A stretch of 36,285 nucleotides of DNA, from NCBI RefSeq assembly GCF_016841685.1, contig NZ_JAENYR010000035.1, positions 1-36,285 of the forward strand. Reading direction: 5' to 3'. Position 1 is the first letter of the stretch. Each line of letters begins with the position of its first letter. Source of the stretch: Thiohalomonas denitrificans. GTDB lineage: Bacteria > Pseudomonadota > Gammaproteobacteria > Thiohalomonadales > Thiohalomonadaceae. Below the pieces are notes generated by a model. The model saw nothing but the letters and a program-made list of their open reading frames with translations, had not been told where the DNA came from and made no database searches. Below, in pieces: positions 1 to 36,285 of the stretch. The position numbers were made by a program, and so were the translations under genes.

Positions 1-219
1 AGCAGGAGATTACTTCGTCGCCGGGGCTCCTCGTAATGACAGCGGGGGCAAGTTCTTCAGGAGGAGCCCCAGCGACGCGGCAATCTGGGGTTTTGGGAGC
101 AGGAGATTACTTCGTCGCCGGGCTCCTCGCAATGACAGCGGGGGGAAGTTCATCAGGAGGAGCCCCAAGCGACGTGGCAATCTCAAGGTTCAGAGATTAT
201 TACGTCGCCGGGGCTCCTC
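1..219. repeat. REP-like dispersed repeat cluster (left end)
   Basis: Three to four imperfect copies of a palindromic intergenic repeat built around GAGGAGCCCCAGCGACG, CGGCAATCTGGGG and ATTACTTCGTCGCCGGGGC. The two halves (agccccagcgacg and cgtcgccggggct) can pair. The same units recur at 35930-36285. No convincing gene lies here; open frames through it are repeat translations. Confidence 0.8.
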
Positions 220-333
220 GTGATGTGGGCAACTGCCAAATCGCCCCAACCCTGCGGCAAGCGTTCCGAACTTGTCGGCACCGTTCTCCAAGGCACAGCG
301 AATGACCACCGAAATCCTCAAGCAAACGCAAAC

Positions 334-633
334 GTGATCGAGAAACGCAACGCCATTGCCGAAGTGATGCGCCGGGCCGCAGTGCTGCCACTCGGGCATG
401 CCCTGGAGGTGCGGAGCTATAAACGCGATCGGGGCTTCATGCTGGTGCGAGAGGGAGAGGCGGACTACCGCCTCATCGAAGAAGGCTTCGAGCAGGCCCG
501 CGTCTGCGTGCGCTGTGAAGACCTCAAGAGGCTGCTAAAGACGGTCGTAAAGCGCGAGTTCCCCCGCAGCAATAAGCTTCGCATCTACGAGACGGGAGAA
601 TTCCGCGAGTGGGTCTCGCGCAAGGTGCTCTGA
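334..633 (+). CDS. Unrecognised 99-aa protein (gene X, intact copy)
   Basis: I do not recognise this gene. A GTG at 334 gives 99 residues rich in charged residues (GHALEVRSYKRDRGFMLVRE, then VRCEDLKRLLKTVVKREF near the C-terminus), with no signal peptide or membrane segment. A tiny ORF starting ATG at 302 ends in a TGA that overlaps this GTG (GTGA), so translational coupling is possible. It is supported as coding because a second, frameshifted copy at 8197-8541 has diverged while keeping the reading sense of most of it. The frame stays open further upstream to 220, but that part runs into repeat sequence. It faces the 118-aa gene at 679-1035, and the two were duplicated together. Confidence 0.5.
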   Translation: MIEKRNAIAEVMRRAAVLPLGHALEVRSYKRDRGFMLVREGEADYRLIEEGFEQARVCVRCEDLKRLLKTVVKREFPRSNKLRIYETGEFREWVSRKVL

Positions 634-678
634 TCGACCACCGTTTATTTGCTGCGCAAAACTCTTTGATTTCGGTAT

Positions 679-1035
679 TCAAAGTGCTTTGAAATCGGCT
701 ATTCCGGTTCGTTTGTCAATGGTAACCAGCAGTTCGCAGTACGCTTCCTCGCGCGCCCCGCTCCCGCCGCCACAGGTCAAGCACTCAATAATCTGTGCAA
801 AAAACACTCCCACCTTGGCGTAGATATGCTGCGCATCGCCGGTGACTTCATTGATGATGACGCCGAGATCACTCTCATCAAGATGGTTGCCCGTTTCCAC
901 GGCATGAGCGATCGGCAGCACATCACTGCGCAGTTGCTCCAGCTCCGACTTGAGCACGGCAGAGAAACGCTCCGTACCCCAGCTATCGATGCTCGCTAGT
1001 AATATCGCCATAAAAGCATGCTCAATCTGTTTCAC
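679..1035 (-). CDS. Unrecognised 118-aa protein (gene Y)
   Basis: I do not recognise this family. The protein is acidic and probably cytoplasmic, with a Cys-Gly motif (IIECLTCGGGSG) followed by EEAYCELLVTIDKRTG at the C-terminus. The GTG start at 1035 overlaps the stop codon of the upstream metalloprotease-like gene by 14 nt and has a GGAG six bases ahead, so the two are probably one translationally coupled operon; an internal ATG at 1011 is the alternative. The last two thirds of the gene recur in decayed form at 8586-8755 (INEVTDAQHIYARV...), convergent with a decayed copy of gene X. The conserved reading frame supports it as a real gene. Confidence 0.5.
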   Translation of the reverse strand: MKQIEHAFMAILLASIDSWGTERFSAVLKSELEQLRSDVLPIAHAVETGNHLDESDLGVIINEVTGDAQHIYAKVGVFFAQIIECLTCGGGSGAREEAYCELLVTIDKRTGIADFKAL

Positions 1036-1597
1036 TCCGACTCCACAATTCCTGCACCGTTTCCTGCGCCTCTACCTCCAGAGGCGCCGCAGCCGGGCCG
1101 AATCGCCGGTATTGGACGAGGAGCCGCCGGACCGATTCCTCCGTACCCCACTCCTCCTGCTGCGCCACGTGCACGAATTCGTGGGCGAGCAGTTTCAGAT
1201 CATCCACCGCCCGCGGTTTTATTGCAATCAGGTGACCTATGGTGAGCGCGAAAAAGCGGCAGGTTCCCAGCCCGTAACGCCGGGCCTCGGCCTGCAGAGC
1301 CGGATCCTGCGGCAGCGGAAAATGCTCCAGCACCACCACCCGCACCGCCTCCGTTTCTTTAACACCCAGTGAGGCCGCCAACTGCCGCTCCCGGTGGTTC
1401 AGCGCCCGGCCCCGCGAGTAAAAACGCTCCTGCAACTCGCGGTACCACGCCACTGCGGCCGGTAGCAGTTCGGCCACTACCGGTCGAGTGTCTTCCGACG
1501 CGGCGGCCGGAACCCGCCCCGTTGCCGCCCGATCGCCGGCGCAGCCGTGAACCCCCAGCGCCAGGAACAACCCTATCGTCGCGAAAAATCGGGCCAC
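1022..1597 (-). CDS. Putative lipoprotein with HExxH zinc metalloprotease motif
   Basis: From a GTG at 1597 the protein begins with a hydrophobic stretch (VARFFATIGLFLALGVHGC) ending in a lipobox-like VHGC, so it is probably a lipoprotein anchored in the periplasm. A gluzincin-like motif, LLAHEFVHVAQQ, lies around residues 135-146, with acidic residues (EVEAQETVQEL) near the C-terminus that could supply the third zinc ligand. Length is 191 aa. This resembles small DUF4157-like zinc proteases, but family assignment is inferred from the motif alone. The frame remains open upstream to 1843, but that extension is proline/arginine-rich and reads like non-coding GC-rich DNA. The stop overlaps the start of the 118-aa gene at 1035, suggesting a two-gene operon. 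Confidence 0.6.
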   Translation of the reverse strand: MARFFATIGLFLALGVHGCAGDRAATGRVPAAASEDTRPVVAELLPAAVAWYRELQERFYSRGRALNHRERQLAASLGVKETEAVRVVVLEHFPLPQDPALQAEARRYGLGTCRFFALTIGHLIAIKPRAVDDLKLLAHEFVHVAQQEEWGTEESVRRLLVQYRRFGPAAAPLEVEAQETVQELWSRSETD

Positions 1598-2138
1598 GAA
1601 AGCACCATTGGCGACTGTCCGTCCCCTTAGGATAGCTGCATCAGGTTCGGCGCCAGCCAGGACGGTGCCCCCATTTATTGGATGCGACCATCCGAGGTCT
1701 GAGCCTCCTGCCCTGCTCCCACTTCGGCGCGGGTCACCAGGAGTATGGGAGGGATCACCCATTAGCCGTCTCCGCCTGCCACTCCTTACCCGGTGTGGTG
1801 GGACCGGAGGCTGCGGTCGGGCCGCCTCTGGAGGGCATTGCAAAACCCGGCCGCCATTGATCCGCTTACCGCCATGCCGGACCTAAAAGAACGCACAGGG
1901 CCGCTATCGATAGTACCGCTCATCTCGAAACGCTGGAGTACGCTGATGAGACCCCGGGCAGAGGTGAGGTAGCCGTTCGCCCTGGTACAGGATTCGCACG
2001 TGCGTGCTAGCGTGACCATGCGCGTCCGGCCAGGTGGATGCGGCGCTTCGAAGGCACCCAAAAACGTGACATCGCTCAACGTCTTACAGTGAAGAGCCGG
2101 GTAAAAGTGTCCTTGAAATATCTACCTTCCGAAGGACA
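1598..2138. other. GC-rich, hairpin-rich intergenic region (about 540 bp)
   Basis: No credible gene. On the minus strand it would be the leader of the metalloprotease gene and can form several stems, for example CCGTCC (1664-1659) with GGACGG (1624-1619) around CGCCGAACCTGATGCAGC. The rest (1850-2138) holds nothing I can assign. A structured leader RNA is possible, but it does not match any riboswitch class I know. Confidence 0.4.
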
Positions 2139-2909
2139 ATGGCCTCCAGCCATAACCGACCTTGCCACGTGTTGGTGCGGGGTATTTTTCTCTCTCTTCT
2201 CCTGATCCTGAGCGGCTGCTCCGGGCTATTACCCCGGATTCAGGATGCGGCCGTAGATGCAGCCAGAGATCCTTGGACATGGGTCCCGCTGGCGGGGGCG
2301 GGTGCAATTGCCCTCACCGGAACCGACCACGAAATATCCGACTGGGCAGAAGCCCGGACACCGCTATACGGTTCAAATGAGAATGCCTTGGAAGCTAGCG
2401 ACACCTTCCGCGAGGCTTCGCGTGCCAGTGCACAGCTGACTCTCTTGGTTGCGAGCAAACGGGGCGATGGTCATTGGCTTAAGGAGAAAAGCATCGATGC
2501 GGCCGGGGGCTTCGCCGGTGTTATGGCGGCAAAGGACTTGACCGGTATGCTCAAGCGAACCACGCAACGTCCACGTCCGGATGGTTCCAACGACGAGAGT
2601 TTTCCCTCGGCCCATGCGACTGATGCCTTCGCCAACGCTACCGTAGCCCGTTACTTTGCGAATGGCCTACCACTCGGGAAACCGGTACGCGGTGGCGTCA
2701 AATGGGCGACATCCGGCTTTGCCGTTGCGACAGCCTGGGCCCGTGTGGAAGGGGGGGTGCACTATCCCACGGATGTTCTGGTTGGCGCGGCTATAGCCAA
2801 CTTCAGCTCGAGATTTTTTCTCGGATTGACAGAGGAACCCCGGAGCTGGTGGTTCAAGCCAAGGAGGGACGGCGATGCGATCATTATAGAAATGGAGAAG
2901 GAGTTTTAA
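2139..2909 (+). CDS. PAP2-family (type 2 phosphatidic acid) phosphatase lipoprotein
   Basis: A 256-aa PAP2-superfamily acid phosphatase. All three catalytic motifs are visible: K-x6-RP as KRTTQRPRP (about residues 138-146), the PSGH-type motif as FPSAHATDAF (about 154-163) and the R-x5-H-x3-D motif as ARVEGGVHYPTD (about 201-212). The N-terminus has a signal peptide with lipobox (LLILSGC, Cys27), so the enzyme is expected to be a membrane-anchored periplasmic lipoprotein. PAP2 enzymes remove phosphate from lipid phosphates such as undecaprenyl pyrophosphate, phosphatidic acid or lipid A; the substrate cannot be told from sequence. AAGGA precedes the ATG closely. The gene stands alone and is convergent with the cytochrome gene. 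Confidence 0.85.
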   Translation: MASSHNRPCHVLVRGIFLSLLLILSGCSGLLPRIQDAAVDAARDPWTWVPLAGAGAIALTGTDHEISDWAEARTPLYGSNENALEASDTFREASRASAQLTLLVASKRGDGHWLKEKSIDAAGGFAGVMAAKDLTGMLKRTTQRPRPDGSNDESFPSAHATDAFANATVARYFANGLPLGKPVRGGVKWATSGFAVATAWARVEGGVHYPTDVLVGAAIANFSSRFFLGLTEEPRSWWFKPRRDGDAIIIEMEKEF

Positions 2910-3096
2910 TGCCGAGGAGCTGCTGGTCGACCGCCAAAGCAGTTGGTCACATCGGGGGCGCTGTGAAAGCGGGGGAAGTGAGCTCCCGCAGTGTGCGGGA
3001 CGCTAGCAGTCCATGATGGTTATTGAATGCAGGGTTGGAGGCGACCTGACCCACAGCCTTTTTTTCCTTAATAGATTCTTTGAGCCTGACGAATGG

Positions 3097-3537
3097 CTAC
3101 CGGGTTCGATAACTGTAATGGCAGGCAATGCAATAGCTGGTCACCTTCTGCAAGGCACCGTATGCACCGGTCAAGTCACCATTTTGCGCAACTTGCGAAA
3201 ACTCTGTTGCCGCTTCATGCATGCCCCAGCCGATATTTCTCATCTCGACCGGCATAAATCTACCCGGACCCATTCCACTGCCGCGATGTTTTCCCATGGA
3301 GGTCTTGCCCATTTTGTTTTCTGCGACATCGGCAGCCGCTTCGAGATCATTAGCCGCAAGGTAACCCATGATTTCGTTCAATGTCGAAAGGTGATCCAAC
3401 ATGTCTTGACGCATTAATTGACGTGCCTCTTCCGGCATTGATACCAGTTGACGAAAATCGCCCGATTCCTCCTCGCCTGCGGCTTGCTGCGCAAACAGAA
3501 GTATTGCTACCGCTAGTACCCCTACTGTTCTTGGCAT
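3097..3537 (-). CDS. Periplasmic c-type cytochrome (cytochrome c'/c556-like)
   Basis: A 146-aa protein with an N-terminal signal peptide (MPRTVGVLAVAILLFAQQAAG). A single haem-binding CxxCH lies at the extreme C-terminus (SYCIACHYSYRTR). A C-terminal CxxCH after a helical domain is characteristic of the four-helix-bundle cytochrome c'/c556 group, so a periplasmic electron-transfer or gas-binding haem protein is likely. The central part has helices rich in Met and Ala. The start has a TGGGAA Shine-Dalgarno about 8 bases upstream. It is not in an obvious operon: the next gene on the same strand is 580 bp upstream. The redox partner is unknown. Confidence 0.75.
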   Translation of the reverse strand: MPRTVGVLAVAILLFAQQAAGEEESGDFRQLVSMPEEARQLMRQDMLDHLSTLNEIMGYLAANDLEAAADVAENKMGKTSMGKHRGSGMGPGRFMPVEMRNIGWGMHEAATEFSQVAQNGDLTGAYGALQKVTSYCIACHYSYRTR

Positions 3538-4119
3538 GGCGTTATTCCCACATCAAAAATTGATTAAAACGCACCACTCACCTTCGGTGGGCCATCTTCA
3601 CGGGCCCGTCCATCATTCTACTCCTCCCCGCCGGCTTTCGCGTCCAGAGATTATCGCGTTCAGCACCACATCTGTAATTTCCGACGAATGCACTAAGGAA
3701 CCGAAGCGATGGAAACAATGATCCGGAGCGCAGCCAATCTCTGAGCAAGTTTTTTACCGCCGGGCTTTGGCGCACTCGGCCTGGTCTCCATCGACACATT
3801 GGCGTAGGTGGCTTTGCTCTAGCTGAGCACTTATCCGGTTGGTTGCCGCAGCAATCCAGCAGCCGAAGGGGGGGATTGGTGACAGGTGCCTTGTCGGATC
3901 ATCATCCGTGGATCGTGGCTGCGACCGCTGCTCGGCAAGAACCGCCGAAGACCGCGCAAAAGCCACACGAACAGGGTAGGGGGGGTCTACCATCCTTCCA
4001 ATCCTAAGAATGATAAGCCCTCTTCCATTCAGTGAGTCAGACAGAACAAGGGGGTCGGTGACGGTTCCCATGTATCGTGGCCTTTTGCCACCGACCCCCT
4101 CGCTTATGGGACCTTCCAG
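3538..4119. other. Intergenic region without a recognisable gene (580 bp)
   Basis: Small open frames are present but none has a ribosome binding site, family signature or plausible composition. The only clear structures are a G-run/REP-like segment near 3867 (ggggggattggtgacagg) and the inverted repeat at 4050-4099. Confidence 0.6.
4050..4099 (-). terminator. Long inverted repeat downstream of the PEP-CTERM gene
   Basis: GGGGGTCGGTG (4050-4060) is perfectly complementary to CACCGACCCCC (4089-4099), with a 28-nt loop. It lies 20 bp beyond the PEP-CTERM stop codon. It may act as a 3' stem but has no T-run; a related GGTGAC motif nearby suggests a REP-type repeat instead. Confidence 0.4.
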
Positions 4120-4953
4120 CTAGGCTGGCTTCCGCTTGCGGCGTGCGCCCAAAAATGCGGCCAGGAAACCGCCCACCAGCAGCGCCAGCGTAGAAGGTTC
4201 GGAAACACTCACCGGTTCCCTCTCACTAACCGTAATGCGAGCCAGCTCATAGCCCTCGGAACTGAAGTCGGCATTGGTAAACCGCGGATCGTCGACGATA
4301 CCGCCGTCGCCCGGTTCCATCAAACCCGGATGCGGTTCAACGACGCCGTTTTCATCAGTCCCGGTATCAGGCACCGTTTGCCCCAGTAACGCCGTCTCCT
4401 CAGGAACCTCCGAATTCACTTCAGTACCCGCGTCCCAAACGTCGCTTCCTTTTACAACGAAATCGGTGCCGGTGAATTTACCTTCATCATCGAAGATAGA
4501 ATAAGCCTTCGGGTCATCATTGGAGATGAAGGCATCATTGCTCGGCACGACCATAGCGGCATAACTGAAGTATCGCTGAGCCTCACTGTCGTTCAGTAAG
4601 AAGCCCATGGAAAGACTTTCACCTGGGCCAATCGCTGCAGGCAGTGTCCCTTGCACGCCATTGGGCGTCGTTGCGGCGAACGCATCCATGGCGGGACCGG
4701 TATCGCCATCTTCAGCCAGGCGTTCCAATGCTTCGGATGCAGGATCCCCAAAGTCAAAGAGATCGAAATCTCCACCATGAAATCCTGACCAAAGCGGAGT
4801 AAGGGTGGCCCCTTGATCGGGAGCGAGGTTGTCTACCTGCACCATTATCTGAGTAGCCGATGCGTTCGAAGCCACCGCCAGGCCGGTCAATAGGATGGAG
4901 GCCGAAAGCAAGCCACCACGGGTCTTCCTGAAAGGTATATTGTTAAGACGCAT
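4120..4953 (-). CDS. Spondin-domain protein with PEP-CTERM sorting signal
   Basis: A 277-aa exported protein. The ATG at 4953 is chosen because AAGGAGGAG lies just upstream. The N-terminus is a signal peptide (LLSASILLTGLAVASNASA). Residues of about 35-160 resemble a Spondin_N domain (VDNLAPDQGATLTPLWSGFH, then a GDTGPA segment). The C-terminus is a textbook PEP-CTERM anchor: SEPSTLALLVGGF, a hydrophobic helix, then RRKRKPA. Such proteins are exosortase/EpsH substrates processed at the envelope and usually belong to exopolysaccharide or biofilm systems, so the host should encode an exosortase elsewhere. A single-gene unit flanked by stem-loops on both sides. Confidence 0.85.
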   Translation of the reverse strand: MRLNNIPFRKTRGGLLSASILLTGLAVASNASATQIMVQVDNLAPDQGATLTPLWSGFHGGDFDLFDFGDPASEALERLAEDGDTGPAMDAFAATTPNGVQGTLPAAIGPGESLSMGFLLNDSEAQRYFSYAAMVVPSNDAFISNDDPKAYSIFDDEGKFTGTDFVVKGSDVWDAGTEVNSEVPEETALLGQTVPDTGTDENGVVEPHPGLMEPGDGGIVDDPRFTNADFSSEGYELARITVSEREPVSVSEPSTLALLVGGFLAAFLGARRKRKPA

Positions 4954-5072
4954 AACTCCTCCTTGAGTCACAGCTCTTCTGAGGCGAATGCCTCGGGGGC
5001 AAGTGTACTCGACCGCTTCTGCTCCTTCGATCAGGACTTTTACGGATAATAAAGCATCGTCGTCATGAGGTA

Positions 5073-5109
5073 GGTAGAGTAAAAGGCAGGCGCTGCCTTC
5101 TACTCTACC
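5073..5109 (-). terminator. Stem-loop terminator candidate downstream of radC-like gene 1
   Basis: A 17-bp stem (5073-5089 with 5093-5109, one G-T wobble) and 3-nt loop lies 35 bp past the stop of the radC-like gene. A T-run (TTTT, 5111-5114) follows only on the plus strand; on the minus strand the tail is not T-rich, so efficiency in that direction is uncertain. Confidence 0.5.
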
Positions 5110-5143
5110 CTTTTGACCTCTTTTTGCCTTTCAGGGGAAAAGC

Positions 5144-5728
5144 TCAGGTCAGGGATTCAAACCGACAGCAGTCTTCCGCCCTCATCGACGTGTACGCGTT
5201 CGGCGTATAGATGATGTGGTCGACCAAAGGCAAATCGAGCGTCCGGCCCGCCTCGATGACCTTCTTCGTAAAAGCAATATCGGCATCCGAGACTTTCAAC
5301 GACCCACTGGGATGATTGTGGGCGAGGATGATTTTCGCCGCGCCAAGCATCAGCGCGTTCCTAAATATGATTTTGGCATCTCCATGCCCTGAAGACTGGG
5401 TACCCGACGAAATGACTTTGTAGCCGACTACGTCGTTGGAGACATTCAGCACCAGCATCACAAGATGCTCTTGATCGTCATCCAGGTGGGAATAGATGGC
5501 CGTCAAAAGCTGATAGACCTCATCGGGACGGTCGGCATTAGGCTTGCCTTCCGGATCTGCGATGTGTTCTGGAGACCGCTTCAGCGTGACGGTTTTGATC
5601 CGACGCTCATAAACGGTGGCAATACCGTTCAGATCCCGCATGGGTGCTTCCCACCTGTAGTTCCCGAAAAGATCATCATGCCTGACTTGCGGAACACTGC
5701 AAAGTTTAACGTCCTCCTGCATCGGCAT
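5144..5728 (-). CDS. RadC-like JAB/MPN-domain protein, paralogue 1
   Basis: A RadC-family (JAB1/MPN+ metalloprotease fold) protein of 194 aa. The zinc-site signature is intact: ILAHNHPSGSLKVSDADIAF, followed by GLxxxDHIIY-type strand DLPLVDHIIY. An upstream glutamate of the JAMM motif may be in the DEVYQLL/EHLVMLVLN segment. Despite the name, the role of stand-alone RadC-domain proteins in DNA repair is unproven, and many sit on mobile DNA. The start at 5728 is chosen for the GAGGAA ahead of it (a second ATG six bases later is also possible); an in-frame ATG at 5812 would add 28 residues. It is one of three divergent paralogues within 5.3 kb. Confidence 0.8.
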   Translation of the reverse strand: MPMQEDVKLCSVPQVRHDDLFGNYRWEAPMRDLNGIATVYERRIKTVTLKRSPEHIADPEGKPNADRPDEVYQLLTAIYSHLDDDQEHLVMLVLNVSNDVVGYKVISSGTQSSGHGDAKIIFRNALMLGAAKIILAHNHPSGSLKVSDADIAFTKKVIEAGRTLDLPLVDHIIYTPNAYTSMRAEDCCRFESLT

Positions 5729-5936
5729 GGCTTCCTCTAACCTTGAGGCAGGCCGGTCGGGGCAAAACCGAAAATGCTCGGTTGGGAGCCCGACCCGGCG
5801 CGTTTGATTCATTCCGCCCCCATTATTCCTTCCCTTGCGGCTTGAGGTGGAGTCAGCAGGAATACTGCGATGGTCGTCCCTACCCTCAGGCACCCAGCCT
5901 CAGGCGACTGCCAGACCCAACCCCTTTTTTTGGGGT

Positions 5937-5998
5937 GCAGCAGGGTCAGGTCTTTCCTTTGTCATGCAGCAGGGTCAGGTCTTTCCTTTTGCATTCCT
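5937..5998. repeat. REP-type repeat pair, left flank of RAYT 1
   Basis: Two direct copies with a 28-bp period of gcagcagggtcaggtctttc, the second overlapping the transposase stop codon. They are inverted relative to the repeat units at 6846-6921 on the other side of the gene. The shared core reads GACCTGACCC on the minus strand. Confidence 0.85.
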
Positions 5999-6829
5999 CG
6001 CACGACTGATTATCCGACTGACATAGGAGTAGTGCAGCCCGAAATGGTCCCCGATTTCCTTCATGCTGTATCCGCCGCTCGCGTAAGCAGCCACTAACGC
6101 AGAATCTCGGCCGGGGAAATGCTTGGCATAATGGTGCAGCGGTTTGGGTAGCGTGCGCCGCTGCTTCTGTGGGATTTCGCTCAGATCTTTATTGTTATCC
6201 AGCCGCGCCTGCATTTTCTCCACGAACGTCTCGGAGCCCAAATAGACCTGGCCCTTTAGCTGTTCCCAGGGACTCGGCTGATTTCTACCCTGGGCCACGA
6301 ACTCGCGGTAGCGCTCCATGGCTCGCACCCTCTGCCGTGCAAAAGATCCGAGGAGCCAGTCGGTGTGCAGCCAGCTGGCTGCCCTGCTTTGACCGGCGGT
6401 CGCCCGATAACTGCTCCACGGCCAACCCTTTGCGCTCCTCACGATCCGGGCCCGGACTGGGTTGAGGACGATATAGCGCGCCAGCTCCAGCAAATACGCC
6501 TCCTTCTGCACGAGGACAGCCTTGTACCGCCCCTGGAAGACATGGCCCACCCGACCGTGCTTGCGGTTGAACCTTTGGGTGTAAACGCCGTTGAGCTGCC
6601 GCATGCCCTTTGACAGGTTGCCGTTCGGCGTCTCCACAAGCAAGTGGTAGTGATTGTCCATCAGGCAGTAGGCATGCACCACCCAACTGAAGCGCTCGCA
6701 CACTTCACCAAGGATGCCAAGGAACAGGCGCCGGTCTTCATCATCCCGATAGATATCCTCCTGACCATCTCCCCGCGAGGTCACATGGTACAGGGCACCT
6801 GCAAATTCAATTCGAAGCGGTCGCGCCAT
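5975..6829 (-). CDS. REP-associated tyrosine transposase (Y1_Tnp), RAYT 1
   Basis: A 284-aa member of the IS200/IS605-like Y1 transposase superfamily of the REP-associated (RAYT) type. The typical opening MARPLRIEFAGALYHVTSRG fixes the start at 6829. The HUH metal site is MDNHYHLLVE (about residues 59-68). The probable catalytic tyrosine is in LLELARYIVLNPVRA (about 115-129). The C-terminus has a helix-turn-helix-like segment (GYSMKEIGDHFGLHYSYVSR) that could bind DNA. Inverted GACCTGACCC repeats flank the gene on both sides, the standard arrangement for RAYTs, which nick and move REP sequences. The family is only distantly related to the 331-aa RAYT at 12907 and 18110. Confidence 0.9.
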   Translation of the reverse strand: MARPLRIEFAGALYHVTSRGDGQEDIYRDDEDRRLFLGILGEVCERFSWVVHAYCLMDNHYHLLVETPNGNLSKGMRQLNGVYTQRFNRKHGRVGHVFQGRYKAVLVQKEAYLLELARYIVLNPVRARIVRSAKGWPWSSYRATAGQSRAASWLHTDWLLGSFARQRVRAMERYREFVAQGRNQPSPWEQLKGQVYLGSETFVEKMQARLDNNKDLSEIPQKQRRTLPKPLHHYAKHFPGRDSALVAAYASGGYSMKEIGDHFGLHYSYVSRIISRARNAKGKT

Positions 6830-6845
6830 AGCCAAACCATACCCG

Positions 6846-6921
6846 AAAGGAATGCAACAGGAAAGACCTGACCCCTATTTTTGAAAGGAATGCAACAGGA
6901 AAGACCTGACCCCTATTTTTG
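6846..6921. repeat. Tandem 38-bp REP unit, right flank of RAYT 1
   Basis: Two identical adjacent 38-bp units (6846-6883, 6884-6921), each containing ggaatgcaacaggaaagacc followed by tgacccctatttttg; a third partial unit (acccctatttt) follows. They are inverted relative to 5937-5998. The core GACCTGACCCC recurs at 8769, 12243 and, split by an IS110 element, at 19393/20889. Confidence 0.9.
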
Positions 6922-7004
6922 ACCCCTATTTTCACGTTGTTTTGTTCTGGGGACTGACTTGATCCACGGCCAATTCGAGGTAATCAGCAAACCGATCTTA
7001 AAGG

Positions 7005-7364
7005 TCAGTCGCCCGGAATACGTATCTTCTTCCCGTTATCACCCAAACAGACGAAAGTCACATGGGTGGAGAAGACATTCTCTTCCTGACCGGTCTCGAT
7101 ATCATCGGCAAAGACATTTACCGTGTACCGAATGGAGGTACTCTTCTGCTCCGCCTTTTCGATGACAAAGCGGAGTATCGTCCCCTTGCTGACCCCCCTG
7201 CGAAACTCCACCCGATCCATACCGATGGTGACGAACTTACAGCCCGGGTGTTCGAGGCTGGCGGCTATCCACGCGTACTCGTCGACCCACTTGAGCATAT
7301 TGCCGCCAAAAAGATAACCGTAGTGGTTGAGGTGTTCAGGGAGGACCAGTTTGTATTGTTCCAT
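7005..7364 (-). CDS. Acyl-CoA thioesterase, hotdog fold (copy 1)
   Basis: A 119-aa hotdog-fold thioesterase of the YciA/acyl-CoA hydrolase type. It would cleave acyl-CoA to free acid and CoA in the cytoplasm; chain-length preference cannot be read. The conserved NHYGYLFGGNMLKWVDEYAW segment contains the catalytic Asp/Glu region and the GG turn; VEFRRGVSKGTILRF gives the second conserved strand. ATG 7364 is taken as start; a TTG at 7379 would add five residues but gains nothing. A copy more than 90 percent identical by eye lies at 12412-12771. The similarity extends into flanking DNA (about 6970-7445), so the whole locus was duplicated. Confidence 0.85.
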   Translation of the reverse strand: MEQYKLVLPEHLNHYGYLFGGNMLKWVDEYAWIAASLEHPGCKFVTIGMDRVEFRRGVSKGTILRFVIEKAEQKSTSIRYTVNVFADDIETGQEENVFSTHVTFVCLGDNGKKIRIPGD

Positions 7365-7444
7365 GGCGGGCTCGGTCAATAAGATGGTTCAATAGGACCA
7401 GGTTGCGAAATTCGGTTCTTGGTATTTGCACGGCCCTTGACCGT

Positions 7445-7930
7445 TTACTGGTTCCCGGTATCCAGCAGACGTTCGAAACGCTCTTCTGAAAAGCCGTTCA
7501 GCCGCTGGCCGCCCACCAGAAAAATCGGCACCCCCGACCCGTTCATGCGACGGTAGTCCCGCTTGCCTCTTGCCGATTTCTCCACATCATACTCCGTGTA
7601 CGAAATGCTGTTACGGCCAAGATAGGCACGCGCCTTTTTGCAGATACCGCACCATTCGGTTCCGTACATGACCACCTTTGGTTGACCTGCAGCCTCCTTC
7701 AGCTTGGGGTCCGATGAAGCCGGAACGGGTGGCGCACGGTAGCCGTTCAGAGGCCCGACCTCCACTGCGCTTGCTCCGGGCCCGGGCTTGTCGCCGAAGT
7801 GGGTGACGCCATTAGCATCCGTCCAGCGGTAGAGGTTTCCGGCCCCGGCCGCACCGCTGGCCAGCAGCAACACCAATGCCAGAATGCCTCCGTTCGCGCC
7901 CGTCCGGCGTCTCGATAGCTTCCGATCCAT
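7445..7930 (-). CDS. Exported glutaredoxin-like protein with DUF4124 N-terminus
   Basis: A 161-aa protein with three parts: an N-terminal signal peptide (GGILALVLLLASGAAGAG), a DUF4124-like segment (LYRWTDANGVTHFGDKP, about residues 33-49) and a C-terminal glutaredoxin domain with the active site YGTEWCGICKKARAYL (CGIC) and the cis-proline motif GVPIFLVGGQRLNGFS. It is predicted to act in the periplasm as a thiol-disulfide protein, perhaps in oxidative folding or reduction of envelope proteins. The ATG at 7930 has AGGAG about 8 bases upstream. It is adjacent to, but not clearly in one operon with, the thioesterase. Confidence 0.85.
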   Translation of the reverse strand: MDRKLSRRRTGANGGILALVLLLASGAAGAGNLYRWTDANGVTHFGDKPGPGASAVEVGPLNGYRAPPVPASSDPKLKEAAGQPKVVMYGTEWCGICKKARAYLGRNSISYTEYDVEKSARGKRDYRRMNGSGVPIFLVGGQRLNGFSEERFERLLDTGNQ

Positions 7931-8196
7931 CCCAGTCACTCCTACCCCCTCCGAGACTTCTTACCGGCTTATTTTCGCACCACCTAAAGCCGGGGAATCT
8001 CTCATGTTCTTCCATTATCATCGTCATGCCGCTCAACCCATCGACGCGCGATGCCCTATCCCTGCCAACTCCGTGGCCTCTCACTGTACTGCACCTTTTC
8101 CCTCGCGGCGAGTTTTGCGCAATTGTTGGGATCACCCCCAACCCGAGGGAAAGGTTTCGACGACCCACTGGGCACCCGGCTCGTCCGTAGTCCTCT

Positions 8197-8541
8197 CATT
8201 GTTCAAGGCGTAGCGGATGACAAACGGGAAACCGAAGGTGCTAACGTGATCGAAAAGGCAACGCAGTCACCGAAGTGATGCACCGAGCCGCGGTGCTGCC
8301 GCGTGGCCATGCCTTGGAGGTGCGGAGCTACAAGCGAAACCGAGGCTTCGTGCTGGTCCGCGAGGGAGAGGCGAACTATCGCCTCATCGAGAAGGCTTCG
8401 AGCAGGCCCGCGTCTGCGTAGGCTGCGAGGACCTGAAACAGCTGCTAAAAACGTAGGTGAAGCACGAGTTCTCCCGCAGCAACACGCTGCGCATCCATGA
8501 GACCGGCGAATTCCGCGAGGGGCCCCGCGCAAAGTGTTCTG
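8197..8541 (+). pseudogene. Decayed copy of gene X (334-633)
   Basis: Nucleotide similarity to 278-633 is continuous (gatgcaccgagccgcggtgc, cttggaggtgcggagctac), but small indels near 8247-8265 and 8392 break the frame, and an in-frame TAG follows the AAAACG segment. The protein fragments HALEVRSYKRNRGFVLVREG and the tail IHETGEFREG are still readable in different frames. Confidence 0.75.
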
Positions 8542-8585
8542 AACGACCACCATTTACTTTCAACGCCTCCTTTCATTTCCCGCCA

Positions 8586-8755
8586 TCAAAGCGCTTTGAA
8601 ACCCGCCTTCCCGTTTCGCTTGTCAATAGTAACCAGCAATTCGGAGTACGCTTCGCCGCTACTACCGCTGCAGGTCACGCACTCGACAAACTGTGTGAAA
8701 AGCACTCTTACCCGGGCGTAGATATGCTGTGCATCTGTTACTTCATTGATAATAA
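8586..8755 (-). pseudogene. Truncated copy of gene Y (679-1035)
   Basis: The reading frame INEVTDAQHIYARVRVLF...ECVTCSGSSGEAYSELL matches the C-terminal two thirds of the 118-aa protein. The 5' third is missing: the match stops just before a REP core (8769-8781), which apparently marks the truncation point. Together with the decayed gene X copy it reproduces the convergent arrangement at 334-1035. Confidence 0.7.
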
Positions 8756-8768
8756 ATGCAAGATGAAA

Positions 8769-8781
8769 GACCTGACCCCGT
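8769..8781 (+). repeat. REP core GACCTGACCCCGT, unoccupied IS110 target match
   Basis: This 13-mer is exactly the sequence obtained by joining the two flanks of the IS110 element (GACCTGA from 19393-19399 and CCCCGT from 20891-20896). It lies at the breakpoint of the truncated gene Y copy. It is the only perfect, uninterrupted match noticed in this window. Confidence 0.7.
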
Positions 8782-8953
8782 CTTGGCGCTCGGATCAACA
8801 ACGGCAGCGTCGTATTCTGTAATCCAATTCTCTAACTCTGCTGGGCAAATCCACATATCCGTTCGGATCTGTGGCTTCCCATGTAGTCAAACGATTTGCA
8901 CCTAACCGCCAAAACGTTACTGCCCATCATTGTCCGGTCCGACCGGAGTAGCA

Positions 8954-9391
8954 CTAAATCAACTCCCTTTCGGCCAGGCTGACAAAGCCTCCGTCTCCAA
9001 TGACGATCGCATCTCGGAGTTCGATATTCAGAACAGCACCCTTTTCCTTCAGGTTCCTCGCTCCCTTGATGTCCGCATCAGAAGGTTCCGGTGAACCAAG
9101 CGGATGATTATGAAGGATAATGATCTTAGAAGCTTGAACGAGCACCGCGCCCCGCAGTATCTCGACCGGATCGGCTATCGCATAGGTCTGCGTACCTATG
9201 GAGACGACTTCGAAGGAAATGATTTCGTATTTGTCGGTGAGGTGGAGGCAGACAACCTTTTCCCTTACGTCATTTTCCATTTCCTTGAACAGCCGATAGG
9301 CTTGTTCGGCTGACTCCAACGCTTCGTGGAGAAGGTCATCATCAACCCGCTTGCGCTCGAAACTAAGCTTTAATCTCTTAATCTGCCCCAT
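8954..9391 (-). CDS. RadC-like JAB-domain protein, paralogue 2
   Basis: A 145-aa RadC-family protein. The metal site reads IIILHNHPLGSPEPSDADIK, so the usual HNHPSG is HNHPLG; both histidines and the aspartate are kept. The upstream conserved strand is VVCLHLTDKYEIISFEVVSIG. ATG 9391 is preferred because the protein then aligns with the lengths of its paralogues, with a weak GAGAAG 7 bases upstream; an ATG at 9451 would add 20 residues. Identity to the other two RadC-like proteins is limited mainly to the core motif, so they are not recent duplicates. It probably came in with mobile DNA. Confidence 0.8.
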   Translation of the reverse strand: MGQIKRLKLSFERKRVDDDLLHEALESAEQAYRLFKEMENDVREKVVCLHLTDKYEIISFEVVSIGTQTYAIADPVEILRGAVLVQASKIIILHNHPLGSPEPSDADIKGARNLKEKGAVLNIELRDAIVIGDGGFVSLAERELI

Positions 9392-9656
9392 TGTTTTCTT
9401 CTCAGCGGAAAGGAAAAGCGCAGCCGACGATATTCGCTTCGGGCTTGGCATTCGGCTGGACTGTAGTGTTCAATATTGGGTGTCCACTACTATACATACC
9501 GGGGTCTTGGATATATAGCACCGGCGAGGCTACTCCGCTTTCTCGTGGGGCACGCTCGTAATCGGGACAGGTCTGCGACGAAGATGCTTCATTGCAAGAA
9601 CCGACGCCTTCCTTCGAGGGCTGCGGGGCGGCTAATGGGTGTCCCCGGAATTCGGA

Positions 9657-9863
9657 CATGCACTGTTCTCCGGGAATGCGCTGACCCGGCGCTTCGAACG
9701 CGGGGAAACGCTTCTCCCTGCGGAGCTGCGCGTCGTCGATACCTTCGCCGAGCGTTCGCGCTTGGCGGACATCAGCTGGTTCATGCGCTGCCTGAACGAG
9801 GAGATCGCCCGCAAGGCGAATAAGGAAGATAGCCGTACCGACCGTTTCTGGGAGGGCCGATTC
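9657..9863 (+). pseudogene. Internal fragment of the 331-aa RAYT gene
   Basis: About 205 bp are nearly identical to the middle of the transposase genes at 12907 and 18110 ([20 protein letters not shown] ... EEIARKAN). It shares with the second copy the absence of the two codons present in copy 1 ([11 protein letters not shown] versus [13 protein letters not shown]). Both ends of the gene are missing; GGGTGTCC, the terminal motif of the element, occurs 13 bp upstream (9637-9644). Confidence 0.9.
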
Positions 9864-9963
9864 GATGAACTTAAGTTACTCTGACTCGATTTATCCGACA
9901 CATTCGATGTACATGATTCTTGTCTTTGCGGCCATACACATGCTCCGCGAAACGTTGCGCCAG

Positions 9964-10428
9964 TTACCGCCCGGAACGCTTTCTAAGGTCACTCAAGACC
10001 CCGCTGTCGAAGAAGCTGTAGTACTTCCCGGTTCCGATGATCACGTGGTCGATAAGGTTCAAGCCCATTTCCTGGGACAGGTTGACCAGTCTTTGGGTGA
10101 AGTGAATATCGGCCTGGCTTGGGTTCGGGTCGCCGGATGGGTGGTTGTGAACCACGATAGCGGAGGCGGCGTTGACCATGATAGAGGTGCGGAAGACTTC
10201 CATTGGCCGGGCGTGAATGGCGTTGAGGGAGCCGATAGCCACCACCTCGAAGCAGACTACCCTGTTTTTAGTGTCGAGGTTGATGGTGATGAACTTCTCT
10301 TTGGTTTCGTTCTGAAGGTCGCTGAACAGCTGGTACACCTGCGAGGAGCTACCCGCGTCCCCCCCGATGACGTCGCTCTCGACTTCTGTGATCTTGTACT
10401 TCAGTTCGACTTCCCGTAAATAGGCCAT
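9964..10428 (-). CDS. RadC-like JAB-domain protein, paralogue 3
   Basis: A 154-aa RadC-family protein with the full signature AIVVHNHPSGDPNPSQADIHF and the following GLNLIDHVIIGTGKYYSFFD strand. The ATG at 10428 (MAYLREVELKYK) has AGGGAAATCA directly upstream, which decides the start over an upstream frame extension to 10476. Immediately 5' lies a 246-bp segment repeated at 11935, so the promoter region of this gene has been duplicated around the neighbouring lipase gene. Function is unknown beyond the metal-dependent JAB fold. Confidence 0.85.
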   Translation of the reverse strand: MAYLREVELKYKITEVESDVIGGDAGSSSQVYQLFSDLQNETKEKFITINLDTKNRVVCFEVVAIGSLNAIHARPMEVFRTSIMVNAASAIVVHNHPSGDPNPSQADIHFTQRLVNLSQEMGLNLIDHVIIGTGKYYSFFDSGVLSDLRKRSGR

Positions 10429-10439
10429 TGATTTCCCTG

Positions 10440-10685
10440 TTATTGTCTCGGGGCGTGCGTCCGTCCATCGATTCACGCCTTGCTCGCTTAACCCCTAATG
10501 TATCAAGCTGGAAAGCTTAAGGCGAGGACGGGTTATGGGCGGTTGGACCCGGGGCAAGCCATAGGCTCTGCAGAGGTAAGCACTCGCCTCCCGGATGAGT
10601 TGGGCGATGAGGGCAAGGGTTTCCGCGGTGGGGTGGTCGGGGTCGTCCGCTAGTACCCAGGCCAAGGCCTCGGCCTTGAGGAGAC
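10440..10685. repeat. 246-bp direct repeat, copy 1 (5' of radC-like 3)
   Basis: This segment is about 93 percent identical by eye to 11935-12181. On the minus strand it holds a remnant reading frame (LLKAEALAWVLADDPDHPT, then LIREASAYLCRAYGLPRVQP) that looks like part of a real helical protein but has no start codon. The copy ends at GGGTGTCC (10687-10694). Confidence 0.85.
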
Positions 10686-10724
10686 TGGGTGTCCATGTAA
10701 AATAAACATTTGGTAGAAGACGGA

Positions 10725-11807
10725 TCAGTTACGATCTTCGGCTATTTTTCGGAGCTTCGCTTCGTACTCAGAAATGGAATGGTCTGAAAAGCTCGAAGAA
10801 AGTGCCTTTGGACTTAGGCGCTTGAAAGCTCCAATAAACTTTCCCCAAACCACGTGCTTAACTCTTTCCCACGCTGCGGCAGATCCGATTTTCAGTCGCG
10901 CGGCGTGCGCTTGGCCTTTCACAAAACGGAAGTCGCCCGCATGTTGGAATCCGGCGTACCCCTTGTCGAGCAAACTGTGCACGGGCTTATTAAGCCATCC
11001 TAGAAGCGGAATTGTCGGAAGGGCCAGAAGGATTCCACGCGTTAGGCTACTTAAGGGGACCAACGGCACACCATCGGCGCCATTCACGATCCGATAAACT
11101 GGTGTCTTAACAGCATCCGACCACTCCGCTGTGCCCACGCGCGGACTTCCGAACGTGTAGCACGCCGCAACCAGGAACTCTTTTTCCAGATTACAGGCGG
11201 CCACTGTGGCCAACGCGCCCCCCAATGAGTGCCCCGTCACAAACAACCGGTCGAGTTGGTCATTTTGCTGCAATTCGCGCAAATCCGAAACGATATCCTT
11301 GCGAATGCCCTCGTAAGCCATCGCAAACCCCTGATGTGCTCGGCCGGTCGGTGTATTGTAAAATCGAGCGTTGAGATCGGTAAGAATATCTTTACGATCT
11401 TTCTCCGTCCCTCTAAAGGCGAGCACAGTGAATGAATCGGGACGCCGCGCGATAAAAGCTTGTGTGCCGGTATTTGGTTCATCATAAATGCTATGAAGCA
11501 TAAGTCCTGCATCCGCGAGCCTAGCGGTAAAGTCGGCTCGAACTTCCGCTTGCGATTCGAACTTTGTATAGGCCAGCTCCGACAACGCCGCCATTAACCA
11601 CGCAGTCCGATCCGAATAGGCAGCGCGCTTGAGCGGCGGCTTTAATAGCTCTTCAGCCCCGTCAAACGGTGCTGGAACGCCCGTCTTCCTTTGTTGCAGG
11701 GCAACGACGTAGTATTCCCCCTCCTGCGTATCAATCTTCACAGCACCCGACTCGCGGGCGCTATCAACATAGCCGCCTATTGTCTGCGCGTTGCTACTGT
11801 CACTCAT
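10725..11807 (-). CDS. Class 3 lipase (alpha/beta hydrolase)
   Basis: A 360-aa lipase_3 family protein. The nucleophile elbow is VTGHSLGGALATVAA (about residues 188-202), with the preceding conserved VLAFRGTEKDRKDILTDLNA oxyanion segment, the acid in YRIVNGADGVPLVP and a candidate catalytic histidine in DHSISEYEAKL near the C-terminus. No signal peptide is seen, so it is either cytoplasmic or exported by another route; the substrate is probably an ester lipid. The ATG at 11807 has AGGGGCAAGGAA directly ahead, favouring it over the extension to 11837. The gene is bracketed by direct repeats of about 246 bp and its codon use is less GC-rich than its neighbours, both suggesting acquisition. Confidence 0.85.
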   Translation of the reverse strand: MSDSSNAQTIGGYVDSARESGAVKIDTQEGEYYVVALQQRKTGVPAPFDGAEELLKPPLKRAAYSDRTAWLMAALSELAYTKFESQAEVRADFTARLADAGLMLHSIYDEPNTGTQAFIARRPDSFTVLAFRGTEKDRKDILTDLNARFYNTPTGRAHQGFAMAYEGIRKDIVSDLRELQQNDQLDRLFVTGHSLGGALATVAACNLEKEFLVAACYTFGSPRVGTAEWSDAVKTPVYRIVNGADGVPLVPLSSLTRGILLALPTIPLLGWLNKPVHSLLDKGYAGFQHAGDFRFVKGQAHAARLKIGSAAAWERVKHVVWGKFIGAFKRLSPKALSSSFSDHSISEYEAKLRKIAEDRN

Positions 11808-11934
11808 TTCCTTGCCCCTGTGGTTAGCAAACGGCAAGGCATTAGTTCACCCGCTTCGCCTGCCGTCCCGATAGTCTCTTGTTGCCGTCCCCGAAACTTC
11901 TAGTGATAGGTATACTGTCCCTGTGGGGTCCCCC

Positions 11935-12245
11935 TATTGTCTCCGGGCGTGCGTCCGTCCATCGATTCACGTCTTGCTCGCTTAACCCCTAATGTATCAA
12001 GCTGGAAAGCTTAAGACGAGAACGGGTTATGGCGGTTGTACCCGGGGCAAGCCATAGGCTCTGCAGAGGTAAACACTCGCCTCCCGGATGAGTTGGGCGA
12101 CGAGGGCAAGGGTTTCGGCGGTGGGGTGGTCGGGGTCGTCCGCTAGTACCCAAGCCAGGGCCTCGGCCTTGAGGAGATTGTGTCTGACGGTGGCGGGGGT
12201 GGTCGGTCAGGGGCAAGGGTTTGGCAGTGTGCAACAATGCGAGAC
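11935..12245. repeat. Direct repeat, copy 2 (longer form)
   Basis: 11935-12181 matches 10440-10685; the additional 12153-12245 segment matches 19309-19399 (cctcggccttgaggagattg ... cagtgtgcaacaatgcgaga). The minus strand shows the remnant frame TPATVRHNLLKAEALAWVLA without a start codon. It ends in a REP core (GACCTGACCC, 12243-12252). Confidence 0.85.
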
Positions 12246-12250
12246 CTGAC

Positions 12251-12316
12251 CCCCGTCGCGTCCCCGTCGCGTCCCCGTCGCGTCCCCGTCGCGTCCCCGT
12301 CGCGTCCCCGTCGCGC
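12251..12316. repeat. 11-bp tandem repeat, six units
   Basis: Six head-to-tail copies of CCCCGTCGCGT (the last unit slightly changed) directly continue the REP core GACCTGAC. Unit and array are too short and have no spacers, so it is not CRISPR. It looks like slippage expansion from the REP end. Confidence 0.9.
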
Positions 12317-12411
12317 CTAACCAAGCACTATCTGCAACGAAGACGAACGCAAGAGGGTAGACCTGTATTCCCACGACTAATTCGAGGCGATCAGCAAACC
12401 GATCGCAAAGG

Positions 12412-12771
12412 TCAGTCGCACGGGATGCGTATCTTCTTCCCATTATCGCCCAAACAGACAAAGGTCACATGGGTGGAGAATACATTCTCTTCCCGACCGG
12501 TCTCGATATCATCGGCGAAGACCTTTACCGTGTATCGAATAGAGGTGCTCCCCTGCTCCGCCTTTTCGATGACGAAGCGGAGTATCGTCCCCTTGCTGAC
12601 CCCCTTGCGAAACTCCACCCCATCCATACCGATAGTGACGAACTTACAGCCCGGATGTTCCAGGCTGGCGGCTATCCACGCATACTCATCGACCCACTTG
12701 AGCATGTTGCCGCCGAAAAGATAGCCGTAGTGGTTGAGGTGTTCAGGGAGAACCAGTTTGTATTGTTCCAT
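12412..12771 (-). CDS. Acyl-CoA thioesterase, hotdog fold (copy 2)
   Basis: A 119-aa near-duplicate of the thioesterase at 7005-7364, differing at only about seven residues by eye (for example MDGVEFRKG for MDRVEFRRG, KVFADDIETGREE for NVFADDIETGQEE). All conserved segments (HYGYLFGGNMLKWVDEYAWI) are intact and no frameshift is present, so both copies appear functional. The matching DNA spans about 12375-12840 and stops abruptly where a RAYT element begins at 12841; on the 3' side both copies are preceded by a GACCTGACCC repeat. Duplication mediated by repeats or by the transposase is the simplest explanation. Confidence 0.85.
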   Translation of the reverse strand: MEQYKLVLPEHLNHYGYLFGGNMLKWVDEYAWIAASLEHPGCKFVTIGMDGVEFRKGVSKGTILRFVIEKAEQGSTSIRYTVKVFADDIETGREENVFSTHVTFVCLGDNGKKIRIPCD

Positions 12772-12840
12772 GGCGGGTTCGGTCAATAAGATGATTCATA
12801 ATAGGACCAAGTCGTGAAAACCGGCGGCCCTTCACGTTTA

Positions 12841-14105
12841 GCCATTGCCATCCTCGCCCAGTTTTGAGAGTCTGTAAACCCGCACTGCCATCAAGGAATA
12901 GATGCCATGCCCAAACCAAGGAAAGCCCTCGTCTCGCTCGAGGCAACCCCCTACTACCATTGCGTCGCCCGCTGCGTACGCCGCGCCTTTCTTTGCGGTG
13001 AAGACGCCGCCTCGGGCAGCAGTTTTGAGCACCGCCGCGGCTGGATACGCGAGCGCCTGTTTCAGCTTTCTCAGGTATTCGCCTTAGACGTGTGCGCTTA
13101 TGCCGTCATGTCGAACCACTACCATCTGGTCCTGCATGTCGACCGAGAGGCTGCAATGGAGTGGGATAGTTCAGAAGTCCTTCGCCGCTGGCATGCGCTG
13201 TTCTCCGGGAATGAGCTGACCCGGCGCTTCGAGCGCGGGGAAACGCTCCTCCCTGCGGAGCTGCGCGTCGTCGATACCTTCGCGGAGCTCTGGCGTTCGC
13301 GCCTGGCGGATATCAGCTGGTTCATGCGCTGTCTGAACGAGGAGATCGCCCGCAAGGCGAATGAGGAAGATAACTGCACCGGCCGTTTCTGGGAGGGCCG
13401 TTTCAAATCCCAGGCGCTGCTTGATGAGAAGGCGCTGGCGGCCTGTCTGGCCTATGTGGATCTCAATCCGGTCCGGGCGCAGATGGCACAGACGCCGGAG
13501 GCGTCCGAATTTACCTCCGTTCAGGAGCGTGCCGCCGCGGCAAAGCTAGCGGAGTATCCCGACAAGACCCCATTACAGCCGGCCCGCCTTCTGCCGTTTG
13601 CCGGCAACCCGCGAGAGCCCATGCCCAAGGGCTTGCCCTTTCGGCTCACCGATTATCTGGACCTGGTGGACTTCACCGGACGGCTCATCCGCGAGGGCAA
13701 GCGTGGCGCTATCCCCGAACACCTGCCATCCATTCTCCGGCGCCTGGCAATCGATCCCAAGCAGTGGGGTTACCTGACGACCCAGTTTGAGAGCCCTTTC
13801 AAGGGACTTGTAGGCGCAGCGGACCGCCTCAAGCAAGCCTGCCAGCAACTCGGCTACCGACGAACGCCCGGAATCGGCGCCTCCCGAACGCTGTTGGCGT
13901 AGCGCCCTTCTTTCCTGTCACGTACCTCCGCTGCGGATCGCCAGACCCGCAAATTTCGCTCGCGCTAAGTTAGGCCTGCTGAGCCAAAAACCGATTCGAT
14001 CGCGACAAATCAACCTATGTCGCCCCTCGACCACAGGCGAAGTCGAATAGACGGCGACCGCGCGCCCGGCTTTTTCCTTTGTGTTCTTACGGTGGGTGTC
14101 CGGGT
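12841..14105 (+). mobile_element. RAYT 2 element, copy 1 (left tip missing)
   Basis: This segment is more than 90 percent identical to 18044-19302. The right terminus ends in GTGGGTGTCCGGGT (14092-14105), where the CSLREA gene is cut. The left terminal inverted repeat ACCCGGACACCCAC present in copy 2 is absent here: similarity begins at GCCATTGCCATCCTC (12841), directly after the duplicated thioesterase locus. Confidence 0.85.
12907..13902 (+). CDS. REP-associated/IS200-like tyrosine transposase, RAYT 2 copy 1
   Basis: A 331-aa Y1-type transposase. ATPYYHCVARCVRRAFLCGE at the N-terminus and the HUH site MSNHYHLVLHV (about residues 70-80) are clear; the probable catalytic Tyr is in AACLAYVDLNPVRAQMA. 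The unusually long C-terminal part (RLTDYLDLVDFTGRLIREGK, then LGYRRTPGIGASRTLLA) is typical of the subfamily annotated simply as transposase in gammaproteobacteria. The open frame is intact and about 95 percent identical to the copy at 18110. AAGGAAT lies upstream of the ATG. These enzymes bind hairpin ends and cleave single-stranded DNA; presence in two gene-disrupting copies suggests recent activity. Confidence 0.9.
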   Translation: MPKPRKALVSLEATPYYHCVARCVRRAFLCGEDAASGSSFEHRRGWIRERLFQLSQVFALDVCAYAVMSNHYHLVLHVDREAAMEWDSSEVLRRWHALFSGNELTRRFERGETLLPAELRVVDTFAELWRSRLADISWFMRCLNEEIARKANEEDNCTGRFWEGRFKSQALLDEKALAACLAYVDLNPVRAQMAQTPEASEFTSVQERAAAAKLAEYPDKTPLQPARLLPFAGNPREPMPKGLPFRLTDYLDLVDFTGRLIREGKRGAIPEHLPSILRRLAIDPKQWGYLTTQFESPFKGLVGAADRLKQACQQLGYRRTPGIGASRTLLA

Positions 14106-15192
14106 TATCGCTTCCGAGGAGGTTGTAACCCCTGCTCCTGAGGTCGTTGATGTCTCCGTAACAGTCCTCGGAATACAGCGTTGCTGCGTCCCCGGCGGCA
14201 TTACCCGCGACGATGGAGTTGCGCAGCTCCGTGAAACCCGACGCGTAGAGGCCGCCGCCATGGGGCGTGTCATCCGGGTAGACGCTCTCGGCCAGATTCG
14301 CCGTCACCGTCACGCTGTAGAGCCCGACATTGCCGGCGGACAGAATCCCGCCCCCGTTGGTCGCCTGGTTGCCGCTCACCGTGGAATTGACCACGGCGAC
14401 CGATCCCAGTTCGGAGTAGGCCCACAGCCCCCCGCCAGCAGTCCCTGCGCCGTTGCCGTCGATGGTGGTGTCGCGGATGACGGCGGTCGTGGCCTCGGTG
14501 TAGAGGCCGCCGCCGGATGAACCGGCGACGTTCGTGCCGATCCGGCAACGCTCGACGGTGAGACCGGTGCCCTGCGCGGCCACGCCGCCCCCGTTCCCAG
14601 CGGCGGTGTTGCCGGTGACCGAGCAGTCCCTGAGTGTCAGCGACGAGGTATCCGCGGCCCAGACCGCGCCACCGTTACCGCCGACGTTCCCGCCGCTCAG
14701 CACCATGTTTTCGATGGTGAGGTCCGACGTACCGGCAACACTGATGAGCCGGTCATCCCAGGATGCCGTACCTTGGATGATCGTGGGGTTTGCCGGATCA
14801 CCCGAGCCGTCGATGCGCAGGACCCCGCCAGTCACGTTCAGGTCCCCGGTGGCCGAGAAAAGTTCGCCCGCCCCGACCAGCTCAAGCGCGTAGGTGCCGC
14901 CCGGCACCCGGATTAAACCCTCGTCGGGCCCGAAGGCGTTGAACTCCTGCACCGCCGCGCGCAGGCTGCAGCGCCCCTGGCTGTCGGCACAAACCCCATC
15001 AGCCGGGTTGGCATCGGTACTGTCCACCACGGTATCGACGTCGAGCAGCAGCGTACCCGGCGCCACGATATCTTCGGCGAATGCCAGCGCTTCCCTACCG
15101 ACGACAAGACCGAAGAGCGCCAACGCCAGCGCCGCGACGGACCTTCCGCGAGCCCCCCGAAACGGGCGTGTTTGATAATCGAATCTGTCCAT
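14106..15192 (-). pseudogene. CSLREA-domain right-handed-repeat surface protein, 3' truncated
   Basis: The first 362 or so residues of an exported protein: signal peptide (VAALALALFGLVVGREALAFA), a CSLREA domain (VDSTDANPADGVC ... GRCSLRAAVQEFNA), then a parallel beta-helix with repeated GGG motifs (NGGGVAAQG, SSGGGLYTE, TAGGGLWAY, HGGGLYASG), ending at GYNLLGSD. Normally a 'choice-of-anchor' C-terminal segment follows. Here the frame runs into the RAYT 2 terminus (NPDTHRKN...) and stops at 13918 after about 60 foreign residues. The missing C-terminal half is not found in this window. The ATG at 15192 has GAGGGA seven bases upstream. It was probably a cell-surface or adhesin-like protein. Confidence 0.85.
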
Positions 15193-15259
15193 CTCGAATT
15201 CCCTCGTTGATTACGAACGGCGATGACCGGCGAGCCGCCGACACGCCCGTCACGGGTGC

Positions 15260-16312
15260 TCAGGTCCCCACCCGCAGGGCGAAGTCCGTGCCCGCCGTCG
15301 ACAAGCTCCCGTCCACCCGGATGTACAGCTCGCCCTCGGCCGTGGTCGTGGCAAGGCAGCTCTCATTGGCCTCGGCCGTGTTGATGGAGCTGCACATCGA
15401 GGACTCGAAGGCCGCGTCCGCGTAGATGTAGAGATCCGCGTTGTCGGTCATCTCGGAGAGGGTTATCTCGTGCTCGTTGTTGACGTACAGCCCCGTCAGC
15501 CTGAAGTGCAGCGAACCGGCGCCGATGCGCGCCACGTAGGACACATGGCTCAGTGCGTCATAGGTCGAACCGGCGGTCACCACGATCGGGTTCTCTGCCG
15601 TACCGAGGGCCGGGGCGGCTTCGTCGTAGGCCACCAGCTCGCGGGTGATGATGGTGTCGGCGGAGGCGATCTCCTCGACCTCTCTGACCACGCCCAGGCC
15701 GGCCACGTAATAGCGGGTCACCACCGACCCGGTAACGCCCTCAAGCTTGTCCATTACGACCTTGCGCGCCGAGAAATCGCCCATCGGCACGGATACCGTC
15801 TCGTCTGCGACCGCGGTTACGGTCATGGTCGTATCGACATACTCACCGCCACGTCCGTCCGGGCCCGGCCAAAACGCTGTGGCCGCATAACTCTCGCCGA
15901 CGGCCGGCGGGGGACAGAACGCCGTCTGCGAGCTGTAGGTGACCGGGCTGTAGAGGATGCCCTCCGGCTCGACGATGCCGTCCGTCGGGTCCGAGTCCAC
16001 ATAGACCTGGGTATCGAGCCGCGACACCGGTGCGTACGCCCCGGCCTCGATCGCGAACAGCCCCGTGGTCTCGCCGTCGGTCACGGCGACCGCGTCACCA
16101 TCGCGCACGGTCACGACCAGGTTCGCCTCCGTCTGGGTGGGCACCCCGGCCACCGTCTCGGTGCGGGTATAGCTCACCCCTTGGCCCGCCTCCCAGGCCG
16201 GGCACCAGACGGTCCCGGCAACATCGTTATTGCCGCCCCCTCCGCCGCAGGCCGTCAGGGTCATCAGACCGGCCAGCGATGCGCATCCGAGTGCACGTTG
16301 CATTTTGTTCAT
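15260..16312 (-). CDS. Lipoprotein with C-terminal PPC-like beta domain
   Basis: A 350-aa predicted outer-membrane or periplasmic lipoprotein. The start at 16312 (MNKMQRALG) is supported by AGGGAG eight bases upstream. The signal peptide ends in a lipobox, LMTLTAC, followed by a GGGGG linker. The middle part (about 40-220) is beta-rich and unrecognised. The last 110 residues (GTAENPIVVTAGSTYDAL ... ADLYIYADAAFESS ... GELYIRVDGS) resemble bacterial pre-peptidase C-terminal domains that occur on secreted enzymes, with one cysteine pair. It lies 67 bp downstream of nothing co-directional except luxR further upstream, and just upstream of the truncated CSLREA gene. The function is unknown. Confidence 0.7.
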   Translation of the reverse strand: MNKMQRALGCASLAGLMTLTACGGGGGNNDVAGTVWCPAWEAGQGVSYTRTETVAGVPTQTEANLVVTVRDGDAVAVTDGETTGLFAIEAGAYAPVSRLDTQVYVDSDPTDGIVEPEGILYSPVTYSSQTAFCPPPAVGESYAATAFWPGPDGRGGEYVDTTMTVTAVADETVSVPMGDFSARKVVMDKLEGVTGSVVTRYYVAGLGVVREVEEIASADTIITRELVAYDEAAPALGTAENPIVVTAGSTYDALSHVSYVARIGAGSLHFRLTGLYVNNEHEITLSEMTDNADLYIYADAAFESSMCSSINTAEANESCLATTTAEGELYIRVDGSLSTAGTDFALRVGT

Positions 16313-16714
16313 GTTTTGGCTCCCTTTTTTGTCATGCCGGATGGTCGATGGGTCCGCGTCGACCCGAAAGATGCCGTTCACACTCGGTCACCTAAGCACT
16401 CCGAGCGGGAAGTCCGCGATCGTGAGAAGGAACCGGTTCCAGTATTCGAACAACCGAGGGCGGAAAGTAGGTGTCGGAATGTTGGAGCTGACACCCTCGG
16501 CGCTTGCGCCCTTCCCTCTGACTCTGCCAATGGCGTTGATGCCGAGTGCTGCACGGCCGCTCAAGAGCAAGACATCTCTACTCACCCGGGCCGTCTCACG
16601 GCAAAAGCCTCACGGAGAAAACCTCTCTTCAGGGCGGTTCAGCGGTCCAACGGCGCCTGGACAGGATGTCAGGGAATCGATGGCTTGATGATGCCAAAGG
16701 GCGGCAGCCACGTA
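16313..16714. other. Intergenic region without a recognisable gene (400 bp)
   Basis: Open frames exist on the plus strand but are antisense continuations with no start context. No luxI-like synthase gene is found here. On the minus strand this would be the leader between the lux-box-like palindrome and the lipoprotein gene. Confidence 0.6.
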
Positions 16715-16734
16715 ACCTGTACCTAAGTACAGGT
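16715..16734. promoter_or_regulatory. lux-box-like 20-bp palindrome
   Basis: ACCTGTACCTAAGTACAGGT is a perfect dyad (ten-base arms apart from the central pairs). It matches the Vibrio fischeri lux box (ACCTGTA-N6-TACAGGT) at all 14 outer positions. Its last base is the first base of the luxR stop codon on the minus strand. No T-run follows, so it does not look like a terminator. Confidence 0.7.
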
Positions 16735-17513
16735 CACTCCATTTCCATCAGCCCATGCCCCAGGGCGATGGCGACGGCGTGGCCTCGGGTGGAGGCATTG
16801 AGTTTTTGCAGGATGTTGCCGACGTGGAATTTGACCGTGCGTTCACTGATTCGCAGGATGGCGGAGATCTCCCACGTATTCTTTCCCTGAGCGAGCCATG
16901 CGAGGAGCTCCTTTTCGCGCGGCGTGAGGGCGGGTATCGAACCGAGTTTCGGACCGACGATTCGACTCAGGGCTTCGTGGAAATGGGGGACGAGGAGGGT
17001 GAGAATGGTTTCAGTCCTGGCGCTGCGCTCCAGTCCGTGATAGCAGAAAAAGCTGCCGATATTGCCGTTTCCCGTTTTGACGCCATGGCCGTATCCGTGT
17101 CCCTGGCTCGTCTCGTTGAACCCGAAGTCTTCTGCCAGGGAGATGACTTCGTGTGTGTCTGCGGTGAACGGTGTGCGGGTGAAGGTATCGCCCCAATATT
17201 GCAGGCGGAAGGTCCTGAAGTTTTCGGCCACGATGGGGTCCTTCCTGACCAGATCTCTTCTGAACAGTTCGGCCAGGTAGTCGTGCGGATAGTCGACGTT
17301 GACCACGTGCAGTTCCGGCGGCGCGCCGTTCTTTCTCCCGGCGACGGCGGAGAGACCGGCCTGATAGCCGATCAGCCCGCGCAGTTCCGCCATGATGTCA
17401 ACCAGTTGCGCTTCTGTGGTGCAGGAAACGCTTCGGTGGATCAGCTCCAGTACGCGGGTCGCGTCGTATTTTGACAGGGACTTTATCTGCAAGGGTCGGG
17501 ACTCCTGTTCCAC
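16734..17513 (-). CDS. LuxR-family transcriptional regulator with autoinducer-binding-like domain
   Basis: A 259-aa LuxR-type regulator. The C-terminus has a canonical GerE/LuxR helix-turn-helix ([40 protein letters not shown]). The N-terminal 170 residues resemble the autoinducer-binding domain, with W and D residues ([14 protein letters not shown]) in the expected region. No luxI is visible, so it is a LuxR solo that may sense an exogenous acyl-homoserine lactone or another ligand. A GTG at 17513 starts the frame; a TTG 18 bases later has a better AGGAG and is an alternative. A 20-bp lux-box-like palindrome adjoins its stop codon and another palindrome lies about 100 bp upstream of its start. 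Confidence 0.85.
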
Positions 17514-17616
17514 TCACCCGTTACGCCGAACCCCGCACCATCCCGGAAGGGCGAAGCGGTTGGAGCGCGGCCACAGGGTTCTACGTCTACGCAAGCTGCC
17601 CAATCGGCAGATTTTA

Positions 17617-17634
17617 ATAGTGCGATTGCACTAT
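17617..17634. promoter_or_regulatory. 18-bp palindrome between luxR and ABC gene
   Basis: ATAGTGCGATTGCACTAT has two perfect 7-bp arms around GATT. It lies in the divergent promoter region of luxR (minus) and the truncated ABC ATPase (plus). A regulator binding site is likely; which regulator is unknown. Confidence 0.5.
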
Positions 17635-17798
17635 GCGTTAGTCAAACAGGACAAGGATTGCGAAATCCGGCATCCGGTACCACGATAAGGCCGGCCTTTG
17701 TGCGGCAACACCGCTCCCGAGCCTCTGCCGCTTTTTTTGCAGCGTCGCAGGCGGCTTCTTGCCGTATACTCGGTGCAGGTTCGACATCAGGAATCACC

Positions 17799-18020
17799 GT
17801 GCCCGATAAATCCGGAAAAATCGTCTTCCGCACCGAGGATTTGACCAAGACCTACCATGTCGGCGAAGTGGAGATCCGTGCGCTTCGCGGTGTCGATCTG
17901 GTTTTCTATGCAGGCGAGTTCGTGGTCCTGCTGGGGGCCTCCGGCAGCGGCAAGTCGACACTTCTCAACATCCTCGGCGGGCTGGATACGGCCAGTTCCG
18001 AGCATAATTACCCGGAAACT
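17799..18020 (+). pseudogene. ABC transporter ATPase (LolD/MacB type), truncated by RAYT 2
   Basis: About 72 N-terminal residues of an ABC ATPase are left: [20 protein letters not shown], the Walker A motif [12 protein letters not shown] and [10 protein letters not shown]. That order and wording fit the LolD/MacB (lipoprotein release or macrolide efflux) subfamily. The GTG at 17799 has AGGAA five bases upstream. The gene is cut at about 18005-18020 by the RAYT 2 element; Q-loop, signature and Walker B are missing, and the rest of the gene is not in this window. The residual frame ends at 18080 inside the element. Confidence 0.85.
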
Positions 18021-19304
18021 AATTACCCGGACACCCACTCCAAGCCATTGCCATCCTCTCCCAGTTCTGAGAGTCTGTAAACCCGCACTGTTATCAAGGA
18101 ATAGATGCCATGCCCAAACCACGGAAAGCCCTCGTCTCGCTCGAGGCCACCCCTTATTACCATTGCGTCGCCCGCTGCGTGCGCCGTGCCTTTCTTTGTG
18201 GTGAAGACGCCGTCTCGGGCAGCAGCTTCGAACACCGCCGCGGCTGGATTCGCGAGCGCCTGTTTCAGCTCTCCCAGGTATTCGCCCTTGACGTATGCGC
18301 GTACGCAATCATGTCGAACCACTACCATCTGGTCCTACACGTCGACCGCGAAGCTGCAACGGATTGGGACACACCGGAAGTCCTTCGCCGCTGGCATGCG
18401 CTGTTCTCCGGGAATGAGCTGACCCGGCGCTTCGAACGCGGGGAAACGCTTCTCCCTGCGGAGCTGCGCGTCGTCGATACCTTCGCCGAGCGTTCGCGCT
18501 TGGCGGACATCAGCTGGTTCATGCGCTGCCTGAACGAGGAGATCGCCCGCAAGGCGAATGAGGAAGATAACTGCACTGGCCGTTTCTGGGAGGGCCGTTT
18601 CAAATCTCAGGCGCTGCTTGATGAAAAGGCCCTGGCGGCTTGTCTGGCCTACGTGGATCTGAATCCGGTTCGGGCGCAGATGGCACAGACGCCGGAGGCG
18701 TCCGAATTCACCTCTGTTCAGGAGCGGGCTACCGCCGCGAAGCAGGCGAGCCATCCCAATGAGCCGCCATCACAACCGGCCCGCCTTTTGCCGTTTGCCG
18801 GCAACCCGCGTGAACCGATGCCCAAGGGCCTGCCCTTTCGGCTCACCGATTACCTGGACCTGGTGGACTTCACCGGACGGCTCATCCGTGAAGGCAAGCG
18901 CGGCGCCATCCCCGAGCACCTGCCATCCATCCTCCAGCGCCTGGAGATCGATCCCAAGCAGTGGGGCTACCTGACCACCCAGTTCGAGAGCCCCTTCAAG
19001 GGACTTGTGGGCGCGGCGAATCACCTCAAACAAGCCTGCCAGCAACTCGGCTATCGACGAACGCCCGGAATCGGCGCCTCCCGAACGCTGTTGGCGTAGC
19101 GCCCTTCTTTCCTGTCACGTACCTCCGCTGCGGATCGCCAGACCCGCAAATTTCGCTCGCGCTAAGTTAGGCCTGCTGAGCCAAAAACCGATTCGATCGC
19201 GACAAATCAACCTATGTCGCCCCTCGACCACAGGCGAAGTCGAATAGACGGCGACCGCGCGCCCGGCTTTTTCCTTTGTGTTCTTACGGTGGGTGTCCGG
19301 GTTG
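18021..19304 (+). mobile_element. RAYT 2 element, copy 2 (complete)
   Basis: It is bounded by a 14-bp terminal inverted repeat: ACCCGGACACCCAC at 18025-18038 and GTGGGTGTCCGGGT at 19289-19302. The left end is preceded by a second AATTACCCGG (18006-18015), repeating the tip at 18021-18030. The element contains the transposase gene and a conserved 200-bp downstream segment shared with copy 1. It cuts an ABC ATPase gene on the left and abuts a repeat fragment on the right. Confidence 0.85.
18110..19099 (+). CDS. REP-associated/IS200-like tyrosine transposase, RAYT 2 copy 2
   Basis: A 329-aa intact transposase, almost identical to the copy at 12907; it lacks two residues ([11 protein letters not shown] for [13 protein letters not shown]). 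HUH motif MSNHYHLVLHV and the Tyr-containing AACLAYVDLNPVRAQ are present. Preceded by the same leader (gagagtctgtaaacccgcac and AAGGAAT). Intact ends, intact frame and close identity make this the copy most likely to be active. Unlike classical RAYTs, which stay single-copy per genome, this one is found twice plus a fragment (9657-9863) in one window, more like an IS200-type element. Confidence 0.9.
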   Translation: MPKPRKALVSLEATPYYHCVARCVRRAFLCGEDAVSGSSFEHRRGWIRERLFQLSQVFALDVCAYAIMSNHYHLVLHVDREAATDWDTPEVLRRWHALFSGNELTRRFERGETLLPAELRVVDTFAERSRLADISWFMRCLNEEIARKANEEDNCTGRFWEGRFKSQALLDEKALAACLAYVDLNPVRAQMAQTPEASEFTSVQERATAAKQASHPNEPPSQPARLLPFAGNPREPMPKGLPFRLTDYLDLVDFTGRLIREGKRGAIPEHLPSILQRLEIDPKQWGYLTTQFESPFKGLVGAANHLKQACQQLGYRRTPGIGASRTLLA

Positions 19305-19308
19305 ATCT

Positions 19309-19399
19309 GGCCTCGGCCTTGAGGAGATTGTGCCTGACGGTGGCGGGGGTGGTCGGTCAGGGGCGAGGGCTTGGCAGTGTGCAACAATGCGAGACCTGA
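19309..19399. repeat. Fragment of the direct-repeat family, cut by IS110
   Basis: It matches 12153-12249 with few differences (ggcctcggccttgaggagat ... tggcagtgtgcaacaatgcg). Similarity ends in GAGACCTGA at 19399, where the IS110 element begins; its continuation CCCCGT is found at 20891 on the other side. Confidence 0.85.
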
Positions 19400-19416
19400 A
19401 CATCCCGCTCGTATTT

Positions 19417-20643
19417 TCAAGCTTTTTTTAACCAATCGGCCGAATTTTTGTCCTCTCTAAATTCGTAATACCTTCCTTGCTTGAGCATGGAAAAAATAAC
19501 GCGACTGAGATGTCGACCCAAAGCCCGAATGGCTTGATTATGTGTCTTTCCCTGAGTTCGTTTTTTCTCATAGTAACGCTGTGATTCGGGGACCTGCTTG
19601 CGATGGCGATCCACGCCAACCATCATCGCTGCCTTGGCTCGCGTATTGACGTGTTTCGGATTCTTCGACCCTCGCTGTTTACCGGAACTGTTGTCGAGAT
19701 TCGCCATGCCGAGATACACCGCGAGGCTTCCGTCCTTGGGGAATCGTTCGATGGTTCCCAGTTCACCAGCAATTTCAGAGGAACAGACCGGCCCAAAACC
19801 GGGGATCGAGTCGATGAGCTGTGCGATCTGAGATTGCTCCATCAGCTCAAGGCACTGGGCCTCCAGTGCCTTGAGCTTCGTGCGCAGTTCCAGCACACGG
19901 CGAGCATCCTCAACGATCATTGGCCCGACCCACGCGACATCGTGGCTAAAGCTGGCCGTTTTCTGCCAAGCCGTGATTATCGAGGCGTACTTACGACCAA
20001 TGCCTTTGATCCCGAGGATGGTGCATTGCCGAAGGCGCGCCAACTTCGAAAGGTCGTCACCGTGGGAAAGAAGGTTGAGAAACCAGACGTTGTCGGCATC
20101 CTTCGTGATGGCTAGGAGGCCAGGGCAAACAGCCTGTAAATCAGCCTGCATGCGGCTGAGCAGCCGACTTCGTTCATTGACGAGGGTGCGGCGACGGCGA
20201 GTGAGGCGTTTGAGCTTTTCATTCTCTAGGGGCGTTGCAGCAACCTCCTGGAGCACACTTTTCGCAACGGGAAGGTGGTCGCCAAGCTGAAATAACTCGA
20301 GGCCCTTGCGGGCATCGATGCGGTCACTCTTGGCCGCTGCTGGAAAAATTTCCTTGAATCGGGCCAGCTTGAGGTTGTTGATGTTGAATAGGCGATAACC
20401 GCGGGAGCGAACCAGGGTATCCAGCGGACGAGCCCAGCCGTTGTACCCTTCCATGGCTACCGATACCCCACCACCATAGCGGCGTTGGTGGCTCTCTACT
20501 CGTTCGAAGAAAAGATCAAATCCTTCCGGACGATGCGCAAGATCGAACTCATCCAGCACTTCGCCAGAAGGCAGGCCAATAGCAACACTGTGGCTGTGGC
20601 AGCCGACATCGATGCTGACACGAATTTCGGAGGGGGTTGGCAT
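19417..20643 (-). CDS. IS110-family transposase (RuvC-like DEDD plus Transposase_20 domain)
   Basis: A 408-aa IS110 recombinase. The N-terminal RuvC-like DEDD domain shows IDVGCHSHSVAIGL (first Asp), VSVAMEGYNGWARPL (Glu) and AAKSDRIDARKGLELF (the two Asp). A helical middle follows, then the Transposase_20 domain: LIDSIPGFGPVCSSEIAGEL, YLGMANLDNSSGKQRGSKNP and the conserved tail RAKAAMMVGVDRHRK, which carries the serine-containing catalytic region. The start at 20643 is chosen for GGAG nine bases upstream; a start 15 bases earlier lacks one. IS110 enzymes use a bridge RNA encoded in the element to choose the target; a matching RNA is proposed directly upstream. The frame is intact. Confidence 0.92.
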   Translation of the reverse strand: MPTPSEIRVSIDVGCHSHSVAIGLPSGEVLDEFDLAHRPEGFDLFFERVESHQRRYGGGVSVAMEGYNGWARPLDTLVRSRGYRLFNINNLKLARFKEIFPAAAKSDRIDARKGLELFQLGDHLPVAKSVLQEVAATPLENEKLKRLTRRRRTLVNERSRLLSRMQADLQAVCPGLLAITKDADNVWFLNLLSHGDDLSKLARLRQCTILGIKGIGRKYASIITAWQKTASFSHDVAWVGPMIVEDARRVLELRTKLKALEAQCLELMEQSQIAQLIDSIPGFGPVCSSEIAGELGTIERFPKDGSLAVYLGMANLDNSSGKQRGSKNPKHVNTRAKAAMMVGVDRHRKQVPESQRYYEKKRTQGKTHNQAIRALGRHLSRVIFSMLKQGRYYEFREDKNSADWLKKA

Positions 20644-20659
20644 TGTTAGTGTCTCCATA

Positions 20660-20888
20660 AGTCAGAACCCGCTTGAAAATCATCCGCCGGTCTCGTCTAC
20701 TTACAGAGCCACATCAGAAACTGATCGACACCATCCCGTTCGACCCATCGGATGATGCAAGGTGGCGGAGGCGGCATTTCAGGTCCGAGCGAGCCGGAAA
20801 CCGGCCACCGACCCCGTGAGCCACACCCCCGCCAAGGACAATCCTAACTGGCTTCAAGGGGTCCCGTCACTATGCAAATTCGATGGTA
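20660..20888 (-). ncRNA. Candidate IS110 bridge RNA
   Basis: The non-coding 5' segment of the element contains ACGGGGTC (minus strand, 20817-20810), identical to the left flank plus core of the insertion (20896-20889). After a short hairpin (ggccggtttccgg) comes GACCTGA (20785-20779), the reverse complement of core plus right flank (TCAGGTC). A stem closes the loop outside (GGCGG...GGC with GCC...CCGCC). This is the layout of a bridge-RNA target-binding loop. A second hairpin (CATCATCC with GGATGGTG, around 20757-20728) may be the donor loop; partial matches to the element ends (CGGGATG, CGATGG) occur there but their order is unclear. Confidence 0.6.
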
Positions 20889-20890
20889 GA

Positions 20891-20946
20891 CCCCGTACCC
20901 CCCCCTTTGTTGTAAACATTTCATCCCCCCCCTTTGTTGGGCTTAT
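20891..20946. repeat. C-rich duplicated segment with residual attC end
   Basis: It holds two copies of cccccccctttgttg, about 30 bp apart, each followed within 15 bases by aaacatttca (the second inside the next gene's 3' end). GTTGGGC at 20936-20942, next to the stop codon of the first cassette gene, is an attC core; the rest of that attC is missing or replaced by the repeat and IS110. Confidence 0.55.
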
Positions 20947-21372
20947 TTAGCTTAAACATTTCAGGAAGCGATCGATCTTCTCCATGACTTCTTCGCGCGT
21001 GAAGCCGCGTCCTGTGACTGTTGTTGATGTGCCGCTATTCTTAACTGACTGCTCACCGAATAGAGGTACGGCATCCTCGTAGTTGCCTTTGTAGTTGCGC
21101 CACGCCGTGTCAAGTACCCTACGCCTTCTCCACCCAGACACACTTCGGAGATTTTGGTACGCCTGATAGATTTCCAGAAAATCTCTTTGTTGCCTTTTTC
21201 TGACTTCTTCTGAGCCCAGCATACGAACGCTTATGAGCTGCGCCACAAGAAGGTTTCGGAGTGCCGCCTCCGCCTGAAGTACATGAGAGTGGCGCACAGC
21301 CAAAATACCGGCGAATGCACCTATGAGTGCACCCACTAACCCCGACAGAAGATTTATAACGAGATCAGCCAT
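20947..21372 (-). CDS. Cassette 5: small membrane-anchored protein, unknown function
   Basis: A 141-aa protein with one N-terminal transmembrane segment with glycine zipper-like spacing (LINLLSGLVGALIGAFAGIL type; MADLVINLLSGLVGALIG start) followed by a basic, helical cytoplasmic part (RKRQQRDFLEIYQAYQNLRS, GWRRRRVLDTAW). No family recognised. The start at 21372 (MADLV) is preferred; it lies seven bases after the attC core GTTGGGC, as usual for cassette genes. It is the last readable cassette of the array and its own attC is truncated by the IS110 junction region. Membrane anchoring next to effector-type cassettes is compatible with a defence role, but this is only inference. Confidence 0.65.
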   Translation of the reverse strand: MADLVINLLSGLVGALIGAFAGILAVRHSHVLQAEAALRNLLVAQLISVRMLGSEEVRKRQQRDFLEIYQAYQNLRSVSGWRRRRVLDTAWRNYKGNYEDAVPLFGEQSVKNSGTSTTVTGRGFTREEVMEKIDRFLKCLS

Positions 21373-21378
21373 TAAGAT

Positions 21379-21413
21379 GCCCAACCCCACGGCTGGGCGG
21401 CCGATTGTTGGGC
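21379..21413 (-). other. Short attC-like site between cassettes 4 and 5
   Basis: GCCCAAC (21379-21385) and GTTGGGC (21407-21413) are exact complements and match the consensus RYYYAAC/GTTRRRY; an inner CCCA/TGGG stem lies between. At 35 bp it is shorter than usual attC sites (about 57 bp or more), so it may be a deletion derivative. Confidence 0.5.
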
Positions 21414-21427
21414 AACCACGTCACGAG

Positions 21428-22363
21428 CTATTTCCTTTCTGTGGAACTGATTCGTTCCACGATGGCTCGCAGATCTAGCCCGAAACGTTTCCAATTTTCA
21501 GGATCAATGTCGATCATAAACAGTTCATCCCAGGTCTGCTGTAAGACCGGCCAAGGTGGAAGATATGGGATGGCGCCTAGCTGTGCTTGGATTTCTGCGT
21601 TAGTCAGCCTAGCCTCAACGAGCATCTGCTCTCGCATTCTCTGCACGCGCTTGGCCCGTTCCGCAGGGCGCACTGACCTGACAAGCGATTCAATCAGCGC
21701 CTCGTAGGCAAGAATGGCAAATGGCTCCCATTCAAAATTCACCTTTCCCGCTTCACGAGAAGCACTTTCGGCGATATCAGACAGCCTTGGGTTCTCGTCC
21801 ATAAAGCGCCTGTAGAATTCTTTGGCACCAGCGAGCAGATTGCGCGGCATCACCACTGCGTCGGGTCCAACCAGCACGACCGCAGGGGCACGAGGACCTC
21901 GCTGTAGCGCCTTAATTCCCGCAAATCCAGTGCAGGCAGCGACGACCACGACTAAGTTGCATCCGGTTGCAACATTCAACGCCTGCAAATGCTCAGTCAA
22001 CTCATCCCACGTCAGCATCTCGGTCCCACCGCTTCCGTTCGGTCCTTGAAGTCCCATATCACCACCGTGAGACTCAAGATGGAGCACCGGCCGCAGTTTG
22101 TCATTCCTAGCCCGTTCTGTTGCCGCCGAAATCGCCGCGACAACGTCGTTCTTGTTATTGCACGAGAAATACGCAGACCATCCTTGGCGCCGCTCATTCA
22201 TCCAATCGTGGAGCATTCGCCCGGTTCGGGTTTCATTGGACGGTAGCCATTCCACAATCCACACGTTGGATACATGAATCTCCACCAACTCGGGAGGGGC
22301 CGGGAGCGCCTCAAGTAGCTTTTGCTCAGCGGTCGTCAGTTCGTCGTCCATGCGATTGCTCAT
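21428..22363 (-). CDS. Cassette 4: CHAT/caspase-like cysteine peptidase candidate
   Basis: A 311-aa soluble protein. The central part reads as a caspase/CHAT fold: strand plus catalytic His in RPVLHLESHGGDMGLQGP, then LTWDELTEHLQALN and a second strand ending in the Cys: NLVVVVAACTGFAGI. The His-Gly...Ala-Cys-x-Gly pattern and about 50-residue spacing match clan CD peptidases. The C-terminal third (SLVRSVRPAERAKRVQRMRE, LPPWPVLQQTWDELFMIDID) is unrecognised. Caspase-like proteins occur in bacterial abortive-infection systems, usually with a sensor gene; here the gene is a lone integron-type cassette. ATG 22363 follows the attC core GTTGGGC by three bases; ATG 22351 is an alternative. Catalytic activity is inferred from the motif only. 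Confidence 0.6.
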   Translation of the reverse strand: MSNRMDDELTTAEQKLLEALPAPPELVEIHVSNVWIVEWLPSNETRTGRMLHDWMNERRQGWSAYFSCNNKNDVVAAISAATERARNDKLRPVLHLESHGGDMGLQGPNGSGGTEMLTWDELTEHLQALNVATGCNLVVVVAACTGFAGIKALQRGPRAPAVVLVGPDAVVMPRNLLAGAKEFYRRFMDENPRLSDIAESASREAGKVNFEWEPFAILAYEALIESLVRSVRPAERAKRVQRMREQMLVEARLTNAEIQAQLGAIPYLPPWPVLQQTWDELFMIDIDPENWKRFGLDLRAIVERISSTERK

Positions 22364-22366
22364 GCG

Positions 22367-22465
22367 GCCCAACGCCTTAGTTCAGCGGCGCTTGAGGCGA
22401 CAACCGTTTTTGCGTCAGCTAAAATGGGCGGCGACTCAAACGTCCGCTGCAACGATTCGTTATGT
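22367..22465 (-). other. attC recombination site between cassettes 3 and 4
   Basis: On the minus strand it starts ACATAAC (22465-22459) and ends GTTGGGC (22373-22367). The arms pair imperfectly (GCAGCGG with CCGCTGC, TTGAGTCGCC with GGCGAC-type segments), giving the long hairpin expected of attC. It lies between a stop codon and the next start codon with no spare sequence. Confidence 0.7.
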
Positions 22466-22486
22466 GCGCCCTCCACTATGGCACCG

Positions 22487-24655
22487 CTAACACTTAGACA
22501 TAGCCTTATAGTGCTCCGGGTAACCGGTTTTCTCGAACACCAACTTCAACCCCTCTTTAAAGACGTCATAGTCAAACTCTTTCATATCAAAGATATTTTG
22601 CCCAAGAGAGTGGGACTCCCGATTGACGTATCGATAGAACGCTTGGAATTTGATGTCCTGCAACTCAGGAATTTGAAAGACGTTGCCCAACGGCTTTTTG
22701 CCCACAAAATTAAAGAAATATTCAACTATGTTTCGCATACAGTTGGCAATGAGCGCCGGGTGCTGACTGTTGTCGTTTACGACGGACCAGTACGCTTGAT
22801 AATCGTTCTGAATTGACTCGTATTTCATTTCCTGGATGACGCTTCCAGTTGATGGCTTTGAAAGCCTGAAAAGCTTCTGAGTGTCTTTCCTAAGGTCGTG
22901 ATTGATCTCAGTCAACTCATAGAAAAAATAAAGGCTGTGGGTTAAAACTATAACCTGACGATACCGATCCCCCTTAAAGAAGATGGAGCGGATTAAGCGC
23001 CCAACATTAAAGACAAAAATATGCGAAAGGCTAGAAATGGGGTCATCTATCACCACAATGCGTTGGGCATGGGTATCCTCTGCGCTAAATTTCCCTTTGC
23101 AGAGCTCACAAAAGTACAGAAAGCTGATCATCATCCTCTCGCCCTCGCTGAGCGAGTAAAACGCATCTTTTTCATCGCCTGCCCGTACGATGCGATAAAG
23201 GCTGTCTGAATGTTTTTTTACGCTGAATTCATCAATGCCTAGGTCCAGGAGGCCTGCGTTGATTGCATCAACAGCCGCATCCACGTTTACCGTTTGCTTC
23301 TGTGCTGCAGTGATCCGTTCCTTGACCTTCGCAAGATCGGAATTGATACTGCGCACCTCACCATCCAGATCTTTCAGTTTATGATTTGCAGCCTGAAGAT
23401 CGTGTTGAAATCGCGACACAGTTTGGTCGTACTGCCAACGCATCAACATCCAAAATTCGTCTTTCAGCTTTGCGAGGGCGGCCTCGCGGTTTTGTAGTCG
23501 GTCATTGTATGCGCCTACATCACTGTTAATGGCGACGACCTCCGCATTAAAATCTGCCACTAAGCCTGATGTATCCGTCAGCGAAATGGGAGCCTTGGGA
23601 CTACTGATTTTTTGTTCGATCTTTTCAACGTTCCGTAGCAAGGCGGTAGATAATGCTTGGTGCTTCCCTAGAAGCATGCTCTTACGTTCCCGTGCGAATG
23701 GGTGGTCCGAAAACTCACCAACCCCGGGTAGCGCCTCAACTGCGCTTTGGTACTTCCGTAAAAGGTCAGCAAGCGTATCGAGTTGATTCTGATAGCTCTC
23801 ATCGAAATACGATCTGACGCTTTCAAGAAACTTTCTGGATATGGTTGTCTCTTGGCAGAAAGGGCATTGCACTCCGACATCGTCAACTTCATCTGGCAGG
23901 TATGTGATCCCTTGATTCACCCAGTCTGCGTTCCCAAGTTTCTCGATCAGGTCTGCCACTTCACTGTCAGTATTACCAAGGATGGTTGTGCCGAAAAGCG
24001 GGTGGGACTCGACGTCAGGAGCTTGGAATACCAAGTTCTGCAACGGCTGTTGGGGTTTCGCATCGTCGCCCTTGAGCGTTTCCACCTCTCTTCGGAGAGC
24101 TTTAATGTCCCTTTGCGGCTCATCTGTTGGCTTGGGAATAGACAGCAAGTGTTCAAATAGCTTGTCTTTTTTCCCCATCAGACCCTCGAAGCAGTACTCG
24201 AGGACACGATCCCCGCCCGTATAGGTCTTTTTAATACCCCACACTTCCTCGATCACTTGCTGCCGCTGCTTCGAATATGACTCATTTACTTTTTCTTTGT
24301 CGTCTCGCTTCGATTGCAGCGAGTGCTCCAGCTCTCCTTGTTTCTTCGTTCCCTCAATAATCTTCTGTTCGGCTTCTTTGTTCTCCTTTGAAAGGCTAAA
24401 AATGCCCTTTAGATTGTCGGTAACGAAGAAATTGTCTCTTATGAATTTTTGGTTATAGACAAGAATGGGCACAGTTTGGGCAGGCGTCTTGCTGCAAAGC
24501 ACGAACTGGGGATCATTCGGCTCATATAGGAAGTTCGATATTGTTGATTTACCAGTACCGTTAAGGCCGTATATCAAATTGATCTTCTTGTCGGTCTGGA
24601 GACTCGTCGCGTGTTTGAAGCTGGCGACAGCATCCATACGTATCTCGGTGATCAT
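22487..24655 (-). CDS. Cassette 3: RloC/PrrC-like anticodon nuclease (AAA_13 ATPase)
   Basis: A 722-aa SMC/Rad50-like ATPase of the AAA_13 type. Walker A: INLIYGLNGTGKSTISNFLY (about residues 26-45). Long coiled coils surround a zinc-hook CPFCQE (about 263-268). Signature: YSLSEGERMMISFLYF; Walker B: RIVVIDDPISSLSH. The C-terminus has CMRNIVEYFFNFVGKK and, 37 residues after that Glu, FYRYVNRESHSLG. The R-x3-E...H arrangement is that of the HEPN-type nuclease triad of PrrC and RloC, which cut tRNA anticodon loops during phage infection or DNA damage. RloC differs from PrrC in having the zinc hook, as here. No restriction-modification genes are adjacent. Its attC-bounded position marks it as an integron cassette, unusually long for one. 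Confidence 0.75.
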   Translation of the reverse strand: MITEIRMDAVASFKHATSLQTDKKINLIYGLNGTGKSTISNFLYEPNDPQFVLCSKTPAQTVPILVYNQKFIRDNFFVTDNLKGIFSLSKENKEAEQKIIEGTKKQGELEHSLQSKRDDKEKVNESYSKQRQQVIEEVWGIKKTYTGGDRVLEYCFEGLMGKKDKLFEHLLSIPKPTDEPQRDIKALRREVETLKGDDAKPQQPLQNLVFQAPDVESHPLFGTTILGNTDSEVADLIEKLGNADWVNQGITYLPDEVDDVGVQCPFCQETTISRKFLESVRSYFDESYQNQLDTLADLLRKYQSAVEALPGVGEFSDHPFARERKSMLLGKHQALSTALLRNVEKIEQKISSPKAPISLTDTSGLVADFNAEVVAINSDVGAYNDRLQNREAALAKLKDEFWMLMRWQYDQTVSRFQHDLQAANHKLKDLDGEVRSINSDLAKVKERITAAQKQTVNVDAAVDAINAGLLDLGIDEFSVKKHSDSLYRIVRAGDEKDAFYSLSEGERMMISFLYFCELCKGKFSAEDTHAQRIVVIDDPISSLSHIFVFNVGRLIRSIFFKGDRYRQVIVLTHSLYFFYELTEINHDLRKDTQKLFRLSKPSTGSVIQEMKYESIQNDYQAYWSVVNDNSQHPALIANCMRNIVEYFFNFVGKKPLGNVFQIPELQDIKFQAFYRYVNRESHSLGQNIFDMKEFDYDVFKEGLKLVFEKTGYPEHYKAMSKC

Positions 24656-24687
24656 TTATCTCGCCCCCTTGCTCCACAGCACACGCT

Positions 24688-24764
24688 GCCCATAACCCGC
24701 AGCCGAAAGCGGAGCGACGAAGGAGCGTAGGTTTTGGCTGTCGGAGTTGATGGGCTCGTTAGGC
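24688..24764 (-). other. attC recombination site between cassettes 2 and 3
   Basis: On the minus strand it runs from GCCTAAC (24764-24758, containing the TAA stop of the DUF4279 gene) to GTTATGGGC (24696-24688). Stems: GAGCCCA with TGGGC-type end, and CAGCC-AAAA with TTTCGGCTG. A stop codon embedded in the core is typical of cassettes. Confidence 0.75.
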
Positions 24765-25193
24765 ATTTTCTTTCTCCTCAGGCTCATCTGGACCGTAGAT
24801 GTCCAAGCTGAGCTCTATTCCTCGCTCCCCAAGTGCCTTGAGGGACTCGGCCGAGACTGACAGTCCTTCGTTGCTGCACTTCATGAAAAGACCACAGAAC
24901 AAATCGATATCGTACTTTGTTGAAATTTGCGCCCAGACGCTGAGATTGCCTGTGAGCTTTCCGAGCAACTCTGCTATTTGCCCGTCAAGATCGTCGGGGG
25001 TTGCATCCGTTGCCTCCAAGCGCCACATCCCCGTTTTGGCAGTGCGTGAGCGCCCGGTTACCTTCCCAACAAACACTTCTCCTTTGACCTGTTCCTTTGA
25101 CGCGGCATGTCCGAGGAGCACGGAGATTTCAGCGGGTTGCAGATCATCTCCCGCGAACCTTAGGGTTGCTACTGAACGGTCTAGGTGCGCCAT
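24759..25193 (-). CDS. Cassette 2: DUF4279-family protein
   Basis: A 144-aa soluble protein that fits the DUF4279 pattern: LRFAGDDLQPAEISVLLGHA at the N-terminus, GMWRLEATDATPDDLDGQIA in the middle and DIDLFCGLFMKCSNEGLSVS followed by LSLDIYG near the end. The family is widespread, often beside toxin/immunity or defence genes, and has no proven function. It starts at ATG 25193 with AGAAGAG just upstream, 10 bases after the attC core GTTAGGC. Its own stop lies within the next attC core, confirming the cassette structure. Confidence 0.7.
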   Translation of the reverse strand: MAHLDRSVATLRFAGDDLQPAEISVLLGHAASKEQVKGEVFVGKVTGRSRTAKTGMWRLEATDATPDDLDGQIAELLGKLTGNLSVWAQISTKYDIDLFCGLFMKCSNEGLSVSAESLKALGERGIELSLDIYGPDEPEEKENA

Positions 25194-25203
25194 CTCTTCT
25201 GAT

Positions 25204-25269
25204 GCCTAACGTTGCCTTCAGCGGAGCAGGCGCGCTAGCGACTGCGTCCGCTGGAAGGCTTTGTTAAAT
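25204..25269 (-). other. attC recombination site between cassettes 1 and 2
   Basis: The clearest attC of the array. GCCTAAC (25204-25210) and GTTAAAT (25263-25269) flank a hairpin GCCTTCAGCGGA / TCCGCTGGAAGGC that has a single extrahelical G, the hallmark used by integron integrases for strand choice. Length is 66 bp. The stop codon of the upstream gene overlaps the core. Confidence 0.85.
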
Positions 25270-25974
25270 GAATACCCCTTGCTCATAGCAAGTGGTTCTT
25301 ACCCATTTGGGTTTCAAGTTATTGCTATTTATATATTTCTTCAGCAAAGACTCACGCTCTGGCTCAGAATGGTTAGATAATCCCGCATCATCACATATTT
25401 CTGAAACTAGGTTCTGATTGCCTTTTAACCAATTAATCGACACGAGCCCATTTTCTATTTCGCGACAAGCGAAATCCGTTGAAATGCGATTCTCATTAGT
25501 TGCATCAATAATAAGTAACGAGCCCGAAGGGCTTCTTTTATCGAGGCCAATGGCGTTGATTAGAGCAGTACCCATAACAGGAATTATTGTCATTAATCCA
25601 GCTCCCATCGGCACGAAGCCGCTTTTCTCTTTATCGATTATGGCTCTTGGATAGCAGCCCTTAATACCAGAGAATCCACCTTCTGAAATTGATGCCTTCG
25701 CGATGCCACCTAAAGCCAGAACATGCCTCATTAATGAAATTGCAATCGCAGCCGAACGATCAAGTAATTTCTCCTCAAAACAACTGACTATTACAAACCC
25801 ATCACCGAATTGATGAGCAAATAAACGCGATACATCATCGTTGTATTTTTTCTCGCCGATTCTGTAAATACCCTCCATCAGTGCATTTAAAGGTAAAATC
25901 GCCCTCATAGTTTGGTCGTATAGTGAACCAAACCCTTCGATGTCGATATATATTGCCCACCGTGTATCTGTCAT
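25264..25974 (-). CDS. Cassette 1: nucleotidyl-cyclase-like protein, unknown function
   Basis: A 236-aa protein I cannot place firmly. It opens with RWAIYIDIEGFGSLYDQTM, where IDIEGF resembles the first metal-binding strand (FVDIRGF) of class III nucleotidyl cyclases. Some 45 residues later HQFGDGFVIVSCF resembles the second conserved hairpin (GDG). The spacing fits a cyclase palm domain, but substrate-binding residues cannot be checked by eye. The second half (INWLKGNQNLVSEICDDAGL) is unrecognised. Base composition is clearly more AT-rich than neighbouring core genes, indicating transfer. Cyclases are signal generators in Pycsar-type defence, so this is a weak pointer in the same direction as the other cassettes. 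Confidence 0.5.
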   Translation of the reverse strand: MTDTRWAIYIDIEGFGSLYDQTMRAILPLNALMEGIYRIGEKKYNDDVSRLFAHQFGDGFVIVSCFEEKLLDRSAAIAISLMRHVLALGGIAKASISEGGFSGIKGCYPRAIIDKEKSGFVPMGAGLMTIIPVMGTALINAIGLDKRSPSGSLLIIDATNENRISTDFACREIENGLVSINWLKGNQNLVSEICDDAGLSNHSEPERESLLKKYINSNNLKPKWVRTTCYEQGVFI

Positions 25975-26058
25975 TCTTTATTCATTTGACATCTAAGCAT
26001 TTATCCACCATGCTTCGCACGGATTCCATATAACACACGCTTTTCCGGCCAAAACCCG

Positions 26059-26104
26059 AAAAAAAAGCCGAACCCCCAACACCTTCGGTGCGAAGTCCGG
26101 CTTC
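26059..26104 (-). terminator. Rho-independent terminator of the nrdJ operon
   Basis: Read on the minus strand, GAAGCCGGACTTCGCACCG...GGTTCGGC is followed by eight T. The stem AGCCGGA/TTCGGCT encloses an inner CTTCGCACCGAAG hairpin. It lies about 100 bp after the nrdJb stop codon. Confidence 0.8.
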
Positions 26105-26204
26105 TCATCAATTCAGTTTGTCCCGACTATCTCTCCCCATCTCCGCGTCCTCAGCGTCTAGCGTTTTCTGCGTTTAACCCGTTGTCCCTTTCAGTGCACC
26201 CTCA

Positions 26205-26909
26205 CTACCCGCACTTCGAATCCCCACAATTCAAACACGTCAAACACCCGTCCATCTGAATCATGGCCTTGGTCTGGCACTTGCCGCAAAGCTGGGCGCC
26301 ATCGGGGAAGTCGCCCGGGTCTTTGGCCTCGGCGTCCTTGACGGCGCCTTCGTACTCTTTGCGCTTGGCGGCGATGAGGGCCTTCTGGTGTTCGTCGAGG
26401 CCTTCGTCCTTGATGAGGCCGATCATGCGCATGTGGCCTTCGATGGCGTCGCCGATCTCGGCCACCAGGGAGGGCATGTATTTGCCACCTTTCTTGAAGT
26501 AGCCGCCTTTGGGGTCGAACACGGAGCGGAGCTCTTCGACCAGGAAGGTCACGTCGCCGCCTTTTCGGAACACGGCGGAGATGATGCGGGTCAGCGCGAC
26601 GATCCACTGGAAGTGGTCCATGTTCTTCGAATTGATGAAGACCTCGAAGGGGCGGCGCAGTTCGTGATCGGTGCCGGCGTTGAGGATGATGTCGTTGATG
26701 GTGACATACAGGGCGTGCTCGGAGAGGGGCGTCTTCACCTTGTAGGTGGAACCGAGCAACATTTCGGGGCGCTCGAGCTCTTCGGTAAGGTGGACGACGT
26801 TGGCGTGGGTTTCGTCCTGTTTGGGTTCGGCGGCCTTGGGGGCGGGCTTGTCCTCTTCCTCTTTGACGACGCCGTAGCCGACGATCTTGGTTTCGATTTT
26901 TACGGTCAT
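26205..26909 (-). CDS. nrdJb: Class II ribonucleotide reductase, C-terminal subunit NrdJb (TSCPD domain)
   Basis: A 234-aa protein equal in size and layout to NrdJb of organisms with a split adenosylcobalamin-dependent reductase (as in Pseudomonas). It has an N-terminal region rich in Lys/Glu/Pro, a TSCPD domain (ALYVTINDIILNAGTDHELR, EVFINSKNMDHFQWIVALTR) and a C-terminal cysteine cluster, CGKCQTKAMIQMDGCLTC followed by NCG and CG. The cluster probably binds zinc or re-reduces the active-site disulfide of NrdJa. AAGGAAA precedes the ATG. It is the last gene of the nrdJ operon, before a good terminator. Confidence 0.9.
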   Translation of the reverse strand: MTVKIETKIVGYGVVKEEEDKPAPKAAEPKQDETHANVVHLTEELERPEMLLGSTYKVKTPLSEHALYVTINDIILNAGTDHELRRPFEVFINSKNMDHFQWIVALTRIISAVFRKGGDVTFLVEELRSVFDPKGGYFKKGGKYMPSLVAEIGDAIEGHMRMIGLIKDEGLDEHQKALIAAKRKEYEGAVKDAEAKDPGDFPDGAQLCGKCQTKAMIQMDGCLTCLNCGDSKCG

Positions 26910-27161
26910 TTTCCTTTTTTCCTCTACGCCGCCCCTGGATGGCGGCCGTGCTGTTGTCTCGGTTTTACGTTGTTTGGTGGTTTTGTGGCTTCGCGTTTTT
27001 CTTGATCTCCCTCACCCTAACCCTCGGCAACTGCTCCCTGCGTTGCTCTACCTCCTGCGTCCCTGCAGTCGTCTCCCGGAGGGAGAGGGAACCGGGGCGC
27101 GGCTCGCAGGTTTCCTACCTTTCCTCTGCGAACTCTGCGTCTCTGCGGTGCGACTTTCTTT
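26910..27161. repeat. Dispersed intergenic repeats between orf73 and nrdJb
   Basis: No gene. It contains typical genome-wide repeat fragments: on the minus strand cgcagagacgcagagttcgc and gggttagggtgagggagatc with an inverted cccgggagacga/tctcccggaggg-type stem. A similar 'cgcagaaaacgctagacgct' fragment lies at 26140-26175. Such repeats inside an operon may modulate expression of nrdJb. Confidence 0.5.
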
Positions 27162-27383
27162 TCAAGCGAATTGGCGAAGCGGACCGAAGTCCGACGTCAG
27201 GGCATCGACGGCCTCGGCGCGGTCTTCGTAGACGCCGATGCGACGCTTGTTGTCGCGGTGACGGGCGACGACGTACTCCGGTTTCTCTTCGGAGGCGCGC
27301 TCGGCGAAGCCCACCACTTCGAGTTCTTTTCCATCCAGGGCCCGGAAGCGGGACAGGGTGATCTCGAAGTTAGAACTTGCCAT
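27162..27383 (-). CDS. Small 73-aa protein between nrdJa and nrdJb
   Basis: I do not recognise the family. The 73-aa basic/acidic protein (ASSNFEITLSRFRALDGKEL, VVARHRDNKRRIGVYEDRAE) starts at an ATG (27383) that overlaps the nrdJa stop by 14 nt, so it is translationally coupled to nrdJa. Its composition looks like a real globular protein. Position in the operon suggests a link to ribonucleotide reduction, for instance an accessory or assembly role, but that is inference only. Confidence 0.65.
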   Translation of the reverse strand: MASSNFEITLSRFRALDGKELEVVGFAERASEEKPEYVVARHRDNKRRIGVYEDRAEAVDALTSDFGPLRQFA

Positions 27384-30300
27384 AGTAGCCCTCCTTCAAC
27401 GCGTCGTAGAGATTCGCGGCGGTGTGCATTTCACCGTCGTATTCCACCTCTTCATTGCCCTTCAGTTCGATCGTCTTACCGTTTTCGAGCTCGAAACGGT
27501 AGGTGGTGGCCTCCAGATCCTTGTCCTGGACGAGTACGCCCTGGAACGCTTCGGGGTTGAAGCGGAAGGTGGTGCAGCCCTTCAGATCCTTTTCGTAGGC
27601 GTACAGGTAAATGTCCTTGAAGTCCTGGAAGGGATACTCCGTGGGGACATTGGCGGTCTTCGAAATGGAGGAGTCGATCCACTTCTGGGCCGCGGCCTGG
27701 ATGTCGACGTGCTGCTTGGGGGTCACCTGTTCGGCGGTGATGAAATAGTCGGGCAGCTTCTTGTCGTCCTCTTGGGCATAGGGGTCGGCCGCCTGGCTAA
27801 TCAGTTCACGGTAGGCGAGCAGCTCAAACGAGAGTACGTCCACCTTCTCCTTGGTCTTGCGCCCCTCGCGGATGATGTTGCGCGAGTATTTGTGCGCGAA
27901 CGAGGGCTCGATACCGTTACTGGCATTATTGGCCAGCGAGAGGGAGATGGTCCCGGTCGGGGCGATGGAGCTGTGGTGGGTGAAGCGGCAGCCGGTTTCG
28001 GCCATCTCGTTCACCAGTTCCGGCTCCACCTCGGCGACCCGCTGCATGTAGCGGCTGTATTTGGCGTGCAGGACCCGGCCGGGCAGTTTATCGCCCACCT
28101 TGATGCCGTCGCGCTTGAGCTCCGGGCGGCGGCGCAGCAGGTCGGCGGTGATCGCGAACTCCTGCTCCATGATCGGGGCGGGGCCTTTCTCTTTCGCCAG
28201 CTCGACGCCGGTGCGCCAGCCGGTCAGGGCCAGTTCGCGGGTGACCCGCTCGGTGAACTCCAGCGAACCCTCATCGCCGTACTCCATGCGCAGCATGGTC
28301 AGGGTGGAGCCGAGGCCGAGATAGCCCATGCCGTGACGGCGCTTGCTTTCGATCTCGGCGCGCTGCTCGGGCAGCGGCAAACCGTTGATCTCCACCACGT
28401 TGTCGAGCATGCGGGTGAACACGCTCACCGCCTCGCGGTAGCTCTCCCAGTCGAAGCGGGCCTTGTCGGTGAAGGGGTCGAGTACGAACTTGGTGAGATT
28501 CACCGAGCCGAGCAGGCAGGCGCCGTAGGGTGGGAGTCCCTGTTCTCCGCACGGGTTGGTCGCCCGGATGTTCTCGCAGAACCAGTTGTTGTTCATCTCG
28601 TTGTACTGGTCGATGAGGATGAACCCGGGCTCGGCGAAGTCGTAGGTGGAGGCCATGATCAGGTCCCACAGCCGGCGGGCCGGGACGCTCTTGTAGACCT
28701 TGCAGGCCACCAGGCCTTCACCGTTGGTGAGGAACTCGTCGTTGGTGGGCCATTCGCGCCATACCACCTGCTCCGGATCCTCGATATCGATGGCGTCGAT
28801 CTCGACCTCCCTGGCGGTGAGCGGGAAGGCGAGTTTCCAGATCGCTTCGGCCTTTACGGCCTCCATGAACTCTTCGGTGACCAGCAGCGAGAGGTTGAAC
28901 TGGCGCAACCGACCGTCCTCGCGCTTGGCGCGGATGAAGTCCATGACGTCCGGGTGGCCGACGTCGAAGGTGGCCATCTGCGCGCCGCGGCGGCCGCCGG
29001 CGGAGGAGACGGTGAAGCACATCCGGTCGTAGATATCCATGAAGGAGAGTGGACCGGAGGTATAAGCGCCGGCGCCGGCGACGAAGGCGCCTTTGGGACG
29101 CAGGGTGCTGAATTCATAGCCGATGCCGCAGTTATGGATGACCATCAGGCCGTTTTCGCCGGCCAGATAGTTGTTATGCCCCTCGACGGTAAAGTCGTAG
29201 AAGGTCTCCGGCAAATCCAGGTTCCTGCGGATGGCCTCGACAGGTCGCAGGGTTTTCGCAAACCGGACCAACGAAGCCAGATGAGGAAAGCGCTGCAACC
29301 AACGGGTGAGCCAAATCCGGCTTACCGTCGATCTGCGATGATAGCCATGATAAAAGCCCAGCCGCTGGCGCTCTTTGTGCCCCAGCGATTCGGCTTCCCT
29401 TGCCAATGCTTCCTGGAGTTGCGAAGGAATCACATAACGGTCGTACTGCCCCGCCTGGCAGGCGTTTTCAACGATGCGTCGACGCTTGCCGCTGTCCGCC
29501 ATGTATTCGGCCACGCACTTCAGGAACTCCGAGTCGGAGATCTTGAGCATCACGCCACCGCTGTCGCGAATCACGCTCCCCTGCCAGACATGCTCGCGAG
29601 GTTTGCGCCGGGTAATGGCCCCGTGCACCCCGAACAGGGCGAGCAGGCCCCGCAGTTCCTCCGCGAACGCCTCGTTCCGAGTGGCAAGGATGACACTGCC
29701 GTGCTCCTCACTTACCGTACCGTCGGTATCCATCAATCCGGCCAGAAAGGGCAGGAAATGGCGTTCGGGATGGGCGGCGATCCAGGCGGGAACCCGGAGA
29801 GTGACCGTTTTCTTTCCGATCTGTCCGTCGATGAATTCCGCGGCCCGGCTGGCCTCGAAGCTCGCCACGGTATAGTCCCACACCGGCGTTCCCGTCGCAG
29901 TGGCTGTCGCCACGACCTGTGCGCGAGCACCACAAAAGGCCTGAAAGAAATCGGCATAACGCTCGACCACTTCCCGTTCGGCGGCGCGGATCTTGAAGGT
30001 AAGCCGGCGACCGGCAGCCCGCGCCTTTTCCGCCCAGGCTGCACGGCTGGGTTTGTAGTCGAAGCGCTTCTCATACGCGCTGCCGTCGCCGAGATGGGAG
30101 CCGGCGAACCACGACTGCAAGGCGTTCGTCTTATCGGCTTCCCACGCAAACCGATGGTGAACCAGACCGTCACTCTCCTGAACCTCATCTGCCCGAACGT
30201 AGACAAGGTGTCCGTCGCGGTAGACCAGCACCGGGTGCTTGATCGAGGTCTTGAGGGATGTGCCGTTGGAGACGATTTCGATATTTTCGGCCCGGGCCAC

Positions 30301-30849
30301 ATGGGTGGTCAGGTGCCGCTCGATTTCGCGCATCTCGAAGCTTTGCTTCTCGCGGTCATAGCAAAGGATCGAGCCATGGCGCTGCTCGACGGCTTCACGA
30401 GCAGTGGTCACGCCCCGGTCCGTGACCACACGGGTGTCCGGAGCGACGCAGCCGGCCTTCAGCGTCAGGCCCGCCTCGTGCACCTTCTGCAGGATGTCGT
30501 CCATGGAGTCGCGGACGGTGCCGGAGACGGTGCAGTTGATAGTGGAGGTGGCCGGTTTGTAGGCCAGGGCACCGGCATTAGAGGTGATGCGGCCGGCGGG
30601 GATGGCACCATGGCGCAGCGCCCATAGGAATCGTTCGTACCAGTGCTCTTTTTTCGAGTCGCTCTCTTCGACCTCGGCGATGGCCTGGGCGACCCTTTTA
30701 AAGGTGTCGTCGAGCTGCTGATCGATCACTTCGCCGCTTTTGGTCTTGAGGCGGTATTTTTTGTCCCAGATGTCGAGCGAGGCCGGCTGGAAAGGAATTT
30801 CGGTCACTTGCGTGGATTTGACGGCCTTAAGCTGAACGGACTTGGTCAC
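27370..30849 (-). CDS. nrdJa: Class II (adenosylcobalamin) ribonucleotide reductase NrdJa, with intein
   Basis: A 1159-aa precursor; after removal of a 440-aa intein the mature protein is about 719 aa, the normal NrdJa size. It reduces ribonucleotides to deoxyribonucleotides using B12, independent of oxygen. Conserved segments: GRITSNAGALAYKPATSTIN with Cys (INCTVSG), GCGIGYEFSTLRPKGAFV, ATNPCGEQGLPPYGACLLGS (finger loop with the radical Cys in NPCGEQ), GMGYLGLGSTLTMLRMEYGD and SIAPTGTISLSLANNASNGIE. The GTG at 30849 is chosen because AGGGGG lies upstream and the next in-frame start (30918) falls inside the NrdR box. The C-terminal part is supplied by NrdJb. Confidence 0.93.
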   Translation of the reverse strand: MTKSVQLKAVKSTQVTEIPFQPASLDIWDKKYRLKTKSGEVIDQQLDDTFKRVAQAIAEVEESDSKKEHWYERFLWALRHGAIPAGRITSNAGALAYKPATSTINCTVSGTVRDSMDDILQKVHEAGLTLKAGCVAPDTRVVTDRGVTTAREAVEQRHGSILCYDREKQSFEMREIERHLTTHVARAENIEIVSNGTSLKTSIKHPVLVYRDGHLVYVRADEVQESDGLVHHRFAWEADKTNALQSWFAGSHLGDGSAYEKRFDYKPSRAAWAEKARAAGRRLTFKIRAAEREVVERYADFFQAFCGARAQVVATATATGTPVWDYTVASFEASRAAEFIDGQIGKKTVTLRVPAWIAAHPERHFLPFLAGLMDTDGTVSEEHGSVILATRNEAFAEELRGLLALFGVHGAITRRKPREHVWQGSVIRDSGGVMLKISDSEFLKCVAEYMADSGKRRRIVENACQAGQYDRYVIPSQLQEALAREAESLGHKERQRLGFYHGYHRRSTVSRIWLTRWLQRFPHLASLVRFAKTLRPVEAIRRNLDLPETFYDFTVEGHNNYLAGENGLMVIHNCGIGYEFSTLRPKGAFVAGAGAYTSGPLSFMDIYDRMCFTVSSAGGRRGAQMATFDVGHPDVMDFIRAKREDGRLRQFNLSLLVTEEFMEAVKAEAIWKLAFPLTAREVEIDAIDIEDPEQVVWREWPTNDEFLTNGEGLVACKVYKSVPARRLWDLIMASTYDFAEPGFILIDQYNEMNNNWFCENIRATNPCGEQGLPPYGACLLGSVNLTKFVLDPFTDKARFDWESYREAVSVFTRMLDNVVEINGLPLPEQRAEIESKRRHGMGYLGLGSTLTMLRMEYGDEGSLEFTERVTRELALTGWRTGVELAKEKGPAPIMEQEFAITADLLRRRPELKRDGIKVGDKLPGRVLHAKYSRYMQRVAEVEPELVNEMAETGCRFTHHSSIAPTGTISLSLANNASNGIEPSFAHKYSRNIIREGRKTKEKVDVLSFELLAYRELISQAADPYAQEDDKKLPDYFITAEQVTPKQHVDIQAAAQKWIDSSISKTANVPTEYPFQDFKDIYLYAYEKDLKGCTTFRFNPEAFQGVLVQDKDLEATTYRFELENGKTIELKGNEEVEYDGEMHTAANLYDALKEGYYGKF
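29131..30450 (-). other. LAGLIDADG intein in NrdJa (440 residues)
   Basis: It begins at Cys (CVAPDTRVVTDRG, block A) right after LTLKAG and ends VIHN followed by extein Cys (CGIGYEF). Block B is LKTSIKHPVLVYRDG; homing-endonuclease motifs are WFAGSHLGDGSAY and FLAGLMDTDGTV; blocks F/G are FYDFTVEGHNNYLAGENG and LMVIHN. All splicing residues (Cys1, TxxH-like His, final His-Asn, Cys+1) and both endonuclease aspartates are present, so splicing and homing may both work. It interrupts the conserved GCGIGYEFS motif, a place where splicing is essential for enzyme function. Confidence 0.93.
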
Positions 30850-30914
30850 AGGTGATGTCCCCCTAAATCCTTTTTGTTGTGTCTGCGAGGTGGTTAGGCA
30901 ATTGAATTTGTTAA

Positions 30915-30930
30915 CCACAAGATATTGTGG
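30915..30930. promoter_or_regulatory. NrdR box upstream of nrdJa
   Basis: CCACAAGATATTGTGG is a 16-bp near-perfect palindrome matching the NrdR-box pattern (ACAC-A-TATAT-GTGT type), 66 bp upstream of the GTG. NrdR represses nrd operons when dATP/ATP is high. A second box at the usual spacing of about 30 bp is not obvious. Confidence 0.8.
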
Positions 30931-31242
30931 CGATACAATGTAGGTTAGGACTTAACGGGGAGGGTGTCAACCTGCGGGATGCCGATTAGCGCACGATAGC
31001 GCAAAACATATAATAACTATCAATCAACGAGTTACGGAACCTACCGAAGAATCCACTGTAGGAATCGCAGCTAGGAGCTGCTAATCCCTGGCAGTTTTTC
31101 AAAATCGGCCCGAAACCCAATATGTTGTGTCCCTGATGTCGGCGCTCCAAGGCATGTTTCACGCCGAGTGAGTCCTCGCTAACTCTCTTCGCAGCCCATC
31201 TGGAGGCCCCCGGCCGCCAGGAACCCACCCTTTTTACAGGGG
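30931..31242. other. Divergent intergenic region nrdJa / hsp20 (about 310 bp)
   Basis: No gene. It carries the promoter of nrdJa on one side and the sigma-32-like promoter on the other. A GCAGCTAGGAGCTGC inverted repeat (31067-31081) lies in the middle; no cobalamin riboswitch could be made out. Confidence 0.5.
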
Positions 31243-31271
31243 CTTGAAGTCGCCCTCGGCTGTACCTATAT
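31243..31271 (+). promoter_or_regulatory. Sigma-32-like heat-shock promoter
   Basis: CTTGAA (31243-31248) and CCTATAT (31265-31271), 16 bases apart, resemble the sigma-32 elements CTTGAAA and CCCATNT. It is placed 38 bp before the Hsp20 start codon, in agreement with a heat-shock regulon gene. Confidence 0.5.
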
Positions 31272-31308
31272 CCGGAGAATACCCGTTTATTCAGAGGAGG
31301 TGACTACC

Positions 31309-31740
31309 ATGGCACTGACACAGTACGACCCGTGGAACATGCTGGACCAGATCCGCCGCGAGATGGATCGCATGTATGAAGGCCGCGAAGGTGAAAGCCC
31401 GATGTCCACCAGCGACTGGGCGCCGGCAGTGGATATCAAGGAGGAGCCGGATGGCTTCACCATCCATGCAGATGTCCCCGGCGTTAATCCCAAGGAGATC
31501 GATATCCATGCTGAAAACGGGATGCTGACCATCAAGGGGGAGCGCGAGTCCTCGAAAAAAGAGGCCCGCGAGGGCTACAAGCGGATGGAGCGCGCCTACG
31601 GCAACTTCTTCCGTCGCTTCACCCTGCCCGATACGGCCGATACGGACAAAATAGCCGCCAAGTGCGAAAATGGCGTTCTGACCGTGCATATCCCCAAGCA
31701 CGAGAAGGTCCAGCCCCGCAAGATCGCTGTCGAGGGCTAG
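31309..31740 (+). CDS. Small heat-shock protein, Hsp20/alpha-crystallin family
   Basis: A 143-aa ATP-independent holdase. The alpha-crystallin domain runs from about residue 40 ([20 protein letters not shown]) through [26 protein letters not shown] and [20 protein letters not shown] to [14 protein letters not shown]. The C-terminal IxI-type motif is weak (RKIAVEG). ATG 31309 has GAGGAGGTG seven bases upstream; an upstream GTG at 31300 overlaps that Shine-Dalgarno and is unlikely. It starts a co-directional stress cluster with cbpA, cbpM and degQ. Confidence 0.92.
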
Positions 31741-31822
31741 ACTCTTTGCCGGGCGGCGCCGGGAAACCCCGGCCCGCTCCGGTTTTATGCTTTTTGCTGC
31801 CAGACTCCAGAGCGCTGTCTTC

Positions 31823-32794
31823 ATGGAATACAAGGACTACTACAAAATCCTCGGCGTCAAACGCGACGCGTCCCAGGATGAAATCAAGCGGGCCTATCGT
31901 AAGCTGGCGCGCAAATACCATCCCGACGTCAGCAAGGAGGCGAATGCCGAGGAGCGTTTCAAGGAGCTGGGTGAAGCCTATGAGGTGCTCAAGGACCCGG
32001 AGAAGCGCGCCGCCTATGACCGCCTCGGCAGTAACTGGCAGTCGGGGCAGGATTTTCGGCCTCCTCCCGGCTGGGATTCCGGTTTTGAGTTCTCCGGCGG
32101 CGGTTTCACCGGTGCCAGAGGTGGCGAGGGGGATTTCTCCGACTTTTTCGAAAACATGTTTGGTGCCGGGAGTCCGTTTGGTGGCGGCTTTCGACAACGA
32201 ACCGGTGGCGCACGCGGCGGTTTTCGTGTTCGCGGCGAGGACCATCACGCCAAGGTCACCATTCGGCTGGAAGACGCCTATCACGGCGGAGAAAAACTCA
32301 TCCGGCTGGATAGCCCGCAGGTCGACCACCAGGGCCGGGTGGTCACCACCACCCGCTCGCTACGGGTACGCATCCCGCCGGGAGTCACCGAAGGACGGCA
32401 GATCCGCTTGCCGAAACAGGGCTCGCCGGGAACGGCGGGAGGCGAAGCGGGCGACCTCTATCTGGAGGTGCACTTCGAACCTCATTCCCTCTATCACCCC
32501 GAGGGCAAAGATCTCTATCTCAATCTGCCGATTACACCCTGGGAAGCGGCGCTGGGCGCCAAAGTGAAGGTGCCGACACTCGGCGGCAGGGTGGGGATGA
32601 GCATTCCCGCAGGTAGCCGTAGCGGACAGAAGCTGCGCCTCCGGGGGCGCGGTATACCAGGCAAGCCGCCGGGCGATCAGTACGTCATACTGGAAATCAT
32701 GACCCCGCCCGCCGATACCGATGCCAAGCGGGACTTCTACAAAAAGATGGCGCTTGAGATGCCGTTCGACCCGAGGGCACACCTGGGAGACTGA
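31823..32794 (+). CDS. cbpA: DnaJ-like co-chaperone CbpA (curved-DNA-binding protein)
   Basis: A 323-aa type II J-protein. J domain: [31 protein letters not shown] with the HPD triad, AAYDRLG. It is followed by a Gly/Phe-rich linker ([36 protein letters not shown]) and two beta-sandwich C-terminal domains ([54 protein letters not shown]). There is no zinc finger, which separates CbpA from DnaJ. It stimulates DnaK ATPase and binds DNA in the nucleoid. ATG 31823 gives the standard [12 protein letters not shown] opening. cbpM follows four bases after the stop. Confidence 0.93.
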
Positions 32795-32798
32795 CACG

Positions 32799-33122
32799 AT
32801 GACGCAGCGCAAGAACCTGACCGTCACCGTACTGGAAGAAGAGGATCGGCTGACTTTCGGCGAGGTCTGCCGGGCCTGTGACGTCAGTGCGGAATACGTT
32901 ATTCAGTTGGTGGACGAGGGCCTGCTGGAACCCCTCGGCGAGGAGCCGATCCAATGGTCCTTTTCCGCCACTGTGGTCCAGCGAGTCCGGACGGCGCGGC
33001 GACTGCAGCAGGACATGGAAATCAACCTGCCGGGTATCGCCCTGGCCCTGGACCTGCTTGATGAGGTCCAGGGCTTGCGTAACCGCGTCCGGGCCCTCGA
33101 ACAGCGGCTGGAGGAGCGGTAG
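32799..33122 (+). CDS. cbpM: Chaperone modulator CbpM
   Basis: A 107-aa MerR-like helix-turn-helix protein (LTFGEVCRACDVSAEYVIQL, VDEGLLEPLGEEP), then FSATVVQRVRTARRLQQDME and a C-terminal coiled coil (LDEVQGLRNRVRALEQRLEE). CbpM binds the J domain of CbpA and blocks its co-chaperone and DNA-binding activity. The gene starts four bases after cbpA, the usual tight operon pairing, which backs the identification. Confidence 0.9.
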   Translation: MTQRKNLTVTVLEEEDRLTFGEVCRACDVSAEYVIQLVDEGLLEPLGEEPIQWSFSATVVQRVRTARRLQQDMEINLPGIALALDLLDEVQGLRNRVRALEQRLEER

Positions 33123-33313
33123 CCGGGACCCCTTTGCAGTTACTGTGGTAAAAAATCCCGGAACTTCAGCCGCAGGCCGCTGTCTCTGGTTTCTAACAGG
33201 GATATAGAAGAACCCGTGAAGAGGTAACACCGCGGGACAAGGGTCCGATCCGCTGGCCTGCACCGGCCTGCGCGGTGAATTCAAATTCAGGTTAATCATC
33301 AGAAAGGTTGATC

Positions 33314-34687
33314 ATGAAACGAGTCTCCCTGGCGGCATTCGCGGCCGCCGCACTGCTTTCGTTCGGTTTTGTTCCACACAGCGCCATGGCAGCACTACCT
33401 GCCAGTGACAGTCAGGGTGAGCCGTTGCCGACGCTGGCTCCGATGATCGAGCGTGCGGTTCCCGCTGTGGTCAATATCTTTACCCGCACGCGGATCCTGC
33501 AGCGCCAGCACCCTCTGTTTTCGGATCCCTTCTTCCGGCACTTTTTTGACGTCCCCGAACCCCGCGAACGTTACGCTCAAAGCCTGGGGTCCGGTGTGAT
33601 CATCGATTCGGAAAATGGCTATGTGGTCACCAATCACCACGTCATTGCCCGGGCCGTGGAGATCGCGGTGAATCTCCAGGATGGGCGGACCCTTCAGGCC
33701 GAACTGGTAGGGTCCGACCCCGACTCGGATCTGGCCGTGCTCAAGGTGGAACAGGATGGTCTCACCGCCCTGCCCTTTGCCGATTCCGACCAGCTCAGAG
33801 TGGGCGATTTCGTGGTCGCCATCGGCAATCCCTTCGGCTTGGGCCAGACGGTGACCTCCGGTATGGTCAGCGCCCTCTCCCGTTCGGGACTGGGCATCGA
33901 GGGGTATGAAGACTTCATCCAGACCGATGCCTCCATCAATCCCGGCAATTCGGGCGGTGCCTTGGTCAATCTGCGCGGCGAACTGGTGGGCATCAACACC
34001 GCCATTCTCTCCCAGAGCGGCGGCAATATCGGTATCGGCTTCGCCATACCGATCAACATGGCCCGCGAAATAACCGAACAGCTGGTGGAATACGGCGAGG
34101 TCCGCCGCGGCCATCTGGGTGCGCAGGCACAGGATCTGACCCCTGAGCTGGCCCGGGCCTTCGGGTTGAAGAGCCAGCCCGGCGCAGTCGTCACCCGGGT
34201 GGAACCCGGTTCCCCCGCGGACAAAGCGGGGCTGGCGGCCGGCGACGTGGTAGTGGCGGTTAATGGCCGCCCGGTCCGCGATGCCACCGATGTCCGCAAT
34301 GCCATCGGCTTGTTGCGGATTGACCAACGGGTAAGCCTGAAGGTGGTCCGCAATGGCGAGACCCGGACCCTGGAGGCGATAATCCGGGAACCTGCAACCG
34401 CGGCGATCGAGGGCCAGAAGCTACACCCGCGCCTTGCCGGAGCCCAGTTCGGCAACATACCCGAAAGCTCCAGGCTCGCCGGCAAAGTAGAGGGGATACT
34501 GGTGACCGAGGTCGACCGCAGCAAGGCCGCCTGGCAGGCCGGGCTACGTCCCGGCGACGTGATCACCCAGGCCAATCGCCAGTCGGTGACCAATCTTCGG
34601 GAGCTGGAAAAGGCTGTGAAGGGTAGCGACGGCCTGCTATTGAATATCGTCCGGGGCAACGGTGCGCTGTACCTGCTGATTCGCTAG
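33314..34687 (+). CDS. degQ: Periplasmic serine endoprotease DegQ/DegP (HtrA family)
   Basis: A 457-aa HtrA protease: signal peptide (SLAAFAAAALLSFGFVPHSAMA), trypsin-like domain with catalytic His109 (VVTNHHVI), Asp139 (SDPDSDLAVLK) and Ser213 (NPGNSGGALV), and two PDZ domains (RRGHLGAQAQDLTPELARAF ... PGSPADKAGLAAGDVVVAVN; LAGKVEGILVTEVDRSKAAW ... GLRPGDVITQANRQSV). It degrades or refolds damaged envelope proteins. The linker loop LQRQHPLFSDPFFRHFFDVP is short, as in DegQ/DegS, so DegQ rather than DegP is preferred. AAAGG lies seven bases before the ATG. A 190-bp gap after cbpM suggests its own promoter. Confidence 0.92.
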   Translation: MKRVSLAAFAAAALLSFGFVPHSAMAALPASDSQGEPLPTLAPMIERAVPAVVNIFTRTRILQRQHPLFSDPFFRHFFDVPEPRERYAQSLGSGVIIDSENGYVVTNHHVIARAVEIAVNLQDGRTLQAELVGSDPDSDLAVLKVEQDGLTALPFADSDQLRVGDFVVAIGNPFGLGQTVTSGMVSALSRSGLGIEGYEDFIQTDASINPGNSGGALVNLRGELVGINTAILSQSGGNIGIGFAIPINMAREITEQLVEYGEVRRGHLGAQAQDLTPELARAFGLKSQPGAVVTRVEPGSPADKAGLAAGDVVVAVNGRPVRDATDVRNAIGLLRIDQRVSLKVVRNGETRTLEAIIREPATAAIEGQKLHPRLAGAQFGNIPESSRLAGKVEGILVTEVDRSKAAWQAGLRPGDVITQANRQSVTNLRELEKAVKGSDGLLLNIVRGNGALYLLIR

Positions 34688-34711
34688 CCGCCGCAGGAGC
34701 GGTCCGTCGTA

Positions 34712-35096
34712 TCCCCCGGCTGCGCAGACCCGAATCACTGAAGAGCGGGTAACCACGGGGTGAAACCGGGTTATTTTCTCCCCCGTGCGCCCCGTGTTCC
34801 CCGTGGTTCAAAAATTCGAGGCGTGAATCGTTGAGTTCTTCAGGAGACATTGGCTCGGCGCATTTGGAGAATGCTCCCTACCTCCGGTGTGCCGCGGATG
34901 GGACTGAGCCGGGGCAGCATTCATTCCTTCGGTAGTTGCGAGTCGTATCTCCCTGCTGCGCAGACCCGAATCACTGAAGAACGGTTAACCACGGGGTGAA
35001 ACAAGTTTTTCGGGTTATTTTCTCCCCGTGCGCCCCGTGTACCCCGTGGTTCAAAATTCAAGGGATGAATCGTTGAGCTCTTCAGGGGGGCATTGC
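34712..35096. repeat. Two 140-bp direct repeats with internal inverted repeats
   Basis: 34727-34853 and 34968-35096 are about 85 percent identical (gaatcactgaagagcgggta ... gtgaatcgttgagttcttca). Each contains AACCACGGGG and, about 50 bp on, CCCCGTGGTT, which can form a long hairpin around an ACGGGGCGCACGGGG block. No gene is present in 34688-35304; short open frames across it are repeat translations. Confidence 0.85.
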
Positions 35097-35220
35097 CATT
35101 GGTGCATTTAAAGAATGCGCCCTAGGGTCCGGATGGGCCACACGGGGCGACTCTGCCATTCGGGCATTGAGGATGGAGTCGGGGCCATCTACTTGGCCCA
35201 AAATTTATCTATGGGGATAG

Positions 35221-35248
35221 TTGACAAATCTTGTGAGGTATATATATT
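35221..35248 (+). promoter_or_regulatory. Sigma-70 promoter of the 150-aa gene
   Basis: TTGACA (35221-35226), a 16-bp spacer and TATATT (35243-35248) form a near-consensus promoter in a local AT-rich patch, 57 bp before the start codon of the next gene. Confidence 0.75.
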
Positions 35249-35304
35249 AGCAAATAAGTCGGTTATTAATTACTTCTCACCTGGAACCGACAGGAGGTGC
35301 AGAT

Positions 35305-35757
35305 ATGGCAAGCCTGATCAACAACTTCCCCCACAACGGTGTAGTGACGCTCAACCGCGTAATCCTCAAACCGGAATACAGCGTCGAGGACCTCGAAGAG
35401 CGCGTGGCGATGCTCTGTGAAAACGTCAAGACCTACCACTCCGAAACCGGTTTCGTCGGCGGCTTCGTCGCGCTGAACAGCGGCGCGATCTCCAATGAAG
35501 GTTCGACGGCCGGACAGACGGTGGAGAGCCCGATGAAAGGCAGGGAGGCACTCATCATCACCTTCTGGAACAGCTTCAACGAGCATGAGGAGTCGCACAA
35601 ATCCGACACTTTCCAGCCGCTCTTCAAGGATGTGCTGGCGCTGTGCGAAAACGGCAACGAGGAAATCGCCTACGAAATGCTCTGGTCCGGCGCCGCCTAT
35701 TCCCCTGAGGAGGCCCGCGAAGCGCAGAAGGCCAAGCAGATGTATGCAGTCGGCTAG
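35305..35757 (+). CDS. Unrecognised 150-aa soluble protein, strongly expressed signals
   Basis: I do not recognise this gene. The protein has no signal peptide. Segments such as TGFVGGFVALNSGAISNEGS, ALIITFWNSFNEHEESHKSD and FQPLFKDVLALCENGNEEIA suggest a dimeric alpha/beta-barrel (ABM/ferredoxin-like) fold with a strand-helix 'FWNSFNEHEESH' element common in such proteins, but this is inference. Expression signals are unusually good: a near-consensus promoter, AGGAGGTG five bases before the ATG, a short leader and two consecutive terminators. It is monocistronic. High expression of a small barrel protein could mean a metabolic or stress role. Confidence 0.75.
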   Translation: MASLINNFPHNGVVTLNRVILKPEYSVEDLEERVAMLCENVKTYHSETGFVGGFVALNSGAISNEGSTAGQTVESPMKGREALIITFWNSFNEHEESHKSDTFQPLFKDVLALCENGNEEIAYEMLWSGAAYSPEEAREAQKAKQMYAVG

Positions 35758-35785
35758 CAGCCGGCACCATCGGTCAACACCCCCA

Positions 35786-35807
35786 AGCCTCTCCCCCGGA
35801 GGCTTTT
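35786..35807 (+). terminator. Rho-independent terminator 1
   Basis: AGCCTC (35786-35791), loop of C-rich sequence, GAGGCTTTTT. It is 28 bp after the stop codon of the 150-aa gene. Confidence 0.85.
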
Positions 35808-35809
35808 TC

Positions 35810-35838
35810 GAGGTGCCGGAAGGCGCCTCTTTTTTTTT
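35810..35838 (+). terminator. Rho-independent terminator 2
   Basis: GAGGTGCC / GGCGCCTC stem with a short loop, followed by nine or more T. It follows terminator 1 directly, a back-to-back arrangement. Confidence 0.85.
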
Positions 35839-35929
35839 GGCTCGTCAGCAGAAGTTGCGAGTCACCTCCCTCGGTAATTGCGAGCACCGCCCGCCGCTGG
35901 CGCGGCTGCCTGAATCAGTGAGGAACATT

Positions 35930-36285
35930 GAGCCGTCATTGCGAGCCGTACCCGCCGCTACGCGGCCCAGAATCGGTGACGAACGTTCAGCCGTCATTGC
36001 GAGGAGCCCCAGCGACGCGGCAATCTGGGGTTTTGGGAGCAGGAGATTACTTCGTCGCCGGGGCTCGGCTTTGGCATCCTGCGTCGCTCTACCACCTACA
36101 TCCATGTAGGCGTCCTCGTAATGACAGCGAGGGCAAGTTCATCAGGAGTCGTACCCCCTGCTTGGCCAGCCCGAATCAGTGACGAACCTTTAGCCGTCAT
36201 TGCGAGCCGTACCCGCCGCTACGCGGCCCAGAATCGGTGACGAACGTTCAGCCGTCATTGCGAGGAGCCCCAGCGACGCGGCAAT
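35930..36285. repeat. REP-like dispersed repeat cluster (right end)
   Basis: Same family as 1-219 (gaggagccccagcgacgcgg, ggagcaggagattacttcgt). A 92-bp stretch starting gccgtcattgcgagccgtac is present twice with no visible change (35934-36025 and 36194-36285). No gene is seen. Confidence 0.85.

What the first reader, a model, noticed from the sequence alone, without database searches (positions are those of the whole stretch)
19398..20890. IS110 element carrying guide-like sequences that match its own insertion site in a REP core
Seen: on the element strand the left junction reads ACGGGG-TC and the right one TC-AGGTC. The non-coding leader of the element holds ACGGGGTC (20817-20810) and then, 24 nt later, GACCTGA (20785-20779), the reverse complement of TCAGGTC. 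Known: IS110 recombinases use a bridge RNA from this leader; one side of the target loop copies the left target plus core and the other side is complementary to core plus right target. The match in sequence, order, strand and core is thus what a bridge RNA for this target would show. An 8-mer and a 7-mer falling in place by chance in 245 nt is improbable. Inference: the element is programmed to enter GACCTGACCCCGT.
Basis: partly seen in the sequence, partly recalled or inferred. Interest (0 to 1): 0.9.

Follow-up and report, generated by a model that had tools for sequence, protein, structure and literature searches.

The report
RNA-guided jumping gene in repeat DNA
This is a small bacterial jumping gene whose built-in guide RNA carries copies of the two halves of the DNA site it sits in, a real but already understood kind of element whose relatives show the guide being rewritten to fit other sites, in one case an integron.

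Summary
A 1,489-bp IS110-group element lies at 20888-19400 (minus) between two TC core dinucleotides. Its leader holds ACGGGGTC (20817-20810) and GACCTGA (20785-20779) on opposite sides of one internal loop, as a bridge RNA's target-binding loop requires. 22 leaders (the window's included) share the fold: 97.3% of stem cells paired, 56 two-sided compensatory cells. Of 34 elements, 30 left and 20 right guides could be held against flanks; they match their own better than shuffled flanks (P = 5e-5 each side). The second loop matches the element's own ends: 27 of 27 intact rows agree at the TCTAC/TCTAT position. It is a new member of a known kind (IS110 bridge RNAs, published 2024). Beyond the finding: the target is the end of a low-copy REP-like repeat tied to REP-associated tyrosine transposases (RAYTs), with a paralogous uninterrupted site at 12243. 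Relative L006 carries guides for what I read as integron attC sites, though its recombinase groups with the window's element. No expression or activity could be tested.

The parts
20891..20896 (-). left target ACGGGG (outside the element)
   Evidence: copied by the left guide
20889..20890 (-). left core dinucleotide TC
   Evidence: TC also at the left junction of relatives
20659..20888 (-). left end: 230-nt non-coding leader that holds the bridge RNA
20675..20837 (-). bridge RNA core (target loop plus donor loop), model R1 match 148.9 bits (R1 was built with this sequence among its rows)
20820..20833 (-). 5' arm of the target-loop stem
20810..20817 (-). left target guide ACGGGGTC (copy of left target plus core)
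20779..20785 (-). right target guide GACCTGA (reverse complement of core plus right target TCAGGTC)
20764..20775 (-). 3' arm of the target-loop stem
20749..20756 (-). 5' arm of the donor-loop stem
20732..20737 (-). left donor guide GGGATG (copy of the right end of the element)
   Evidence: GGAATG in both guide and end in L011, L012, L014
20696..20705 (-). right donor guide: GTAGA pairs core plus LE start TCTAC; TG upstream, after 3 unpaired nt, fits the next CA
20679..20686 (-). 3' arm of the donor-loop stem
19417..20658 (-). IS110 recombinase, 413 aa (DEDD_Tnp_IS110, Transposase_20; NCBIfam IS110 family RNA-guided transposase)
19400..19416 (-). short right end ...GCGGGATGT
19398..19399 (-). 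right core dinucleotide TC
19393..19397 (-). right target AGGTC (outside the element)
12243..12253 (-). GGGGTCAGGTC with a right flank paralogous to the element's right flank (about 90 bp): a paralogous uninterrupted site; its left flank differs and has one G more
8769..8781 (+). unoccupied exact copy of the 13-base target GACCTGACCCCGT
18110..19099 (+). RAYT-like gene beside the insertion site (NF047646, 45 bits, under the 80-bit cut-off)
5978..6829 (-). RAYT (NF047646, 83.1 bits, cut-off 80) flanked by inverted GGGGTCAGGTCTTTC / GAAAGACCTGACCC repeats

Best explanation
This is an IS110-group insertion sequence. Its leader, inferred to be transcribed, folds into a bridge RNA with two internal loops. 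[quoted passage not shown] together they specify ACGGGG-TC-AGGTC. The donor loop carries GGGATG and TG-(3 nt)-GTAGA, which match the junction of the element's own ends (GGGATGT-TC-TACCA). The DEDD/serine recombinase, with this RNA, would join a circular form to the end of a RAYT-associated repeat at the TC core. Shown here: the sequence matches, the conserved fold, and guide-flank agreement across relatives in both loops. Inferred from published IS621 and seekRNA work: transcription, circle formation, strand exchange.
For: Exact matches at the right places, order and strand. Recombinase above curated cut-offs in Pfam and in NCBIfam 'IS110 family RNA-guided transposase'; 413 aa with a long left end and a 17-nt right end. 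Fold: 24 stem pairs over 22 leaders, 97.3% of cells paired, 12 pairs with two-sided changes; 0 of 500 shuffles as high on four of five measures (on the fifth, further pair types, 203 of 500); slid controls 34-60% paired. Permutation tests of guide v. own flank, P = 5e-5 on each side. Rewritten guides matching their own flanks: left GCGGTC (L006), GGTGTC (L011), CCCGGATC (L022), CTGAGGGTC (L046); right TCAAGTCTG (L009), TCAGGAC (L011), TCGGGTGA (L012), TCAGACTC (L013). Donor loop: 6 of 6 elements starting TCTAT carry ATAGA and 21 of 21 starting TCTAC carry GTAGA. Paralogous uninterrupted site in the window.
Against: No relevant Rfam family matched and no sigma-70-like promoter was found in 20600-20990. 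Matches are far from perfect: on the left 16 of 30 rows score 4 or fewer of 6 exact; on the right, without a bulge, 9 of 20 rows score 3 or fewer of 6, and L014 and L046 stay at 4 or fewer even with a bulge and wobble pairs. The left guide's match at positions -8 to -5 is weak over the family (P = 0.01). Rows are related by descent, so the permutation P values overstate independence. The left donor guide matches only six bases and not the core. Only one copy was found in the own genome. In the decayed copy L049 the donor guide does not fit.
Confidence: 0.94

Rival explanations
1. The 8-mer and 7-mer are chance matches in a G-rich leader beside a G-rich repeat.
For: The leader is G-rich; the looser 6+6 match arises in 897 of 400,000 simulated leaders.
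Against: Joint 8+7 match in 22 of 400,000; guides agree with own flanks over 30 left and 20 right rows beyond shuffles; guide positions fall at fixed places in a conserved fold.
Confidence: 0.01
2. The recombinase or the DNA hairpin shape of the repeats selects the site; the leader RNA is structural or regulatory and merely resembles the target.
For: Some targets lie at the foot of hairpins (L003 and L013 by eye; attC-like for L006); small RNAs regulating the ISPpu9 transposase are reported (PMC8450116, start of abstract seen in the listing).
Against: Guide letters change together with flanks, including CCCGGATC (L022) and TCGGGTGA (L012), at constant positions in the loop; IS621 and ISEc21 are shown by others to be RNA-guided (PMC11208160, PMC11187229, passages).
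Confidence: 0.04
3. The element is an immobile copy whose guides are fossil.
For: Single copy found in the genome with an unoccupied exact 13-base target in the window.
Against: The reading frame is open over 413 aa, both ends and both loops are present, and the recombinase is over family cut-offs.
Confidence: 0.2

Closest known systems
IS621 / ISCro4 (IS110 group, bridge RNA in the left end)
   Same: DEDD recombinase; [quoted passage not shown]
   Different: Core TC instead of CT; recombinase only distantly similar (phmmer E 3.8e-5 to IS621, 1.1e-5 to ISCro4); three unpaired bases in the right donor guide instead of two flipped out; no room seen for a 5' stem-loop before the target loop (by eye); different repeat.
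ISEc21 and seekRNA elements (IS110 and IS1111 types)
   Same: Target-matching RNA segments in the order bottom-strand match then top-strand match, as reported for the IS110 type; natural redirection between relatives (PMC11187229, passages).
   Different: Different target; attC targeting there is reported for IS1111 members (ISKpn4, ISPst6, ISPa25), whereas relative L006 here has its RNA upstream of the gene, as in the IS110 type.
ISPpu9, ISPpu10, ISPa11, ISPsy8 and others inserted in REPs
   Same: Specific insertion into REP sequences (abstract of PMC1525189).
   Different: Different hosts and repeats; here the repeat is GGGGTCAGGTC, low copy and RAYT-associated.

Membership tests
IS110 group of IS110 family | DEDD RuvC-like domain and Transposase_20 domain | tested here: met
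   Pfam 65.7 bits (cut-off 29) and 52.6 bits (cut-off 21.3); NF033542 163.6 bits (cut-off 140)
IS110 group of IS110 family | catalytic D, E, D, D and serine | tested here: inconclusive
   D, E, D, D align with ISCro4, but that stretch scores only 3.5 bits; a serine lies in the matching stretch of the C-terminal part, which serine is catalytic was not settled
IS110 group of IS110 family | long non-coding left end, short right end, core dinucleotide at both junctions | tested here: met
   230 nt v. 17 nt; TC at both junctions
IS110 bridge RNA | two stem-loops with internal loops in the left end | tested here: met
IS110 bridge RNA | target loop guides match own insertion site | tested here: met
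IS110 bridge RNA | donor loop guides match own ends | tested here: met
   right donor guide in 27 of 27 intact rows (the decayed L049 does not fit); left donor guide six bases only
IS110 bridge RNA | RNA is expressed and bound by the recombinase; circular intermediate | not testable with these tools
   no expression or biochemical data
an Rfam family | match to a curated covariance model | tested here: not met
   no relevant match in 4,227 families for window 17000-22000; whether Rfam 15 holds a bridge RNA family was not established
REP as insertion target | repeated, palindromic, tied to a RAYT | tested here: inconclusive
   10 exact copies v. 1 reversed control, RAYT over cut-off flanked by inverted copies, but low copy number and several sites show no second arm nearby

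The most novel reading that the evidence does not exclude
One clade of IS110 elements keeps the RNA scaffold and donor loop nearly fixed and rewrites only the target guides so as to follow whatever hairpin-forming repeat its host carries: GGGGTCARGTC repeats tied to RAYTs in many hosts, GGGGTCAGACTC hairpins in the L013 host, and integron attC sites in the L006 host. In part of the clade the right guide would pair with a one-base bulge. This would make repeat-tracking by guide replacement a long-term strategy rather than an occasional redirection. (Odds lowered from 0.45 to 0.40 on rechecking: some hosts do not fit, see the Full report section.)
Probability: 0.4. Interest if true: 0.5.

Novelty: new member of a known kind. 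Interest (0 to 1): 0.36.

Why it matters
It shows that bridge RNA programming can be read directly from raw sequence and confirmed by comparison alone. The clade gives a natural series of guide-target pairs with a TC core and a recombinase far from IS621, useful for testing how freely such guides can be changed. The difference between one relative, whose guides fit attC-like integron sites, and its kin, whose guides fit RAYT-linked repeats, is a concrete case of natural reprogramming between two kinds of mobile DNA.

Tried and rejected
Rfam: nothing relevant. Recombinase against plasmids (E up to 1e-60), phages (E up to 1e-20) and viral contigs: no relative. Promoter scan: none; a TAnnnT box about 20 nt before the target stem is only seen by eye. 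Syntenic empty site in the sister genome G001: no match, and that answer warns that an empty result shows nothing; the paralogous site at 12243 was used instead. Enrichment of L006's exact target 11-mer in its host: not enriched (4 v. 7 reversed control), which spoke against repeat tracking until the flanks showed attC-like sites whose boxes vary. RAYT next to every relative: rejected; in the flanks held (up to 2.5 kb), the window, L003 (fragments), L026 and L050 (motif) showed one (L015 by eye only). A one-base bulge in the right guide raises the exact matches of L005, L027, L028, L042 and L044 to five of six; tests with and without the bulge both reach the floor of their shuffles (5,000 and 20,000), so they neither support nor exclude it. 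The unpaired-guide constraint had no effect (energies equal the free folds), so its counts are ordinary minimum-energy folds. Rows dropped: of the 34 elements, one search used 30 left rows (L012, L024, L053 have no left end; I dropped L049, whose leader is decayed) and 20 right rows (L047's pattern hit was rejected as not an element end; for L010 and 12 others no right end was recognised). L016, L017, L018 have no leader in the stretch held; weak model hits L051, L052, L054, L055 were not used; L040 repeats L024; L002, L023, L039 are the window's own element. The right-donor-guide count leaves out the decayed L049; the pattern missed L026. The tree used 13 proteins; L013 and L027 gave no full frame in that script, and L014, L019-L022, L025, L028 and the loci were not put in.

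Full report
Observation. The element runs from 20888 to 19400 on the minus strand, 1,489 bp, between two copies of TC (20890-20889 and 19399-19398). The 230-nt leader precedes a 413-aa reading frame (20658-19417); the right end is 17 nt. It is the only copy found in its genome, by DNA (a second, 34-base hit there lies inside the same gene on the other strand) and by RNA model.

What the protein is. Pfam gives DEDD_Tnp_IS110 and Transposase_20 over their cut-offs; NCBIfam gives 'IS110 family RNA-guided transposase' over its cut-off. The only solved relatives found by sequence are ISCro4 and IS621, at E 1.1e-5 and 3.8e-5, so by sequence this lineage lies well apart from IS621.

Relatives. By DNA, 3 of 56 genomes matched, the own included: a full-length relative at 75% identity in the same genus (L003) and a left-end piece (L004). 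Eighteen loci came from public genomes; 6 of 369 genomes of the class matched at E 1e-60, the own included; 8 of 398 genomes of the phylum matched the RNA model, the own included. By record titles and kinship the hosts are mostly Pseudomonadota, with Campylobacterota (L011, L012, L014, L017, L020, L021) and one contig labelled Bacillota (L010).

The RNA. Twenty-two leaders, the window's included, align over 180 columns. RNAalifold gives 33 pairs, 17 with two-sided compensatory change. On a 24-pair version, 97.3% of cells pair and 56 cells show two-sided change; on four of five measures none of 500 shuffles reaches the observed value, on the fifth (further pair types, 30 v. 29.2) 203 do; sliding the partners drops pairing to 34-60%. 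The outer target stem pairs in every cell. The left guide follows its 5' arm and the right guide precedes its 3' arm, so both lie in one internal loop, with a variable apical stem between them. The second hairpin has a similar layout. The stems were derived from this same alignment, which favours them over the slid versions.

Guides against flanks. Guides were cut at fixed places in the fold and flanks at the element ends for 34 elements. Exact matches at -6 to -1 on the left: 139 over 30 rows v. 121.8 +/- 3.5 for shuffled flanks; at +1 to +5 on the right: 71 over 20 rows v. 53.4 +/- 4.3; P = 5e-5 each, the floor of 20,000 shuffles; collapsing identical pairs leaves P = 1e-4 (27 pairs) and 2e-4 (17 pairs). 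Descent is not corrected for. The window element scores 6 of 6 on the left and 5 of 5 on the right, with the next right base a possible G-T wobble. Individual changes are telling: L022 CCCGGATC, L046 CTGAGGGTC, L011 GGTGTC / TCAGGAC, L012 TCGGGTGA, L013 TCAGACTC, L009 TCAAGTCTG each occur in both guide and own flank. Poor fits are common too: 16 of 30 left rows have 4 or fewer of 6, and 9 of 20 right rows (L005, L008, L014, L015, L027, L028, L042, L044, L046) have 3 or fewer of 6 unless a bulge is allowed.

Donor loop. Core plus left-end start is TCTAC in 21 rows and TCTAT in 6; the loop reads GTAGA in all 21 and ATAGA in all 6. The TCTAT rows fall into two groups of hosts (Campylobacterota; L015 and L028), so this is about two changes, not six. 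L006 and L019 start TACCT instead of TACCA and carry AG where others carry TG upstream of GTAGA; L015, which also has T there, does not fit. The left donor guide reads GGGATG or GGAATG as the right end does. Published handshake positions (PMC11208158, passages) fit at their first base: the base before the target core is G in 29 of 30 rows, facing an invariant C after GTAGA, and the base before the donor core is T in 20 of 20 rows, facing an invariant A after the right target guide.

The target. GGGGTCAGGTC occurs 10 times in the genome v. 1 for the reversed control, four of them in this window besides the occupied site. The site at 12243 has a right flank nearly identical to that of the element over about 90 bp. 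It is a paralogous uninterrupted site with a single TC; its left flank is different and reads ACGGGGGTC, one G more. An exact 13-base target at 8769 is unoccupied. A RAYT over its family cut-off at 5978-6829 is bracketed by GGGGTCAGGTCTTTC and the inverted GAAAGACCTGACCC, and RAYT-like genes under the cut-off lie at 18110 and 12907. Over 24 host genomes GGGGTCARGTCT occurs 92 times v. 6 for the reversed control, in 17 of 24 genomes.

Do guides follow host repeats? For: of the seven genomes without GGGGTCARGTCT, five host elements with other guides (L006, L007, L011, L012, L013), and the L013 host has four GGGGTCAGACTC in paired hairpin arms v. 0 control. Against: the hosts of L015 and L026, whose sites or guides are of the GGGGTCARGTC type, also lack it apart from the interrupted site; hosts of elements with other guides can have it (L022 host 2, L008 host 3); and G340, host of L024 with a TCAAGTC guide, has one GGGGTCARGTCT but five GGGGTCAGACTC.

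Retargeting. L006, whose recombinase is 68% identical to the window's, has guides GCGGTC and AGGTT. Its left flank holds four repeats with CTAACG...GTCAG(G/C)TT...GTTAG ends at 234-325, 629-720, 1138-1244 and 1703-1809, and the element interrupts a fifth; joining its flanks gives GCGGTCAGGTTCAGCAAATTGTTAGG; similar uninterrupted sites lie in L080, L081 and L082, none was recognised in L083. The same genome has an integron integrase at 472 bits (cut-off 265). I read these as attC sites; the attC consensus is recalled and no attC model was run. The exact 11-mer is not enriched in that genome (4 v. 7). In the tree of 13 proteins L006 falls in a five-row group with the window element, L003, L005 and L024 (95/94), inside a six-row group with L026 (97/94); the root is a midpoint. 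So the guides changed between RAYT-linked repeats and attC-like sites, direction not shown, while the scaffold stayed.

Known or new. Bridge RNAs and seekRNAs of IS110 elements, their covariation with targets, REP targeting, natural redirection, and attC targeting by IS1111 members are in print (PMC11208160, PMC11208158, PMC11187229: passages; PMC1525189: abstract). Searches for the repeat motif (975 papers, 15 listed) and for IS110 with attC and integron (286 papers, 15 listed) showed nothing on this clade in the rows listed; the rest was not seen. Hence: new member of a known kind.

Noticed in passing
L031, L032, L033, L037 near position 1500; window 6860-6930; L005 left flank; window 12243-12315: Several GGGGTCAGGTC repeats are preceded by a tandem duplication X-GGGGTC(A)-X-GGGGTCAGGTC in which X (about 6-11 nt) is the local flank and differs from locus to locus; L037 shows it at both ends of one palindrome, and at 12243 the unit is ACGCGACGGGG in about six copies. 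It may be a mark of how the RAYT-linked repeats insert or expand.
   Followed up: partly
   Followed up: yes
G000:C12:3722-4665 (locus L077): The window's own genome holds an integron integrase gene, seen as two overlapping pieces (371.8 and 81.1 bits), possibly frame-shifted.
   Followed up: no
L010 3480-4100 and left flank: A stretch of over 70 bp ending in TGTGGGGTC occurs both just before the left end and downstream of the right end of this relative, as if the element entered one copy of a tandem duplication.
   Followed up: no
window 22490-24655 (-) and 21431-22372 (-): A large AAA_13 family ATPase gene (722 aa, Pfam 386.9 bits) and a neighbouring 314-aa protein without a Pfam match lie next to the element; a defence-type island is possible.
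   Followed up: no
window 16734-17513 (-): LuxR-type regulator with an autoinducer-binding domain.
   Followed up: no
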